Assembly (NCBI GenBank): GCA_949840955.1 | Contig: CATKXV010000004.1 | Coordinates: 1 to 63,803 of the forward strand | Reading direction: 5' to 3' | DNA length: 63,803 nt | Source: an uncultured Anaeroplasmataceae bacterium | GTDB taxonomy: Bacteria > Bacillota_I > Bacilli_A > Acholeplasmatales > Anaeroplasmataceae | In this document: in pieces, positions 1 through 63,803 of the stretch | How positions within the stretch are numbered: the first letter of the stretch is position 1 | Layout: the number at the start of each line of letters is the position of its first letter | Translations under genes and position numbers: made by a program | Notes under the pieces: model-generated | What the model was told of the DNA's origin: nothing | What the model saw: only the letters and a program-made list of their open reading frames with translations | Databases searched by the model: none

Positions 1-1969
1 TTAATCTGTTTTCTCCTTGAGAATAAATATATATATTTTCATTAACTAATTCTTTGCAACTAAACATTTTCAATTCACTATACTTTATTTTAATTTTTCT
101 CAATAGATCAATCATTATTTTTATATTATTTTTAAAGTTAGAAATTGAATCTGTAAGTATTCTTTGAGAGTTCGAAGCTTCATTTTTTAACTTTTGAACA
201 ATGGATGCAATTCGAAGTTGAACACTATCAATTTGTTCTTTATTATTTTTAAGCAAATTATATCCATTAATATATATTTTTTGATGAATATCGGTGACAT
301 TCTCTTTAAACTTACTATACTGTTCTTCGCTAATATATTTCTTTACTTCCTTTATAGAAAATGTCTTTTCTAAATAATTAATATATGCTTCATAGGAACT
401 CTTATACTCATTTAATAATAAGACATCCTTTTGTTTATTACTGGATGATGTTAATAAAAAAGAATTCAAATTGTTTAAAATATCATACACTTCTAAATTT
501 TCATTCTTATTCTTAAAATACTCATTATATGAATCAATAAACTTTAAATCCACACTATTGTTCTTGCTGATGTTCACTTCTCTAAATAAAGAAATTAACT
601 CGTTAACTTTTTTAATAAATAAATCTATTTCAGTTTTAGATTCTGTGTCTTTATTGAAATTTTGCTTTAATTGTGTTTCAAATTCTTTATAATCATATGG
701 GGCTCTTGCTAACAAATCATAAATGTTTGCTTTTTTAGCAAAAAGATTATTATTACTTGATTTTTGAGCAACATAATCAAACATTTCATTACTTAGCTTT
801 AATTGGGCGCCATGTGACAAAAGACTAATTTCTTTTACTTTTATGGATTTATTAATATGATTATACTTACTTGTATCACCTAAAAGCATAGAAAGGAAAT
901 ATGTTTTTCCACTACCTCTTGCACCTATTATGCAATTTAATCCATCACCTAAGTTTATGGTTTTCTCACAGCCATTCTCTTCTATTCTTATATTATCAAT
1001 AACATAATTATTATTTTTTAAGAATTTTTTATATTTAGCAACGGAAAATAGTCTACTATTAGAATCTAATAAAGCAAATTTTAATCCATTAAAGGATAAT
1101 TCAGATTTCATTATAAACAAATTTTCTTTTTGATAATCACCAACACCATGATAGTCAGATCCATAAACAACACTAGTCATATCTAGACATTCTTCAATTT
1201 TATACAATTTATTTAGATGCTCCTGCCTTTTATTAATTTCTTCCAATGCAGTTTCTTTTTCTTTCTCTGAAGTTGAACTATCCAACTTTTCAAAAGCTTC
1301 AATGTATTTATTAATAAATTCTTGTGTTTGGAGCATATTTTTTTTGATTTTTTCTTTTATTTGCTTACTTTCTACTCCAAATATTATATTGTCTTTGAGA
1401 AAAAAATCTAATAATTGCAATTGCTGGGGATTTTTTTTGATATGATTAAACCAACCACCATTACGTTTGTCAAAATGCGGAACTGCAATATATTCAATTC
1501 CTATAGCATTAAGAAGATCTATAAATTCACTTATATCTATTGGTGATAATTGAGCTTTTTCCGTTTGTTTAAGAAATTCTTGTAAATTTTTTTTCTTATT
1601 GGAAGTATTATATTTATAATATGAATCAATTTTTTCCTCTAAAATCTCCCCCTTTAATTTTCCATTTTCTGTTGTTTGGGATAACTCATTATTATTAAAA
1701 ATTATAATCCAATGTACTTTATTTGTTGTATTAATTTCTATACCAGGTAAACAAAGAACTCCACACTTACTCAAAGTCTGAAAATAATTATCATAATCAC
1801 TATAAGAAAAAAAATTATGATCTGTAAAACATATTAGCTTTACATTATCCTCTATTGCTTTACCATTAAGAATACTACAGATGTCATTCACATCAAATTT
1901 TATTGTTTTAAAAGCATCAAATGAATTGTTAGTATGAAAATGTATATCGCATAAATAATAATCTTTCAT
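1..1969 (-). CDS. TrlF-like PHP-phosphoesterase/AAA ATPase fusion (3' end beyond window)
   Basis: An uninterrupted minus-strand frame runs from an ATG at 1969 (GGAGGAG ribosome site directly upstream) off the window edge, about 656 codons. The N-terminus has PHP metal-site motifs: DIHFH (residues 8-12), FTDHN, and SDYH around residue 290. A Walker A, GARGSGKT, lies near residue 349, followed by a long charged helical region. A YSQGE stretch near residue 650 resembles an ABC/SMC signature; Walker B must lie outside the window. PHP plus ABC-like ATPase is the layout of the TrlF family, linked to nucleic-acid metabolism and suspected defence. The substrate is unknown. Its promoter carries two Spo0A-like boxes. 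No complete neighbour is visible on the downstream side. Confidence 0.8.
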   Translation of the reverse strand, partial: MKDYYLCDIHFHTNNSFDAFKTIKFDVNDICSILNGKAIEDNVKLICFTDHNFFSYSDYDNYFQTLSKCGVLCLPGIEINTTNKVHWIIIFNNNELSQTTENGKLKGEILEEKIDSYYKYNTSNKKKNLQEFLKQTEKAQLSPIDISEFIDLLNAIGIEYIAVPHFDKRNGGWFNHIKKNPQQLQLLDFFLKDNIIFGVESKQIKEKIKKNMLQTQEFINKYIEAFEKLDSSTSEKEKETALEEINKRQEHLNKLYKIEECLDMTSVVYGSDYHGVGDYQKENLFIMKSELSFNGLKFALLDSNSRLFSVAKYKKFLKNNNYVIDNIRIEENGCEKTINLGDGLNCIIGARGSGKTYFLSMLLGDTSKYNHINKSIKVKEISLLSHGAQLKLSNEMFDYVAQKSSNNNLFAKKANIYDLLARAPYDYKEFETQLKQNFNKDTESKTEIDLFIKKVNELISLFREVNISKNNSVDLKFIDSYNEYFKNKNENLEVYDILNNLNSFLLTSSSNKQKDVLLLNEYKSSYEAYINYLEKTFSIKEVKKYISEEQYSKFKENVTDIHQKIYINGYNLLKNNKEQIDSVQLRIASIVQKLKNEASNSQRILTDSISNFKNNIKIMIDLLRKIKIKYSELKMFSCKELVNENIYIYSQGENRL

Positions 1970-2067
1970 TAGGACTCCTCCATATCAATTTATTTTTTAA
2001 TAAGGTTTCAACTTATTATAATAATTCTTCTTAAGACCTATAATCTTTTACATTATTGCCATAAAAT

Positions 2068-2132
2068 ATAATAACAAATTTTGACAAAATTGTGTATGAT
2101 TATTTATAAAATTCGTTCGACATAATTCGACA
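2068..2132 (-). promoter_or_regulatory. Promoter with tandem Spo0A-like boxes upstream of the PHP-ATPase
   Basis: On the minus strand, two perfect TGTCGAA boxes (2126-2132 and 2116-2122) start 10 bp apart. A 19-bp gap leads to a weak -35 TACACA (2091-2096), then a 17-bp spacer and -10 TATTAT (2068-2073). TGTCGAA matches the known Spo0A box. A weak -35 with upstream boxes suits an activated promoter. The layout matches two other sites in this window. Binding by Spo0A is inferred. Confidence 0.65.
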
Positions 2133-2151
2133 TTTTGGTTAAATTCTACAT

Positions 2152-2201
2152 AAAAAAATACCTCCACTTATTGTAACATATTTGTCCAATAAATGGGGGT
2201 A
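2152..2201 (-). terminator. Rho-independent terminator after tRNA-Leu
   Basis: A 15-bp stem (2159-2173 with 2187-2201, complete if G-U pairs are allowed) with a 13-nt loop is followed, on the minus strand, by seven U (2152-2158). It ends the transcript carrying tRNA-Leu and perhaps pcrA. Confidence 0.8.
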
Positions 2202-2214
2202 AGTTCATAATTTT

Positions 2215-2299
2215 TGGTGCGGACAATGAGAATCGAACTCACACGGGAAATCCCATACGCCCCTCAAACGTACGCGTCTACCAGTTCCGCCATGACCGC
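2215..2299 (-). tRNA. tRNA-Leu (anticodon GAG), CCA encoded
   Basis: It folds as a class II tRNA: a 7-bp acceptor, D arm with GG, anticodon stem TACGT/GCGTA with loop TTGAGGG (anticodon GAG), short variable arm GGG/CCC, T arm with TTCGATT, and encoded CCA at 2215-2217. The acceptor has a U-U mismatch at its fifth pair (GCGGTCA against TGTCCGC). A TATAAT hexamer lies just upstream on the minus strand. Confidence 0.93.
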
Positions 2300-2357
2300 A
2301 GTTATGCTATAATTATAGCATATTTTAATTAAAATTGAAATAAATAATCTGATTTGA

Positions 2358-4493
2358 TTATTGTAATTTTTTTTCTATTTTTTTGTAAGAAGGATGATCC
2401 TTAATTAAGGGCTTAATTCCAGTAGGCATTGGAAAGGCTACTTTAATAAAATTATCTTCTCCAACACTTACTACTACCCCTAATCCAAATGCTTTATGCT
2501 CTATCTTATCTCCAACATGGTACTGTTCTTCTTTAGAGAGTGTAAAGCTTTCTTTTTTTGTTTTCTTTTGAAAATAGCTATCATATTTTACTTTTGAATT
2601 TTTATAGAAATCAGCAGAGATATTTTTCAAATATTCCGTTCCCATTTCCTTGACAAAGCGAGATAAGGTCTCTGTTTCCATATGGCCATATAGCATTCTT
2701 GATTTTGCGTTAGAAATGTATAGTCGCTCTTTTGCACGAGTGATACCAACATAGCAAATTCGTCTTTCCTCTTCTAAATCCAAATCCTCACTATGAAAGC
2801 CACTTGGGAAAATCCCCTCCTCCATAGCAACCATAAAGACCGTTTTGAACTCAAGTCCTTTTACCTGATGATAGGTTGATAAAATGACGGAATCTCTTTC
2901 ACTTTTATCCTCTTCGTCTGTACGTAAGGATAAATCGTTTAACAAGCTTTCTAGCTTGTCAAAGTTATCTCCATCAACAGAATTATCCGTTTCCTTAAGC
3001 ACATTCTTTAATTCGTAAACATTTTCTAAACGATCGTGCTCAGGATCATCTACTGCAAGCATAGCTTTATAGCCTGTTTCTTCTAATATTACATCAATAA
3101 GCTTCGGCAAAGGTGTGTTATTTACCTGTTCTTTAATAGATAAAATCATTTTATGAAACTCTTGTAACGCATTATAGCCTGCGCCTTTACCCTCAAAGGT
3201 TGGGATAGAATTGAATAAGGAAGAGTTTTCTTCACCTGCATGACTATGAAGCTTTTCTAATAAAGTGGGTCCTATTTTACGCTTTGGCTCATTGACGATA
3301 CGCAAGAAGGAAAAATCATCCTTTGAGTGCACAATAACTCTGAAATAGGCTAGCATATCCTTGATTTCTTTTCTAGCAAAAAAGGATAAGCCCCCATATA
3401 TTCGGTAAGGTATTTGATATTTTATCAATAAATCCTCAAACACACGAGATATATAATTTGTACGATATAATATAGCAAAATCACTATAGGAATCCCCAGA
3501 TAGATGGAATTCTTTAATTTTATCGACTACAAACATGGCCTCACTTTTTCCAGAGGCTGCCTCATAATAATACGGGGTAATCCCTTCCTCCTTACTTGTG
3601 AACATGACCTTCTTTATTTGATTTGGATTATGCTTGATAATCTCATTAGCCAAATTTAAGATAGGGGTAGTGGAACGATAATTTTCTTCTAATAAGATTA
3701 ACTTATTTTCTTTAAAATCCGATCTAAAACGATTTATATTTTCTATTCTTGCTCCTCTAAAGGAATAGATGGACTGAAAATCATCCCCTACAACAAAAAT
3801 ATTATGATATCTAGCAGAAAGCATAAACATTAAATTATATTGTATATCATTTGTATCCTGAAACTCATCTACTAAAATATACTGAAATTTTTCCTGATAT
3901 TTTTCTAAAATCTCAGGATTCTTTTTGAATAGCTCAATTGTTTTAATCATTAGGTCATCAAAATCCAGCATATTATTTTCTTCTAAATACTGGTTGTATT
4001 TTCTGTTTATATTCTCAAAAATTCTTTTAAAATAAGCATCCTTGATACTGTAATTAGGAAAATTTTTCACTTTAGAAATTAAGCTTTGTAATCTTTTAGG
4101 CTTGATTTCTTCCACTTGATTTTCCTTACAAATTTCTTTAATTATCTTTAAGGAATCCTCCTCATCAATAATCATAAAGCTTTTGGTATAGGGAGGCAAA
4201 GCTGTTATTTCTAATCGTAATACTCTTGCACAAAAGCTATGAAATGTAGAAATCCACATATACTTCGTTTCTACATGCACAAGCTCCTCTACTCGTCTTT
4301 TCATTTCATTTGCTGCCTTATTGGTAAAGGTTACAGCTAAAATTTGGAAGGGAGAAATTCCCATGTCAATGATATAAGCAATCCGTTCTGTTAAAACTCT
4401 CGTTTTCCCAGATCCAGCTCCTGCCATAACCATAACAGGTCCTTCTGTAGTTGTTACAGCCTCTAGCTGTCGCTCATTTAAGTTTTCTAGCAT
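2358..4493 (-). CDS. pcrA: ATP-dependent DNA helicase PcrA (UvrD/Rep family)
   Basis: Superfamily 1A 3'-5' helicase for repair, replication restart and displacement of RecA. Its 711 residues match the family length. Walker A AGAGSGKT lies near residue 25, DEFQDT (motif II) near 213, and the QxxR-type motif VVGDDFQSIYSFRGA near 235. Motifs V/VI (VKGLEF, YVGITRAKE) are also present. The C-terminal segment HKAFGLGVVVSV matches the Tudor-like tail that contacts RNA polymerase in PcrA. GGAGAG precedes the ATG. It is followed by tRNA-Leu on the same strand and preceded by an ABC-F gene 23 bp away, so it is probably part of a longer transcript. Confidence 0.95.
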   Translation of the reverse strand: MLENLNERQLEAVTTTEGPVMVMAGAGSGKTRVLTERIAYIIDMGISPFQILAVTFTNKAANEMKRRVEELVHVETKYMWISTFHSFCARVLRLEITALPPYTKSFMIIDEEDSLKIIKEICKENQVEEIKPKRLQSLISKVKNFPNYSIKDAYFKRIFENINRKYNQYLEENNMLDFDDLMIKTIELFKKNPEILEKYQEKFQYILVDEFQDTNDIQYNLMFMLSARYHNIFVVGDDFQSIYSFRGARIENINRFRSDFKENKLILLEENYRSTTPILNLANEIIKHNPNQIKKVMFTSKEEGITPYYYEAASGKSEAMFVVDKIKEFHLSGDSYSDFAILYRTNYISRVFEDLLIKYQIPYRIYGGLSFFARKEIKDMLAYFRVIVHSKDDFSFLRIVNEPKRKIGPTLLEKLHSHAGEENSSLFNSIPTFEGKGAGYNALQEFHKMILSIKEQVNNTPLPKLIDVILEETGYKAMLAVDDPEHDRLENVYELKNVLKETDNSVDGDNFDKLESLLNDLSLRTDEEDKSERDSVILSTYHQVKGLEFKTVFMVAMEEGIFPSGFHSEDLDLEEERRICYVGITRAKERLYISNAKSRMLYGHMETETLSRFVKEMGTEYLKNISADFYKNSKVKYDSYFQKKTKKESFTLSKEEQYHVGDKIEHKAFGLGVVVSVGEDNFIKVAFPMPTGIKPLIKDHPSYKKIEKKLQ

Positions 4494-4516
4494 TAGAATT
4501 TCTCTCCTTTCCTTTT

Positions 4517-6094
4517 TTAATTTTTACTATCTAAAAACTCCTCATAGGTTGTCATTTTATCTATAATAGTACCATCCTTTTCAAAGGAAATGATACGATT
4601 GGCAACGGTTTCTAATAATTCCGCATCATGGCTTGAAAACAAAATATTTCCTTTATAGGCCTTCATTCCCTCATTTAAAGCCGTTATAGACTCTAGATCT
4701 AGATGATTGGTTGGATCCTCTAGCACTAAAATATTTGGAGCTTCTAGCATTAGCTTTGCAAACATACATCTTACCTTTTCTCCACCAGATAAAACATTAC
4801 ATTTTTTTAGAGATTCCTCACCACTAAATAGCATTCTTCCTAACCAGCCACGGATAAAGCTTTCCGTTTGATCCTCCTTAGAATACTGTCTTAGCCAATC
4901 TACAAGATTTAAATCCTTATTAAAATACTCTTTATTTTCTTGTGGTAAAAAGCCAGTAGAGGTTGTTATACCCCACTTGAATTTCCCAGTATAATCTGTA
5001 TCCTTTCCAGATAAAATATGAAATAATGTGGTTATAATGACAGAATTTTCGGCAAGAAAAGCAATCTTGTCATTTTTATTCACACTAAAGGTTAAATTTT
5101 TAAATACCCCGGGTTTGGATAAATTTTCTACAAATAAAATATCATTCCCAACCTCACGGTTTGGTTTAAAGCCAATATAAGGATATCTTCTTGAGGAAGG
5201 CTCAATATCCTCTATTTTAATCTTTTCTAATAGCTTTTTTCTAGAGGTGGCTTGTCTTGATTTTGATTTATTTGCAGAGAATCTTGCGATAAATTCCTGA
5301 AGCTCCTTAACCTTTTGCTCACTCTTTTTATTTTGGTCCTTTGCCTGCTGAAGTGCTAGCTGGCTAGATTCATACCAAAATTCATAGTTTCCAACATAAA
5401 GCTTAATTTTTCCAAAATCCACATCACATATGTGAGTACAAACATTATTTAAAAAATGACGGTCATGCGATACAATTAATACGGTGTTTTCAAAGTTAAG
5501 TAAGAAATTTTCTAGCCAACGAGTGGACTTATAATCTAGATTATTGGTAGGCTCATCTAATAATAAGATATCCGGATTCCCAAATAATGCCTGTGCAAGT
5601 AATACTTTAATTTTCAACTTGGCATCCAAGTCCCCCATTAGGGTATAATGATACTCCTCATCTACCCCGATGCCATTTAAAAGAGTTGCAGCATCTGTTT
5701 CAGCCTCCCAGCCTCCCAGCTCAGCAAATTCTCCCTCTAGCTCTGCTGCTAGGATTCCATCCTCCTCAGTAAAATCCTCCTTAGAATATAAAGCATCCTT
5801 TTGTTCTTTTATTTCTATTAATCTAGGATGTCCTAATAATACCGTGTCTAAAACAGTTTTATCATTATAAGCATTTTGATCCTGCTTTAAAACGGACATT
5901 CTTTCATTCTTATCTAAAATAACCTCACCCGTTGTGGATTCAATTTCCCCAGATAATAATTTTAAAAAAGTTGATTTACCAGCGCCATTAGCACCAATAA
6001 TTCCATAACAATTCCCTTTCGTAAAGGTAATATCCACATGCTCAAACAACTTTCTTGAGCCATATTGTAATCCTAAGTTTATCGTTTTTAACAT
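4517..6094 (-). CDS. ABC-F ATPase (YkpA/YbiT-like)
   Basis: Soluble protein with two ABC domains and no membrane segment, 525 residues, the size of YkpA/YbiT ABC-F proteins that act on ribosomes. The first domain has GANGAGKST (residues 33-41) and LLLDEPTNNLD, but its signature reads GDLDAKLK rather than LSGGE. The second has a normal LSGGEK, but its P-loop reads AENSVIITT, with no Lys, and its Walker B end is LEDPTNHLD. This asymmetry may be typical of the subfamily; I cannot check. The linker contains the charged helical segment typical of ABC-F. It lies between glnS and pcrA on the same strand. Confidence 0.85.
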   Translation of the reverse strand: MLKTINLGLQYGSRKLFEHVDITFTKGNCYGIIGANGAGKSTFLKLLSGEIESTTGEVILDKNERMSVLKQDQNAYNDKTVLDTVLLGHPRLIEIKEQKDALYSKEDFTEEDGILAAELEGEFAELGGWEAETDAATLLNGIGVDEEYHYTLMGDLDAKLKIKVLLAQALFGNPDILLLDEPTNNLDYKSTRWLENFLLNFENTVLIVSHDRHFLNNVCTHICDVDFGKIKLYVGNYEFWYESSQLALQQAKDQNKKSEQKVKELQEFIARFSANKSKSRQATSRKKLLEKIKIEDIEPSSRRYPYIGFKPNREVGNDILFVENLSKPGVFKNLTFSVNKNDKIAFLAENSVIITTLFHILSGKDTDYTGKFKWGITTSTGFLPQENKEYFNKDLNLVDWLRQYSKEDQTESFIRGWLGRMLFSGEESLKKCNVLSGGEKVRCMFAKLMLEAPNILVLEDPTNHLDLESITALNEGMKAYKGNILFSSHDAELLETVANRIISFEKDGTIIDKMTTYEEFLDSKN

Positions 6095-6118
6095 GATTTT
6101 TTCTCCTCTAATTCGCTT

Positions 6119-6144
6119 AAAAATTGGGGCTGCTGAGCAGTCCC
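6119..6144 (-). terminator. Probable terminator after glnS
   Basis: A GC-rich inverted repeat (6126-6144, stem GGGxCTGCT/AGCAGxCCC with one mismatch) is followed on the minus strand by AATTTTT. It sits between glnS and the ABC-F gene. Confidence 0.5.
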
Positions 6145-6151
6145 TATTTTT

Positions 6152-7798
6152 TTATAATTTGAATGAAGACTTTAAGCTTACTGTACAGTTAAATACAAGA
6201 TGGTCCTCTGTACTATCCTTATCGGTTGTATAATAGCCATTTCGAACAAATTGAAAATGATCTAAAGGCTGGGTTCCCTTTAAGGATGCTTCTACAAAGC
6301 CCTCCTTGGTGGATAAAGAGTTTGGATTCAAGCGTTCCATAAAATCTAAATCCTTTGTTTCCTCTGTTTCAGGTAAAATTAAATCCTCAAATTGATAGAA
6401 GGTTGCAGGCAAGCTTGTCGTCTTTTCTACAAAATGGATGTTTCCATTTGGCTTACGATCGGCAAAACCACTACCAGAACGTGTTGCTGGATCATAGGTG
6501 GCATGAATTAAGGTTATATTACCTTTTGCATCCTTTTCAACGCTTGTAGCCGTAATGAAATAGGCATGCATTAAACGAACCTCTACCCCTAATGCGAGTC
6601 TCTTCCACTTCTTATTTGGCTTTTCTTCGATAAAGTCATCTCTTTCAATATATACATATTTACTAAAGGCAATCTTTCTAGAACCTAGCTCCTCATTTTC
6701 GGTATTATTCGGACAATCCATATACTCTACTTGATTTTCTGGGTAATTATCAATAACAACCAATACTGGATTGATTACTGCATTAGGTCGTAAGGCCTTT
6801 AGCTTTAAATCATCTCGTAAGGCCTCCTCTAAGGCATGGTATTCCACAGTAGAATTTACACGAGAAAGACCCGTAGATAAGATGAAATTCTTAATTGCTT
6901 CTGGAGTAAAGCCACGACGCTTTAATCCAACCAGGGTTGGCATTCTTGGATCATCATAGCCACTTACCTTTTTTGTATCCACTAGTGTTCTTAAATATCG
7001 TTTAGACATAACCATTCCTGTGATGTTCAAACGGCCAAATTCATATTGATGAGAAATATGCTCTACCTCTGTATTTGCAAGCACCCAGTCATATAATACT
7101 CTATGGTTATCAAATTCTAAGGAGCAACAGGAATGTGTAATTCCTTCAAAGCTATCCTGTAAAGGATGGGCAAAATCATACATCGGATAAATACACCATT
7201 TATCTTTTTGTCGATGGTGATGCATATGAATAATCCGATATAAAATAGGATCACGCATATTGATATTTGGACTAGCCATATCAATTTTAGCTCGCAATGT
7301 CTTTTCTCCATCCTTAAATTCACCAGCACGCATTCTAGTAAATAAATCTAAATTCTCTTCTACACTACGGTTACGATACGGAGAATTTTTCCCAGGCTCT
7401 GTTAGAGTTCCACGATATTTGGAGGCCTCTTCTTGGGTTAAATCATCTACATAGGCTAATCCCTTTTTAATCAAAAGAATGGCCTTTTCATAGGTTGCTT
7501 CAAAATAATCACTACCAAAAAAGATATGATTTGGTGTATAGCCTAACCATTTCAAGTCCTCCTGGATGGCATCCACATACTCATTGTCCTCTTTGGTAGG
7601 ATTGGTATCATCAAATCTTAAGTTTGTTTTTCCACCATAAGCCTTAGCACACTCAAAGTTTGTAATAATAGCTCTAGCATGTCCAATATGTAAATAGGCA
7701 TTCGGCTCTGGTGGAAACCGAGTTATGATTTCCTTTACTCTACCTTCCTTTAAATCCTCTGCCATTAATGTTTTGATATAGTTACTGATTTCTTCCAT
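6152..7798 (-). CDS. glnS: Glutaminyl-tRNA synthetase
   Basis: Class I aminoacyl-tRNA synthetase charging tRNA-Gln. The N-terminus has PPEPNAYLHIGHA (HIGH motif) and the KMSKS-like loop is VMSKRYL. The C-terminal half matches the two anticodon-binding beta-barrels, and the 548-residue length suits GlnRS. I start at ATG 7798 because AGGAG lies 9 bp upstream; a longer frame beginning with TTG at 7819 would contain that ribosome site. Many Firmicutes lack GlnRS and use GatCAB transamidation instead, so its presence is notable. Upstream, 7820-7986 holds only AT-rich sequence. Confidence 0.95.
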   Translation of the reverse strand: MEEISNYIKTLMAEDLKEGRVKEIITRFPPEPNAYLHIGHARAIITNFECAKAYGGKTNLRFDDTNPTKEDNEYVDAIQEDLKWLGYTPNHIFFGSDYFEATYEKAILLIKKGLAYVDDLTQEEASKYRGTLTEPGKNSPYRNRSVEENLDLFTRMRAGEFKDGEKTLRAKIDMASPNINMRDPILYRIIHMHHHRQKDKWCIYPMYDFAHPLQDSFEGITHSCCSLEFDNHRVLYDWVLANTEVEHISHQYEFGRLNITGMVMSKRYLRTLVDTKKVSGYDDPRMPTLVGLKRRGFTPEAIKNFILSTGLSRVNSTVEYHALEEALRDDLKLKALRPNAVINPVLVVIDNYPENQVEYMDCPNNTENEELGSRKIAFSKYVYIERDDFIEEKPNKKWKRLALGVEVRLMHAYFITATSVEKDAKGNITLIHATYDPATRSGSGFADRKPNGNIHFVEKTTSLPATFYQFEDLILPETEETKDLDFMERLNPNSLSTKEGFVEASLKGTQPLDHFQFVRNGYYTTDKDSTEDHLVFNCTVSLKSSFKL

Positions 7799-7986
7799 AA
7801 ACAACACTCCTAAAAACAAAGTTTCTTTTTTCTAAAAATATATGTATGTATTATATCATTTTTATAAATAAAAATATAGGGAGTAAAAGCATTTTCCAAA
7901 AGAAAAAAAGGAATTTTTCATCTAAGAATCCCCCTTATTTCAAGGATACCATTCCACTTTTAAAAAAAGAAAAGATATTATCCAAA

Positions 7987-8460
7987 CTACCAGATAATAT
8001 CTACAAAATCAATTTTTATAATTTTTTGTAAATCAAAAGGGTTTATTTGTACCTGATATCCTATTTTTCCAGCAGAAAAAATCATATACTGTAAGAAATG
8101 AGCCGTGATATGTACAACTGTTTTGAATTGCTTTTTCATTCCAATTGGACTACATCCACCACGAACATATCCTGTAATACCAAATAATTCCTTTACTGGT
8201 ATGAGTTCAACTGATTTCTCCTTCACTGCCTTAGCAGCCTTTTTTAAATCAACCTCTTCAGCAACGGGAATAACAAATACGTAATGCTTCCTACTATGCC
8301 CAATGGCTACTAATGTTTTAAAAACCGCTTCTATCCTCTGACCTAAGAGTTCTGCAACCCTTATCCCATCCACGCAAATGCCCTCTTCATGAGGATATTC
8401 ATAGGATTGATATGGAATTTTCTTTTGATCTAAAATTCGCATCACATTTGTTTTTTCCAT
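7987..8460 (-). CDS. ybaK: Cys-tRNA(Pro)/Cys-tRNA(Cys) deacylase YbaK
   Basis: Single-domain YbaK/EbsC protein of 157 residues that hydrolyses mischarged Cys-tRNA(Pro). The family core is visible: VFKTLVA with the conserved Lys near residue 48, then a C-terminal half with GYVRGGCSPIGMKK, typical of YbaK. The ATG overlaps the rimI stop (TGATG), so the gene is translationally coupled to rimI-tsaB-tsaE. The last residues are hydrophobic and lie close to the AT-rich intergenic stretch 7820-7986. Confidence 0.9.
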   Translation of the reverse strand: MEKTNVMRILDQKKIPYQSYEYPHEEGICVDGIRVAELLGQRIEAVFKTLVAIGHSRKHYVFVIPVAEEVDLKKAAKAVKEKSVELIPVKELFGITGYVRGGCSPIGMKKQFKTVVHITAHFLQYMIFSAGKIGYQVQINPFDLQKIIKIDFVDIIW

Positions 8461-8891
8461 CAGTAAAACTCCTTAAGCAAAACTAAGGCATCCTCTCCAT
8501 TAGAATAGTACGCTTTTCTAATTTGAATCACTTTGAAATCCAATTTATCATAGAGGTGAATTGCACAAGCATTGGATTTCCTAACCTCTAAAATACTTCG
8601 CTTTAAGCCCTGTGGGAGTAGCTCAGCAAAAACCTCTTGTAGTAGTTTAGCTCCATAACCTTTAGATTGATATGGCTTATCTATGACAAAATTTAGTATT
8701 TCTAGACATTCTCCATCAAAAATCGTTGAAATAAAGCCTAGAAATACGCCTTCTCTTTCATAGATATAGGTTTGAAATAAAGGGTGCTTCAAATGCTCTA
8801 CATAAAATTGCTCTTCTAGGGTAGATAATAGATTCTCCTGTTCTAATTGAACAATTCTAGGAATATCCTCTTTCTTATAGCTTCTAATCAT
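8460..8891 (-). CDS. rimI: GNAT acetyltransferase RimI
   Basis: 143-residue GNAT protein; RimI acetylates the N-terminal Ala of ribosomal protein S18, and homologues may modify other proteins. The acetyl-CoA loop is QSKGYGAKLL (near residue 75), and the C-terminal segment AYYSNGEDALVL is typical of RimI. It overlaps tsaB by 8 bp at its start and ybaK by 1 bp at its end. The usual tsaB-rimI pairing supports the call. Confidence 0.92.
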   Translation of the reverse strand: MIRSYKKEDIPRIVQLEQENLLSTLEEQFYVEHLKHPLFQTYIYEREGVFLGFISTIFDGECLEILNFVIDKPYQSKGYGAKLLQEVFAELLPQGLKRSILEVRKSNACAIHLYDKLDFKVIQIRKAYYSNGEDALVLLKEFY

Positions 8892-9465
8892 GAAGGTTTC
8901 GCTCCGCCTCAGTTTCTCTTAAATAATTTGGAACAAGAAGTCTAGGCTCCTCTACCCTTTCCTTCCATTTTAAAATTTTCAAAGGGTTTACCTTATATTC
9001 ATTTTCATTCACAGAAAAATCATATTCATGCTGCTGGAGAAGCTTCTTTTCTATTAAAGCCTCTAAAGCTACATATTGATTGGTACATGTGTTTATAATA
9101 CAGCCAAAGCAATTTCCTCTTCTTGCATCTATACTAGCTAAAACAAGTCCATCATACCCACTAGCCATAAGCTTTAATGTAGATATTTGAAAAAGCTGAA
9201 TATCCTCCTTTAACGTAGCTATCATCTTTCCCACGGTTACAGCCATACGAACTCCAGTATATGAGCCTGGTCCTATTCCCACAATAACCTGATTCAAATC
9301 TTCTAAAGCTATATTTCCCTTTTTACAAGCTTGTTCAATCTCGACTAAAATTACACGTGCATGATCCTGCTTCCCTGGAACATAAGATTCATATATAATT
9401 TCCTCATCAAAGCATAGAGCTGTATATAATACATGGGTAGCTGAATCTATAATTAACGTTCTCAT
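8884..9465 (-). CDS. tsaB: tRNA threonylcarbamoyladenosine biosynthesis protein TsaB
   Basis: TsaB is the non-catalytic partner of TsaD in making t6A at position 37 of ANN-decoding tRNAs. The 193-residue protein has the ASKHA-fold start MRTLIIDSATHVLYTAL and the conserved GIGPGSYTGVRMAV segment near residue 65. It overlaps tsaE at its start (4 bp) and rimI at its end. It is slightly shorter than the 220-230 residues common in the family. TsaD is not in this window. Confidence 0.93.
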   Translation of the reverse strand: MRTLIIDSATHVLYTALCFDEEIIYESYVPGKQDHARVILVEIEQACKKGNIALEDLNQVIVGIGPGSYTGVRMAVTVGKMIATLKEDIQLFQISTLKLMASGYDGLVLASIDARRGNCFGCIINTCTNQYVALEALIEKKLLQQHEYDFSVNENEYKVNPLKILKWKERVEEPRLLVPNYLRETEAERNLHD

Positions 9466-9908
9466 AATTGCTGTACCACCTTTTCATAACGACTTCCCTT
9501 AGCTATTATTTCTATTTCCCGTTCCAATTCACTTATTCTTTTTATAGTAACTTCTAAATACTCCTCAGGTAAAATTTCTTCAATCTGATGTGGCCATTCA
9601 ATTACACATACACCATCAGACTCAATATATTCCTCTAGGTCGAAATCGTTATTTAACCCCTCAAGACGATATAAGTCTAAATGATATAAACGATACTCTC
9701 CTTGGTATTCCTTTACAATAGTAAAGGTAGGAGAATTGATTGTTTTAGTAACACCTAAGCCCTCTCCTATTCCCTTAGTTATCGTAGTTTTTCCCGCAGA
9801 TAAATCTCCTGTAAGAAGAACTACATCCTTTGGCTTCAGTAAAGCTCCGATTCTTTTCCCTAAGGATATAGTTTCAGCTGCATTTGCTGTATTATAGCAT
9901 TTTTTCAT
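9462..9908 (-). CDS. tsaE: tRNA threonylcarbamoyladenosine biosynthesis ATPase TsaE
   Basis: TsaE is the P-loop ATPase that regulates the TsaBDE complex for t6A. The 148-residue protein has Walker A GDLSAGKTT (residues 34-42), the family segment SPTFTIVKEY, then HLDLYRLE and VCVIEWPH (Walker B region). It is the first gene of tsaE-tsaB-rimI-ybaK, with overlapping junctions throughout. Confidence 0.94.
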   Translation of the reverse strand: MKKCYNTANAAETISLGKRIGALLKPKDVVLLTGDLSAGKTTITKGIGEGLGVTKTINSPTFTIVKEYQGEYRLYHLDLYRLEGLNNDFDLEEYIESDGVCVIEWPHQIEEILPEEYLEVTIKRISELEREIEIIAKGSRYEKVVQQL

Positions 9909-9970
9909 AATATCACCGTATATAAGTATATCACAAATGATGAGAAAAGCGTATGCTTTTTTCTAAATTT

Positions 9971-9999
9971 AAAAAGCCCAATTCTAAAAAGAATTGAGC
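9971..9999 (-). terminator. Terminator after the COG0523 pair
   Basis: A 10-bp stem with one G-U pair and a 4-nt loop (9976-9999) is followed on the minus strand by five U (9971-9975). It separates the COG0523 operon from tsaE. Confidence 0.8.
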
Positions 10000-10007
10000 C
10001 ATTAGCA

Positions 10008-10928
10008 CTAAAAGGTTAAAACCTGATCTTCTTCCTTAGGAAGCTTATTTACTTTTTTTGCATGAAGCATAATAACCTCTTCTTCAGCAATTTTAGAAAA
10101 TTCGTGAGTCACATAGCACTCTAGATAAATACAATCTCCAATTGCCACCATTGGCGTCACATCCTTAACCTCATACCCTAAAAACTGAATATCATTTTCA
10201 CAGCAGGTCATTACATTTCTTCCTACGACAATAGAATCCTCCAGTATATCGCGAACAAAGGTCTTAAACCGAATTGTTTTTCCTAAGTATTTTTCATAAT
10301 GATCAAATACATCTATATACCAAGTCGGATAATCGCTATCCTCTAAAAGGATTGTATCCTTCGTAATATCATAAGGTAAATCCTCATCAAGCATAGATGT
10401 AAGCTGCCCATTTTTCCCTTCAAAGCCAATTTGACATTCCTGATTTAAAACACGAATCTGTCTTCTATAGCTAGCAAGCTCACTTACTCCATCACAGCGA
10501 TTAAAAATGATTAAAGAGGATAATTTAACTAAATTATTAAATGCCTGACGCATATTACTAAAATAAACTCCAAAGGTAGATGCATCAATTAAAGTAACCT
10601 GTTGATATACAGGCATATATTCAGGAAATTCCAAATGATCCATATTAAAAAAGCTATTATACTCTAAGACAATTTGAACTGGCTTAAATTCTTCATCTAA
10701 TTGAAAAAACAATTCTGCATTCAAATCCTCTTCCTTATGCACATAATGAATATGAACCTCATATTCCTTCAGCCATGCCTTTTCGTACTCAACTTCCCCT
10801 TCCTCACAAACAACAAGTAAAGTTGAGCCAGATTGATAGGAAACATTGTTTTCTATGATTTCCTTAATTAGTGTAGTCTTTCCACTTTCTATTAAACCAT
10901 TAACAATAAATATAGGTACCTCAATCAT
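10008..10928 (-). CDS. COG0523/CobW-type GTPase without the CxCC motif
   Basis: 306-residue P-loop protein; NGLIESGKTTLI near residue 10 is the Walker A, and FNRCD (near residue 160) sits where the guanine-specificity motif is expected. The fold pattern resembles G3E GTPases, but the metal-binding GCxCC motif of COG0523 is missing and the Walker B region reads LEYNS. The C-terminus (about 215-306) is an extra domain with a Cys pair (MTCCEND). It lies 9 bp downstream of a clear CobW-type gene, so the two proteins probably work together in metal or cofactor delivery. Substrate unknown. Confidence 0.75.
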   Translation of the reverse strand: MIEVPIFIVNGLIESGKTTLIKEIIENNVSYQSGSTLLVVCEEGEVEYEKAWLKEYEVHIHYVHKEEDLNAELFFQLDEEFKPVQIVLEYNSFFNMDHLEFPEYMPVYQQVTLIDASTFGVYFSNMRQAFNNLVKLSSLIIFNRCDGVSELASYRRQIRVLNQECQIGFEGKNGQLTSMLDEDLPYDITKDTILLEDSDYPTWYIDVFDHYEKYLGKTIRFKTFVRDILEDSIVVGRNVMTCCENDIQFLGYEVKDVTPMVAIGDCIYLECYVTHEFSKIAEEEVIMLHAKKVNKLPKEEDQVLTF

Positions 10929-10937
10929 ATCCTACCT

Positions 10938-12170
10938 CTAAAATAACGCTTTGATTTTTTGTTCATCCATGTTTGAACCAATAACACATATTTTCCCTAT
11001 CGGTCTAGCATCACAAGTAACAATAGAAACCTCGTCCGGAGTTACATTAAATTCAAACCATTTTCCATCGGATGAAGCTAAAACACCCTTTGCTCGAACA
11101 ACCAATCCATACTTCCCAGCAGCAAGCAAATCCAAAAGCTTTTGAAACTCATTCCTATCATATTTCTTACTCGTTTCAAAGCCAACAGAGGTAAATATTT
11201 CATCTGCATGGTGATGATGGTGTCCACAGCCACATTCTTCATCGTGGTGATGGTGGTGTTCACAGCCGCATTCTTCATCGTGGTGATGATGATGCTCACA
11301 GCCACATTCTTCATCGTGGTGATGATGCTGCTCACAGCCGCATTCCTCATCATGGTGATGATGATGCTCACAGCCGCATTCCTCATCGTGGTGATGGTGG
11401 TGTTCACAGCCGCATTCCTCATCGTGGTAATGGTGGTGTTCACAGCCGCATTCCTCATCGTGGTAATGGTGGTGTTCACAGCCGCATTCTTCATCGTGGT
11501 GATGATGGTGTCCACAGCCGCATTCTTCATCATGATGATGCTCATGCTCCAGCTCTTTAAATAATTCCTGTAAAAAATCGTCGTGAATGCCTTCATAGGC
11601 CTTGAATAATTCTTCATTAGATAATTCAAAAATAGGTGTAGTAACAAGAACAGCATCCGTATTATATTCTCTAATAATTTCTAAAGCCTCTTCCTTCTTT
11701 TCCTCTGAGGCTACATCAGTTCTAGAAAGGATTATTGTATGTGCTGCTTTGATTTGGTCTAAAAAGAACTCTCCAAAATTCTTGGTATACATTTTGGCCT
11801 TCTTTACATCCACTAAGCAAACTAATGCATTCAAATTTGCTGCAAGCTTAGCATCATCTACTGCTTTAATGATGTCTGAAAGCTTACCTACACCAGATGG
11901 TTCAATCAATATCCGATCTGGCTGAAATTTCTCAACAACCTCATTTAAGGATTTAGAAAAGTCTCCAAAAAGGCTACAGCAAATACATCCTTGAGAAAGC
12001 TCTTTAATATCTATATGGCTATCCGCTAAAAGGTCCGAATCAACTGAAACCTCACCAAATTCATTTTCTATTAATACAACCCTTTCATTTTTCATATTAG
12101 ATTCTAATAAACGCTTAATAAATGTAGTTTTTCCAGCACCTAAAAAGCCTGAAATAATATCTATTTTCAT
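10938..12170 (-). CDS. COG0523 metallochaperone GTPase with nine His/Cys repeats
   Basis: CobW/G3E-family GTPase. GFLGAGKTT (8-16) is Walker A, GCICC (61-65) is the family metal site, IEPSG (89-93) is Walker B-like, and SRTD (149-152) is the specificity motif. Residues about 209-327 are nine near-perfect copies of a 12-residue unit of type HHHHHDEECGCE, giving dozens of His and 18 Cys. The CobW C-terminal domain follows. Relatives deliver Zn, Co or Ni, often under metal limitation. The repeat could store or buffer metal. A possible promoter lies at 12197-12225 (TTTAAA, 17 bp, TATAAT). The metal is not determinable here. Confidence 0.9.
   Translation of the reverse strand: MKIDIISGFLGAGKTTFIKRLLESNMKNERVVLIENEFGEVSVDSDLLADSHIDIKELSQGCICCSLFGDFSKSLNEVVEKFQPDRILIEPSGVGKLSDIIKAVDDAKLAANLNALVCLVDVKKAKMYTKNFGEFFLDQIKAAHTIILSRTDVASEEKKEEALEIIREYNTDAVLVTTPIFELSNEELFKAYEGIHDDFLQELFKELEHEHHHDEECGCGHHHHHDEECGCEHHHYHDEECGCEHHHYHDEECGCEHHHHHDEECGCEHHHHHDEECGCEQHHHHDEECGCEHHHHHDEECGCEHHHHHDEECGCGHHHHHADEIFTSVGFETSKKYDRNEFQKLLDLLAAGKYGLVVRAKGVLASSDGKWFEFNVTPDEVSIVTCDARPIGKICVIGSNMDEQKIKALF
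11190..11546 (-). repeat. 36-bp tandem repeat encoding the His/Cys array
   Basis: Nine direct in-frame copies of a 36-bp unit, nearly identical at the DNA level, encode the 12-residue His5-Asp-Glu-Glu-Cys-Gly-Cys unit. Variants are mainly single-base (H to Y, H to Q, E to G). Copies adjoin without spacers, so this is a coding minisatellite and not a CRISPR array. The copy number is likely to vary. Confidence 0.95.
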
Positions 12171-12250
12171 ATTTATTTTCTCCTTTTCCTTTTATTATTA
12201 TATCTCAATTTTTTATAATTTTAAATGCTTCCTTTAGCTTTTTTTCTATT

Positions 12251-13222
12251 TTATACATACTCATTTCGATTTCCCCAATACAAATAGAGCATAAAAGTAA
12301 GTAAAGGAATAAAGCTGAACCATGGCATGGAATAATTCACCATAAAATCAAAAAACACAATAACAGCAAAATCTAAAGCTAGGAATAATATCATACACAA
12401 TAATGCAATAGGAATAGCTATCCAAGGCTTTTTTTTAGAGTAACAAAGAGCGTTAACTAAAATATAAAAGGCTAGAAAAATAAAACCATTCACTGCCACA
12501 CCCGATATAAAATATTTTGGCATTACATATATGGTCACGCCTAATAACGCTATTGCTCCTACGCTTTGAAGAAGAAATATGTAGCGCTTATGAATAAAGG
12601 AAAGCCCCGATAAGATTAAAATTCCCAATAAAATATAACCATAGCTTCGGTCTAGGCTTATTCGAAAAATATGAAGCCCTAGAGTAAAGACCAGAATCGT
12701 ATATATTCCTAAAAGTGTAAGTGCACAGGTAGGAACAATCCATCTTTTTGGGCTTTTAGGCTGAGGTTCTATCGCCTCTACTCTATCCTCTAAGGGATGG
12801 ACCTTTAAAGATTCTTCATCTTTTTCAGAAGAGGTATCCTCTATTTTTTCATCCAATATTTCTGCTTGAAAGCATTCTAAGGATAAAGCCTCCTGAAGAC
12901 TCAGATAAGACTCCTCAAAAGTATAATCCTCATAAAGCTGCCAATTGGTTTCATCCAGTGTAATAAAAACCATCTTTTTTTGCAAGCTTTTAGCCAATTG
13001 AATTTGGTATACTACCCAATCATCTCGTAGGCACTTTTCACTTAAAAGGCATAAAACGATACGAGAATTGCTAATCTGCTCAGAAATTACTTGTTTCCAA
13101 TTCGCACCCCTTGGAACAAATTGATCAAACCAGACCTTATAATGAAGAGCCTTCAATTCTCTATAATATTCAATTGCTTTCGCGCGATTATGCACTTTAT
13201 AGGAAATAAAAATATCATTCAT
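12251..13222 (-). CDS. Membrane-anchored TIR-domain protein, catalytic Glu replaced by Gln
   Basis: Residues 1-115 form a TIR domain: MNDIFISY start, VWFDQFVPRGANW, then LLSEKCLRDDWVVYQ. The position that carries the NADase catalytic Glu in active TIRs (S-x-W-x-x-x-E) is Gln73, so hydrolase activity is doubtful. An acidic linker (about 116-165) is followed by six hydrophobic segments (about 168-320), giving a membrane protein with a cytosolic TIR. It starts 23 bp after the FtsX-type permease gene and appears to be the last gene of that operon. It may be a signalling or scaffold protein for the transporter, or part of a defence module. Function unknown. Confidence 0.8.
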   Translation of the reverse strand: MNDIFISYKVHNRAKAIEYYRELKALHYKVWFDQFVPRGANWKQVISEQISNSRIVLCLLSEKCLRDDWVVYQIQLAKSLQKKMVFITLDETNWQLYEDYTFEESYLSLQEALSLECFQAEILDEKIEDTSSEKDEESLKVHPLEDRVEAIEPQPKSPKRWIVPTCALTLLGIYTILVFTLGLHIFRISLDRSYGYILLGILILSGLSFIHKRYIFLLQSVGAIALLGVTIYVMPKYFISGVAVNGFIFLAFYILVNALCYSKKKPWIAIPIALLCMILFLALDFAVIVFFDFMVNYSMPWFSFIPLLTFMLYLYWGNRNEYV

Positions 13223-13245
13223 CTTGAAAACTCCATATTCTAAAA

Positions 13246-15702
13246 TTATTCTACTGCCTTTAAAGATTCAACCATCTTAATTTTCTTTAATTTAGGTATA
13301 AAAAACAATAAAACGATAGAAACAAAAACAGCTGTAATTAAAAATGCATATAAGAAATTTATTGCATGAATGGTTACAGAAAAGCATTGTCCTGGACTAG
13401 AAATCTGCTTCATTACAAATAAATTTAACAAAGGACCCAATCCAAACCCAAATAGGATTCCTAGAACACTCATCATAAGGATTTCTCTATAAATATAGCC
13501 CAATACCTCTTTTCTTTGGTATCCTAGCACCTTTAATGTTGCTATTTCTTTAACTCGTTCATTAATATTAATATTCGTTAAATTATAAATCACAATAATA
13601 GCCAATAATCCGGAGCAAAAGATGATCAGCAATATTACAAGGTCAATTCCATTGGTAAGAGATTCATAAAGTTCCTTTGTAGAGGACAAATCTGTTACTG
13701 CTTGAAAGCCCTTTGTATCATATATGCTTTGAACTAATGCATCATAATTCAAGCGATCCTTTGGTCCAAGCTGTATCAGCATTGTATTGACATCCTTTAC
13801 TTCACTCTTCATAATGATATAATTATCAATATAGCATGTAAATATACCTGCTACAATAAATTCCTTACTCCTGTTGCCAATATCTATTGTAAGCTTACTT
13901 TGATTTCGAAGATGAAATACATCAGCCAGCTGTGAGGAAATAAGAACTCCATGTTCAGGTAACTGCTCCACCTCTAAATTCATATAGTCTAAAATAGAAT
14001 CATCTGTATAAAGAACCTGAACAGCATACTCCTTATTCTTTTGTACGCTGCCTTCCTCTTTATATAAATATAATTGTTTGCTATCTGTAAAATAATCAAC
14101 CTGCACTTTTTCTTGAACCTGGATAGAAAAATCATACTGTATAATATCCTCAAATTGAACAACTGATGCTGCATTTAAGGAATCTCTTAGACCTAGACCT
14201 ACAAGCATCAATGCTGTACATCCTCCAATTCCAACAATCATCATAATTAAATTTCTTTTAAAACGAAAAATATTACGAATAGAGGATTTATGCTTAAATT
14301 TAAGTCTTTTCCAGAAAAATCCAATACGCTCTAATACAATACGCTTTCCAGCCTTTGGAGCCTTAGGCACCAGTAAGGCATTCGGCTTTTCTGATAAAGC
14401 CCTTAGACATACAAAAATCATGACTATAAAAATTGTTAAACTCATACTTAACGTAGATAAAAGAACAATTCCAGCATGCCATGAGAAGACTCCCTGTGGC
14501 ATAATAAATAAAGAGCCATAACAAAAATAGATAGCCATAGGTATACCATAAACACCTAAGAAAAGCCCCGCTAAAGATCCTATAATACATGCAAATAGTG
14601 CATATATAAAATACTTATTCAAAATTCGAAGGTTTGAAAAGCCTAAGGATTTTAAGGTTCCCATAGAGGCTCTATCCTCTTGAACCAATCGACTAATCGA
14701 GGTTAAAGCAATAAGCGCTGCAATAAAAAAGAAAAAGAACGGAAAGACTACAGCTACTTTATCTACCTTATTTGAATTTTCATTAAAGGAAATATAGCTT
14801 AAATTACTTTTTCTATTTAATACATACCACTTCGTTTCAGAAAATTGCTCATCTACTTTTTTCTTTATTTCCTCCTTTTGGCTTTCTAATATGGAATCTA
14901 TCATAAAGGATGGAATTGAAGCATTTTCTTCTAAAAGCTTTCTCGCCTCTAGATAGGCCTCCTCATATAAAGCATTCATTCGATTCTCTATATAAGAAAT
15001 AGACAAATCAACCAATTGATTTTCATAGGGTTCAATAAATTTAAAATAGTCATTTTTAAAAGAATGATATTGCTTAGCCCCTTGGATTGTTATGACAATA
15101 TCCGTGATAGGTATAGAAGAAATTTCTGCATTGATGTAAACAATCATATCTAGGATGCCGTTACCAATTTGAGTGGATTCTTGCATCCGGTAATAATATA
15201 CAGGTGTATTACAAATACCAACAATGGTATAGGATTTCTCATTGACCTCTATAACTTCTCCTATTGGATTCTTATCTAAAAATACACCCATATTATGAAC
15301 AACACACTCTGAAGAATCTTTAGGAAATCTTCCCGATAGCATTTCAACCTGATTCACATGGGAGGGAAATGCCCCTAAAATGGTTCTAGCAGAAATCTCC
15401 TTATCCTTATAAATGGTTTTATAATCCATAGCAGAAAAGCCTTCTATTTCTTCTATTCCATAAACAGCTTCTTTTAATGAATCCATATCACTTGAAGAAA
15501 AGCCAATTGTACTTTTCAGTTGTATATCAAACAGATTTGAATTGTCATAATATTGATCCATAGACCCCTGTAGGTCTGGAGTTGAAGACAATAGCCCAAT
15601 CAAAAAACCAACGCCTAATGCCATAATCGCAACGATAGCAATTAATCTTGTGAAATTTTTCTTAAAATCTCGAAATATGGTTTTAATGAATGTCCTTTTC
15701 AT
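13246..15702 (-). CDS. FtsX-family ABC transporter permease
   Basis: 818-residue MacB/FtsX-type permease: an N-terminal membrane segment (about 18-40), a large extracytoplasmic region (about 45-310), three membrane segments (about 318-435), then a second unit with another extracytoplasmic domain and C-terminal membrane segments (about 680-810). The repeated motif at the two cores (MGTLKSLGFS and IATLKVLGYQ) is typical of FtsX domains. It lies 4 bp after the ATPase gene. Such complexes export lipoproteins, peptides or drugs, or transmit mechanical signals across the membrane; the substrate is unknown. Confidence 0.9.
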   Translation of the reverse strand: MKRTFIKTIFRDFKKNFTRLIAIVAIMALGVGFLIGLLSSTPDLQGSMDQYYDNSNLFDIQLKSTIGFSSSDMDSLKEAVYGIEEIEGFSAMDYKTIYKDKEISARTILGAFPSHVNQVEMLSGRFPKDSSECVVHNMGVFLDKNPIGEVIEVNEKSYTIVGICNTPVYYYRMQESTQIGNGILDMIVYINAEISSIPITDIVITIQGAKQYHSFKNDYFKFIEPYENQLVDLSISYIENRMNALYEEAYLEARKLLEENASIPSFMIDSILESQKEEIKKKVDEQFSETKWYVLNRKSNLSYISFNENSNKVDKVAVVFPFFFFFIAALIALTSISRLVQEDRASMGTLKSLGFSNLRILNKYFIYALFACIIGSLAGLFLGVYGIPMAIYFCYGSLFIMPQGVFSWHAGIVLLSTLSMSLTIFIVMIFVCLRALSEKPNALLVPKAPKAGKRIVLERIGFFWKRLKFKHKSSIRNIFRFKRNLIMMIVGIGGCTALMLVGLGLRDSLNAASVVQFEDIIQYDFSIQVQEKVQVDYFTDSKQLYLYKEEGSVQKNKEYAVQVLYTDDSILDYMNLEVEQLPEHGVLISSQLADVFHLRNQSKLTIDIGNRSKEFIVAGIFTCYIDNYIIMKSEVKDVNTMLIQLGPKDRLNYDALVQSIYDTKGFQAVTDLSSTKELYESLTNGIDLVILLIIFCSGLLAIIVIYNLTNININERVKEIATLKVLGYQRKEVLGYIYREILMMSVLGILFGFGLGPLLNLFVMKQISSPGQCFSVTIHAINFLYAFLITAVFVSIVLLFFIPKLKKIKMVESLKAVE

Positions 15703-15706
15703 CTCA

Positions 15707-16408
15707 TCACCACTCTATCTCTTCTATTGGAAGAGGATTGTCATTATAGTACTCTTCCTCTACAACGCCATTTTTCACACGAATCACATGGTCTGCCATT
15801 TTCGTAATCGCTGCATTATGAGTGATTACAATAACTGTTTTAGATGTTTGTCTACATGTATCATGTAGCAGCTTTAATATACTTTTCCCTGTTAAATAAT
15901 CTAAAGCTCCTGTAGGCTCATCGCATAATAAGATTTTAGGATTTTTCGCAATTGCTCTTGCGATACTTACCCTCTGCTGTTCTCCTCCAGATAGCTGAGC
16001 AGGAAAGTTATTTAACCTTTCCTCTAGTCCTACAGATTTTAATACTTCAAGAGGATCTAAAGGATTTTTACTAATTTCTACTGCAATTTCTATGTTTTCT
16101 AAGGCTGTTAAATTAGGCATTAAGTTGTAAAATTGAAATACAAAGCCAACATCATATCTTCTGTAATTGGTCAGCTCGCGTTCATTCAGCTGGCTAACCC
16201 TTGCTCCATCAACCACAATATCCCCTGAATCACAGCTTTCCATTCCACCTAAAAGATTAAGTATTGTTGTTTTACCAGCTCCGGATGGCCCAACAATAAC
16301 ACAAAATTCTTTTTCCTTTATCGTAAAGGATACTCCATTATTTGCAATGATTTCTTGATCTCCCATATGATATTTTTTAATCACATTATCAAAAGTTACA
16401 TATTCCAT
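15707..16408 (-). CDS. ABC transporter ATP-binding protein (LolD/MacB type)
   Basis: ATPase partner of the following permease. Motifs: GPSGAGKTT (Walker A, near residue 39), LSGGEQQRVSIARA (signature), LLCDEPTGALD (Walker B) and the switch His in VITHN. The length of 233 residues is normal. I place the start at ATG 16408, because GGAGGAG lies just upstream; an earlier ATG at 16423 overlaps this ribosome site. First gene of a three-gene operon with the FtsX permease and TIR protein. Confidence 0.93.
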   Translation of the reverse strand: MEYVTFDNVIKKYHMGDQEIIANNGVSFTIKEKEFCVIVGPSGAGKTTILNLLGGMESCDSGDIVVDGARVSQLNERELTNYRRYDVGFVFQFYNLMPNLTALENIEIAVEISKNPLDPLEVLKSVGLEERLNNFPAQLSGGEQQRVSIARAIAKNPKILLCDEPTGALDYLTGKSILKLLHDTCRQTSKTVIVITHNAAITKMADHVIRVKNGVVEEEYYNDNPLPIEEIEW

Positions 16409-16604
16409 AAATATCTCCTCCATTACCTAAAGTATTCTTCTTAATTATACAATAAAGGAAAGCTTATTTCTATTCCTCATTTAATTATATCATAAAATTA
16501 TGTGATTTTTTTGGGAACATTCCTATTTTCTGTGAAAGATTCCTTAAGCAATTATCATCCGAATAAAATTGCTTTGACAAGAATACATTTAACTAGGTGA
16601 TTTA

Positions 16605-17252
16605 ATGAAAAAAGCATCCATAGTAACGTTCTTTGTCGTAATGATATTAAGCATATTTATTAGCTCTGCCCATACATCAGATACAATCCTGTCCATTTAT
16701 ATTGATCCTGGACATGGGGGATATGACGGAGGTGCTTGTGTAGGAGAGGTCAAGGAGTCTGTTTTAACACTTGAAATATCGAAAAAGCTAAAAGAGGTCA
16801 TGGAAAAAAATGGAATCAACGTACTTCTTACAAGGGAAACGGAAGAGGATTTAAGTGAAGACGAATTCATAAAAAGAGAGGATATGCTGAAACGGATAAA
16901 TCTGATTAATCAATCTTCTGCTTGTCTTGCAGTTTCAATCCATTTAAATAAATTTAGTATGGAGCGATATAAAGGCTCTCAGGTATTCTATAGTAATATC
17001 AATGAAAATAATAAGCTGTTAGCTCAAAATATTCAATCAAGCCTCAAAGAATATTTAAAGAATACAGACCGAAAGATTGTTTCAAGGGATAATATATTTT
17101 TATTAAATAAAGTTACAAAGCCCTGCTGTATCATTGAATGTGGATTTATGTCAAACAAAGAGGAACTATCCTTACTCCAATCAGAGGATTATCAATATAA
17201 GCTTGCTCATGCTATCTTTTATGGCATTGAGGATTATCTAAAGCTATATTAA
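16605..17252 (+). CDS. cwlD: N-acetylmuramoyl-L-alanine amidase, CwlD-like
   Basis: Secreted Zn amidase (Amidase_3). Residues 1-25 form a signal/anchor segment. Zn ligands are visible in DPGHGGYDGG (His near 38), LEISKKL (Glu), SIHLN (His near 106) and the catalytic Glu in CIIECGF. At 215 residues it matches CwlD, which helps make muramic-delta-lactam in the spore cortex; this suggests a spore former but is not proof. It stands alone on the plus strand and ends in a terminator shared with the convergent PII-like gene. Confidence 0.82.
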   Translation: MKKASIVTFFVVMILSIFISSAHTSDTILSIYIDPGHGGYDGGACVGEVKESVLTLEISKKLKEVMEKNGINVLLTRETEEDLSEDEFIKREDMLKRINLINQSSACLAVSIHLNKFSMERYKGSQVFYSNINENNKLLAQNIQSSLKEYLKNTDRKIVSRDNIFLLNKVTKPCCIIECGFMSNKEELSLLQSEDYQYKLAHAIFYGIEDYLKLY

Positions 17253-17253
17253 A

Positions 17254-17294
17254 AAAACCAGCCAGAGTAGTACTCTACTCTTTTGGCTGGTTTT
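17254..17294. terminator. Bidirectional terminator between cwlD and the PII-like operon
   Basis: Inverted repeat with outer arms AAAACCAGCCA and TGGCTGGTTTT and an inner 6-bp stem. It has a U run on either strand (seven on the minus strand, four on the plus). The stop codon of the minus-strand gene lies inside it. Confidence 0.85.
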
Positions 17295-17649
17295 CAGCTG
17301 TTTCTTCTTTTTCAGCTTCCTTAACAACAGGTGTAGATAATCCAACAACATCCTCAACTGGAATACTAAAGGCAATTCCTTGAGCTGGTGTATTTAATCC
17401 TACACTTTTATATATCGCATGGAGAATATCATCCTTTATATCCTTATTTACTAAAATAAGAACAATTTCCTTTTCTGGCTGAATGGAAATATTAAAGAGC
17501 TTTTCTGCATCCTCTCTTGCCGTACCACGTGCATTCAGCACCGTGCCTCCACCAGCACCACATTCTCTAGCCGCAGACATAACACTGTCTGAAAAGCCAG
17601 CATCTACAATACAAAAAATTAATTCAAATGTTCCATTCATTTCATTCAC
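17275..17649 (-). CDS. PII-like signalling protein 1 (DUF1538-associated)
   Basis: 124-residue protein with a PII-type fold pattern: an N-terminal strand FELIFCIVDAGF, the B-loop-like segment GAGGGTVLNARGT (about 31-43), EKEIVLILVNK and the end strand GIAFSIPVEDVVGL. It has a charged 20-residue tail. PII proteins sense nucleotides or metabolites and gate membrane transporters. It overlaps a second PII-like gene by 8 bp, downstream of a DUF1538 membrane protein. Ligand unknown. Confidence 0.8.
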   Translation of the reverse strand: MNEMNGTFELIFCIVDAGFSDSVMSAARECGAGGGTVLNARGTAREDAEKLFNISIQPEKEIVLILVNKDIKDDILHAIYKSVGLNTPAQGIAFSIPVEDVVGLSTPVVKEAEKEETAENQPKE

Positions 17650-18085
17650 CTCTTATTCCGTCCATAGAATTACTTAAAAATTGATAAACCATTACACCAA
17701 TAACAGAGGTTATCGGTAAAGTAAAGGCAATTCCTTTTCCATTTTTCGTTTTAAAATATTTATCCTCATAATCTGCAAGGATTTTCTTTATTTTTTCTTC
17801 CTGTACAACACTAAAGATTACTGCCTTGGCTGCTTGGGACAAGCCCAAATATTGAAGCATTTCTGTGGGAGCAGTACCCTTACCAAAGATTACAGATTGC
17901 AAATTCACTTCATAGCCTTCAAGCATATCTAAATAAAAGTCTGCCTTAGAGCGTTCTACAATCGTAACCAATATTTTCAAACGCTTAGGAGCGGTTAATC
18001 CCTCTTCTTTTTTAGCTGCTGGATGCTTTTCCTTTTTGATAGGAACTATTTTTTTAGGTTTTCTTTTAACATTTTTTTCTTCCAT
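17642..18085 (-). CDS. PII-like signalling protein 2 (DUF1538-associated)
   Basis: 147-residue protein. The first 33 residues are Lys/Glu-rich and probably disordered; the rest is a PII-like domain (KILVTIVERSKADFYLDML, then GIAFTLPITSVIGVM). It lacks the GGTVxxARG loop of its partner, so the two may form a heteromer with unequal sites. It lies 8 bp after the DUF1538 gene and overlaps the next PII-like gene. Role inferred from context: regulation of the membrane protein. Confidence 0.72.
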   Translation of the reverse strand: MEEKNVKRKPKKIVPIKKEKHPAAKKEEGLTAPKRLKILVTIVERSKADFYLDMLEGYEVNLQSVIFGKGTAPTEMLQYLGLSQAAKAVIFSVVQEEKIKKILADYEDKYFKTKNGKGIAFTLPITSVIGVMVYQFLSNSMDGIRGE

Positions 18086-18093
18086 AAGCTCAC

Positions 18094-19641
18094 CTACATA
18101 AAATGAATAATCTGCTCGTCATCCGCGCTAATGATTTTCTTCATTCTAGTCTTCTCCTTCATTCTCTTAACAAAGACTGCCTTAAAGCCTAGAAGCTGGA
18201 TGGTAATGAGTGGTGTCATAGCAACCATGGCTACAATTCCAAAGGCATCATTTAGCACCTTATCAGGGCCTTGATACAATGTAATACATGCTCCTATTGC
18301 AAAGGGCAAAATAAAGCTTGAGGTTAATGGTCCAGAAGCAACTCCACCAGAGTCAAAGGCTATGGCAGTATACATTTTGGGTACAAAAAAGGATAATCCC
18401 AAAGAAATAAAGTACCCTGGAATAATATAATATAAAATGGAAAAATCACAAACCAAACGAATCATGGATAGTCCAATAGAAATACCAACTCCAATAGCTA
18501 AAGCCAATAGCATAGCTCTTTTAGAAACACCACCATTTGTTATTTCCTCAACCTGCTTATTCAAAACATGTACAGCAGGCTCTGCTAAAACTACAACAAA
18601 GCCTAAAATAAAGCCGAAGCCGATAATAAAGGCTGGGTGGAATTCAGCAATGCTTTTTCCCATAATGTATCCTATAGGTAAAAATCCAATCGTAACAGCT
18701 GTAAGAAAAATAACCAATCCAATAAAGGTGTAGGCTATACCAATCCCAATTTGGATAAGCTTTTTCCTTGGAAGCTTTATAAAGATAAGTTCAATAATCA
18801 TAAAGAAAACAACAATTAAGCTTAAAGCAATGATTACCTCTTTTGATACACTTCCTAGAGTCACAAACAATTTGTGGAAAAAATTTGGATCCACAAAATA
18901 ATCTGGATCAGCATAAGGAATGTCTCCTTTCATCGCAACACCCAAAATTAATACTGCTAAAATTGGACCAACAGAGCATAAAGCAATCAAACCAAAGCTA
19001 TTTTCACTTGCATTTCTTCCTCCAATGGTTGCAGCAACACCAACACCTAAGGCCATAATAAACGGAACGGTAATCGGTCCTGTTGTAACTCCACCAGAAT
19101 CAAAGGCTAAGGATAGGAAATTCCCATTCCCATTTAAAATAACAAGGGAAGCACACGCAAACATTAGCATATAAAAGAACATCAGCATCATAGATAAATC
19201 TTTTTTAAAAATAATTTTCAATATAGCTAAAACAAGAAATAATCCAACACCTAATCCAACACAAAGCATTAACACGGTAGGATTGATTACCTCGGATACT
19301 TGCTGAGCAAGGACAGATAAATCTGGCTCAGCAATGGTTATTAAAACTCCCATTATAAAGCATACAAGAACGATTATTTTTACCTTCTTTGATTTCATTA
19401 AGGAGGCTCCAACCTGCTCACCCATCGGCTGCATAGCTAAATCCGCACCTAAATTAAATAAACCAATTCCTAGGATTAAAAATATTGCTGAAACAATAAA
19501 TACAATTAACTCATAATTCGTCAAATGAACTAAAGGAGTAAAATATAAAATAATAACGATTATTGTTACTGGCAATACAGATGTTAACGCTTCTTTTATT
19601 TTTAACCATAGTAATTTTAACAAAATCATCAACTCCTTCAT
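18094..19641 (-). CDS. DUF1538 membrane protein with internal duplication
   Basis: 515-residue protein with about 12-14 hydrophobic segments. Two halves carry the same paired motifs: AEPDLSVLAQQV and AFDSGGVTTGPIT in the first, AEPAVHVLNKQV and AFDSGGVASGPLT in the second. Duplicated charged motifs inside membrane segments point to a transporter or channel with pseudo-twofold symmetry. It heads an operon with two PII-like proteins. Start uncertain: ATG 19641 overlaps AAGGAG, so ATG 19629 is possible. The transported ion or solute is unknown. Confidence 0.85.
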   Translation of the reverse strand: MKELMILLKLLWLKIKEALTSVLPVTIIVIILYFTPLVHLTNYELIVFIVSAIFLILGIGLFNLGADLAMQPMGEQVGASLMKSKKVKIIVLVCFIMGVLITIAEPDLSVLAQQVSEVINPTVLMLCVGLGVGLFLVLAILKIIFKKDLSMMLMFFYMLMFACASLVILNGNGNFLSLAFDSGGVTTGPITVPFIMALGVGVAATIGGRNASENSFGLIALCSVGPILAVLILGVAMKGDIPYADPDYFVDPNFFHKLFVTLGSVSKEVIIALSLIVVFFMIIELIFIKLPRKKLIQIGIGIAYTFIGLVIFLTAVTIGFLPIGYIMGKSIAEFHPAFIIGFGFILGFVVVLAEPAVHVLNKQVEEITNGGVSKRAMLLALAIGVGISIGLSMIRLVCDFSILYYIIPGYFISLGLSFFVPKMYTAIAFDSGGVASGPLTSSFILPFAIGACITLYQGPDKVLNDAFGIVAMVAMTPLITIQLLGFKAVFVKRMKEKTRMKKIISADDEQIIHFM

Positions 19642-19732
19642 AACTATAATATTTTAACAAATTGTAGCAAAAATTACAAGAAAACAAATGAAATAAATCG
19701 CTTTTTATGGAAAAAACTACAGCTACTTCTAT

Positions 19733-20245
19733 TTATGAAATATATTCCTTTTCTTCTTTATACATTTCAATAATCGGTTGAAGCTGATTCAAATCGATAT
19801 AGCTTATATCATGCAGAATGGCATCTAATGCTAAAGCTTCCTCTTTTTTCAATCCATGATCCAACAATTTAAAGGATAAATGACTTTCTATTGATTTTAA
19901 AGATAGTCTTTGAAATAGGTTTAATCGCTTTTTCTTTATTCCCCCAGGCAAATAAAACAACCGAGTATAAAGCTGATTATATTCCTTTATTCGATATAAA
20001 TCCTCTTCCGTATAAGACATAATTCCCGTTACAATTACACTATCCAAATGAAATCGTAAGGAGGAATCATAGCCCATGATTTTATCTTCCTTTACCCAGC
20101 TCATATAAAGGATGTGACTCCCCTTAGAAAGCTTCCTTTTGGCTTGTTTGAGTGTATAATAAGGTAAATTCAGCTCAGTGGCTAAGGCCTTAGCATACGT
20201 TAGAGTATGTCCACTTTTTGAAGTATAAACAATTGCTTCTATCAT
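19733..20245 (-). CDS. Flavodoxin-like protein
   Basis: 170 residues starting MIEAIVYTSKSGHT, which matches the FMN phosphate-binding loop of flavodoxin-type proteins (TxSGxT). ILYMSWVKEDKI follows the second strand. The C-terminal part departs from flavodoxin and is helical and basic. AGGAGGG precedes ATG 20245; a longer frame starting at a non-ATG codon at 20311 is unlikely. It may be involved in redox or protoporphyrinogen-type chemistry. It faces away from the esterase gene. Confidence 0.65.
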   Translation of the reverse strand: MIEAIVYTSKSGHTLTYAKALATELNLPYYTLKQAKRKLSKGSHILYMSWVKEDKIMGYDSSLRFHLDSVIVTGIMSYTEEDLYRIKEYNQLYTRLFYLPGGIKKKRLNLFQRLSLKSIESHLSFKLLDHGLKKEEALALDAILHDISYIDLNQLQPIIEMYKEEKEYIS

Positions 20246-20358
20246 AAAGTTCCCTCCTGATATTCTTATATTATACACGAAAATATAGAAAAGCAAAATA
20301 AGTTCGTGCAATTGTTATTTAAATCAGTTATAATAAAGGTAACTTGAGGTGTTTGCTT

Positions 20359-21144
20359 ATGATTGAATATATAAAATTGTATTTACCTAAAAGTAAAAAA
20401 GAGGTTAAAATAGAAATATCCTTACCTAGAGCCTATCATATGGAAACCTCCTTTGATAGTGTTTATTTTCTAGATGGGCAAAATGCATTTAAGGATTCTC
20501 ATGCTGCCTATAACAGAGCGATTCGAGCTACCAAATACATGGGGTATATGGCCTATACAGTCAATCAAAAAATCTTAGGTATAGCCATTCATAATGCTGG
20601 CTCAGATATGGGAAGAATTAACGAATATACACCCTTTCCTATTACAAACGCAGCTTCAGCAGAATGGAAAAAGCAGGATGTTTCCATCTGTCATGCTTTT
20701 TGTGAAGATTTGGTACATGTCATTATTCCTTATATTGAAAATCGGTATAAGTCTACAAAACGAAGATTCATTTATGGATCATCCTTAGCCGCTATGACAG
20801 CGATTTATTTAGGATATACCTATGATGTATTCCAGGGAATCGGTGCTTTTTCTACGGCAACCTTTCTTTGTAAGGAATCCGTAGATGCTTTTTTAGAAAA
20901 GCATTTAAAGCCTGAGGTCAAATTATTTTTATATGTTGGAAGAAAGGAATCCTCTGATGGCTCTTACGACCAGCAATTATATTATACAACTAGCTTAGAT
21001 CTATATCACTATGCCCAACAAAGAAATGCTAAGGTAAGACTTGTTGTAAGTGATAGTGGTACGCATAATGAGGCAACCTGGGAGGACCAGCTTCTAGATT
21101 TTCTAAGCTTTATGTATTTTGATAATATTATCTACCATAGATGA
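20359..21144 (+). CDS. Putative alpha/beta-hydrolase esterase (esterase D/Fes-like)
   Basis: 261 residues with the PF00756 pattern: VYFLDGQNAF near the start, nucleophile elbow YGSSLAAMTA (GxSxxA), and a C-terminal catalytic His in SGTHNEATWE. No signal peptide, so probably cytosolic. I start at ATG 20359 with GAGGTG upstream; the TTG at 20344 would place the ribosome site inside the gene. It overlaps the exonuclease gene by 4 bp. The substrate is unknown. Confidence 0.8.
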   Translation: MIEYIKLYLPKSKKEVKIEISLPRAYHMETSFDSVYFLDGQNAFKDSHAAYNRAIRATKYMGYMAYTVNQKILGIAIHNAGSDMGRINEYTPFPITNAASAEWKKQDVSICHAFCEDLVHVIIPYIENRYKSTKRRFIYGSSLAAMTAIYLGYTYDVFQGIGAFSTATFLCKESVDAFLEKHLKPEVKLFLYVGRKESSDGSYDQQLYYTTSLDLYHYAQQRNAKVRLVVSDSGTHNEATWEDQLLDFLSFMYFDNIIYHR

Positions 21145-21980
21145 TGAAAAAGCTATTATTGGTTGATGGCAGCAATCTTCTATTTCAAATGTTTTATGGT
21201 ATGCCATCTCGAATCATAAATAAAGAAGGAAAGCCAATACAAGGAATCCTAGGCTTTGTTGGTGCTCTTTTAAAAATCATAAAAGCTATTTCTCCTTCTC
21301 ATATTTGTATACTATTTGATGGAGAACACGAAAATCCTAGAAAAGCAATTCAAAGGGAATATAAAGCCAATCGACCCGATTTTTCTACTCTACCTGAGGA
21401 GGAAACTCCCTTTTCACAATTAGAGGGAATATATAAAGCCTTAGCCCTTTTAAAAATCCCATTTAAAGAGCTTACAGATTATGAAGCAGATGATTATATA
21501 GCAAGCTATACCACACTATATCAGGATGAGATGCAAATTGTTATTTCATCTTGGGATAGTGATTATTTTAGTTTAATTCATGATAACGTAACAATTTATC
21601 GATATAAAGGGAAAAAAAGCTACTTCTGCGATGAAGCCTATTTAAGACAGAAGCTTCATATCCAGCCAAAGCAATATATATTCCATAAAGCATTGGTTGG
21701 TGATCCCTCTGATCATATTTTAGGAATTCCTAAAATCGGTATAGCTACTGCTTCAAAAATTGTGAATACCTATTCAACCATCCAAGAGCTTTATGAAAAA
21801 GGATGCTTGGAAGTCTATTATAAATATCTTATAGGATATAAGGAGCAGATAGAAGAAAATTATAAGCTGATTTCCTTTTATAAAATAAATTCACTTCCCT
21901 TTTCTATCGATGAGCTCATCTGTCCAAGCATTTCTATGACTACAAATCAAATATTAAAAGAATTACTTATTTTAAATTAA
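21141..21980 (+). CDS. 5'-3' exonuclease (Pol I N-domain/FEN family)
   Basis: 279-residue stand-alone 5' nuclease. Metal-site acidic residues occur in LLVDGSNL (Asp near 8), ILFDGEHENPRKAIQREYKANR (arch region), DYEADDYIAS and SSWDSDYF. The helix-hairpin-helix segment VGDPSDHILGIPKIG follows. Such proteins remove RNA primers or flaps and support Pol I. It is translationally coupled to the esterase gene (ATG at 21141 or 21144 overlaps its TGA) and ends in a clear terminator. Confidence 0.88.
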   Translation: MMKKLLLVDGSNLLFQMFYGMPSRIINKEGKPIQGILGFVGALLKIIKAISPSHICILFDGEHENPRKAIQREYKANRPDFSTLPEEETPFSQLEGIYKALALLKIPFKELTDYEADDYIASYTTLYQDEMQIVISSWDSDYFSLIHDNVTIYRYKGKKSYFCDEAYLRQKLHIQPKQYIFHKALVGDPSDHILGIPKIGIATASKIVNTYSTIQELYEKGCLEVYYKYLIGYKEQIEENYKLISFYKINSLPFSIDELICPSISMTTNQILKELLILN

Positions 21981-22006
21981 AAAAGGGTGCCCGATGCACC
22001 CTTTTC
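21981..22006. terminator. Bidirectional terminator between exonuclease and nfnB
   Basis: A stem AAAGGGTGC/GCACCCTTT with a CCGAT loop; A and T runs flank it on both sides, so it can end both convergent transcripts. Confidence 0.85.
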
Positions 22007-23419
22007 TTATTTCTTAGATAAATATTCATCTATCGCCTTGGCTGCTGTTTTACCAGCTCCCATCGCAAGAATTACAGTTGCAGCTCCTGTAACTGCATCT
22101 CCCCCTGCATAAACTCCATCCTTTGAGGTTTTACCTGTGGCTTCTTCTACAATAATTCCACCATGCCGGTTAACCTCAAGCCCTAAGGTTGTGTTTTTAA
22201 TTAACGGGTTAGGACTCGTACCAATAGACATAATCACACAATCCACTGGAAGAACATACTCACTACCTTCAATCTCAACTGGTCGTCTTCTACCTTGTTC
22301 ATCAGGCTCACCTAACTCACATTTTCTTACAACCATACCCGTTACAAATCCATTTTTAGGATCCTTTTTATCATTCTCATTATGGTATCCTAAAATTTCA
22401 ACAGGATTACGTAAAAGCTCAAATTGAATTCCTTCTTCCTCTGCATGCTCAACCTCTTCCTTACGTGCAGGTAGCTCCTGCATAGAACGACGATAAACAA
22501 TATATACATGCTCAGCACCTAGGCGTAGCGCTGTACGAGCTGCATCCATTGCCACATTTCCTCCACCTACTACGGCAACATTTTTTGCCTTCATGATTGG
22601 GGTTTGCGTATCTGAGGAATATGCCTTCATAAGATTAGCACGAGTTAAAAATTCATTGGCTGAATATACGCCCTTAAGACTTTCTCCTGGAATCCCCATA
22701 AAGCGTGGAAGTCCAGCCCCAGAACCAATAAATACAGCCTCATACCCATCCTCAAATAATTCATCAATGGTTAATGTCTTACCAATAACAACATTTGTTT
22801 CTACATCAACGCCATATTGCTTTAAGGTTTCCACTTCCTTTTTTACAATTGATTTAGGAAGCCTAAATTCTGGAATACCATACACCAATACACCTCCAGC
22901 TAAATGAAGCGCCTCAAATATAGTAACCTTATATCCCTTTTTAGCCAAATCCCCTGCACAGGTAAGTCCAGACGGTCCAGAACCAACCACAGCCACCTTG
23001 TGTCCATTTAATGGTGGAACCTCAACATTCCCCTTAAAATTTTCGTTATGATAATCTGCAACGAAGCGTTCTAAGCGCCCAATTCCAACAGGCTCAAATT
23101 TAATTCCCAAAGTACATTTGCTTTCACATTGGCTTTCCTGTGGACATACTCTACCACAAACAGCAGGTAAGGAGGAGCTTTCTGATATAATGCTATAAGC
23201 TCCTTCAAAATCTCTTTCCTTAATTTTCATTATAAACTCAGGAATAGAAATATTTACGGGACATCCTTCTACACAAGGACGATTTTTACAATTCAAACAA
23301 CGATTGGCCTCTTCTACAGCTAGCTCTATAGGATATCCTAAAGCTACCTCCTTAAAATTTCTTCCTCTTTCCTTAGGATCCTGAACAGGCATTTCATGCT
23401 TCTTAGGTACAATAGCCAT
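22007..23419 (-). CDS. nfnB: NfnB / glutamate synthase small-subunit-like flavoprotein
   Basis: 470 residues. N-terminal Cys-rich iron-sulfur segment (NRCLNCKNRPCVEGCPVNI, CGRVCPQESQCESKC), then two Rossmann motifs GSGPSGLTCA (FAD, near 146) and GGGNVAMDAAR (NADPH). C-terminal GDAVTGAATVI completes the FAD site. Alone it would be called gltA or gltD, but the adjacent FNR-like subunit and the absence of a large subunit point to NfnAB, the electron-bifurcating NADH-dependent ferredoxin:NADP+ oxidoreductase. The ATG overlaps the nfnA stop (TAATG). Confidence 0.88.
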   Translation of the reverse strand: MAIVPKKHEMPVQDPKERGRNFKEVALGYPIELAVEEANRCLNCKNRPCVEGCPVNISIPEFIMKIKERDFEGAYSIISESSSLPAVCGRVCPQESQCESKCTLGIKFEPVGIGRLERFVADYHNENFKGNVEVPPLNGHKVAVVGSGPSGLTCAGDLAKKGYKVTIFEALHLAGGVLVYGIPEFRLPKSIVKKEVETLKQYGVDVETNVVIGKTLTIDELFEDGYEAVFIGSGAGLPRFMGIPGESLKGVYSANEFLTRANLMKAYSSDTQTPIMKAKNVAVVGGGNVAMDAARTALRLGAEHVYIVYRRSMQELPARKEEVEHAEEEGIQFELLRNPVEILGYHNENDKKDPKNGFVTGMVVRKCELGEPDEQGRRRPVEIEGSEYVLPVDCVIMSIGTSPNPLIKNTTLGLEVNRHGGIIVEEATGKTSKDGVYAGGDAVTGAATVILAMGAGKTAAKAIDEYLSKK

Positions 23420-24261
23420 TATTTTACCTCCTTCTTAAAGAGATTGCAGCAGTGCTCTCTTTCCATTTGTTCAAATTCTTGATACATATTTGCACGCGCC
23501 ATAGCCTCTTCAAAATCAACCTCATACCCATTAAAATCAGGACCATCAACACATGCAAATTTCGTTTTACCACCAACAGTTAAACGACAGCCACCACACA
23601 TCCCTGTTCCATCAATCATAATAGGATTCATGGATACGGTTGTAGGAACTCCATATGGTTTTGTTGTTGCTACAACAAATTTCATCATAATAAGAGGGCC
23701 AATTGTAATAACCTCATCATAGGCCTCCTTTTCCTCTAGGGCTTCTTTTAGAGGTAAGGTTACAACACCCTTTCTACCATAGCTACCATCATCTGTCATA
23801 ATCGTAAGCTTATCAGAGCATGCCTTAAATTCCTCTTCTAATATAAGAACATCTTTATTCCTAAAGCCTATAATTGAATGAACCTCTACACCCAAGCTAT
23901 GAAATTTTTGAGCAACAGGTAAAGCTATAGCACATCCAACTCCACCACCAACAATACATACCTTCTTTATTCCTTCTGTTTTTGTAGGACACCCTAAAGG
24001 TCCAACAAAGTCTGAAATGCTTTCTCCTTCTTGCTTTTCATTTAACCGCATGGTTGTTCCACCAACAATTTGGAAAATAATTTTTACAGTTCCAGCATCT
24101 CTATCATATCCAGCAACAGTTAAAGGAATTCTTTCTCCATCCTCATCTACTCGAAGGATAATAAATTGTCCAGCCTCAGCCTTTTTTGCAACTAAAGGTG
24201 CATATATATCCATCATAGTCACTGTAGAGTTTAATACTTTTTTCTTAACAATAGTATACAT
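23419..24261 (-). CDS. nfnA: NfnA / sulfide dehydrogenase-like ferredoxin-NADP+ reductase subunit
   Basis: 280-residue FNR-type subunit. RIPLTVAGYD is the FAD-binding motif, CIVGGGVGCAIALPVA the NAD-binding loop (near 107), and the C-terminal Cys cluster MCGGCRLTVGGKTKFACVDG carries an Fe-S cluster. The protein pairs with NfnB. ATG 24261 is preferred: AAAGGAG lies 8 bp upstream, while earlier ATGs are inside or too near this site. With PFOR at 43705 it indicates ferredoxin-centred anaerobic metabolism. Confidence 0.88.
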   Translation of the reverse strand: MYTIVKKKVLNSTVTMMDIYAPLVAKKAEAGQFIILRVDEDGERIPLTVAGYDRDAGTVKIIFQIVGGTTMRLNEKQEGESISDFVGPLGCPTKTEGIKKVCIVGGGVGCAIALPVAQKFHSLGVEVHSIIGFRNKDVLILEEEFKACSDKLTIMTDDGSYGRKGVVTLPLKEALEEKEAYDEVITIGPLIMMKFVVATTKPYGVPTTVSMNPIMIDGTGMCGGCRLTVGGKTKFACVDGPDFNGYEVDFEEAMARANMYQEFEQMEREHCCNLFKKEVK

Positions 24262-24351
24262 AGACATACTCCTTTTCTTTTCTAATATAATTATAGTCAT
24301 CTTTTCTATTTAAGTCAATAATGCTAAAACAAATTTAAGTATGAATAAAAG

Positions 24352-24378
24352 AAAAAAGAAGCAGACTTTTTCTGCCTC
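24352..24378 (-). terminator. Terminator after the 168-residue anchored protein
   Basis: Stem GAGGCAGA/TCTGCTTC (one G-U pair) with a 5-nt loop, followed on the minus strand by six U. Confidence 0.8.
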
Positions 24379-24401
24379 TTACTTACCAACATTAGTTTTT
24401 T

Positions 24402-24908
24402 CTATACTTCATTTAGTTTCTCTACTTCATTTACTATAGTCAAGATTTTCATCCCATCTTCTTTTTTAATTTTATAGTATCGATAGGAATAGTATGTGGA
24501 AAAAAATTTATCTTTTATATAATATACACAAATATTTTCCAAATCCTCAAATAAAATAAAATTTCTGTAGTTCCTATCTAAATCTCCATAAATCAATTGA
24601 ATCAATTTATTTTCAATTTGATCATTATTATGAGAAATATAATATTCCGTAAATTCAACATTTTTTATTGTATTTAGGATGCTAAAATTATAATCCTTTC
24701 GTATTTCAGATTCAAAACTATTTTTCTTAAAACAAGGAATATGGGTTTCAGATTCATAAGATTTAAAAAAAAGTTCAATTGTAGAATTAGAATCGCATTC
24801 TTCTTGTAAAATTCTATCATTATGATTTAAAACAATACGAGTACAAATCGGAACAATGCAAAATATAAAAACTATAAATATACTTAGTCCAATAACAATT
24901 TTTTTCAT
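24402..24908 (-). CDS. Signal-anchored protein of unknown function
   Basis: 168 residues. A hydrophobic N-terminal segment (about 4-25) contains two Cys but no clear lipobox. The extracellular part is acidic, Asn- and Tyr-rich (ENICVYYIKDKF, YYSYRYYKIKK). No family recognised. AGGAG precedes the ATG. It is monocistronic, with its own terminator and a strong promoter with Spo0A-like boxes, so it is probably made in stationary phase or early sporulation. The role is unknown. Confidence 0.75.
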   Translation of the reverse strand: MKKIVIGLSIFIVFIFCIVPICTRIVLNHNDRILQEECDSNSTIELFFKSYESETHIPCFKKNSFESEIRKDYNFSILNTIKNVEFTEYYISHNNDQIENKLIQLIYGDLDRNYRNFILFEDLENICVYYIKDKFFSTYYSYRYYKIKKEDGMKILTIVNEVEKLNEV

Positions 24909-25027
24909 AAAACACTCCTAGCATTTTGTTTATGTTTTTCTTTTAAATATTTTATTATAATAAGCTCTTTAATTTCCTTCGATGTAGAAAAATTCAAATT
25001 AACTATGCTTGATTTTATTTTTTTACA

Positions 25028-25082
25028 ATTATAGAATTGGATTTTTTCATTGTCAAGAAAAAAAGTATGACAAATTTCGACA
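25028..25082 (-). promoter_or_regulatory. Sigma-A promoter with tandem Spo0A-like boxes (anchored protein)
   Basis: On the minus strand: TGTCGAA (25076-25082), 3 bp, TGTCATA (25066-25072), a 9-bp gap, TTGACA (25051-25056), a 17-bp spacer and TATAAT (25028-25033). The boxes lie about 45-61 bp upstream of the predicted start of transcription. This is in the 327-bp gap 24909-25235, which otherwise holds only the plus-strand SDR promoter. Confidence 0.75.
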
Positions 25083-25176
25083 CAAATGAAAAAGAATGCT
25101 TTCTAATCTAGTTGGATGATAATTATTATACTGTATATTTTTTTAAACTTTTGAAAACCTCAATCATTGCATATTA

Positions 25177-25205
25177 TTGACAGAAAAAAATGATAGGTGT
25201 AAAAT
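25177..25205 (+). promoter_or_regulatory. Promoter of the SDR gene
   Basis: TTGACA (25177-25182), 17-bp spacer, TAAAAT (25200-25205), then AAAAGGAG before the ATG at 25236. A near-consensus vegetative promoter, so the gene is probably well expressed. Confidence 0.75.
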
Positions 25206-25235
25206 ATATTTAAGAAAAAGAAAAGGAGCAATTAT

Positions 25236-26039
25236 ATGGGATTTTTACAAGGTAAAACAGCTATTATTACAGGTGGTGGTAGAGCAAAGCCATTAAAGGA
25301 TGGAAGTGCTGGTTCTATTGGCTATGGAATTGCTATAGCATATGCTAAAGAGGGTGCCAATCTAGTTCTTACAGGAAGAAATGAACAAAAGCTTTTAGAT
25401 GCTAAAGAGGAGCTAGAAAGATTGTATGGGATTCAGGTTTTAACTGTAGTAGCAGATATCAATGCAGGAGATGACAATGAGGCAACAGTTCAAAGGGTAG
25501 TAGATAAGACTATTGAAGCCTTTGGTCGTATTGATGTACTAATCAATAATGCTCAAGCCTCAGCATCAGGAGTTACCTTAGCAAATCATACAACAGATCA
25601 ATTTAATTTAGCAATGTATTCTGGGCTTTATTCTGCTTTCTACTATATGAAGGCATGCTATCCACATCTATGCAAAACAAAAGGCTCTGTAATTAATTTT
25701 GCATCTGGAGCGGGTTTGTTTGGAAATTATGGTCAATGTGCTTATGCTGCTGCTAAGGAAGGAATTCGTGGGTTAACCCGTGTTGCTGCAACAGAATGGG
25801 GTAAGGACGGAATTAACGTGAATGTAGTTTGTCCTCTTGCTTGGACTTCACAATTAGAGCAATGGAAAGATTATAACCCTGAAGCCTTTGCTGCTAACGT
25901 TCATATGCCTCCAATGGGTCATTATGGAAATTCTGAATTAGAAATTGGTAGAGTATGTGTTCAGCTTGCTTCTCCTGATTTTAAATATATGTCTGGAGAA
26001 ACCTTAACCCTTGAGGGTGGAATGGGACAACGTCCATAA
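25236..26039 (+). CDS. Short-chain dehydrogenase/reductase with atypical glycine-rich loop
   Basis: 267-residue SDR. The nucleotide loop is unusual: TGGGRAKPLKDGSAGSIG, with about nine residues inserted in the classical TGxxxGIG. LTGRN, then NNAQ (normally NNAG) follow. Catalytic Ser (FASGAG) and YAAAK are intact. The C-terminus ends in a typical GGMGQRP segment. The Arg in TGRN suggests NADP preference. It is monocistronic, with a strong promoter and terminator. The substrate is unknown; steroid, sugar or acyl substrates are all possible. Confidence 0.85.
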   Translation: MGFLQGKTAIITGGGRAKPLKDGSAGSIGYGIAIAYAKEGANLVLTGRNEQKLLDAKEELERLYGIQVLTVVADINAGDDNEATVQRVVDKTIEAFGRIDVLINNAQASASGVTLANHTTDQFNLAMYSGLYSAFYYMKACYPHLCKTKGSVINFASGAGLFGNYGQCAYAAAKEGIRGLTRVAATEWGKDGINVNVVCPLAWTSQLEQWKDYNPEAFAANVHMPPMGHYGNSELEIGRVCVQLASPDFKYMSGETLTLEGGMGQRP

Positions 26040-26054
26040 CAAATATCATATAAT

Positions 26055-26096
26055 AAAAAAATCCTGTTTCAGACAATTGAAATAGGATTTTTTTTA
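26055..26096 (+). terminator. Terminator after the SDR gene
   Basis: Stem AAAAATCCTGTTTC/GAAATAGGATTTTT with an 8-nt loop and a run of eight or more T downstream on the plus strand. Confidence 0.85.
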
Positions 26097-26114
26097 TTTT
26101 TCTTTTCAAATAAT

Positions 26115-27104
26115 CTATTTATAAGCCTTATCTAGTAGAGCAGCATCAGCTAACGCTATAGCCACACAGGCCTCTAAAACAACCTGAGCCCTTACTATAA
26201 TTGCTGAATCATGACGCCCTTCTATCCTAAGTTCTTCTACTTGTTCCGTCCTTTTGTTATAGGTTCTTTGAGGAAGACCAATGGAAGGAGTTGGCTTTAC
26301 AAAAGCATGAACCACAATTTCATTTCCATTGGATATACCCCCATTTATACCTCCATTATGATTGGTTTGGGTCGTACCCTTTTGATCCATAATACAATCA
26401 TTAAATTCACTTCCCAATAAAGAAGCTCCTTCAAAGCCAATCCCAAAGGATACCCCCTTAACTCCTCCAACAGAAAATAAAAGATGAGCTATAGTAGACT
26501 CTAAAGAATCAAAATAGGGTTCTCCTAATCCAATAGGTAGCTGATTCACTTTAATCTGAACGATTCCACCAATAGAATCCTGTTTTTTTGCGACCTCCTC
26601 TAAAATACTTTGGAATTCTTCTTTCTTCGTTTTTCCACCCAAATTGATAATCTCTGTTTGAAAGGAAGCATTTTTAAGAATTTTTTTGGCAACCACTCCC
26701 GCAGAAACTATACCTAGCGTAAGTCTTCCAGAGAAAAAACCTCCTCCACGATAATCCTGATATCCCTTGTATTTCTCATTGGCTACAAAATCTGCATGGG
26801 ATGGTCTTGGCTGATCTAACAGCTTGGTATAATCCTTGCTTTTTACATTTGTATTCAAAAAACGAATTAAAATAGCTCCTCCAGTGGTATGTCCTTGAAA
26901 TACACCTGTTTCTAATTGAATTTCATCAGGCTCTATCCTAGGGGTTGTTCCAATCCCTCCAGCCTTTCTTCTAGATAGATCTAGATAAAAATCCTCTTCC
27001 TTTAATGGTATTCCTGCTGGAACTCCATCTAAAAGAATTCCAACACAATTTCCATGACTTTCACCAAAAATATTTAGTTGAAATAATTTTCCAATATGGT
27101 TCAT
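26115..27104 (-). CDS. aroC: Chorismate synthase
   Basis: FMN-dependent enzyme converting EPSP to chorismate, the last common step of the aromatic pathway. 329 residues, slightly short for the family (350-390). Motifs: GESHGNCVGILLDGVP at the start, RRKAGGIGTTPRIE, SHADFVANEKY and a C-terminal EGRHDSAIIVRA. It is the last gene of the aro operon, 21 bp after the aroE fusion gene. Confidence 0.95.
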   Translation of the reverse strand: MNHIGKLFQLNIFGESHGNCVGILLDGVPAGIPLKEEDFYLDLSRRKAGGIGTTPRIEPDEIQLETGVFQGHTTGGAILIRFLNTNVKSKDYTKLLDQPRPSHADFVANEKYKGYQDYRGGGFFSGRLTLGIVSAGVVAKKILKNASFQTEIINLGGKTKKEEFQSILEEVAKKQDSIGGIVQIKVNQLPIGLGEPYFDSLESTIAHLLFSVGGVKGVSFGIGFEGASLLGSEFNDCIMDQKGTTQTNHNGGINGGISNGNEIVVHAFVKPTPSIGLPQRTYNKRTEQVEELRIEGRHDSAIIVRAQVVLEACVAIALADAALLDKAYK

Positions 27105-27125
27105 AAAAGCCTCCTATTTTTATCT

Positions 27126-28538
27126 TTATTCATCAATATCCTCTAATCTTCTTTTTAATCGCTCTTGAGATTCCTTGGATATATATTGATTATATTTTTT
27201 TTCATCCATTTTCAAATTTAAGGATTCCAATAAAACGGGTGTCCATTTTCTAGTCCTTAAATTGAATTCAAAGCTCCATAAAAGCCATGCATAATCAGAC
27301 CATACATCGCCAAGACCACTATTATCCAAATCAATAAACCCTATTGTCTCATGATTTACATAGATGTTTGGCAAGCATAAATCTCCATGAATAAAGTGAT
27401 TGCCTTGACTATCTGATAGGAAAGGGCAATTCTCTTTATCCAAGCTTCTTAATAAATCCACAGCCCGAGTTACATTCTTTATTAAAAGAGGGGGATTGGC
27501 TAAAAGCTCCTTAGAAATTAGGCTGTTGCCTTGAAGACAGGTTCTTAAATAATAAGCCTTCTCCTGTGTTTCTTTATATGCAATGCTTTTCATGCCATGA
27601 ATTCTATCATATAACCAATCCGTTTTTTCTTTTTCTTTCCTTAATCGTTTTTTGTCTAAAGAAATTTTTAAAATGTATTGATTGCTAAAATTATATATTT
27701 CATCTCCACTACGTCCTAAGGAATCCTTTTTATAGTTTAAATTAGAAGCATACAACAAAATCTCTTTGGGAAGAGAAAAAATAAACTCTATGGATTCATT
27801 CATTTTCTGAATAGAAATAGGAAGATCTTGATTTTGCCAAATCTTCTCTGCTTGAATCGCCTGAGAAATAAGCATATGTAGTCCATTCATTTTTGAATTA
27901 GCATCACATAAAAGCTTTGTTTGCTTTGGATTAAAAATGATATCCATAACCACCTTAGCCCTTTGAGCAATCTCTTTTGAAACAGGGCTTTCATCTACAT
28001 TAGGATACATCCCCACAGGTGTTGTATTAACTAGGATATCTATCTTTTTTTCTTTCAAAGCCCTATAGCTGATTTCATCATTTTTAGGAGTTCTAGAAAC
28101 AAATATACAATTTCCTCCGAAATCCTTTAAAACAGCTCCAACAGCTAAAGAGGCTCCTCCTGTTCCAAGAATAAAGCAATCTTTCTTTGCTGCGTCAATT
28201 TGATAATGCTTCAAAGTCTCTAAAAAGCCATCATAATCCGTGTTTGTTCCATAGGCTTTTCCATTTTTTAAATAAACTGTATTTACACTTCCAATTTGTT
28301 TTGCTTTTTCGTCAATACCATCTAAATAAGAAATGATTGCTTTTTTATACGGAATTGTGACATTAAAGCCTGAATATATTCCATCCTTTAATTTTTGGAT
28401 GTACCCAATAAGCTCATTTTCTTGGCATTCAATCAAATGATAGGTGGCATCGATATGGAATTGATTATAAATATAGTTATGAATTTGACAGGAATAGCTA
28501 TGACCTAATTTTTCTCCTAATAATCCATAGTACTTCAT
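27126..28538 (-). CDS. aroE: Shikimate dehydrogenase fused to an APH-type kinase domain
   Basis: Residues 1-255 are AroE: LGHSYS shikimate site, catalytic NVTIPYKK (Lys65/66), SVNT (Asn86), NTDYDGF (Asp101), NADP loop GTGGAS (125-130). Residues about 262-470 are an aminoglycoside/choline-phosphotransferase-like kinase: GRSGDEIY, YILKIS (Lys291), HGDLCLPN (384-391, Asp386 as catalytic base) and GFIDLD (Asp403, metal). Only 13 residues separate CPF (371-373) from Asp386, so the segment that carries the aminoglycoside-binding loop in APH(3') is missing. No stop interrupts the frame. The operon lacks aroK, so shikimate kinase activity is a plausible guess; aminoglycoside resistance or an unrelated kinase role cannot be excluded. 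Confidence 0.88.
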   Translation of the reverse strand: MKYYGLLGEKLGHSYSCQIHNYIYNQFHIDATYHLIECQENELIGYIQKLKDGIYSGFNVTIPYKKAIISYLDGIDEKAKQIGSVNTVYLKNGKAYGTNTDYDGFLETLKHYQIDAAKKDCFILGTGGASLAVGAVLKDFGGNCIFVSRTPKNDEISYRALKEKKIDILVNTTPVGMYPNVDESPVSKEIAQRAKVVMDIIFNPKQTKLLCDANSKMNGLHMLISQAIQAEKIWQNQDLPISIQKMNESIEFIFSLPKEILLYASNLNYKKDSLGRSGDEIYNFSNQYILKISLDKKRLRKEKEKTDWLYDRIHGMKSIAYKETQEKAYYLRTCLQGNSLISKELLANPPLLIKNVTRAVDLLRSLDKENCPFLSDSQGNHFIHGDLCLPNIYVNHETIGFIDLDNSGLGDVWSDYAWLLWSFEFNLRTRKWTPVLLESLNLKMDEKKYNQYISKESQERLKRRLEDIDE

Positions 28539-28804
28539 TTGATTAAATCCTTTTGGTAGGCCTTAGAGGCTTTTAATACTCCATCAAAAAATATTTGATA
28601 ATATTCTTCTAAATTCTTATCATCAAGTATGGATAAATTTTTTACGAGAAGGGCTTGTTCTCTAGAAGAATCCACTACATCTAGCTTATGATTTTTCTTA
28701 TATTCTGCAACCTCAAATACCGCTTGCATTCTTTGCTTAAATAAAGAAATCATTTCCTGATCAATTTGATTAATTTTATTTCTTGCCTCATCTAATTTAT
28801 TCAT
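28535..28804 (-). CDS. aroQ: Chorismate mutase, AroQ class
   Basis: 89-residue stand-alone chorismate mutase (chorismate to prephenate). The all-helical AroQ pattern is clear: LDEARNKINQIDQEMISLFKQRM with the conserved Arg near 8 and Asp/Glu, then VAEYKKNHKL, and a final helix with the motif around YYQIFFDGVLKASK. It overlaps aroA and the aroE fusion (ATGA), so it is tightly coupled. It makes prephenate for TyrA in the same operon. Confidence 0.88.
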   Translation of the reverse strand: MNKLDEARNKINQIDQEMISLFKQRMQAVFEVAEYKKNHKLDVVDSSREQALLVKNLSILDDKNLEEYYQIFFDGVLKASKAYQKDLIK

Positions 28805-30062
28805 AGGTAATATTTCCTCCTAAAGATTCAAAAATCTCCCAAAAATTAGGATAGGATTTTGAAACACATTCTGCATTTACTATGGTTAAGGGCTCCTTCA
28901 TTTTTAAGCTTGCCATTGCAAGCGCCATTGCAACTCTATGATCATTGTAGGAATCAACAATTCCTCCCTGAAGATGAGGAACACCATATATTGTCATAGT
29001 ATCTGGTTCCTCCTCAATATGAGCACCGAGTTGATTTAATGCTTCTCTCATACAGGAAACCCTATCACATTCCTTAATTCGTAAGCGTTCCACATGCCTA
29101 AAGCAAGATATTCCCTCTGATACGCTGGCTAAAACGGTTAAGGCTGGACCTAAGTCCGGAGATTGTGAAAAGTCAATCGTCGTCCCCTTTGTTAGACCTG
29201 GGCTACAAAAAAGAGATTCATCATCCATATAAATGTTTCCATGAAAGGCTTGAATATCCTCTATGATTTTTTTATCTCCCTGATAGGAATCCCTTCTCAT
29301 TCCCTTAAGCTTTATATCCGCTCCCATTGCTCCTGCAATAAGAAAGAATGCCGTTTGGGAATAATCTCCTTCTACTGTATAGTTAAAAGGCGTATAGGTT
29401 TGATTTCCTTCAATAAAAAATTCCTCATAATGATGGTTGGTAATATGTATGCCAAACATAGATAGGATATCTAAGGTTAAATCCACGTATCCTTTGGATT
29501 CTAAGTCTCCAATGATTTTTATTTTAGAATCTCCATTTAATAAAGGGAGTGCAAACAATAGCCCTGTAATAAACTGTGAAGATATATTTCCCTTAACCTC
29601 ATAGCATCCAGGAATCAAGCTCCCCTTTGTTTTAAGTGGCAAATAGGCATCTAAAGGATGGCTATAGGATATCCCTAGCCTGTCAAAGATTTTAAAATAA
29701 GAATCTAAGGGACGTTTTACCAAATGATTTTTACCTCTAAATTCCATAGGCTCTGGATTGACTAAGGCTAAGGGAATTAAAAAGCGTAAGGTAGACCCCG
29801 ATTCATTGGCATCAATGAAGCATTCCCTTCTAAGAATATCTGAGCCTGTAATCCTAAGTGTTGTGTCTTCTACCTTTATAGAGGCTCCTAGAGCCGTCAT
29901 TCCCTTTATGGTAGCTTCAATATCCTTAGAAAGCATAACATTAGAAATGATACTTTCTCCTTTTGCCAAGGAAGCAGCTATAATGGCACGATGAGATAAG
30001 CTTTTAGAGGGTGGAATTAAAACCGTTCCCTTAAGTTGCTTGGGTTGAATGGTAACCTTCAT
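28797..30062 (-). CDS. aroA: 3-phosphoshikimate 1-carboxyvinyltransferase (EPSP synthase)
   Basis: 421 residues, the family size. It joins shikimate-3-phosphate and PEP. Motifs: PPSKSLSHRAIIAA (Lys and Arg of the PEP site), ESGSTLRFLIP, GDYSQTAFFL, and RIKECDRVSCMREAL. It overlaps aroB by 4 bp and aroQ by 8 bp. Its substrate requires a shikimate kinase, which is not otherwise present in this operon. Confidence 0.96.
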   Translation of the reverse strand: MKVTIQPKQLKGTVLIPPSKSLSHRAIIAASLAKGESIISNVMLSKDIEATIKGMTALGASIKVEDTTLRITGSDILRRECFIDANESGSTLRFLIPLALVNPEPMEFRGKNHLVKRPLDSYFKIFDRLGISYSHPLDAYLPLKTKGSLIPGCYEVKGNISSQFITGLLFALPLLNGDSKIKIIGDLESKGYVDLTLDILSMFGIHITNHHYEEFFIEGNQTYTPFNYTVEGDYSQTAFFLIAGAMGADIKLKGMRRDSYQGDKKIIEDIQAFHGNIYMDDESLFCSPGLTKGTTIDFSQSPDLGPALTVLASVSEGISCFRHVERLRIKECDRVSCMREALNQLGAHIEEEPDTMTIYGVPHLQGGIVDSYNDHRVAMALAMASLKMKEPLTIVNAECVSKSYPNFWEIFESLGGNITYE

Positions 30063-31084
30063 TTGATCAGCTCCTTTAAATTACTCTCCTTCAAAGGGTA
30101 TAGGTAAGCATTCCCTATATTTTTTAGCAAAACGACTTGGATTGTTCCTGCTAAATTCTTTTTATCCTTAGCTATTTCCTTTAAATATGTTTTATATTCT
30201 GGTTCTTCGAATGGAAGCTCATAAAGCTTTAATATTTCTTTTACCTCATCATAGCAGGCTATAGGGGTTATTCCTAAATCTATACCAAAGCGTAAAACCA
30301 TAAGCATTCCAAGCCCAACAGCTTCTCCATGCTTTAGATTTTTTTCTAATTCTATTGCATGACCAAAGGTATGTCCAAAATTAAGAAGCATACGCTCCTT
30401 CGTATCAAAAACATCCTTTTCAACAACTTCCTTTTTAACACATAGGCTTTGATAAATCATCTCTTCCTCTATAGCAGGCTTACTTTTAAGAGCCTCAAGC
30501 AGCTTCGGATTTCCAATCACAGCATGCTTAATCAGCTCCCCCATTCCATTGTTCCATTCTCTTTTTGGTAACGTATGTAAAACCTTGGGATCAATTAAAA
30601 CCATGGATGGTTGCTTGAAACAGCCTATAATATTTTTTCTACAGGAAAAATCTATCCCTGTCTTTCCTCCAATAGAGGAATCCATTTGACTTAATAAGGA
30701 GGTAGGCACATTTACATAGGGAAGCCCACGATAAAGTGTAGCAGCAACAAAGCCACACAAATCACCTATAACTCCTCCACCTAAGGACAATAGTAGCTCA
30801 TTCCTTCGAATATCCTTATCCAAAAGCTCTTGGATTACCTTAGTATACATTTCAATGCTTTTGGATGCTTCTCCATGAGGGACAATGACACTTTCTACCT
30901 CATACTCCTTTAAGCTATTTTGAATTACATTCAAATACAGCTTTTCAACGATATCATCAGTTATAATATAAATTTTTTTATGGGAATATATCTGTTGAAT
31001 ATAAAAAGAAAGATGAAAAAGAATATCATCTTCTATGTAAATGGGATAAGCATTTTCCTTTACTTCTATATTGAGCTGTCTCAC
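30059..31084 (-). CDS. aroB: 3-dehydroquinate synthase
   Basis: NAD- and metal-dependent cyclisation of DAHP. 341 residues. Motifs: PHGEASKS, GGGVIGDLCGFVAATLYRG, MDSSIGGKTGID, GELIKHAVIG, and HTFGHAIE (metal ligands). It overlaps tyrA and aroA by 4 bp each, consistent with coupled translation in the operon. aroD, the next step, is missing from the cluster. Confidence 0.96.
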   Translation of the reverse strand: MRQLNIEVKENAYPIYIEDDILFHLSFYIQQIYSHKKIYIITDDIVEKLYLNVIQNSLKEYEVESVIVPHGEASKSIEMYTKVIQELLDKDIRRNELLLSLGGGVIGDLCGFVAATLYRGLPYVNVPTSLLSQMDSSIGGKTGIDFSCRKNIIGCFKQPSMVLIDPKVLHTLPKREWNNGMGELIKHAVIGNPKLLEALKSKPAIEEEMIYQSLCVKKEVVEKDVFDTKERMLLNFGHTFGHAIELEKNLKHGEAVGLGMLMVLRFGIDLGITPIACYDEVKEILKLYELPFEEPEYKTYLKEIAKDKKNLAGTIQVVLLKNIGNAYLYPLKESNLKELIK

Positions 31085-31911
31085 TTTTCCATCTTCTTTC
31101 TAACTATAGTTGATTGATTAAATAGCTTTTTAAGTGTTTCCTTATCATTTTGCTTCAGTGCAGCCTTTAATAAATCCAATTGCTCCTCAAAGCTAGAAAT
31201 ATGCTTTAAAAGATACTCTTTATTCTCTAAAAAAAGCTCACTCCATAGGGCATCATTAATCATAGCTATTCTTGTTAAATCTCGATAGGAGTCTCCGATA
31301 AATTGAACCGTATCTTCATCATGGTCACTATTGACTAAAGAAACCGCAATCGCATGTGTTAATTGAGAGGTAAAGCCAATCATTTGATCATGACGTTCTA
31401 CAGAGATTGTTGTTATCCGTCCAAAATCTAAGTCCTTAGCAATTCTTTCTAAAACTTGAATGGCTTCTGTCTTCCTATCATCTATAGGAGTAATTAAGAA
31501 ATTCGCTCCTTTAAATATTTTATAATCGGCATATTCAATACCAATTTTCTCTTTTCCTGCCATAGGATGATGAGATACATAGGTTGCTTTCCCAGCTAGA
31601 AGGGTAGCCTTTCTAATAAAAGAGCCTTTTACACCACAAACATCTGTTATTACCTGATGAGGTAAAAACAAAGAGGAATGCTCCTGTAAAAAATGTAAAA
31701 TTGCTTGAGGATAAATAGCAAGAATGATGCAATCACATTTTGAAATTATAGAATAATCATTATGATATCCCTCAATAATATATTCATTTTCCTTAGCATA
31801 GGCGATTGCCTTCATATCCTTATCTATCCCATAGACCTCATGTTCCTTTAAGGCTAATCCCATAGCATAAGAGCCACCAATCAATCCCAAACCAACAATA
31901 CAAATTTTCAT
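31081..31911 (-). CDS. tyrA: Prephenate dehydrogenase
   Basis: 276-residue TyrA without a C-terminal ACT domain (the longer forms are about 360), so it is probably not controlled directly by tyrosine through ACT. GLGLIGGSYAMGL (7-19) is the NAD loop and YGIDKD suggests NAD preference. HHPMAGKEK and TSQLTHAIA carry the catalytic His and Arg/Ser region. It overlaps aroF (TAATG type) and aroB. It converts prephenate to 4-hydroxyphenylpyruvate for tyrosine; no pheA is present in the cluster. Confidence 0.93.
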   Translation of the reverse strand: MKICIVGLGLIGGSYAMGLALKEHEVYGIDKDMKAIAYAKENEYIIEGYHNDYSIISKCDCIILAIYPQAILHFLQEHSSLFLPHQVITDVCGVKGSFIRKATLLAGKATYVSHHPMAGKEKIGIEYADYKIFKGANFLITPIDDRKTEAIQVLERIAKDLDFGRITTISVERHDQMIGFTSQLTHAIAVSLVNSDHDEDTVQFIGDSYRDLTRIAMINDALWSELFLENKEYLLKHISSFEEQLDLLKAALKQNDKETLKKLFNQSTIVRKKMEK

Positions 31912-32924
31912 TATAGCTTTTTCCCAACAATTGGAGCAATCAATTTTAATTGCTTCATCATATGATCAAAGCGCTCAGGCTTTAGGCTTTGTGCTCCATC
32001 ACATAAGGCACATTCTGGGTTATTGTGTACCTCTACAATAATACCATCTGCACCAACAGCTAATGCTGCTTTAGATAAGTCCTCTACCATAGACCACTTT
32101 CCAGCAGCATGAGATGGATCTACAATCACAGGCAAATGGGACAATTCCTTTACAGCTAAAACAGCAGATAAATCTAGAGTATTTCTTGTATATTTTTCAA
32201 AGGTACGAATTCCACGCTCACATAATATAACCTTATCATTTCCACCAGCCAAAATATATTCAGCAGCCATGAGCCATTCCTCTATTGTTGCAGATAAGCC
32301 TCTTTTTAATAAAATTGGTTTGTCAATTTTACCTAAGGCCTTTAATAAATGGAAATTTTGCATATTTCGAGCTCCAACTTGAATGATATCCACATCCTTT
32401 ATATAACGCTCTATCATATCCTCAGATTGAATCTCTGTAATTATTGGAAGCCTTGTTACCTCACGAGCCTCCATCAATAAATCCAGCCCCTCAAGCTCAA
32501 GTCCCTGAAAGGCATAAGGAGAGGTTCTAGGCTTATAGGCACCACCTCTTAAAATATGTGCTCCACTTTCCTTTACACTTGTAGCAACAGATACAATTTG
32601 GTCATGATTTTCCACAGAGCATGGACCTGCCATTACCGTAAAATTTCCACCACCAATTTTTACCCCACATACATCAATAACCGTTGGCTCAGGATGAAAC
32701 TCCTTCGAAGCCTTTTTATATGGAACCTGTATACGCGTAATAGCCTCTACACCAGATAAAGCATAAACATCACTATCCATCATTTTTGAGGTATCCCCAA
32801 TAATACCAATGACCTTAACGTCTCCACTGCTAGCATCCTTGATATCTAAATTTCTATCCTTAAAATATTGAACTATATTTTCATAATCTCTTTCACTTAA
32901 ATTTTGTTTTAATCTAATAATCAT
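31911..32924 (-). CDS. aroF: DAHP synthase (type I beta with N-terminal regulatory domain)
   Basis: First enzyme of the pathway. The 337-residue protein has an N-terminal ferredoxin-like domain (about 1-70), which in Thermotoga-type enzymes binds Tyr/Phe for feedback, then the barrel with MAGPCSVE, GGAYKPRTSPYAFQG, KRGLSA, ILCERGIRTF and DPSHAAGK. ATG 32924 is used, with AAGGAA upstream; longer frames pass through the promoter. First gene of the aro operon. Confidence 0.95.
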   Translation of the reverse strand: MIIRLKQNLSERDYENIVQYFKDRNLDIKDASSGDVKVIGIIGDTSKMMDSDVYALSGVEAITRIQVPYKKASKEFHPEPTVIDVCGVKIGGGNFTVMAGPCSVENHDQIVSVATSVKESGAHILRGGAYKPRTSPYAFQGLELEGLDLLMEAREVTRLPIITEIQSEDMIERYIKDVDIIQVGARNMQNFHLLKALGKIDKPILLKRGLSATIEEWLMAAEYILAGGNDKVILCERGIRTFEKYTRNTLDLSAVLAVKELSHLPVIVDPSHAAGKWSMVEDLSKAALAVGADGIIVEVHNNPECALCDGAQSLKPERFDHMMKQLKLIAPIVGKKL

Positions 32925-32961
32925 TATTATTCCTTCTTTCAATACAATAATATTATAAACC

Positions 32962-32990
32962 ATTTTATCATAATTCAACATTTCTTTCAA
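32962..32990 (-). promoter_or_regulatory. Promoter of the aro operon
   Basis: Minus strand: TTGAAA (32985-32990), 17-bp spacer, TAAAAT (32962-32967), about 38 bp before aroF. No T-box, riboswitch or attenuator is visible, so control may rest on feedback at AroF. Confidence 0.65.
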
Positions 32991-33010
32991 GGTAAGTCCA
33001 TCTAGATTCA

Positions 33011-33042
33011 AAATAAAATGCCTAGGTATGAAACACTAGGCA
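33011..33042 (-). terminator. Terminator after the serpin gene
   Basis: Stem TGCCTAG/CTAGGCA (33019-33042) with a 10-nt loop, then TTTTATTTT on the minus strand. It divides the protease-serpin operon from the aro operon. Confidence 0.8.
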
Positions 33043-33060
33043 CTTAGCATAAGAAACTCC

Positions 33061-34308
33061 TTACTTGTTAATATTTTGTATTACACCTGAAAATAATACT
33101 ATGTCTGTCTCATTCTCCGTGATAAGAAATCCAAAGGGACGATCAACAACAAAGTCTTCATATTCCTTTTTTTTCATATTACTATCTCCATAAATAGAGG
33201 TATAGGTAATTGCTCCAGCAGCAATACCATCCTGTTGAACATCTATATAAATGTTTTGTTGAATATCACTAATTTGAGCTTCCATATCTTGGAATATTGA
33301 AAAATCTAAAGAGGATTGAAAAGGTGTTTGAATGCCTAATTTTTGACATAAATCCTTTATTGATGTCGAAGAAGAAACTTGGAAAGCTGGGAAAATACAT
33401 CTAGTTTGATAAAATGTATTACCACTTGAAATTGTATGCTCTGCTGTAACCACTTCTTTTATCGTTTTTGCATTCAAAACCTGGTTCAAATTATACTCAT
33501 CTTTGGGTAAGATGAAAGATAGCTTAAATCCATTTTTAGTAGTAATATAAAAGCTTTTGTAACTATCTCCTTCAAATGCTCTTCCATCCTCATAATTTCC
33601 TAATAGCATTTTTGTCCTTTGGCCCTCAAACATATATTCCTCAGTGCTTCGTAATTTCCCCTTTGACCAAACATCCTTTAAGCATAATAGATTCATAAGA
33701 ACCATCAAAGTTCCAGGATCGAATTCAGGCATAATAATATCTAAATCTCCAAAAAAGTTTTGTAAATAGTCTTCAACACTTTTTTTATCAGAAAAATCTG
33801 TTTTAAATACCTTTGCTTGAAATAAATTAATTAAATTAGGTAAAACTGTTGTATTTATATGAAACTTATCTTTAAGCCAAACACTATTATTTAGTCCAAA
33901 AAAGCCTTCTTTTATGGTTTCTAATTGATTTCCATTAGTTTCTGTAATTTCGTCCCCATAAAAGGTTTTATTATTTTTATAGTTTTTAACTATAGTTTCA
34001 ATATCACTTTGATTCATAGATAAGGCATCACTTATTTCCTTATATGAATTATTTTTAGTTACAAATCTTAGCATTGCTAAATTGTAAAAAAGTGATAGTG
34101 GAGAATATGCTGCATTTTGTTCTACGTCAGAATTAAAATACATTTCAGATGTGCGATATGAAAATTGATTCAATTTATCCAAAGCTATATCTAATTCATC
34201 CTGTAATATGATTTCATGATCACTTTTTAACTTATTATCCTTATTCTCAGCACTTTGACAAGATACTAAAAATAAAAACACAACAAATATCATTAAAACT
34301 TTTTTCAT
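33061..34308 (-). CDS. Serpin lipoprotein (serine/cysteine protease inhibitor)
   Basis: 415 residues with a lipobox (LVSC, Cys17), so it is probably tethered outside the membrane. Serpin marks: NAAYSPLSLFYNLAML, the breach region, and VDRPFGFLI followed by VLFSGVI. The reactive centre loop (about 358-386) has the hinge DGIAAGAITYT, small residues as needed for insertion as a strand, so it should be inhibitory. The scissile bond is probably near Tyr373-Gly-Asp-Ser; I cannot fix P1. It starts at the protease stop (TAATG), so protease and inhibitor are co-translated. Confidence 0.93.
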   Translation of the reverse strand: MKKVLMIFVVFLFLVSCQSAENKDNKLKSDHEIILQDELDIALDKLNQFSYRTSEMYFNSDVEQNAAYSPLSLFYNLAMLRFVTKNNSYKEISDALSMNQSDIETIVKNYKNNKTFYGDEITETNGNQLETIKEGFFGLNNSVWLKDKFHINTTVLPNLINLFQAKVFKTDFSDKKSVEDYLQNFFGDLDIIMPEFDPGTLMVLMNLLCLKDVWSKGKLRSTEEYMFEGQRTKMLLGNYEDGRAFEGDSYKSFYITTKNGFKLSFILPKDEYNLNQVLNAKTIKEVVTAEHTISSGNTFYQTRCIFPAFQVSSSTSIKDLCQKLGIQTPFQSSLDFSIFQDMEAQISDIQQNIYIDVQQDGIAAGAITYTSIYGDSNMKKKEYEDFVVDRPFGFLITENETDIVLFSGVIQNINK

Positions 34309-35531
34309 TATTGTATCCTCTCTTTCATATCAATAGGAACTTCAATAGAAAGAATTCCTTGAATTGGACCATCTATATTTATCTCTAACATTTGTAAGCA
34401 ATATATACAATTAGAATAAAGCTTTCCATTTTTTCTAATATAGTCTTTCGTATTAATTGTGTGTGCACTTTTTTTCATTGCATCGCATAAACACAATTCA
34501 TAATGCTGAATTAAATTAAATTGTCTATAACGTCTATAATGGTGTTGATGTGTTGGATAAATACTATAAAAATCACAAGCACAATATGATTCTCCATTAT
34601 AACTAAAATTATTACTGCAAATATGATCTTCTAAATTTGTAATTGCAATTGCAAAATCATAAAAATCATATCCTATATAAGATAAACAAGAGTAAGAACC
34701 AAAATCTTCTAAACCTGTATTAAAATAAATTTCATCGGTTATTTCGTTATATTCATATGCAACTACAACGTGTCCATTTCCCTCATCATCACGAATACCC
34801 ATTAGCACTGGCACTCCCTGCTGTATCATTTCAATAGCATATGATTTAGCAGTTAAATTTCTATCATAATTAGTTTGAATAGAAATATTATTAAAAGAAG
34901 ATTCTAAATAGTTTTTCAAAAAACTATTTATTTGATTAAAATTCATTCCCAATGAAAACTCTCCGTTTGGCAAATTATAAACATTTATATATTTTGAAGA
35001 AGAATTAAGAGCAATATCTAATAGATACAAATGAAAATAAGTTAAAGCATTTTCCTCAATAAAATTTTTATAATTATTAAAAGAATATCTTCCATATAAG
35101 TTTATTTTTTGATTATAATCATCCAAAAATTTTGCCTTATCACCAATAATTCCCGAGGAAGAGTTAAAAATCATCTCATTTGATAAAACTGAAATATTTT
35201 CCGTTTTATCATATCTCTCTGGAATGAGTCTATCATCCCATACTGTATCATAATAAGATAAGAGCATTCCGATAGCTACTAGTCCGCAAGATCCAAAAGC
35301 ATTAAAGCCTATATTTTCATTTAAATTAAGAAAATATTTTTGCATCAAATTTAAAGTCAAACTATTTGTTGGCAAAAAATTATGATGATTGTCAGTTTGA
35401 TTTTCAGAATATCCTTGTAGACTGGTACTCAGATATATTTTTTCATCATAATCCATTGTTTCGTTTAGTGATAACGAAGAAATAAAACCGATGCTAAACA
35501 AAAATGTAATAAATAAAATAACTTTTTTCAT
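34308..35531 (-). CDS. Secreted papain-like cysteine protease
   Basis: 407 residues with a signal peptide (about 1-20). The catalytic triad is visible: Cys82 in FGSCGLVAIGMLLSYYD, His254 in GNGHVVVAYEY and Asn271 in IYFNTG, as in C39/papain-like enzymes. Residues about 305-395 hold Cys pairs (CACD, CLCD, CIYC) and many His, perhaps a metal-binding or disulfide module. It lies directly before the serpin and follows a promoter with Spo0A-like boxes. The target is unknown. Confidence 0.8.
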   Translation of the reverse strand: MKKVILFITFLFSIGFISSLSLNETMDYDEKIYLSTSLQGYSENQTDNHHNFLPTNSLTLNLMQKYFLNLNENIGFNAFGSCGLVAIGMLLSYYDTVWDDRLIPERYDKTENISVLSNEMIFNSSSGIIGDKAKFLDDYNQKINLYGRYSFNNYKNFIEENALTYFHLYLLDIALNSSSKYINVYNLPNGEFSLGMNFNQINSFLKNYLESSFNNISIQTNYDRNLTAKSYAIEMIQQGVPVLMGIRDDEGNGHVVVAYEYNEITDEIYFNTGLEDFGSYSCLSYIGYDFYDFAIAITNLEDHICSNNFSYNGESYCACDFYSIYPTHQHHYRRYRQFNLIQHYELCLCDAMKKSAHTINTKDYIRKNGKLYSNCIYCLQMLEINIDGPIQGILSIEVPIDMKERIQ

Positions 35532-35743
35532 TGTACTGCCCTCCCAAATTATAATATGATTTTAAATTTTTTAGCCTTGATCTAATAAACAAGGATATAT
35601 GGATCTAGTTTCTTATTGATTAAGAAGCTAGGTATTCCATCAAATTTTTTATTTTATTCACTAGTATACACTCTAATACTATATTTTTTTAAATACGACT
35701 TTTGATTCTGCTACAAGATACTACAAAATACTTCTCTACTTTA

Positions 35744-35808
35744 ATTATAAACAAATACATTAGCTAATTCAATAAAAAAATATATTTTTCGTACGACAAA
35801 GTTCGACA
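35744..35808 (-). promoter_or_regulatory. Promoter with tandem Spo0A-like boxes (protease-serpin operon)
   Basis: Minus strand: TGTCGAA (35802-35808), 3 bp, TGTCGTA (35792-35798), 19-bp gap, TTGAAT (35767-35772), 17-bp spacer, TATAAT (35744-35749). It lies in the 365-bp gap 35532-35896, which otherwise contains a terminator and a long AT-rich leader of about 200 bp before the protease ATG. Confidence 0.72.
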
Positions 35809-35829
35809 AAAATTAGTTGTTCTATAATA

Positions 35830-35872
35830 AAAAAATGTTTATAAATACAATTAAGTATCTACAAACATTTTA
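35830..35872 (-). terminator. Terminator after the ABC exporter operon
   Basis: Stem AAATGTTT/AAACATTT (35832-35870) with a long AT-rich loop, then a run of T on the minus strand, downstream of the gene ending at 35897. Confidence 0.65.
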
Positions 35873-35896
35873 TTCTTACTTCTATTTACTCTAGCT

Positions 35897-37660
35897 TTAC
35901 TTATTTTTTTCAAATTGCGAATCATACATATCCTGATATATAGGACAGGTTTGATAAAGATGTGTATGACTCCCTTGACCTACAATTTGTCCATGATCTA
36001 ATACAACAATTTCATCGGCATCCTTAATTGTAGAAAGACGATGAGCTATGATAAAGGTTGTTCTTCCTTTAGCAACCACGTCCATAGCATGCTTAATTCG
36101 AATTTCAGTTTCACTATCAATATTTGCGGTTGCTTCATCTAAAACTAAAATTTTAGGCTTACGCAATAAAATTCTTGCAAAGGAAAGAAGTTGTTTTTCC
36201 CCTAAGGATAGGTTATCTCCCTTAAAGGAAATTGGTGTGTCTAGACCTAGCTCATTTTTTGTAAGCATATAACCTGCTCCTACTTCTTCAATTACTTTGA
36301 TTATTTCCTCATCTGGATAATCTCGTTCCATCGTTACATTAGAACGAATCGTTCCTGCAAATAAGGCTGGAGTTTGAAGAACAATTCCTAAATGCTTACG
36401 ATATGAAGCCTTATTATAGGTCTTGATATCTACTCCATCAACAAGTAAATTTCCATCCTGATAGTCATTATAACCTAAAAGTAGATTCATTAAAGAGGAC
36501 TTCCCGCTTCCTGTATGTCCAACAATACCAATTTTCTTTCCTGCTTCAACCTTTAAGGATAGGTCCTTTAATACATAATTATCCTCAATATAGGCAAACT
36601 TGATATGCTTAAACTCCACAGATCCTTGTATTTCAGCTGGGGCAGGATCTCCATCCAACACCCTTGTATCATTTTCCTCATCCATAAATAAGAATACTCG
36701 ATTGGCAGCAACTAAAGAATCCTCTAATTCATTTAAATTATTAAATATTGCATTGATTGGATTGATCATTCTTGTTATATAATCAATAAACGTTGTTATT
36801 AACCCTGCCGTTACAACAATTCCTCCAATTTCTGTAGCCTGAAATCCCAAAAAGAATAGAATTCCAGTTTCAGCAAGCCTACGAACTACAACCAATAGCT
36901 CCCATCCAAAATAAATGTTAATTGTGTTTGCCTTCTTGTCATTATAATTATACCGATTTACCAAATCCTTATATTCACCAAGCATATTTTCTTCTTGATT
37001 AAAATCCTGAATGATTAAGGCCCCACTAATGAGTTCATTGAGCTTTCCAGTAATTCTAGAACCCGTTTCTCTTAAATCCAAATAATATTTATGAACCTTT
37101 TTACGATACACTGTAATCCAGATTAATATGATAGGAACAACAGCTAAAATGATTAACCCTAGCAATGGCTCTAATATAATTAATCCTACATAAACTATAG
37201 CTATATTGAGTAATGAATTCACTATAGAAAACATAGTCATATAAAAGGTTCTAACCCCATTACTATCTGAAGTAATTTTTGCAACAATTTTACCATCAGG
37301 CTCTAAAGAAAAATAATCTACAGGAAGATAGTCAACCTTCCGAATCGCCTCTTCTCTTAAATTCTTTTCAATATGCATTCCTGTTAGGGTTTGAAAGTAT
37401 TGTCCAAAATAACGCATTGTAACAACGATAATAATAAGAACAAAATAGATAATCAAAAACTGAAATGTCTTTTCCAATTGATTGTCAGGAATAAATTCAT
37501 CAATGATCCTTTTGGTAAGTAATGGAGCTATGGTTGTTAAAATTGCTACCCCAATAGATAAGATTAAGGATAATAGAATAAGCCATTTTTCCTTTTTCAT
37601 ATAAGGTAAAGTCTTTTTAAACAAAGTAGATTTTGAATAGTTTTTATCCTGCTTACTCAT
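35897..37660 (-). CDS. ABC exporter half-transporter (consensus Walker B subunit)
   Basis: 587 residues: six membrane helices (about 25-310) then an ABC domain. GHTGSGKSS (Walker A), LVLDEATANID (Walker B with catalytic Glu) and IIAHRLST (switch His) are normal, but the signature reads NLSLGEKQL instead of LSGGQ. The partner gene shows the reverse pattern, so the two should form a heterodimer with one consensus and one degenerate ATP site (TM287/288, BmrCD type). The start ATG at 37660 overlaps the partner's end by 8 bp. Likely multidrug or peptide export. Confidence 0.93.
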   Translation of the reverse strand: MSKQDKNYSKSTLFKKTLPYMKKEKWLILLSLILSIGVAILTTIAPLLTKRIIDEFIPDNQLEKTFQFLIIYFVLIIIVVTMRYFGQYFQTLTGMHIEKNLREEAIRKVDYLPVDYFSLEPDGKIVAKITSDSNGVRTFYMTMFSIVNSLLNIAIVYVGLIILEPLLGLIILAVVPIILIWITVYRKKVHKYYLDLRETGSRITGKLNELISGALIIQDFNQEENMLGEYKDLVNRYNYNDKKANTINIYFGWELLVVVRRLAETGILFFLGFQATEIGGIVVTAGLITTFIDYITRMINPINAIFNNLNELEDSLVAANRVFLFMDEENDTRVLDGDPAPAEIQGSVEFKHIKFAYIEDNYVLKDLSLKVEAGKKIGIVGHTGSGKSSLMNLLLGYNDYQDGNLLVDGVDIKTYNKASYRKHLGIVLQTPALFAGTIRSNVTMERDYPDEEIIKVIEEVGAGYMLTKNELGLDTPISFKGDNLSLGEKQLLSFARILLRKPKILVLDEATANIDSETEIRIKHAMDVVAKGRTTFIIAHRLSTIKDADEIVVLDHGQIVGQGSHTHLYQTCPIYQDMYDSQFEKNK

Positions 37661-39401
37661 GATCCTCACCTTCTTCCATTTGCTGAGCAAGGAATTGCTC
37701 ATAATACCAGCCCTTTAAATCCATTAGCTCCTTATGAGTCCCCTGTTCAACAATTTTACCTTGATCAAGAACAATAATCATATTTGCATTCATTACAGCA
37801 GATAGTCGATGTGCAACTATAATATTCGTACGATTGGATCTATATTTTCTTAAGGAGTGAATTATATTGGATTCTGTTTTTCCATCAACAGCAGATAAGG
37901 AATCATCTAAAACCAAAACATCTGCATTCTTTAAAAATGCTCTTGCAATAGCAAGTCTCTGCTTTTGTCCTCCAGATAAAGTAACACCATACTCTCCTAC
38001 GATTGTTTCATAGCCGTTTGCTAGCTCAGCAATATCCTTTTCAAAATCAGCCATGACAACAGCCTCGTTCACCTCATCTGAGGATGCATTTGAATCCCCT
38101 AACAAAACATTTTTCATTACAGAACGAGAAAATAAAACATGCTCCTGAGGCACATATCCTACATGCTTCCGGATATCCTGCTGATTATATGCTTCAATTT
38201 CCTCACCATTAATAAAGATTCTTCCCTCTTCTATCGGAAGCTGTCTTACAAGCTGTCTTACAAGTGTGGACTTCCCACTTCCTGTTTTACCTACAATACC
38301 TAAGGTTTCTCCTTCCTTTATGGTTAAATTAATATGCTTTAATACATCATCGTTATCCCCAATATAACGGAAGGAAAAATCCTTAAATTCAATGGTCTTA
38401 ATCTCCTTGACAGCTGCATCACTTTTATCAATAACACTACTTTTAGAATCATAGATTTCATTAATTCGGTCAGCAGAAATTAAGGACTGATAGAAATTAT
38501 TTATCATATTTCCAATATTGGTCAGTGGAGATTGAAATTGATTTAGATAAAGAAGAATTAAAGCAAGCTCTGCTACTGTTATCCGCTCTAAATAGCAAAA
38601 ATAAGCTCCTAACCCATAAGCAACTACAGTAGATACTGCAACAATGGATTGAAACATAGGCTGAAAAATAACATTAATTTTCAAGTTAGCCTTCTCTACA
38701 TCATAGGTATCCTTTGAATATTTTAGATTCTTTTGATAATTTTCCTCTTCTTTAGAAAAAGCTCGAATTGTACGAACATTCGTTATACTTTCTAAGATGA
38801 CATTTCCCATTAAAGAGGACTTTTCCCGAACCAACTGCCAATTTCTTTTTACTTTTCTTTTTAATAAAAGATTCGCAACAAAAATAAAGCTTAACGGAAT
38901 AAAACACAAGATGGATAGCACTGGATCAACAAGAATCATAGCAACTAGGGTAATGACTACTGTCATAAATTCTAAGAAAATATTTAATAATCGATTTCCT
39001 CCACTGAAATTTACGCTTTTCACATCTCCTAAAGCTCTAGTAAGTAAATCACCAGATTGGAATCGCTCAAAAAAGGTTGCATCCTGAACCAAAATATTTT
39101 CCATATATCGAACCTGTAATGCATAATACAATCGAACCTTCAACCGATTTTGTAGGACTCTTTTTGTTGTAGCTACTACATATATAGCAATCATAGCAAC
39201 TATATAAGGTAAAATGATTTTATATAGTAAAAAAGCTATGGTAATTGTATTTTTATCATCAATGGCATCAATCAGCATCGATACAATTTTTGCTGGAATT
39301 AAATTTAAAACAGGTAAAAGTAATCCAACAAGAATGATAACGACATAACGAGGCCAGTTTTTTGAAATAAACCACCATAGGCTCTTTATAAATTTAAACA
39401 T
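37653..39401 (-). CDS. ABC exporter half-transporter (Walker B Glu to Asp)
   Basis: 582 residues: six membrane helices, then an ABC domain with [24 protein letters not shown] (normal signature) and LVLDDSLSAVD, where Asp replaces the catalytic Glu. This makes the degenerate ATP site of a heterodimeric exporter. I start at ATG 39401, with GAGGTGAGG upstream; GTG 39410 would lie inside that site. First gene of the two-gene operon. Confidence 0.93.
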   Translation of the reverse strand: MFKFIKSLWWFISKNWPRYVVIILVGLLLPVLNLIPAKIVSMLIDAIDDKNTITIAFLLYKIILPYIVAMIAIYVVATTKRVLQNRLKVRLYYALQVRYMENILVQDATFFERFQSGDLLTRALGDVKSVNFSGGNRLLNIFLEFMTVVITLVAMILVDPVLSILCFIPLSFIFVANLLLKRKVKRNWQLVREKSSLMGNVILESITNVRTIRAFSKEEENYQKNLKYSKDTYDVEKANLKINVIFQPMFQSIVAVSTVVAYGLGAYFCYLERITVAELALILLYLNQFQSPLTNIGNMINNFYQSLISADRINEIYDSKSSVIDKSDAAVKEIKTIEFKDFSFRYIGDNDDVLKHINLTIKEGETLGIVGKTGSGKSTLVRQLVRQLPIEEGRIFINGEEIEAYNQQDIRKHVGYVPQEHVLFSRSVMKNVLLGDSNASSDEVNEAVVMADFEKDIAELANGYETIVGEYGVTLSGGQKQRLAIARAFLKNADVLVLDDSLSAVDGKTESNIIHSLRKYRSNRTNIIVAHRLSAVMNANMIIVLDQGKIVEQGTHKELMDLKGWYYEQFLAQQMEEGEDHE

Positions 39402-39477
39402 ATCCCTCACCTCTTTTTCGCATAGTATAATTATAGTTAAAAATACGCAAGAAGAAAAGGAAAAAGTATCACAAATA

Positions 39478-40311
39478 TTAATTCGTTCTATATTTTTTTA
39501 ATAGGGCAATTTCCAGCTTATATCCCTCATCATCATTGGGGGTTTCCAAATAAAATGGCAAATTTTTCAATTTAGGATGATTGATAATACGCACAATAGC
39601 ATCCAATCCAATTGTTCCTTCGCCAATTTTTGCATGACGATCCTTATTTGATGCAAAAGGCATCATAGAATCATTTAAATGAATTGCCTTTAATCGATCC
39701 AATCCTATAATAGAATCAAATTCATTTAAAACCTCATCTAAATTCTTTACAATATCATACCCCGCAGAATAGATATGGCAGGTATCTAAGCATACCCCTA
39801 ATTTTTCATTATGGGTAACCCGAGAAATAATTTCAGCAATTTCCTCAAAGCTTCTCCCAATTTCACTTCCTTTTCCCGCCATTGTTTCTAATAATATAGT
39901 TGTTTTCATCGTTGGATCGATTACCTCATTTAATATTTCTACGATTTGAGTAATCCCTACCTCAACGCCTTGTCCTGTATGAGATCCTGGATGAAAATTA
40001 TATAGGGCATTTGGAAAATGCTCTAGCATCTCTAAATCAGACTTAAAAACCATTCTTGCAAATTCTCTAGTATCTGGATTTGCAGAGCATGCATTTAAGG
40101 TATAAGGAGCATGGCATAAAAGACCCTCTATTCCTGAATAGGAGGCATATTCCATAAAGCCTTCAAAATCAAGCTGATCCCATGGCCTTGCTCTACCTCC
40201 CTGAGGATTCCTTGAAAAATACTGAAAGGTATTTCCTCCAAGCTCAACTATATTTTTACCAGCCTTTAAAAATCCATTGGCTATAGATAAATGACAACCT
40301 ATTTTAAACAT
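39478..40311 (-). CDS. nfo: Endonuclease IV (AP endonuclease)
   Basis: 277-residue TIM-barrel Zn enzyme that cuts DNA at abasic sites. Family segments: GCHLSIANG at the start, YNFHPGSHTGQG, LLETMAGKG, VCLDTCHIYSAGYD, HLNDSM and HAKIGEGTIG, holding the Zn ligands. It overlaps the pcp gene by 13 bp (start ATG 40311). Confidence 0.96.
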   Translation of the reverse strand: MFKIGCHLSIANGFLKAGKNIVELGGNTFQYFSRNPQGGRARPWDQLDFEGFMEYASYSGIEGLLCHAPYTLNACSANPDTREFARMVFKSDLEMLEHFPNALYNFHPGSHTGQGVEVGITQIVEILNEVIDPTMKTTILLETMAGKGSEIGRSFEEIAEIISRVTHNEKLGVCLDTCHIYSAGYDIVKNLDEVLNEFDSIIGLDRLKAIHLNDSMMPFASNKDRHAKIGEGTIGLDAIVRIINHPKLKNLPFYLETPNDDEGYKLEIALLKKYRTN

Positions 40312-40895
40312 TTTCTTTCCTCCAGTATTACATCTAAGAGCTCTGAAATAATATGAACAATTTCATTCAATTCTAGATAAGGCTCCTCTTCCTTCGGCTC
40401 TGTATAAGGAATATGAACAAAGCCACAGGCTATATTTAAATTATTTTGCACGATATATTCTAGCTCCTGATAATAGACATCATTACAAACATAGGTGCCT
40501 GCGGAATAAGAAATCATAAAATTCTCATTCTCTATTTTTTCTTTGATTCTTTTTAAATTCAAGGTTGAATCATAGGCTAAAGGTCCATTGCTAATTTTTT
40601 CATTTAAAAATATTTGACCCTGATTATCCTTAAATTCTGAATCTCTCGCATTTAAGGCAATTGCCTCTAAGCAAACCTTACTTCTTCCTCCTGCAAGCCC
40701 GATAGACAAAACAACATCTGGTTTGATTTCTTTTATTTTTTCAACAACCTTTTCTCCATCTAAGCCATACACTACATCTAGCTTCAATACCTCTATGGTT
40801 TCTGTTCTTCTATTTTTCAACTCATCTAAAACGCCTAAAGAAGGATTGCTTATATTTTTTCCAAAGGGCTTAAATCCCGTTAAAAGTATTTTCAT
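40299..40895 (-). CDS. pcp: Pyroglutamyl-peptidase I
   Basis: 198-residue cysteine peptidase (C15) that removes N-terminal pyroglutamate. TGFKPFGKNISNPS opens the protein; the catalytic residues lie in LEAIALNARD (Glu), GTYVCNDVYY (Cys near 138) and GFVHIPY (His). ATG 40895 gives the family start; longer frames are upstream noise. It overlaps nfo. Confidence 0.93.
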   Translation of the reverse strand: MKILLTGFKPFGKNISNPSLGVLDELKNRRTETIEVLKLDVVYGLDGEKVVEKIKEIKPDVVLSIGLAGGRSKVCLEAIALNARDSEFKDNQGQIFLNEKISNGPLAYDSTLNLKRIKEKIENENFMISYSAGTYVCNDVYYQELEYIVQNNLNIACGFVHIPYTEPKEEEPYLELNEIVHIISELLDVILEERKCLK

Positions 40896-41004
40896 GTACA
40901 TCACCATTTCATATTTTATCATATTTCAAGAAAAAAAAGAATAAAGAATATAAAAATTAATTTGATTATACTCGTATAGTCATTGCTATTAAAAAAATCC
41001 TTTT

Positions 41005-41718
41005 TTAAAATTTAGATAAAAACTCCTTTAGACGATCAGTTTTAGGATGAAGGAAAAGCTCTTCTGGGCTTCCCTCTTCCATGATTGTTTGATCACATAC
41101 AAAGACAACCCTTGTTGCAATTTCTTTTGCAAATTTCATTTCATGAGTTACAATGCAAGCTGTCATACCAGCCTCTGCTAGAGTCTTGATTACCTGGAGT
41201 ACCTCCTGAACCATCTCTGGGTCTAAAGCACTGGTCGGTTCATCAAACAGCATAATTTCTGGATCCATCATTAAGCTTCTTAGGATTGCAATTCTTTGCT
41301 TTTGCCCACCAGATAATTTTTCAGGATACATATCCATTTTATCGAGTAAGTGTATTTTTTCTAAAAGTCCCTTTGCCTTTTGAATCGCTTCCTCCTTGGA
41401 ATATTTCTTTAATTGTGTTGGAGCAAGAATTAAGTTTTCTAATACTGTTACATGTGGAAACAATTCAAAATTTTGAAACACCATACCAATATGCTGACGA
41501 ATTCTATTTATATTTTTATCTGTTAGCTCCTCTTCTTTAAAAAATACCTTTCCCTCCTCTGGCTGAATCATACGATTCATAGTACGAAGCAGAGTAGATT
41601 TACCAGAGCCTGAAGGTCCTATAATACATATAATATCTTTTTTTTGAACCTCAAGGCTTACATCCTTTAAAATAAGGCTATCCTTATAGGAAACGGATAT
41701 ATGATCAACCTTTAGCAT
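41005..41718 (-). CDS. Polar amino-acid ABC transporter ATP-binding protein
   Basis: 237 residues. Motifs [40 protein letters not shown] and IVTHEM match the GlnQ/ArtP group. ATG 41718 follows AAAGGAGGG. It overlaps the permease gene by 14 bp. The operon lies under a T-box leader, so expression responds to uncharged tRNA, probably tRNA-Arg. Confidence 0.93.
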
Positions 41719-42487
41719 GCTGTAGAACCCTCCTTTCAATTCTCTTTAAAATGGCAGCAATAAGAAAAACAAGGAAAAAATAAACGACTCCCATAACCAA
41801 ATATACGGTTTTATAATCATATGTAGCATTGGCTATTTTACGAAACGCTAAAGTTAAATCCACAGCTCCAACAAAGCCTACAATGGAGGTTTCCTTTAAA
41901 AGGGTAATCAATTCATTTCCAAGGCTAGGAAAGGAATTCCTTAGAGCTTGAGGAAATACAATTTTTCTCATAGTCTTAAAATAGGAAAGCCCTAGGCTTC
42001 TTCCAGCCTCCATTTGCCCAACAGGTACAGCTTCTATCCCACCTCTTATAATTTCAGATACATAGGCTCCTGAATTTAAGCCAAAGGCTAGGATAGCCAC
42101 AAATAAAGGATTTCCCTTATAAAAAGCAAATAGAACAAAATAGAGGATAAGTAGCTGTACCATAGTTGGCGTTCCTCTAAATATACTTACATAAATTTTA
42201 CAAATTTTTTTCAAAAGGATTATACATAGATTTTGACTATTGATTCCATCGATTAGACATAGAATTGTACCTATAAATACTCCACAAAGAAAAGCGACTA
42301 GGGTAATAAGGATTGTATTTCCTAGCCCCTTGAATAGTTCAACAAAGTTGTTTCCTTTTACAAAATTACTTTGTAGGCTTTCAAGAATCTGATCCTTATC
42401 TATAAAGAATAGGATGATTCCTATAATTCCTACAAGGAATATCAAGCTATAGGTAACAAGTCTATCCTTATTCAGCTTCTTGACCAT
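41705..42487 (-). CDS. Polar amino-acid ABC transporter permease
   Basis: 260 residues with about five membrane segments. The inner-loop motif around [28 protein letters not shown] is the EAA loop of HisM/GlnP permeases. It overlaps the binding-protein gene by 20 bp and the ATPase gene by 14 bp. Middle gene of the transporter operon. Confidence 0.94.
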
Positions 42488-43280
42488 AATATTTATTCAC
42501 GATAGACTCAAACATTCCATTTTCCTTCATTTGGGAAATAAAACCATTTAAGGAATCTACAAGACTGTCATTTCCTTTCGCTACAGCTATTGCATATTCT
42601 TCCTCTGTTAAAACAGGATCTAAAACCTCAACTCCCATTATTTTTTTACAATACATTTTTGCAGGAGCCTCATCTATAATTACAGCATCAATTTGACCAT
42701 TTGCTAAAGCAGTAACAGCTAAAGCTCCATTGTCATAGGTTATACAAGATGTATTTGGAATTCCATCAAATTCAAAATCAACATCCCCTTCAATATAATA
42801 CTGCCCCGTTGTACTTCTTTGACAGCCTATTTTTGCATGGGTATCGGATAAGGCCTTTAAAATTTCTGTATCCTTTGCCAAATGCGAATAAGAGCTCCCT
42901 TCCTTTACAAGTACGACCTGACTTGCTGTATAATAGCTTTCTGTAAAGGATAATGTTTTCTCTCTTTTCACATTTTTGGTTATACCTGCAATTGCAACAT
43001 CTGCTTTATTTGTTGATACAGATAACAGGGCTGCATCAAAATCTAAATCCTCAATATCAATAGCTACTTCAAGATAAGTGGCATATGCCTGAATCAATTC
43101 CATATCTATTCCAAGATATTCCGTTCCCTCCTTATATTCGAATGGTGCAAATTCTGCATTTGTAGCTACAACCAAGGTCCCCTTGGCTTGGATTTCCTCC
43201 ACACCTCTAAAGGAAGAGGAGCAGCCGGTAAAAATCACTAGACCTCCCAATAAAAATAAAAATAATGCTTTAAGTTTCAT
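42468..43280 (-). CDS. Amino-acid ABC transporter substrate-binding lipoprotein
   Basis: 270 residues with a lipobox (VIFTGCSS, Cys20). SBP_bac_3 pattern: LVVATNAEFAPFEYKEG, LGIDMELIQAYA, ADVAIAGITKN and REKTLSFTESYYTASQ. The ligand should be a polar amino acid; the T-box specifier suggests arginine. First gene after the leader. Confidence 0.92.
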   Translation of the reverse strand: MKLKALFLFLLGGLVIFTGCSSSFRGVEEIQAKGTLVVATNAEFAPFEYKEGTEYLGIDMELIQAYATYLEVAIDIEDLDFDAALLSVSTNKADVAIAGITKNVKREKTLSFTESYYTASQVVLVKEGSSYSHLAKDTEILKALSDTHAKIGCQRSTTGQYYIEGDVDFEFDGIPNTSCITYDNGALAVTALANGQIDAVIIDEAPAKMYCKKIMGVEVLDPVLTEEEYAIAVAKGNDSLVDSLNGFISQMKENGMFESIVNKYYGQEAE

Positions 43281-43323
43281 TTGTATTGCCTCCTTATAAA
43301 TTTTTTAATAGAAACTTATCTGG

Positions 43324-43599
43324 AAACAAAAAAACGTCCCCAGACCTTGCATATAAAGTCTAAGGACGTATACTATCCATACGTGGTGCCACCTTAGTTC
43401 ATCATTACCTCACAATAATGAAACTCTATAGGTTCTATCAAACCTAGACGCTGTGACGGGCGAACCCGGCGTACCCTACTATACTTTTCAGGCTGCAGCT
43501 CCAAGAGGCGTTCCCTAAATGTTGAAATATCATCCTTCCACCAACCGATGACTCGCTAAATTTCTCTAATAAAGGTACTCTTTCTTTTCTTTGCTATTG
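43324..43599 (-). ncRNA. T-box riboswitch, probably arginine-specific
   Basis: The minus-strand leader has the T-box core AAGGTGGCACCACG at about 43382-43395, a Stem I with GGTTGGTGGAAGG, and a terminator (ACGTCC... GGACGT, seven U, 43324-43371) that competes with the antiterminator. The likely specifier position, directly after GAA and before TCTTGGAGC, reads CGC (Arg); AAC (Asn), one frame back, is the alternative. The downstream operon is a polar amino-acid transporter. Uncharged tRNA would favour read-through. A tRNA-Arg(ACG), which reads CGC, is at 58910. Confidence 0.9.
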
Positions 43600-43605
43600 T
43601 GATAT

Positions 43606-43633
43606 ATTATAATCTTTTTTTTGCTTTTGTAAA
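43606..43633 (-). promoter_or_regulatory. Promoter of the T-box transporter operon
   Basis: Minus strand: TTTACA (43628-43633), 16-bp spacer, TATAAT (43606-43611), just upstream of the T-box leader. Confidence 0.65.
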
Positions 43634-43664
43634 GAGATTTTTTTACAATTTTATTTTTTATAAG

Positions 43665-43690
43665 AAAAAAAGCCACTCCGTAGAGTGACC
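43665..43690 (-). terminator. Terminator after PFOR gene
   Basis: Stem GTCACTC/GAGTGGC (one G-U pair) with a 4-nt loop, then seven U on the minus strand. Confidence 0.85.
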
Positions 43691-43704
43691 TTTATTTTTT
43701 ATTA

Positions 43705-46700
43705 TTACTTGTTAGGATATTCAACGCTTGCTAAACGAGTATAGTTTGCATAACGCTTTTGAGCATCCTTCATATTCATTTCAAGTAATTCCTGAGCCTT
43801 TTCAGGGTTAACCTTAACTAGCTGAGCATAACGTCCTTCATTCATTAAGAAGTCATTATATTTCGTCCAATCTGGTTCCTTAGAATCCATTTGGAATGGG
43901 TTCTTTCCTTCTTTTGCTAAATCAGGATTATATCTAAAGGTTGGCCAATATCCACATTCTGTAGCCTTCTTAGCCTCCATTTGACTCATAAATAAGCCCT
44001 TCTTAATATTATGTGCAATACATGGAGAATAGCAAATAACAATAGATGGACCATTATAAGCTTCTGCTTCCTTTAATGCCTTAATCACTTGATTTTGATT
44101 ATAGCCATGAGAAACTGTAGCCACATAAACATGACCATAGGACATAGCAATTGAAGCTAAATCCTTCTTGAAGGTTGGCTTACCAGCAGCAGCAAACTTA
44201 GCAATTGCACCAGTTCTTGAGGATTTAGAGGACTGACCACCTGTATTAGAATAAACCTCGGTATCCACAACTAAGATATTTACATCCTCATTATTTGCGA
44301 TAACATGGTCTAATCCACCATAGCCGATATCATAAGCCCAACCATCACCACCGATAATCCACTGGCTTACCTTAACTAAATAATCCTTTAAGGATAGAAT
44401 TTCTTTTGCATAAGGAGCATCAATACCCTTCATAGCATCAACAATCTTAGGAGCCAATTCCTTAGTCTTAGCACCAGAGGTTCTATTTTCCATCCATTCT
44501 GTACATAATTTTTGAACCTCTACAGGCATTTCATTCATATTGACTGCCATAACATTTTGAATTCGATCACGTAGGGTTTCAACAGCCATACGCATACCAA
44601 ATCCAAATTCAGCATTATCCTCAAATAAGGAGTTCGCCCAAGCTGGTCCACGACCTTCAGCATTGGTTGTATATGGGCTTGATGGATAAGAACCACTATA
44701 GATTGAAGTACAGCCTGTAGCATTAGCAACAAGCATACGATCACCAAATAGCTGAGAAACAGCCTTAACATAAGGTGTTTCACCACAGCCACCACAAGCA
44801 CCAGAGAATTCAAATAATGGCTTAGAGAATTGAACATTCTTAGCATTATTTGTTCCTGCTACATCGCCCTTATAGCTTACCTTATTATAGAAGTATTCAC
44901 ATACCTTTGCTTCTTTATTCTTGTTAGATTCTGCCATAGAATGAGAGGTTAATGCAGGATGCTGTACCATTACACCATTTTCATCCTTAACCTTCTTACC
45001 AGGACAAACGGTTAAACAAACACCACAGCCTGTACAATCTAATGTAGAAACCTGTAATGTATATTTATAGCCCTTAAAGCCTGTAGCCTCTAGGAATTGA
45101 GCACCCTTAGGAGCCTTAGCAACCTCTTCTTCTGTACATAGGAATGGACGAATACAAGCATGTGGACATACAAATGCACACTGGTTACATTGAATACAAT
45201 TTTCAGAATTCCATAGAGGAACATCTGTAGCTACACCACGCTTTTCATATGCAGCTGTTCCCTGTGGCATATGACAATCATCACCATATTTAGCAAAAGC
45301 AGATAGAGGTAAAGAATCCCCATCAATGGCATTAATAACATCAGCAATTTCTCTTACGAATGCAGGTCTCTTCATATCTACTTTCTTTTCTTCATCTGCT
45401 AATTCAGCCCATTCAGGTTTAACTAGAACCTCAACAAGCTTTGTTCCACCCATATCGATAGCCTTATGGTTTTGATCTACTACATCTTGACCCTTCTTTA
45501 AATAAGTCTTTGTAGCAAATTCCTTCATATGCTGTTTTGCTTCTTCATAGTCCATAATTTGTTCATTAAGCTTGAAGAAAGCAGATTGCATAATTGTATT
45601 TACACCTAAACCTGGACGGAAGCCACATTCTCTTGCAGCAGCATTAGCAGCAATAATGTAGAACTTCGCATGCTTTTCAGCCAATAATCTCTTATAACGG
45701 TTAGGTAATCTCTTTTCTATATTTTTAGCATCTACTACAGTATTAAGTAAGAATGTACCACCATCACGTAATCCAGCAATCATATCAAACTTATCTAGAT
45801 AAGCATCTAATGAGCAGGAAACAAAGTGTGGATTATTTACTAAATATGTTGAACGAATTGGATTCTTAGAGAAACGTAAATGTAATCTTGTAGAACCACC
45901 AGATTTCTTTGAGTCATAAGCTGCATAGCTTTGAGAATAGAACTCTGTATAATCACCAACAATTTTAGAAATATTCTTACAAGCACCAACTGTACCATCA
46001 GAGCCTAATCCAAAGAATAATAATTCTGTAGTTGTAGGATCAGCAACGTCGATCTTTTCTGTAACCTCTAATGAAGTATATTTAATATCATCATTAATAC
46101 CTAAAGTGAAATGATCCTTTGGTTTAGACTTCTTTAAATTGCAGAATACAGCATTGACTAAATCAGGAGTTGTATCCTTACTTGATAGACCATAGCGTCC
46201 ACCAACAATAACAGGAGCATCCTTAGCACCAAAATATGCAGCCTTAACATCTAAGCATAATGGCTCATATAATGCACCTTGTTCAATCGTTCTATCTAAT
46301 ACAGCAATTTTCTTAACTGTCTTAGGCATAGCCTTTAAGAATTTATCTACTACAAATGGACGATATAAATGTACCTTTAAAATACCTACTGGCTCACCTC
46401 TTGCAGTTAAGAAATCAACAACCTCTTCTGCACATTCAGTTACAGAACCCATAGCTACGATAACATATTTTGCATCCTTAGCACCATAATATGTATAAGG
46501 TTGATATTTACGACCTGTTTCTTTAGAGATAGCCTTCATATATTTTTCAACTACATCATATAAGCCTTCATATTTAAAATTCTGAAGCTCTCTAGTTTGG
46601 AAATATACGTCATCATTTTGAGCAGTACCACGAGTTTTAGGATGTGCAGGGTTTAAAGCATTTTCTCTAAACTTAGCAACAGCCTCACGATCCAGAAGCT

Positions 46701-47283
46701 TATCAAATACTGCATAATCTACAGGTTCAATCGTGTTAACCTCATGAGATGTTCTAAAACCATCAAAGAAGTGAAGGAAAGGAATGCTAGATTCAATTGC
46801 AGATAAATGCGCAACACCAGCTAAATCCATAACCTCTTGAACAGAACCAGAGCATAGCATTGCAAATCCTGTTTGACGACATGCCATAACATCCTGATGA
46901 TCTCCAAAAATAGATAAGGATTGTGCAGCAAGTGTACGTGCTGAAACATGAATAACTCCTGGCAAGCATTCACCAGCTATCTTATACATATTAGGAATCT
47001 TTAATAATAATCCCTGAGATGCAGTATAGGTAGTAGTTAAAGCTCCAGCCTGTAGAGAACCATGAACTGTACCTGCGGCTCCTCCTTCTGATTGCATTTC
47101 AACAACCTTTACAGGCATACCAAACAAGTTTTTCTTTCCTTGAGATGCCCATTCGTCAGTATACTCCGCCATTGGTGATGATGGAGTAATAGGATAGATT
47201 CCAGCAACCTCTGTAAATGCATAAGATGAATATGCAGCAGCATAGTTACCATCTATCGCCATTCTTTTCATTTTCTCACTCAT
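43705..47283 (-). CDS. nifJ: Pyruvate:ferredoxin (flavodoxin) oxidoreductase
   Basis: 1192 residues, the single-chain PFOR form. It oxidises pyruvate with CoA to acetyl-CoA, CO2 and reduced ferredoxin. YPITPSSPMAEYTDEW marks domain I. Two ferredoxin-type cluster motifs (CIQCNQCAFVCPHAC near 695 and CTGCGVCLTVCPG near 750) follow. The TPP domain has CGGCGETPYVK with Cys of the proximal cluster, and GGDGWAYDIGYGG. AGGAGG lies 7 bp before the ATG. Its promoter carries a Rex-like operator. Confidence 0.97.
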   Translation of the reverse strand: MSEKMKRMAIDGNYAAAYSSYAFTEVAGIYPITPSSPMAEYTDEWASQGKKNLFGMPVKVVEMQSEGGAAGTVHGSLQAGALTTTYTASQGLLLKIPNMYKIAGECLPGVIHVSARTLAAQSLSIFGDHQDVMACRQTGFAMLCSGSVQEVMDLAGVAHLSAIESSIPFLHFFDGFRTSHEVNTIEPVDYAVFDKLLDREAVAKFRENALNPAHPKTRGTAQNDDVYFQTRELQNFKYEGLYDVVEKYMKAISKETGRKYQPYTYYGAKDAKYVIVAMGSVTECAEEVVDFLTARGEPVGILKVHLYRPFVVDKFLKAMPKTVKKIAVLDRTIEQGALYEPLCLDVKAAYFGAKDAPVIVGGRYGLSSKDTTPDLVNAVFCNLKKSKPKDHFTLGINDDIKYTSLEVTEKIDVADPTTTELLFFGLGSDGTVGACKNISKIVGDYTEFYSQSYAAYDSKKSGGSTRLHLRFSKNPIRSTYLVNNPHFVSCSLDAYLDKFDMIAGLRDGGTFLLNTVVDAKNIEKRLPNRYKRLLAEKHAKFYIIAANAAARECGFRPGLGVNTIMQSAFFKLNEQIMDYEEAKQHMKEFATKTYLKKGQDVVDQNHKAIDMGGTKLVEVLVKPEWAELADEEKKVDMKRPAFVREIADVINAIDGDSLPLSAFAKYGDDCHMPQGTAAYEKRGVATDVPLWNSENCIQCNQCAFVCPHACIRPFLCTEEEVAKAPKGAQFLEATGFKGYKYTLQVSTLDCTGCGVCLTVCPGKKVKDENGVMVQHPALTSHSMAESNKNKEAKVCEYFYNKVSYKGDVAGTNNAKNVQFSKPLFEFSGACGGCGETPYVKAVSQLFGDRMLVANATGCTSIYSGSYPSSPYTTNAEGRGPAWANSLFEDNAEFGFGMRMAVETLRDRIQNVMAVNMNEMPVEVQKLCTEWMENRTSGAKTKELAPKIVDAMKGIDAPYAKEILSLKDYLVKVSQWIIGGDGWAYDIGYGGLDHVIANNEDVNILVVDTEVYSNTGGQSSKSSRTGAIAKFAAAGKPTFKKDLASIAMSYGHVYVATVSHGYNQNQVIKALKEAEAYNGPSIVICYSPCIAHNIKKGLFMSQMEAKKATECGYWPTFRYNPDLAKEGKNPFQMDSKEPDWTKYNDFLMNEGRYAQLVKVNPEKAQELLEMNMKDAQKRYANYTRLASVEYPNK

Positions 47284-47323
47284 AATATCCTCCTAATGAG
47301 TTAAATTATTTTTATTCGTATCT

Positions 47324-47352
47324 ATTATAAACTTTTTAACAAAAATTATCAA
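47324..47352 (-). promoter_or_regulatory. PFOR promoter with an overlapping Rex-like operator
   Basis: Minus strand: TTGATA (47347-47352), 17-bp spacer, TATAAT (47324-47329). The spacer and -10 contain TTGTTAA-AAAG-TTTATAA (47325-47342), one perfect half-site and one 5/7 half-site of the Rex consensus TTGTTAANNNNTTAACAA. Rex represses fermentative genes until NADH rises. The site is inferred from sequence. Confidence 0.6.
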
Positions 47353-47480
47353 CAAATAACAAACTTGGAAAGCAACTTTTTTTATTTTTTTGCTATTTTT
47401 TTATGGAAAAAAGAAAGCGTTTCAGAATTCAAATCAAAAAAATGACAAATTTTTCTAAAATATAGAGAAGTTCCCTTTCC

Positions 47481-48521
47481 TTATAATTGAAAATTTACAA
47501 TATGCTTTCTTCTTGTGATATGATTTTTGCTCGTAGCTTTGGATTCTAATGTGATGTGAAACTGATCGGTTACTGTTGAATTTATCTCAAAAATAAAATA
47601 AGAGTACATATCAAAGGTAGCATTTTTACTCTTTTCTTCTACCATTTGATATTTCCAATAAGAAGAATATTCATGATTTTCATATTCTAGCTTTCGTAGG
47701 ATTTTATCCATGGTTGGAGGAAACAAAATGTATTTAAAATCCTCTTTATAATAAAAGCCATACTGTTTTCCTATTTTTTTAATAGAATACCCAAATAAAT
47801 ATGTATTTTCCTCAAGGAGAACTTCATCACTCCATCTAGATTGCAAAATTATATTTCCCGAATCAAAATTTGGAAAAGAAAAAATAGGATGGATAGATTC
47901 CTTAGGATCAAACGCAATTTGTAAGGAGCATTCCTCAAGAATTGCATCCTTATTATAGCCTATAGAATGATTCGCATAAGCCACGCCACCTGGTGTAAAG
48001 CTTTCCTTTACCCTAAGAAAATAAAGATCGGATTCTTTTGTAAAACGGAATCTTTCTAAAAATATATCTTGATATGAGTACCCATATGCATTGTCTAAAA
48101 GCTTTACTGAAGATATTTCTCCTACATAGGAATAATCCTCTAGCTGAGGCACTTGTACTGTAGAATATAAATCTGTATCATCAACAAATACCTTTGGTTG
48201 CCTTTGCATTACCATAAAGCATCCTGCAATCAAGATTACAAGAAGCAAAGCAAAAAGTAAAATCCATATTTTCTTCTTTTGCCTATGTATTTCTATATTT
48301 TTGTCAATCATATCGGATTCTTTAATATCATTTCGTATCATTTCTTCCTTTTCTATTTGAAAAAATTCACATAAAGCATCTAATGAATCCTCCTGTGGCA
48401 AGCCTAAGCCTGCCTCCCATTTGGCAATAGCACTTCTACTCACATGAATCGCATTTGCTAAGGCCTCTTGAGTAACCCCATTCTCTTTCCTTAGTTTTTT
48501 TAATTTTTCCTTAAATTCCAT
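47481..48521 (-). CDS. XRE-type regulator with membrane anchor and extracytoplasmic domain
   Basis: 346 residues. Residues 1-60 are an HTH_XRE domain (TQEALANAIHVSRSAIAKWE). A membrane segment (about 84-104) follows, and residues 105-346 are an unrecognised domain predicted outside the cell. It could be a one-component sensor or a sequestered regulator. It lies alone between PFOR and dapA. Confidence 0.75.
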   Translation of the reverse strand: MEFKEKLKKLRKENGVTQEALANAIHVSRSAIAKWEAGLGLPQEDSLDALCEFFQIEKEEMIRNDIKESDMIDKNIEIHRQKKKIWILLFALLLVILIAGCFMVMQRQPKVFVDDTDLYSTVQVPQLEDYSYVGEISSVKLLDNAYGYSYQDIFLERFRFTKESDLYFLRVKESFTPGGVAYANHSIGYNKDAILEECSLQIAFDPKESIHPIFSFPNFDSGNIILQSRWSDEVLLEENTYLFGYSIKKIGKQYGFYYKEDFKYILFPPTMDKILRKLEYENHEYSSYWKYQMVEEKSKNATFDMYSYFIFEINSTVTDQFHITLESKATSKNHITRRKHIVNFQL

Positions 48522-48605
48522 AGTTGAATACCTCCTTAGCTTCTTTACTTATATTATAACAAAAGTAAAGGATATCGTGTGTTACTCTTTGTTACTTTCA
48601 AAAAG

Positions 48606-48625
48606 AAAAAGAGGATTTAATCCTC
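48606..48625 (-). terminator. Weak terminator at the dapA end
   Basis: A short stem GAGGA/TCCTC with the dapA stop in its loop, followed by TTTTTCTTTTT on the minus strand. Confidence 0.45.
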
Positions 48626-49492
48626 ATCCTTTAAATATAACTCATCCTCTTCTAGCTTTCTTTTCAATTGTAAAGAAGCCTCTGCTAAGGGCATCCTTAG
48701 CTTTCTCGTATGATATCCCTTTACATATAGCAAATACTTCACTGGGATAGGAGAGGTCTCTACATATATATCCTCTATAATATGGTATAATTTATAATAA
48801 ATTAACCGAGATATATCTTGATTTTGACTAAAAGAATCTAGAATTAATTTTATTTCCTTTGGATATGCATTCCCTATAACAGAAATCATTCCCTTTGCTC
48901 CCAAAGCCAAGGAGCATAGCAAGGTCAAATCATCTCCACCATATAATACAAAATTATCTTTGCATATGGAGGCGATTTTCGCTTGATAGGCCATATTTCC
49001 TGAGGCTTCCTTAATTCCTATGATATTCGGATGGTAGGATAAAATTCTAACCTCCTCAAAGGATAATTGGATTCCTGTACGCTTTGGTACATTATATAAT
49101 ACAATAGGTTTATCCACATGATCTGCAATAAAACGAAAATGCTTTAATACGCCTTCTGTATTACTTTTAATATAAAAAGGTGCACTTACAAGATAACTAT
49201 CAAACTCTAAATCAACAAATAATTTTGATAATTCGATGGCTCGATTTGGATGATTCGCAATAATTCCTACCATTACTGGAATTCTTCCGTCCAAATATTT
49301 TAAAATAAATTCGACTAACGTTTTCTTTTCCTCATCACTTAAGCTTTCTGCTTCTGCTGTAGTTCCTAATAAAAGAAGTCCATCTGTTTTATTTTCTATA
49401 TGAAAATTAAGGAGCTTTTTTATTTCCTCATAATCAATTTCATTTTGCTCAGTAAAAGGTGTAATTAGTGCAACTATACTTCCCTTTAACAT
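48617..49492 (-). CDS. dapA: 4-hydroxy-tetrahydrodipicolinate synthase (DapA family)
   Basis: 291-residue DHDPS/NAL-family aldolase. The Schiff-base Lys is in IGIKEASG (near 161), and the catalytic Tyr in YNVPKRTG (near 133). The nucleophile loop reads GTTAEAESL instead of GTTGESxTL, so the family is sure but the substrate is less so. No other lysine-pathway gene is next to it. DapA acts in lysine, diaminopimelate and dipicolinate synthesis. Confidence 0.83.
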   Translation of the reverse strand: MLKGSIVALITPFTEQNEIDYEEIKKLLNFHIENKTDGLLLLGTTAEAESLSDEEKKTLVEFILKYLDGRIPVMVGIIANHPNRAIELSKLFVDLEFDSYLVSAPFYIKSNTEGVLKHFRFIADHVDKPIVLYNVPKRTGIQLSFEEVRILSYHPNIIGIKEASGNMAYQAKIASICKDNFVLYGGDDLTLLCSLALGAKGMISVIGNAYPKEIKLILDSFSQNQDISRLIYYKLYHIIEDIYVETSPIPVKYLLYVKGYHTRKLRMPLAEASLQLKRKLEEDELYLKDED

Positions 49493-49518
49493 AATATCAC
49501 CACTATATAATATGAGAA

Positions 49519-49548
49519 AAAAAGAAAAGGAGATACTAAAATCTCCTT
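49519..49548 (-). terminator. Terminator after the cold-shock gene
   Basis: Stem AAGGAGAT/ATCTCCTT (49527-49548) with a 6-nt loop, then TTCTTTTTTT on the minus strand. Confidence 0.85.
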
Positions 49549-49556
49549 AGGATTGA

Positions 49557-49754
49557 TTAAGCCTTATGTACATCCTTTGCTAATTGACCCTTTTCACCTT
49601 CAACTACTTCAAAGGTAACTTCTTCGCCTTCATTTAATGTTCTGTAGCCATCAGACATTATTGAACTGTAATGAACAAAAACTTCTTTGCCCTCTTCAGA
49701 TACAATAAAGCCAAAACCTTTTTCCGCATTAAACCATTTAACTTTACCCTTCAT
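49557..49754 (-). CDS. Cold-shock protein (CspA family)
   Basis: 65-residue single cold-shock domain. RNP1 is KGFGFIV (12-18) and RNP2 is VFVHYSSI (25-32). It binds single-stranded RNA/DNA and acts as an RNA chaperone. The promoter is at 49788-49816 (TTGCTT, 17 bp, TATAAT), giving a leader of about 30 bases, too short for the long thermosensing leader of E. coli cspA. Monocistronic. Confidence 0.96.
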
Positions 49755-49787
49755 CGGAATAAACTCCTTTCAAACTTTTCTAATATC

Positions 49788-49816
49788 ATTATACAGCAAA
49801 AAATCACATCAAGCAA
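49788..49816 (-). promoter_or_regulatory. Promoter of the cold-shock gene
   Basis: Minus strand: TTGCTT (49811-49816), 17-bp spacer, TATAAT (49788-49793), then AAAGGAG before the ATG at 49754. Confidence 0.65.
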
Positions 49817-49907
49817 GAAATTTCTTTTTTTTTGATTGAATTTACTAAGTTTTGATGAAAATTAAAGCATAGTGCGTTATAATAAGAAAAGAAAGGATGA
49901 TACACTA

Positions 49908-51116
49908 ATGAAAACTGTATTACTAAATAATTTTTTAAGATATGTCAAAATGGATACCATGTCAATGGAGGATGTTTCTCAAACGCCTTCTACAGAAAAG
50001 CAATTTGCTCTTGCAAGGCTCCTAGTAGAGGAATTGAAAAAGCTAGGGCTAAAGGATATATATTTGTCAAAGGAATGCTTTGTTTATGCCACACTACCAA
50101 CCAATAGAACTGACTGTGATGATTCCATAGGCTTTATTGCTCATATGGATACCATTCCTGGCTTTAGTGGAACAAATGTCAATCCAAACATCATATCTAA
50201 TTATGATGGAAAAACAATCCCATTAAAAGGAATTGAGCTCAATCCTAAGCAGTTCCCTGCATTAAAGGCATTGAAGGGAAAAACGCTAATAACCACAGAT
50301 GGAACAACCGTTTTAGGTGCTGATGATAAGGCTGGGATTGCTATTATAATGACTATGCTTTGGCATTATGTAACTACAAATGAACCCCATGCTACCCTTC
50401 ATGTAGCTTTTACACCTGATGAAGAAATCGGTACAGGTATTGAACACTTTGATTTGGACCGATTCCCTTGTAAATATGCCTACACCATTGATGGAGGAGC
50501 ATTTAATGACATCAATTTCGAAAACTTTAATGCTGCTTCTGCTCAGATAACCCTTCATGGATTAGATATTCATCCTGGCTCTGCAAAAAATCAAATGCTT
50601 CATGCAAGTGAGGTAGCTATGGAATATCATGCTATGCTACCAAAGGAACAAAAACCAGAATATACTGATCAATATGAGGGCTTTATTCATTTAACACAAA
50701 TGGATGGAAGTGTAGGAGAGGCTAAGCTTTCTTATATTCTAAGAGACCATAATAAAGCATTACTTGAAAAGAAAAAACAAATCATGAAGGATGCAATGGA
50801 TTTTATCAATAAAAAATACGGAAAAGGTATAGCCGAAATTCAAATCAAGGATAGCTATCAAAATATGGCTGAAATAATTTTAAAAAATAAAGAATGCTTA
50901 ACTCGAGCAAAAAAAGCAATGGAAGCCTTACATATAATGCCAACCTCTACTCCAATTCGAGGTGGAACAGATGGGGCTCGATTAACCTTTAGAGGTCTTC
51001 CTACACCCAATTTAGGAACTGGTGGATATAATTGTCATGGTCCCTATGAATTTGCTTGCTTAGAGGAAATGGAGCAGGTAACAAAAATTATCATTGAAAT
51101 ATCAAAAGTAAAATAG
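49908..51116 (+). CDS. pepT: Tripeptide aminopeptidase (peptidase T)
   Basis: 402-residue M20 peptidase that releases the N-terminal residue from tripeptides. Zn ligands lie in AHMDTIPGFSG (His near 78), LGADDKAG, TPDEEIGTG (catalytic Glu pair) and TIDGG; the C-terminal His is in PNLGTGGYNCHGPYE. ATG 49908 follows GAAAGGATG; an upstream in-frame start at 49872 gives a Lys-rich tail not typical of PepT. Monocistronic on the plus strand, with TATAAT at 49878. Confidence 0.95.
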   Translation: MKTVLLNNFLRYVKMDTMSMEDVSQTPSTEKQFALARLLVEELKKLGLKDIYLSKECFVYATLPTNRTDCDDSIGFIAHMDTIPGFSGTNVNPNIISNYDGKTIPLKGIELNPKQFPALKALKGKTLITTDGTTVLGADDKAGIAIIMTMLWHYVTTNEPHATLHVAFTPDEEIGTGIEHFDLDRFPCKYAYTIDGGAFNDINFENFNAASAQITLHGLDIHPGSAKNQMLHASEVAMEYHAMLPKEQKPEYTDQYEGFIHLTQMDGSVGEAKLSYILRDHNKALLEKKKQIMKDAMDFINKKYGKGIAEIQIKDSYQNMAEIILKNKECLTRAKKAMEALHIMPTSTPIRGGTDGARLTFRGLPTPNLGTGGYNCHGPYEFACLEEMEQVTKIIIEISKVK

Positions 51117-51135
51117 CCCCTTATACAAAAGATAT

Positions 51136-51168
51136 GGACTTATCCAAATATGGATGAGTCCTTTTTTT
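51136..51168 (+). terminator. Terminator after pepT
   Basis: Stem GGACTxATCC/GGATxAGTCC with a 6-nt loop and seven T on the plus strand. Confidence 0.85.
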
Positions 51169-51191
51169 AAAAATCAAAATAGAATTGAAAC

Positions 51192-51229
51192 AAAAAAAAT
51201 TCAACAAAACTTGAAGTTCAAGTTTTGCT
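51192..51229 (-). terminator. Terminator after the DUF2752 gene
   Basis: An 11-bp stem (51203-51213 with 51219-51229), 5-nt loop, and a run of eight U on the minus strand. Confidence 0.85.
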
Positions 51230-51233
51230 GAAT

Positions 51234-51662
51234 TCAGTTAAACCATGAAAAAATAAAAGCTATCAAATTATGCTCAAAATAGTCCATAGGCTCATTAGGA
51301 TAGATATAAATCATTCTTACGATATAGCCAACAAGAATACTTAAAATTACTGCAATAGATATCCACTTATTTCTCATTATAAATTTTACAACTTTGGTGT
51401 GCTTAAAGGCTATTGCCAGCCCAATAAAGGGGAGGAAAAAAACAAAAGGATTATACAAAAAGGCTTGCCTAAAATCAAGTCTACCTATAGATAAGACTGC
51501 TCGTGTCATACCACAGCCAGGACAAGGATAGCCTATGATCCATTGAACTAAGCAATTCTCTATATTCATCGTATGGGTCAAAAGAACATATAATCCAAAA
51601 AGACAAATGGGAATATTAAAGTCATAAAGAAAATCCATTATGTTATGAATTGCTTTTTTCAT
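51234..51662 (-). CDS. DUF2752 membrane protein
   Basis: 142 residues with three or four membrane segments. PCPGCGMTRA (about 46-55) and YNPFVFFLPF are the DUF2752 marks. Function unknown; in many bacteria such genes accompany DUF4234 or TM2 proteins, as here. GGAG precedes the ATG. The Cys pair could bind metal or a disulfide. Confidence 0.85.
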   Translation of the reverse strand: MKKAIHNIMDFLYDFNIPICLFGLYVLLTHTMNIENCLVQWIIGYPCPGCGMTRAVLSIGRLDFRQAFLYNPFVFFLPFIGLAIAFKHTKVVKFIMRNKWISIAVILSILVGYIVRMIYIYPNEPMDYFEHNLIAFIFSWFN

Positions 51663-51682
51663 TTATTCCTCCTTTTCTCTTG

Positions 51683-51728
51683 AATAAAGAAATTCACTTG
51701 TCAATTACGGCAAGTGAATTTCTTTATT
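51683..51728. terminator. Perfect 18-bp hairpin between DUF4234 and DUF2752 genes
   Basis: AATAAAGAAATTCACTTG and its exact reverse complement are separated by 10 nt. The stop codon of the DUF4234 gene overlaps the right arm. No long T run follows on either strand, so it may be a terminator, a processing site or an mRNA stabiliser. Confidence 0.6.
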
Positions 51729-52056
51729 AAGCTTCTAACTTTTTATTAATTGAATTTTGAGCTATGGCCATACCTGCAATTGGTGTAACTAATATTCCTA
51801 AAATAAAATTAAGAATTGCATTGTTTTCACCAGTATATTTATCAAGCTTTGTATAGAATTTATATTGCCAGAAAAGCATAAAAATTCCGCAAGTAACTAT
51901 ACCTAAAAGTAGTGCAAGAATATAATTCATTAAAGGTTCATTATCATCTACTTCTTGATTTAATGCTTCTGCCATAGTGTAGAACCAATATATGGAATAA
52001 ATACCACAGGTAAATAATCCTAACAAAATTACAACAACTACATCTCTTTTTTGCAT
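51727..52056 (-). CDS. DUF4234-like small membrane protein
   Basis: 109 residues with three membrane segments: VVVVILLGLFTCGIYSIYWFY, YILALLLGIVTCGIFMLFW and a C-terminal segment. The repeated TCGI[YF]xxxW motif is typical of DUF4234. A basic C-terminus follows. The gene precedes the DUF2752 gene on the same strand, but a strong hairpin separates them. Confidence 0.8.
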   Translation of the reverse strand: MQKRDVVVVILLGLFTCGIYSIYWFYTMAEALNQEVDDNEPLMNYILALLLGIVTCGIFMLFWQYKFYTKLDKYTGENNAILNFILGILVTPIAGMAIAQNSINKKLEA

Positions 52057-52122
52057 ATCTATAAACCTCCATAAGTATTATACCACCCCAATATAGCTTT
52101 TTCAACTAACGAATTGTAAAAA

Positions 52123-52159
52123 TAAGAAAAAGCACAGCAATTCAACCAATCGCTATGCT
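52123..52159 (-). terminator. Terminator after typA
   Basis: Stem AGCATAGC/GCTGTGCT (one G-U pair; arms 52131-52138 and 52152-52159), then TTTTTCTTATTTTT on the minus strand. Confidence 0.8.
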
Positions 52160-52168
52160 CAAGCTTCC

Positions 52169-53998
52169 TTATTCTTCCTTTAACGCTCTCATTTTTGCAT
52201 CAAATTTTTTACGTTCTACTGTATCTAATATTTTTTTGCGTAAACGAATCTTCTTTGGTGTTATTTCAACAAGCTCATCTTCATTGATAAATTCTAAGCA
52301 GGCTTCTAGGGTTAAAACTCGTGGAGTTTTTAATACAACCGTCATATCCTTATTGGAAGAACGAGTGTTGGTTTGTTGTTTAGCTCTTACGACATTTACA
52401 GCTAGGTCAAGAGGCTTATTGGCTTCTCCTACGATCATACCCTCGTAGATTTCTTCTCCTGGAGCAATAAACATAACACCTCTATCCTCTAAGGCACCAA
52501 TAGAATATGCCGTAGATTGTCCCTGAGCCATTGATACTAAAACACCAGTTGTTCGCTCAGCTATATTCATAGCCTCCACTGGTCTATATTCCATAAAGCT
52601 ATGATTGATAATTCCATACCCCTTGGTAAGCGTCATAAAATCGGTATTAAAGCCAATTAATCCACGAGAAGGAATCGTATAGATTAATCTTGTTTGAGTT
52701 TCTGTATTTGACATATTTTCCATTGTTCCATGTCGATTCCCCATCATTTCTATTACGGATCCAGCAGATTCATTGGGAACATCAATTACACAATATTCAT
52801 AGGGCTCATAAGAAACACCATCGATTTCCTTCATGATTACCTGAGGTCTTGAAACTTGAAATTCATAGCCCTCTCTTCGCATGGTTTCAATCAATATTCC
52901 TAAATGCAATTCTCCTCTACCAGAGACAAGCCACTCCTCCAAGGCCTCCAATCGTCTTACTCTTAAGGATACATCCTTTTGTACCTCACGAAATAATCTC
53001 TCCTCGAGCTTCGTAGCTGTTACATTTTTTCCATCCTTACCACAAAATGGAGAGGTATTCGTACCAAAGGTCATTTGAACTGTAGGCTCGGAAATATGAA
53101 TTTTTTCTAAAGGCTCCTCTTGTCCTAACGTACAAATTGTTTCTCCTACAGAGATATCTCCCAATCCAGATACGGCAACAATTTCTCCAGCTGAGGCTTC
53201 CTTTATTTCAATACGATCTAGTCCTAAAAATCCATACAGCTTTTGAACACGGAAAGATTTTATGGAGCCATCTAATCTACAACAAGAAACAACCTCTCCT
53301 GTATGAATTGTACCTCTAGTAATCCTTCCAATTCCAATACGACCAACAAAATCGGTATAATCTAATAAAGCAGGCTGAAGCTGTAATGGAGCATCACAAA
53401 TCATATTTGGAGCTGGGATTTCCTTAATTATCATATCCAATAAGGGCTCCATCCCTTCCTTTTGTGTTTCTAAATCGCTAGATAAAGAGCAGGTATTGTT
53501 CACAGCTGAGGCAAAGCACACTGGGAAATCAAGCTCATCCTCATCACAGCCTAAATCTATAAATAATTCTAAGACCTCATCAATAACCTCTATTGGTCTT
53601 GCAGAAGGCTTATCTACCTTGTTAATAACAACAATAGGCTTTAAATGAGCTTCAAAGGCCTTTTTTAAAACAAAACGTGTCTGTGGCATGGTTCCCTCAT
53701 AGGCATCCACAACTAAAACAACACCATCTACCATCTTCATAATCCGTTCAACTTCTCCAGAAAAATCGGCATGCCCTGGTGTATCCAAAATATTAATTTT
53801 TGTATTTTTATAGGTTATTGCTGTGTTTTTAGCTAAAATCGTAATTCCACGCTCACGCTCTAAAGCATTCGAATCCATAACCCGTTCTTCTACCACCTGA
53901 TTATCTCGAAAGGTATGGGAGCTTTTTAATAATTTATCTACTAAAGTCGTTTTCCCATGGTCGACATGGGCTATTATAGCTATATTTCTAATATCCAT
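52169..53998 (-). CDS. typA: Ribosome-associated GTPase TypA/BipA
   Basis: 609-residue translational GTPase. G1 AHVDHGKTTLV (10-20), RGITI, DTPGHADF (G3), NKVD (G4); then domains II-III/V and the TypA-specific C-terminus (IPSRGLIGFNTDF, GEANKPLDLAVNVVRAKQQTN). It helps 50S assembly and stress adaptation. GGAGG-type ribosome site before ATG. Monocistronic. Confidence 0.97.
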   Translation of the reverse strand: MDIRNIAIIAHVDHGKTTLVDKLLKSSHTFRDNQVVEERVMDSNALERERGITILAKNTAITYKNTKINILDTPGHADFSGEVERIMKMVDGVVLVVDAYEGTMPQTRFVLKKAFEAHLKPIVVINKVDKPSARPIEVIDEVLELFIDLGCDEDELDFPVCFASAVNNTCSLSSDLETQKEGMEPLLDMIIKEIPAPNMICDAPLQLQPALLDYTDFVGRIGIGRITRGTIHTGEVVSCCRLDGSIKSFRVQKLYGFLGLDRIEIKEASAGEIVAVSGLGDISVGETICTLGQEEPLEKIHISEPTVQMTFGTNTSPFCGKDGKNVTATKLEERLFREVQKDVSLRVRRLEALEEWLVSGRGELHLGILIETMRREGYEFQVSRPQVIMKEIDGVSYEPYEYCVIDVPNESAGSVIEMMGNRHGTMENMSNTETQTRLIYTIPSRGLIGFNTDFMTLTKGYGIINHSFMEYRPVEAMNIAERTTGVLVSMAQGQSTAYSIGALEDRGVMFIAPGEEIYEGMIVGEANKPLDLAVNVVRAKQQTNTRSSNKDMTVVLKTPRVLTLEACLEFINEDELVEITPKKIRLRKKILDTVERKKFDAKMRALKEE

Positions 53999-54070
53999 AT
54001 TCTATCCTCCAATACAACAGAAACAATTATATCAAAAAAGTAAGAATTATTCTATACAATTTTTTGAAAT

Positions 54071-55150
54071 CTATGATTTAAATTCCTTTATCGGTAAGGC
54101 AAGGGCATATAGCAAGGAATCCATTTTCTTCTCATATAATTCCATTAATAGATTCAGATAGCGAACGACACCCTTTGCATTTTTGTCTTTGGCTAAGCTT
54201 AAAAGCTGATGAAGCGCATCAACGATTAAAGGATTTTTAATATCATATATTTTTTCAATATGCTTTAAGGATTCTTTATTTTTCTTTAAAAACCGATAAA
54301 AAGAGGTTACCAAAAAAGGTTTTTTTCTGCGTACAACTACATCCTTATGCTCTGTAACCAATTGATATAGCTTTACTATTTCTAAACCAATCGCATATTC
54401 CACTAAATCCATTATATCCTGATCCTCGCTATGAAATACCGAAAGCTCATCTATCAGCTCTAATCTCCATAAAAACCTATTCTGATTTGAGCTGGAATTT
54501 GGATAATCCTTTTTATAGGTTTCCTTAAGCCTTTGAATACAGGACATATATTCTCCCTGCATATCGAATAAAGTCAAGGCCTCCCTTAATCTAGTCTCAT
54601 ATATGGACCCTTGAATTGTTTCTTCAGAGGTGGATTTCAATTCCTTTAAAAGCTCATTACATTCTTTATAATAATTTTCTACAATACTAAAGATATCCAC
54701 ATCTTTTCTACTCGTTCCCGCTTTAGAAATTACGTCATAGGAAAAAGAAGTTTTCGTTACACTTTTCGCATCAAGTATACAATAGGCTATGATTTGAGAA
54801 TCATACACACGATTTGCAGGATGCCCAACCACATCGTTTCTAATGTATTTCAATTCTCTTAATATAGGGTTTTTATTAATATTGATAATATTTTTACTTT
54901 TGGTTAAGGAATAGGCTAAAGCATATAATGAATCAATAGATACAAAAAGACTTTGTAAAAAAGCATAAAGCTTTAGTACATTAAATCCTAAATCCTTATC
55001 CTCTTCTTTGAAATAACTCTTTTGTATTTCATTTGTTGTTTCTAAAGCACATATTGCCGCTAGAACAGGATAATTTTGATTTTGCTCATAGTATTTTAAA
55101 TTAAAAGATTCTATCTTATCTTCATTTTCTTGAATTAAGCTTTTTAACAT
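54071..55150 (-). CDS. Helical protein of unknown function with a HEPN-like RNxxxxH motif
   Basis: 359 residues, strongly helical, no membrane segment. IRNDVVGHPANR (Arg104 to His110) fits the R-x(4-6)-H motif of HEPN ribonucleases, after a helical four-segment stretch. A second helical region (about 180-359) ends in LLYALALPIKEF. I do not recognise the family. HEPN proteins act in toxin-antitoxin and anti-phage systems, but no partner nucleotidyltransferase or antitoxin is adjacent. Function not assigned. Confidence 0.6.
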   Translation of the reverse strand: MLKSLIQENEDKIESFNLKYYEQNQNYPVLAAICALETTNEIQKSYFKEEDKDLGFNVLKLYAFLQSLFVSIDSLYALAYSLTKSKNIININKNPILRELKYIRNDVVGHPANRVYDSQIIAYCILDAKSVTKTSFSYDVISKAGTSRKDVDIFSIVENYYKECNELLKELKSTSEETIQGSIYETRLREALTLFDMQGEYMSCIQRLKETYKKDYPNSSSNQNRFLWRLELIDELSVFHSEDQDIMDLVEYAIGLEIVKLYQLVTEHKDVVVRRKKPFLVTSFYRFLKKNKESLKHIEKIYDIKNPLIVDALHQLLSLAKDKNAKGVVRYLNLLMELYEKKMDSLLYALALPIKEFKS

Positions 55151-55211
55151 TGGAAAACCTCTCCTATCTTACTCAAATTGAAATGCTTTTTTTATCACCA
55201 TGAAATAATTT

Positions 55212-55234
55212 AAAGGAAGCAAGAAGCTTCCTTT
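55212..55234 (-). terminator. Terminator after the flotillin gene
   Basis: Stem AAAGGAAGC/GCTTCCTTT with a 5-nt loop and an AT-rich tail on the minus strand. Confidence 0.75.
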
Positions 55235-55241
55235 TGAATTT

Positions 55242-56753
55242 TTACTCTTTATCCTTTGCTTTTTCTATAAGCTTTCCGCCTAAATAACCAGCAAGTAAGG
55301 ATTTTATATCTAATCCTGTTGCCTTTTCTAAGCCATCAAAAATTTGTGTTCCATTCTTTGAAATTTCTTCTGTAAGCTTAGCAGTATTTCCTTCTCCATA
55401 CATTGTGATACTATCGATTTTACTCATAGCACTAGCCACTGGTTCTGCATAGGCCTTAACAATTTCAGGTAACACACCAGAATCTAAGATAAGCTGTAAG
55501 GTTGCGGCCTCTCCATATTGCTTCATAGCTTCAGCCTTTGCCTTGATTGCATCTGCTTCAGCCTTACCCTTTGCTTCAATACCCTTAGCCTCTGCTAAAG
55601 CTGCTTCTTTTGCAGCATTTGCTTTTGCAATTTGAGCTGCGGCTTCTAAATCCGCCTGGATTTTCAAAGCCTCTGCCGCCTTTTGTCTAGCAATTTTATC
55701 TGCTTCTGCCTTGATCTTTTGCATTTCTGCTTCTTGCTCTAACTCATACTTCTTTGCTTCAGCAGCCTTTTGACGCGTAAATAAATCTGCTTCGGCAGCC
55801 ATTTGATCTGCATATTTTTTAGAATCAGCTACCTTATTAACCTCAGCCTGTAGCTTCTTTTCCTTTAATTCAACCTCACGGTTTCCTAGTTCTACTTCTC
55901 TTTCACGCTTAGCAATATTTGCATTTACCTCTGCAACATTAATTTGCTCTAAACGTTTTTGCTTCTCAATATCATATGCTGCATCAGCAACAGCCTTTGC
56001 TGTATCTGATTTTTGCTTTAATGCAGCAGCTTGTAACTCGTAATCTGTGTTTTGTTGAACAATCTTCATTTGGGATTCAACCTTAGCTTTATTTGCAGCT
56101 TCGCTTGCTGCACTAGATGCAATTGCAACATCTCTTTCTGCATTTGCCCTAGCAATGGATGCATCCTTTGAAATTTGACTAATATTATCAATACCTAGAT
56201 TTTCAATAACCTTATTATCATCAGAAAAGGATTGAATATTAAAGTTTACAACCTCAATACCAAGCTTAGCCATATCTGGAACAACATTTTCCTTTACCTT
56301 ATTTGCAACACCCTGACGATCACGTACTAATTCTTTAATTTCAACTGTACCAACAATTTCACGCATGTTACCTTGTAAAACCTGCTGTAATTGATTTTGA
56401 AGCTCAGATTCCGCCATATTTAGGATGGACTCAAATGCTTTTTCAAGAAGCTCTGGGTCAGAAGATATTTTAAGGTTTGCAACACCATCTACATTAATAT
56501 TGATAAATTCCTTTGTTGGAATGGCTTCCTCTGTTTTAATGTCAACCTGAAAAGCCTTTAACGACAAGGAGTCGGTTCTTTGAAAAAATGGAATTCTAAA
56601 TCCTGCTTTACCAATTAAAATTTTCTTTTTTCCAGCACCTGTTACCATAATTGCTGTATCAGGACCTGCCTTAACATAAGATAAAACAAATAATATAACT
56701 AAAAATAATATCGCTACAATAACGATAATCACAATAAGTATTGCTTGATTCAT
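55242..56753 (-). CDS. Flotillin-like SPFH protein
   Basis: 503 residues: an N-terminal membrane segment (about 4-28), an SPFH domain (about 30-190) and a long coiled coil rich in Ala/Glu/Lys (about 200-410) typical of flotillins (YuaG/FloT). The C-terminus (KATGLDIKSLLAGYLGG) resembles FloT. It organises membrane microdomains. No NfeD gene is beside it; a second SPFH protein with NfeD lies at 61312. Confidence 0.92.
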   Translation of the reverse strand: MNQAILIVIIVIVAILFLVILFVLSYVKAGPDTAIMVTGAGKKKILIGKAGFRIPFFQRTDSLSLKAFQVDIKTEEAIPTKEFININVDGVANLKISSDPELLEKAFESILNMAESELQNQLQQVLQGNMREIVGTVEIKELVRDRQGVANKVKENVVPDMAKLGIEVVNFNIQSFSDDNKVIENLGIDNISQISKDASIARANAERDVAIASSAASEAANKAKVESQMKIVQQNTDYELQAAALKQKSDTAKAVADAAYDIEKQKRLEQINVAEVNANIAKREREVELGNREVELKEKKLQAEVNKVADSKKYADQMAAEADLFTRQKAAEAKKYELEQEAEMQKIKAEADKIARQKAAEALKIQADLEAAAQIAKANAAKEAALAEAKGIEAKGKAEADAIKAKAEAMKQYGEAATLQLILDSGVLPEIVKAYAEPVASAMSKIDSITMYGEGNTAKLTEEISKNGTQIFDGLEKATGLDIKSLLAGYLGGKLIEKAKDKE

Positions 56754-56860
56754 AAAAACATCGCCTCTTTTTCTTTCTTAAATCATTATATAATATTGCA
56801 ATATAATTATACAATAAAAATTGAGAATTATAAATATTTTCTCTATAAAAATGTTAATTT

Positions 56861-57679
56861 TTAATCCAAATTTGTCAAATAGGATAAAGCCGTTTCAAAA
56901 TGAACTCCATACCAATGCTCCTCAGCATCCTTAAACGTATTTTTCACACTTAAGTATGTAAATTCACAAGCAATTTCAGAGGCTCTTTCATAGCTATAGC
57001 CCTTCATAACAGCTCCAAAAAAAGCACTAGCAAAGCAATCTCCTGTACCATGAAACATATGAGGAACCTTTTCTGTAAAATAATAGCTCATATGCCCCTT
57101 ATGATAGGTTAACGCTCCAAGCTGATTTTCCTCAAAGCTTACACCCGTCAAAACCACAGATGCATTTGTAATCTGACTCAGCTCCATTACTAGCCCTTCT
57201 AACTCCTGTTTAGAATACATTTGATAAGGTTTATCCAGCAGTAAGCATAGCTCCGTTAGATTAGGCAAAAGAATATCTGCCTTTTTACATAGTCCGAGCA
57301 TATGCTTTGGAAAATCCTCTGCAAAGCCAGTATAAAGCTTTCCATTATCAGCCATGCAAGGATCAACGACTTTTATAGCATCCTTTTTTCCTGTATGATC
57401 CATAATGGAAATAATATATTCTATTTGCTTTATTGAGCCAATATATCCTGTATAGAAGCCATCAAACAAAATATGTTCCTTATTCCAATGCTGTTCTATC
57501 TTAGGAAGCTCTTCTGTTATATCATGAAATGTGAAGCCTTTAAAAGCTGTATGAGTAGACAACACTGCGGTAGGAATTACAGAGGCTTCAATACCAAAAG
57601 ATGAAATAATAGGGAGTGCTACAGTTAACGAACACTGTCCAACACAGGATATATCTTGAATTGTTAAAACTCTTTTCAT
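56861..57679 (-). CDS. pdxY: Pyridoxal/pyridoxamine kinase
   Basis: 272-residue ribokinase-fold kinase for PLP salvage. QDISCVGQCSLTVALP opens the protein, DPCMADNGKLY is the family phosphate motif, and GTGDCFASAF carries the catalytic Asp (near 220). It is 3 bp after the M42 peptidase gene, probably one transcript. PdxK/ThiD-like relatives are possible alternatives. Confidence 0.88.
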   Translation of the reverse strand: MKRVLTIQDISCVGQCSLTVALPIISSFGIEASVIPTAVLSTHTAFKGFTFHDITEELPKIEQHWNKEHILFDGFYTGYIGSIKQIEYIISIMDHTGKKDAIKVVDPCMADNGKLYTGFAEDFPKHMLGLCKKADILLPNLTELCLLLDKPYQMYSKQELEGLVMELSQITNASVVLTGVSFEENQLGALTYHKGHMSYYFTEKVPHMFHGTGDCFASAFFGAVMKGYSYERASEIACEFTYLSVKNTFKDAEEHWYGVHFETALSYLTNLD

Positions 57680-57682
57680 ATT

Positions 57683-58711
57683 TTACCTCGTTACAAAATA
57701 AGCATAAAGAAGCTTCATCGTATTCTCTATTGCATCTAAATGTGTACGCTCCATACCATGACTTGCATGGACTCCTGGGCCTATTAATGCCCCCTGACAA
57801 TCCACACCACTTCGCCATGCTGCTCCTATATCTGAACCATAATATGGAAATATATCAACCACATAAGAAATACCATTTTTCTTTGCTAACTCAATTAATT
57901 TTGTGGTTAGCTCATAGCTATAAGGTCCACCAGAATCCTTTGCACAAATAGAAACCTCAAACTCATTTCCTGATAAATCCTTTCCAACACAGCCCATATC
58001 CACGGTCACAAATTCATCAATAAAAGAATCTGTGGTAGCTGCCCCATGTCCAACCTCCTCTTGATTTACAAAATAAACATAGGTATCATACGCTGGAAGC
58101 TCATTTTTATCCTTTAATTCCTTTAAGACTCCCAATATAGCACAAACACTTCCTTTATCATCAATAAAGCGACTCTTCAAAAATCCACTAGGCGTAATGG
58201 TTGTTTTTGGATCAATAAAAACATAATCTCCATTATCAATTCCTAATTTTTTAACATCCTCCTTCGAAAACACCTTTTCATCTATGCGAACCATCATAGA
58301 ATCTAAATCTCTCGTTTTCGTTTTGGCATCCTCATAAACATGTACTGAGGCGCTTTTACATAAAATTGTCCCAGTATAAGCTTTATGATCTCTTGTCATA
58401 ATTTTACAATATTCTCCATCTAACGTTGGAATGGATGGTCCTCCAACATTTGTTACAGAAAGTGTACCATCTCCATTAATCGAACGTACCATTAGCCCTA
58501 AGGTATCCACATGGGCACTTGTTGCTATTTTTTTAGAATGGCTGTGCCCTTCAATAAATAGCTTGACATTCCCTTTATTCGTCACCCCTGCTGTATACCC
58601 TAAATCCTGTAATAGCTCCATTAAAACCAAGTTTATATTTTTACTAAATCCTGTTGGTGAATCACATAAAAATAATTTTTTTGCAATTTCCTGAATATAT
58701 TCCATTTGCAT
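57683..58711 (-). CDS. M42-family aminopeptidase (glutamyl aminopeptidase/endoglucanase-like)
   Basis: 342 residues. Metal ligands sit in SAHVDTLG, FIDDKGSVCA, NQEEVGHGAA, DMGCVG and PGVHASHGMERTH, the usual M42 pattern. M42 proteins are Co/Zn aminopeptidases of tetrahedral assemblies that act on peptides. GAGG precedes ATG 58711 (ATG 58705 is possible). First gene of the pair with the pyridoxal kinase. Confidence 0.9.
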   Translation of the reverse strand: MQMEYIQEIAKKLFLCDSPTGFSKNINLVLMELLQDLGYTAGVTNKGNVKLFIEGHSHSKKIATSAHVDTLGLMVRSINGDGTLSVTNVGGPSIPTLDGEYCKIMTRDHKAYTGTILCKSASVHVYEDAKTKTRDLDSMMVRIDEKVFSKEDVKKLGIDNGDYVFIDPKTTITPSGFLKSRFIDDKGSVCAILGVLKELKDKNELPAYDTYVYFVNQEEVGHGAATTDSFIDEFVTVDMGCVGKDLSGNEFEVSICAKDSGGPYSYELTTKLIELAKKNGISYVVDIFPYYGSDIGAAWRSGVDCQGALIGPGVHASHGMERTHLDAIENTMKLLYAYFVTR

Positions 58712-58817
58712 TCATATCCCTCTTTTCTATTTATTAATTATAATCTTTTTTAAAAAAGAAAAAAAGTACTTGTTTTTATCTTATAAATTATGATATAATA
58801 ATCAAGCGTTAAGAAGT

Positions 58818-58893
58818 GGTTCGGTGGTGTAGTGGTTAACATGCTAGTCTGTCACACTGGAGATCGCGGGTTCAAGTCCCGTCCGAACCGCCA
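58818..58893 (+). tRNA. tRNA-Asp (anticodon GTC), CCA encoded
   Basis: Cloverleaf with acceptor GGTTCGG/CCGAACC, anticodon stem CTAGT/ACTGG, loop CTGTCAC, T arm with TTCAAGT, and encoded CCA at the end. It heads a short tRNA operon with tRNA-Arg. Confidence 0.97.
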
Positions 58894-58909
58894 AAAATAA
58901 AACAAATAA

Positions 58910-58986
58910 GCACCCATAGATCAATTGGATAGATCGTTTGACTACGGATCAAAAGGTTAGGGGTTCGAATCCTCTTGGGTGCGCCA
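58910..58986 (+). tRNA. tRNA-Arg (anticodon ACG), CCA encoded
   Basis: Cloverleaf with acceptor GCACCCA/TGGGTGC, anticodon stem TTTGA/TCAAA, loop CTACGGA, T arm with TTCGAAT, and encoded CCA. Anticodon A34 is normally deaminated to inosine and reads CGU, CGC and CGA. It matches the likely CGC specifier of the T-box at 43324. Confidence 0.97.
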
Positions 58987-58998
58987 TTGTACAATACC

Positions 58999-59038
58999 AA
59001 AGCCAAAATGTGTTTAAAATCATATTTTGGCTTTTTTT
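58999..59038 (+). terminator. Terminator of the tRNA operon
   Basis: Stem AAAGCCAAAAT/ATTTTGGCTTT and a run of seven T on the plus strand. Confidence 0.85.
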
Positions 59039-59078
59039 GATGTAAAAGACTATCCTCGCAATTTATAATACAAGGATT

Positions 59079-59624
59079 TCAGCTAGAAAAGGAATTTTCA
59101 TCCTTCTTATCAACCTCTATATCTGCTGGATTTGGATAAACCATTTTCTCAACATACGCACTTCTTCTGTTACGAATATAAAATGACCAAATGATCATTA
59201 CGAGGCTAGCTATAGCCATAAGTAAAATTTCATCTAGAATAAATCCAGCAATAAACATTCCCACAATGACAAGAATCTCTAAAACCACTTCAAAAATATG
59301 TTCCTTATTCCATTTCCTTGTAAAGAATATTGTTTTTTCTTGAATGGTAAAGGAGCTATTGCTTAAAGTAGATTTAAGATTTTCTTCTGCCTTTTCCTTA
59401 TAGTCATGAGCCGTTAATCTTTCTCCAGAAAGAATTTCATTAATGGACACATTGTATTTTTCACTCAAAAGCTGAAGCATTTCTATTGGTGGCAAGTAAT
59501 TTCCATTTTCCCAACGAGAAATTGTCTTATTGGTTACTCCTAGCTCCTCACCAAGCTGTTCTTGAGTTAAATTATATTCATGCCTTAAGTCGGATAAAAA
59601 AGAACCAATTTTAACCATATCCAT
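59079..59624 (-). CDS. XRE-family regulator with membrane segments
   Basis: 181 residues. Residues 7-62 are an HTH_XRE (LTQEQLGEELGVTNKTISRWE). Two hydrophobic segments (about 112-147) follow, and a charged tail. Such HTH-membrane proteins are common in Firmicutes. It lies 82 bp downstream of the 502-residue membrane protein on the same strand, and may be its regulator. Confidence 0.83.
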   Translation of the reverse strand: MDMVKIGSFLSDLRHEYNLTQEQLGEELGVTNKTISRWENGNYLPPIEMLQLLSEKYNVSINEILSGERLTAHDYKEKAEENLKSTLSNSSFTIQEKTIFFTRKWNKEHIFEVVLEILVIVGMFIAGFILDEILLMAIASLVMIIWSFYIRNRRSAYVEKMVYPNPADIEVDKKDENSFSS

Positions 59625-59706
59625 AAAATATCCCCTCCAAATTAACTATACTATACCATAAATGATTCAATATTCATTACCCATAAATAGCGAATTGCTA
59701 AAAAAT

Positions 59707-61215
59707 TTATTCCCAAATATAATAGGAGATACGAAAAGCCCCTTGATATAGGGAAATAGGTAAGATATCTCCTTCTTCTAAAGTGTAATATTCATCTCGA
59801 GTTATAGATACCTCTATTTTTTCTTCTTCATATATTACTATAGCCTTATCAGAGGCCTTGGAATCCATAACCAGTTTTTCTACTACACAATCAATAATTT
59901 GGGGAGTAGAAAAATCTAATGCATAATTTAGATTAGAAATCATTCCAACACTCCAAATATATCCAAGCATTAATCCACCAAAAATGCCAGTTAAATAGGC
60001 ATAGACCATTTTTTTCTTACGAATCTTTTCTTTTTTTCTTAAACGAGAATAATATATACATATTATAAGGACAATGGCTATCATAATTAAAGCTGCTGGA
60101 ATGATAGAATATAACCATAGTAGAGAGTCGTTTTGATAACTAAAATCTGCCACATTTAAAACTTGAAATAATACGATTATGCTAAACATACCAAAAAAAC
60201 GGTTAATCAGTGTATTATTCAAATCTTTTTTATCGGCAAACAAAATACCTGAAATAAAGAAAATAACAGAGTATATACATAAAAAGAAATCAAAGATTCG
60301 ATTTGAAGTGAAAAGGGTAATCCAGTAAAATACTACAAAGGAAATAATTATTAATTTATAATACCAATTAACTTTTTTTGCTTTAACAAAAGCAGTTGCT
60401 AGAAAAGCAAAACTAAATAACGCCTTCATAATCCAAGAAAATCCGATTTTTTTAGAAATATCATTTCCAGTTTTAGAGTTACTTAGCCATAGCAAAAGAA
60501 AATAAATACCCAGCATTAGAGCCAAAGAGGCAATACTTATAATTGTTTTGATAAGCTTTTCCTTTTTAAATTGTTTTTTCTCTTCAGCATTTTTTGGAAA
60601 AAATAAGGGGATGATTGGATCTAAGGAATACATCAGCTTATGACTTACTTTTTTAGTTAAATTATCCATATTCTCTAAGTAAAATTCAAAATCCTCTTGA
60701 TTTACAAATTTCAATCCATATTTTTCCATCTCACTTAGAACATCCTTATCTAAAGGAATAAGTATCACTTCTTTTCCTTTGACGAAAGCAAGGGATAGGG
60801 TAAGCTGATTGGATAAAGCCTTTATCTTATTTTCAATCACTGCATAGCATTCATAATCGGCATAAGTAAAATATCTTCCATTATATAAGAATTGATGATC
60901 ATCAAAGCTAAAGGATTCTTTTTTAGAGGTTAGAAATTCTTTCTTATTTTCACAACGATTTAATGTTTCCTTTATCTCCATAATTCTTAATTCCAATAAT
61001 GGTTTTCTTCTTTTTCCAAAATAAACAATAGAAAAAATAATACCGATTATAAATTGTAAAACTCCTATACAGCAAAGAGTAACACCTATACCAAAAGTAT
61101 CTTTTTCTATTAAAATTGAACCAGGAATAATCAGTCCTATGCATAATGCAATGGAACTGAAAATGACAATCAAATTTACACATTCAATTTTCTTCTGTAA
61201 TTCATAACTTTTCAT
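59707..61215 (-). CDS. Polytopic membrane protein, function unknown
   Basis: 502 residues with about nine to ten hydrophobic segments: two near the N-terminus (about 14-65), a soluble insert (about 75-220), six or seven more (about 225-430), and a soluble C-terminal domain of about 70 residues. No family recognised. The C-terminal half has a short beta-rich segment (IVIYEEEKIEVSITRDEYY). It is next to an XRE regulator gene and after an NfeD/stomatin operon. Confidence 0.7.
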   Translation of the reverse strand: MKSYELQKKIECVNLIVIFSSIALCIGLIIPGSILIEKDTFGIGVTLCCIGVLQFIIGIIFSIVYFGKRRKPLLELRIMEIKETLNRCENKKEFLTSKKESFSFDDHQFLYNGRYFTYADYECYAVIENKIKALSNQLTLSLAFVKGKEVILIPLDKDVLSEMEKYGLKFVNQEDFEFYLENMDNLTKKVSHKLMYSLDPIIPLFFPKNAEEKKQFKKEKLIKTIISIASLALMLGIYFLLLWLSNSKTGNDISKKIGFSWIMKALFSFAFLATAFVKAKKVNWYYKLIIISFVVFYWITLFTSNRIFDFFLCIYSVIFFISGILFADKKDLNNTLINRFFGMFSIIVLFQVLNVADFSYQNDSLLWLYSIIPAALIMIAIVLIICIYYSRLRKKEKIRKKKMVYAYLTGIFGGLMLGYIWSVGMISNLNYALDFSTPQIIDCVVEKLVMDSKASDKAIVIYEEEKIEVSITRDEYYTLEEGDILPISLYQGAFRISYYIWE

Positions 61216-61230
61216 AACGCTCCTTTAATT

Positions 61231-61263
61231 AAAAACATCCCAAGGGTATTCCGCCTTGGGATG
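61231..61263 (-). terminator. Terminator after the stomatin-like gene
   Basis: A perfect 10-bp stem CATCCCAAGG/CCTTGGGATG with an 8-nt loop, followed by TTTTTAATT on the minus strand. Confidence 0.85.
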
Positions 61264-61311
61264 CAAATAGGCAGAACAAGTCAATTATTCTTATTTTGTT
61301 CTACACTTTTA

Positions 61312-62253
61312 TTATTTTTTATCCTTAACAACTTCAGCTACACCTGCAATAGTTGAGGCTAGGTTCTGCATTTCAGATGGAATAATAATCTTTGTGGATT
61401 GACCATCTGCAACCTTTTCGAGAGACTCAAAGGATTTAAGAGCCAAAACCTCCTTAGTTAAACCAGCATCAATCAGCATTTTATAACCATCTGCTTGAGC
61501 CTGACGTGTAAGCCTTACGCCCTCAGCCTCTGCCGTTCTAACCTTAAGAATTGCTGTAGCTTCAGCTTCTGCCTTCTTTATCGTAGCTTCCTTTTCAGCA
61601 TCAGCACGTAAAATTTGAGATTCCTTTTCACCTTCTGCTTGAAGAATTTTACTTCTTTTTTCTCCTTCAGCAAGTAAAATTTTTTCACGACGCTCACGTT
61701 CAGCACGCATCTGACGTTCCATTGCATCACGGATATCCTTAGGAGGTAAAATATTCTTTACCTCAACACGATTTACTTTAATTCCCCATGGATCAGTAGC
61801 TTCATCCAAAATAGAACGCATTTTCGTATTGATTATATCACGTGAGGTTAATGTCTCATCTAAATCTAATTCACCAATAATATTACGTAGCGTAGTAGAG
61901 CTTAAATTTTCTAGGGCAGCAATTGGATTTTCTACACCATAAGAATAAAGCTTTGGATCTGTAATTTGGAAAAATACCACTGTATCTATTTGCATAGTAA
62001 CATTATCCTTTGTAATAACAGGCTGAGGATCAAAATCACTAACCTGTTCCTTCATGGATACAACTTGAGCTACACGATCAATAAATGGCACTAAGAAATG
62101 GAATCCTACTGACCATGTGGCATGATAGGCTCCTAAGCGCTCAATAATAAGCTTTTGAGTTTGTCTTACAATTTTAATTCTTGTAATCAATAATATAATA
62201 ATAACAACTAAAACAATACTTAAAACAATAGCAACTATAATTGCTGGATTCAT
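61312..62253 (-). CDS. SPFH stomatin/prohibitin-like protein (QmcA-like)
   Basis: 313 residues: N-terminal membrane segment (about 4-25), then the SPFH domain (RLGAYHATWSVGFHFLVPFID, FFQITDPKLYSYGVENP) and a coiled-coil tail (about 195-285). It forms membrane ring assemblies with NfeD partners and modulates membrane proteases or quality control. The NfeD gene lies 20 bp upstream. Confidence 0.93.
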   Translation of the reverse strand: MNPAIIVAIVLSIVLVVIIILLITRIKIVRQTQKLIIERLGAYHATWSVGFHFLVPFIDRVAQVVSMKEQVSDFDPQPVITKDNVTMQIDTVVFFQITDPKLYSYGVENPIAALENLSSTTLRNIIGELDLDETLTSRDIINTKMRSILDEATDPWGIKVNRVEVKNILPPKDIRDAMERQMRAERERREKILLAEGEKRSKILQAEGEKESQILRADAEKEATIKKAEAEATAILKVRTAEAEGVRLTRQAQADGYKMLIDAGLTKEVLALKSFESLEKVADGQSTKIIIPSEMQNLASTIAGVAEVVKDKK

Positions 62254-62273
62254 AATAAAACCATTCCCTTCTT

Positions 62274-62714
62274 TTAATTAATTTTTCTTACAACGACTTT
62301 GTTTCCCTTAAAAGTTACAATTTCTACGATTTCATCCTTATGAATTGTTTCTGTTTCCTCTTCCATTAGACTCGCATTATAAATGATATCATGAATTTTT
62401 ACTTCTCCGGACTCATATTTAGAAATATCAGAAATCACCTTAACTCTTTTCCCTACAAATTCATCAATATTTGTGTATCTTGTTGCATTAAATAGAAGCT
62501 TTTTTGCAAAAGGTCTTGTTAGCCCTAAGGCCAAAAAGGATACTACTGCAAATACAACAACCTCAATATACCATTGAATTTGAGGAATTGCAGATAAAAT
62601 CAAAGCAATAATAGACCCTAGCGAAAACCAAACCGCAACTAAATCCTGTGTAATGGATTCTAGAATTAAGGTAATAATGAATACTCCTAACCATACCCAA
62701 ACCATGTATTCCAT
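62274..62714 (-). CDS. NfeD-family membrane protein
   Basis: 146 residues: membrane segments (about 3-75), then a C-terminal OB-fold (about 85-146) with VGKRVKVISDI and EIVTFKGNKVVVRKI, as in NfeD1b. It pairs with the SPFH protein downstream. It overlaps the 125-residue gene by 1 bp (ATGA-type junction). Confidence 0.92.
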   Translation of the reverse strand: MEYMVWVWLGVFIITLILESITQDLVAVWFSLGSIIALILSAIPQIQWYIEVVVFAVVSFLALGLTRPFAKKLLFNATRYTNIDEFVGKRVKVISDISKYESGEVKIHDIIYNASLMEEETETIHKDEIVEIVTFKGNKVVVRKIN

Positions 62715-63091
62715 TAGGACACCTCTCCTTTCATATCTATTATTATAACCTGTTTTGCATCATCATAACACGCCTTAAACCTTTTAAATTCTTTTTTTGC
62801 AATAGACAAGCTAAAAATATTGGATATATAATCAATTAATGGTCTAGAACATATTCTAGCATACGTCTTTGAAATAGAAATCGGCAATAGGGATGTTTGC
62901 TTTAATTCACCGCTTAATGCATAGTCCTTATTGACAACGTATACATAAATTTTATCCTCTGCTTTATCTACTGCTACTCTAACACGATATGCATCTTGAA
63001 AATACTTTAGAAGTGTTTTGTTTAAAGTGATATGACTATCATAAATACTTGCAAATCCATTAGAATCATCAAATTCGAAAAATTCTAGCAT
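62714..63091 (-). CDS. Conserved-looking small protein, function unknown
   Basis: 125 residues, no membrane segment or signal peptide. A beta-rich N-terminal half (VRVAVDKAEDKIYVYVV) is followed by a helical, basic part. It overlaps the NfeD gene by 1 bp, which suggests a link to the NfeD/stomatin module. I do not recognise the family; an adapter role is only a guess. Confidence 0.65.
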   Translation of the reverse strand: MLEFFEFDDSNGFASIYDSHITLNKTLLKYFQDAYRVRVAVDKAEDKIYVYVVNKDYALSGELKQTSLLPISISKTYARICSRPLIDYISNIFSLSIAKKEFKRFKACYDDAKQVIIIDMKGEVS

Positions 63092-63203
63092 ATTCTTTAC
63101 CTCCTTATGCTTCTATTATACGCTTAAATTAAATAAAATTCAATATAATTCATAAAAATTTTTAAAAATAATATAAAAAAACAATCCGCAATGGATTGTA
63201 GTT

Positions 63204-63449
63204 TTATTTGCTATTAATGTCTACGTGAATTCTTTTTCCTTCTTTTGAAGCACCTGCGTAAAGGATGGTACGTATAGCTCTAGCAACATAGCCATCTTTC
63301 CCGATGACTCTACCAAAATCATTCGCATTTACCTTTACTTGATACTCTAAATTATCTTCATCATCGTTTGTTTTGATGATTTCAACATCTTCAGGATAAG
63401 CTACCAAAGGAAGAATTAAACTCTTAATTAACTCTTCAAACTTTATCAT
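63204..63449 (-). CDS. khpA: KH-domain RNA-binding protein KhpA
   Basis: 81-residue single KH domain with the GxxG loop in VIGKDGYVARAI. KhpA, with KhpB, binds RNA and affects cell division and small RNAs in Firmicutes. It lies 11 bp after rpsP, the usual arrangement. The rest of the rimM-trmD-rplS cluster does not follow it here. Confidence 0.95.
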   Translation of the reverse strand: MIKFEELIKSLILPLVAYPEDVEIIKTNDDEDNLEYQVKVNANDFGRVIGKDGYVARAIRTILYAGASKEGKRIHVDINSK

Positions 63450-63460
63450 AGTCCCACCTC

Positions 63461-63709
63461 TTACTTAGTAGTCTTGATATTGTTTGCTTCTAAAATGTTC
63501 TTTACAGTTAAAGTTGGCTGAGCACCATTAGCTAACCATTTTGTTACCTTTTCTGCATCTAAGGTTATAGTTGCAGGATCTGTTAAAGGATTATATGTTC
63601 CTAAAATTTCTAAAAATTTACCATCACGTGGTGCTTTAGAATCAGCAGCAACAATACGATATTTTGGAGCTTTATGTGCACCAAATCTTTGTAATCTAAT
63701 TTTTACCAT
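63461..63709 (-). CDS. rpsP: 30S ribosomal protein S16
   Basis: 82 residues starting [10 protein letters not shown], with [12 protein letters not shown] and the family core. ATG 63709 is used, with GAAGGAG upstream; a longer frame to 63739 is non-standard. Its promoter lies at 63745-63772. First gene of the pair with khpA. Confidence 0.97.
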
Positions 63710-63744
63710 GATAAATACACTCCTTCTTTTTTTATACAATACGT

Positions 63745-63772
63745 ATTATACCACAAATAAAAAGGCTGTCAA
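63745..63772 (-). promoter_or_regulatory. rpsP promoter
   Basis: Minus strand: TTGACA (63767-63772), 16-bp spacer, TATAAT (63745-63750). The -35 lies in the right arm of the upstream terminator. Confidence 0.75.
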
Positions 63773-63795
63773 GTATTTTTTCTTGACACCCTTTT
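63760..63795 (-). terminator. Terminator of the gene upstream of rpsP
   Basis: Inverted repeat AAAAGG..GTCAAG / CTTGAC..CCTTTT with T-rich flank on the minus strand. The gene it ends lies outside the window. Confidence 0.7.
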
Positions 63796-63803
63796 ATTTT
63801 TTC

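Follow-up and report, generated by a model that had tools for sequence, protein, structure and literature searches.

A secreted protease encoded together with its cognate inhibitor is a layout already known in other bacteria. Among the proteins involved, staphostatins are small cytoplasmic proteins, and the KLIKK enzymes of Tannerella forsythia are metallo- and serine proteases. The staphopain-staphostatin (C47/I57) and SpeB-Spi (C10) systems consist of a papain-fold secreted cysteine protease co-transcribed with an adjacent specific inhibitor (PMC2873492). In Bacteroides, the Bfp (C10) cysteine proteases are co-transcribed with Bfi inhibitors, which are predicted to be exported or lipid-anchored and for which protection of the producer was proposed (PMC2873492). 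In the KLIKK-potempin operons, a secreted protease gene adjoins a lipoprotein gene, and the potempins, mutually unrelated in sequence, have been described as specifically inhibiting the protease encoded beside them (PMC4404884, PMC7296668).

As for serpins, they trap a protease when it cuts their loop. Several of them trap cysteine proteases such as cathepsins, calpains and caspases, and the cross-class serpin SERPINB3 (SCCA1) inhibits and traps the staphopains (PMC7863939, PMC4136820). The Group T bacterial serpins include miropin, the siropins, the Bifidobacterium serpin and tengpin (PMC8233489). Neither for these nor for SCCA1 did we find a description of a gene encoded with a cysteine-protease partner. 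In the literature searched, where subscription journals are thinly covered, no report was found in which a serpin and a cysteine protease are encoded together, or in which a serpin is the guard in such a layout.

The locus described here lies in a stretch of 63,803 nucleotides (the window) from a gut-type bacterium of the Anaeroplasmataceae. On the minus strand, a peptidase ORF of 407 aa (35531-34308) is directly followed by a serpin ORF of 415 aa (34308-33061), and the stop codon of the first overlaps the start codon of the second in the sequence TAATG. The serpin has its own Shine-Dalgarno-like site, GAGAGG (34317-34322, minus strand), about 9 nt 5' of its ATG and within the last codons of the peptidase gene. 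Overlap and ribosome site together suggest that translation of the two genes is linked. An earlier note on this DNA had described a secreted peptidase followed at TAATG by a membrane-tethered serpin, and both parts of that description stand. Upstream of the peptidase gene, at approximately 365 bp, there is a pair of ABC exporter genes. Downstream, an aro cluster on the same strand (26115-33011) starts 49 bp beyond the end of the serpin. Promoter and terminator scans gave nothing better than shuffles. The aro cluster also holds a gene (27126-28538, minus strand) in which AroE, the shikimate dehydrogenase, is fused to an APH-type kinase domain. A role of this fusion as a replacement shikimate kinase is not needed, given that the genome has a normal one.

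The first gene encodes a probable secreted enzyme. Its N-terminus resembles a signal peptide, with KK followed by a hydrophobic run and no lipobox (35472-35531, minus strand). The direct Pfam match is weak (PF13529 C39_2, E 0.0021, 19.1 bits versus a cut-off of 24), and the match to NF045837 (Mplas_Cys_pep), a “putative cysteine peptidase” family of Mycoplasma and Spiroplasma, is also below its cut-off (32.1 versus 45 bits, E 8.5e-8). The protein is therefore not strictly filed under either family. Its homologues are clearer: C39_2 matches 11 of 14, three of them above cut-off (L028, L029 and L032), and two (L029 and L032) pass the NF045837 cut-off as well. On this comparison with relatives, the window peptidase is a divergent C39-like, papain-clan enzyme related to NF045837. 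No relative with a solved structure was found by profile search. A pattern scan of genome contigs, in which the signal-peptide patterns were poor, gave one distant relative from the rumen.

The catalytic region covers approximately residues 60 to 300 (34632-35354, minus strand). Cys82, His254, D95, D100 and P241 are invariant in the 14 homologues, and the order of Cys then His is kept in all of them. A triad Cys82-His254-Asn271 had been proposed before. Its first two members hold, but the third is not secure because the Asn271 position is Asn in only 4 homologues and His in the other 10. The C-terminal module rich in Cys and His, also noticed earlier, runs from H303 to C378 (34398-34625, minus strand) and may be a zinc-binding tail. 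G044, a sister species of the same genus, keeps 12 of the 13 Cys/His residues in this module, and related genomes contain other large ORFs that parts of the tail match as well.

We considered and rejected a phage origin. The phage collection contained no relative, and a single IMG/VR contig (L157) carries one that is broken in frame. On that viral contig (L157:4358-6800) the relative of the peptidase lies in two frames beside a lipoprotein gene of 211 aa, followed by recombinase genes.

The second gene encodes a serpin beyond doubt, with PF00079 covering residues 46-411 (33076-34173, minus strand; profile 3-368 of 370, E 1.3e-38). Its best solved relatives are conserpin (9e-18) and animal serpins. 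An N-terminal lipobox LVSC (34258-34269, minus strand) contains Cys17, the predicted lipid anchor. This is the only serpin of the 2.1-Mb genome.

The hinge and reactive-centre loop occupy residues 361-386 (GIAAGAITYTSIYGDSNMKKKEYEDF; 33151-33228, minus strand). Compared with the P17-P9 consensus ExGTEAAAA, the hinge QDGIAAGAI(T) matches at P15 (Gly) and at P12-P10 (A-G-A), and differs at P17 (Gln), P14 (Ile, where Thr or Ser is classic) and P9 (Ile). Although generally unusual, Ile at P14 is typical of the clade of the window serpin. Broadly, the hinge resembles the inhibitory type named in the earlier note, with these three mismatches, and the protein is a candidate inhibitor.

Papain-type enzymes favour an aromatic or hydrophobic residue at P2. 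Both paired serpins carry an aromatic residue and Gly just before the predicted cut, SIYGDS in the window and SIFGNP in G044, and Phe-Gly is also present in the nearest other serpin, of G048. The loops of most related serpins are rich in Ala, Ser and Pro. The motif is weak evidence, since 10 out of 91 serpins have it at some position of the loop core, and as a sign of a cysteine-protease target it is suggestive only. With the hinge Gly taken as P15, the 17-residue count gives Asp375 as P1 and places Tyr373-Gly374 at P3-P2, with the cut expected near Gly374/Asp375. A loop one residue shorter would place Tyr-Gly at P2-P1. In SERPINB3, Gly351-Phe352 lies shortly before the cut site at 354/355 (PMC4136820), and the loop is one residue shorter than the consensus (PMC9604144). 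The loops of the window and G044 serpins are 62% identical and their bodies 47%. The loop value is high, but it is within the range of other serpin pairs and too weak as proof of a fixed target.

Our preferred reading, which we hold to be somewhat probable, is that the serpin is a cognate, surface-tethered, cross-class inhibitor of its partner peptidase and serves for self-protection. The two proteins would form one protease-guard unit. The first gene would give an exported papain-fold cysteine peptidase, and the same message a serpin tethered through its lipid anchor to the outside of the cytoplasmic membrane. Peptidase at the producer's own surface would cut the serpin loop near Y373-G374-D375, and the cut serpin would trap it as a thioacyl complex or unfold it, so that the enzyme is disabled. 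Since the anchor would limit the serpin to enzyme at the producer's own surface, released peptidase would stay active on outside proteins, whether food, host or rival. We infer here that the peptidase is active, that it is the target of the serpin and that self-protection is the purpose. By the 17-residue count, an Asp at P1 and a Tyr at P3 rather than P2 speak against this reading.

When compared to the described systems, the pair resembles the staphopain and SpeB loci in having a putative papain-fold secreted cysteine protease beside its putative inhibitor. Their inhibitors are a lipocalin-like barrel (staphostatin) and a propeptide mimic (Spi), while here it is a full-length serpin, predicted to be lipid-anchored outside. 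Because the inhibitor family differs, we do not file the pair as staphopain-staphostatin. The likeness to staphopain-staphostatin drawn earlier is thus only partial, and the predicted lipid anchor places the pair closer to KLIKK/potempin and Bfp/Bfi. The window pair resembles Bfp-Bfi in the predicted export or anchoring of the inhibitor, but the Bfi proteins are staphostatin-like, have 116-138 aa and include no serpin (PMC2873492). As in the KLIKK operons, a secreted protease gene adjoins a lipoprotein gene. The potempins differ in that they are small, are not serpins and precede the protease, whereas the serpin here follows the peptidase. The window protein has the serpin fold in common with Group T and with SCCA1, and, going by the descriptions found, differs from them in being encoded with a cysteine-protease partner. 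Finally, the NF045837 peptidases belong to the same superfamily as the window enzyme, which falls below their family cut-off, and often have a tethered partner behind them, but none of the members seen has a serpin there. An IgG-cleaving CysP is known from avian mycoplasmas (PMC8593674).

We then looked at whether the pair is kept. In 55 genomes of the family, serpins are present in 17 and detectable homologues of the window peptidase in 8. Close orthologues of both genes were found in one further genome only, G044 (peptidase 55% identical, serpin 48-49%). In this genome the peptidase is cut by the end of contig C119 at the 3' side, and the serpin by the end of contig C91 at the 5' side. This complementary pattern is the one expected of two neighbours divided by a contig gap, and has a chance of about 0.4% if the breaks are independent. 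The pair is thus probably kept side by side in G044, with adjacency read from contig ends and not from one contig. On the outer sides there lie a ferritin-like gene (upstream) and genes of plsY/gyrB type (downstream), named by eye. These differ from the ABC and aro flanks of the window, so the two genes seem to travel together. The serpin tree places the window and G044 serpins in one clade with full support (100), on a long branch.

About 90 serpins of the class were examined, most with at least one upstream gene visible, and among the approximately 88 others none has a homologue of the window peptidase upstream. The pairing therefore appears recent and rests on two genomes, and a class-wide habit of serpin-peptidase pairing was rejected, with a single such pair among the serpins examined. 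Pairing in relatives had been named in advance as a test, and it is found, probably, in G044 and is absent elsewhere. The nearest other case is G291, where a peptidase and a serpin are approximately 4 kb apart on opposite strands.

This distribution bears on a second explanation, which we consider unlikely but the best of the alternatives. An outward-facing serpin may shield the cell from host digestive proteases or those of rivals, and be expressed alongside a peptidase used in feeding or attack, since the same conditions call for both. In this class, serpins are mostly lone lipoproteins with no peptidase neighbour, so the ancestral job of the serpin was probably not inhibition in cis. Those gut bacterial serpins that have been characterised inhibit proteases of the host, and miropin guards its cell from plasmin (PMC8233489). 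Shielding of this kind would leave unexplained the start-stop overlap and the probable pairing in the different genomic context of G044. Nor would it account for the other tethered partners found in the same slot behind homologous peptidases.

These partners form a trend. A lipoprotein or membrane protein on the same strand, at most 31 bp 3' of the homologous peptidase, is present at 30 of 48 assessable loci, compared to 17% of 373 ordinary gene positions in the window and the serpin loci. The first set of 17 loci, mainly from gut Bacilli, contains 12 such partners, and a mainly Mollicute set contains 13 in 22. The effect is large in both. The corresponding P values, 1e-10 for all loci together and 3e-6 for the first 17, err on the optimistic side, as the 48 loci were scored by eye and are partly related, and the background comes from different genomes, none of them mycoplasmas.

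The genome of the window itself has a second pair of a cysteine peptidase and a lipoprotein, on contig C1 (L036:859-2812). It is kept in G042 and G051 (L185, L191), with identities between the window's genome (G000) and G051 of 84% for the peptidase and 69% for the lipoprotein. Such retention across species is as expected of cognate partners. In G046 (L147:818-4036), a lipoprotein of 192-194 aa is present behind a peptidase relative in three tandem copies that are nearly identical.

Against this trend, mere coincidence is improbable. In an ancestor shared by the two sister species, a serpin gene could by chance have landed downstream of a peptidase gene, and the pair is indeed seen in two genomes only, while serpins are common and scattered in the class (66 out of 395 genomes). 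Chance placement fits poorly with the start-stop overlap and the serpin's own ribosome site, with the probable retention in G044 at 48-55% identity despite changed outer flanks, and with the general tendency for tethered partners behind homologous peptidases.

The partners are of several unrelated kinds: the serpin, lipoproteins of 142-480 aa, single-pass proteins and membrane proteins with 4-7 passes. No Pfam domain above cut-off was found in ten that were tested, and without a recognised domain they do not count as known inhibitors. Multi-pass partners would suit the role of an anchor or exporter better than that of an active-site inhibitor, and together with Ile in place of the classic Thr/Ser at P14 they could suggest that the serpin is a tether or substrate, holding the peptidase at the membrane or being released by cleavage; we give this little credence, as P15 Gly and the small P12-P10 residues are kept, the loop has normal length, and a serpin is an unlikely choice as a mere anchor.

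Self-protection by a cognate inhibitor is, in our view, the reading that these comparisons support best. The earlier idea that the protease is paired with its own inhibitor gains from the probable pair in G044 and from the tethered partners behind homologues, and its catalytic Asn271 is the part that is not conserved. As homologous peptidases carry lipoprotein or membrane partners from unrelated families, the serpin appears to take the place of the tethered partner in a widespread two-gene module, in the way that potempins serve KLIKK proteases. A broader proposal is tentative, and we rate it as possible rather than probable. Across the Mplas_Cys_pep superfamily, in organisms that range from gut Bacilli to Mycoplasma and Spiroplasma, secreted C39-like peptidases may in general form enzyme-immunity pairs, each with a co-encoded, membrane-tethered guard of its own. 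These guards would come from many unrelated folds, and in the genus of the window the serpin would have taken over the guard slot.

The survey revealed other serpin layouts in the class. At 16 loci, in two families (f1: L137, L138, L139, L140, L141, L142 and L143; f11: L092, L093, L098, L100, L102, L118, L121, L127 and L134), the serpin forms the extracellular part of a single-pass protein, with a cytoplasmic start of approximately 35-47 residues and one membrane span. These genes sit directly behind an ECF-type sigma factor gene, usually overlapping it by a few bases. Sigma-70 region 2 and serpin domains were confirmed by Pfam in the five pairs scanned. The fusion may have arisen more than once, since the tree needs three changes of label. 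A possible reading is a sigma/anti-sigma system with the serpin as sensor, that is, a protease-sensing switch. No report joining a serpin with an ECF sigma/anti-sigma system was found in the literature searched, and this observation may be more surprising than the peptidase-serpin pair. That the pair serpins descend from ECF-linked serpins within their genus was rejected, as the pair serpins form a separate clade and do not group with the ECF-fused ones.

In G044 the ECF-serpin locus looks decayed (L144/L021, at and around G044:C151:2797-3045), with an ORF of 125 aa that joins a sigma-factor-like start to a serpin end. Serpins of family f14 (L119, L123-L126, L128-L130) have 524-637 aa and probably contain an insertion within the serpin domain, because their Pfam match is split in the middle. 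Lastly, at L151:275-4335 and L153:4291-6832, two or three lipoprotein serpins whose reactive loops differ stand in tandem.

If the preferred reading is true, the peptidase-serpin pair would be the first known serpin encoded together with the cysteine protease that it restrains, according to the literature searched. Natural targets are unknown for nearly all bacterial serpins, and here the co-translated protease would name a candidate target directly. Under the broader proposal, a serpin in the guard slot would also reveal the function of partner families that are otherwise unknown. The pair further suggests surface protection as a possible role of the lipoproteins and membrane proteins, so far uncharacterised, that follow related peptidases in mycoplasmas and elsewhere.
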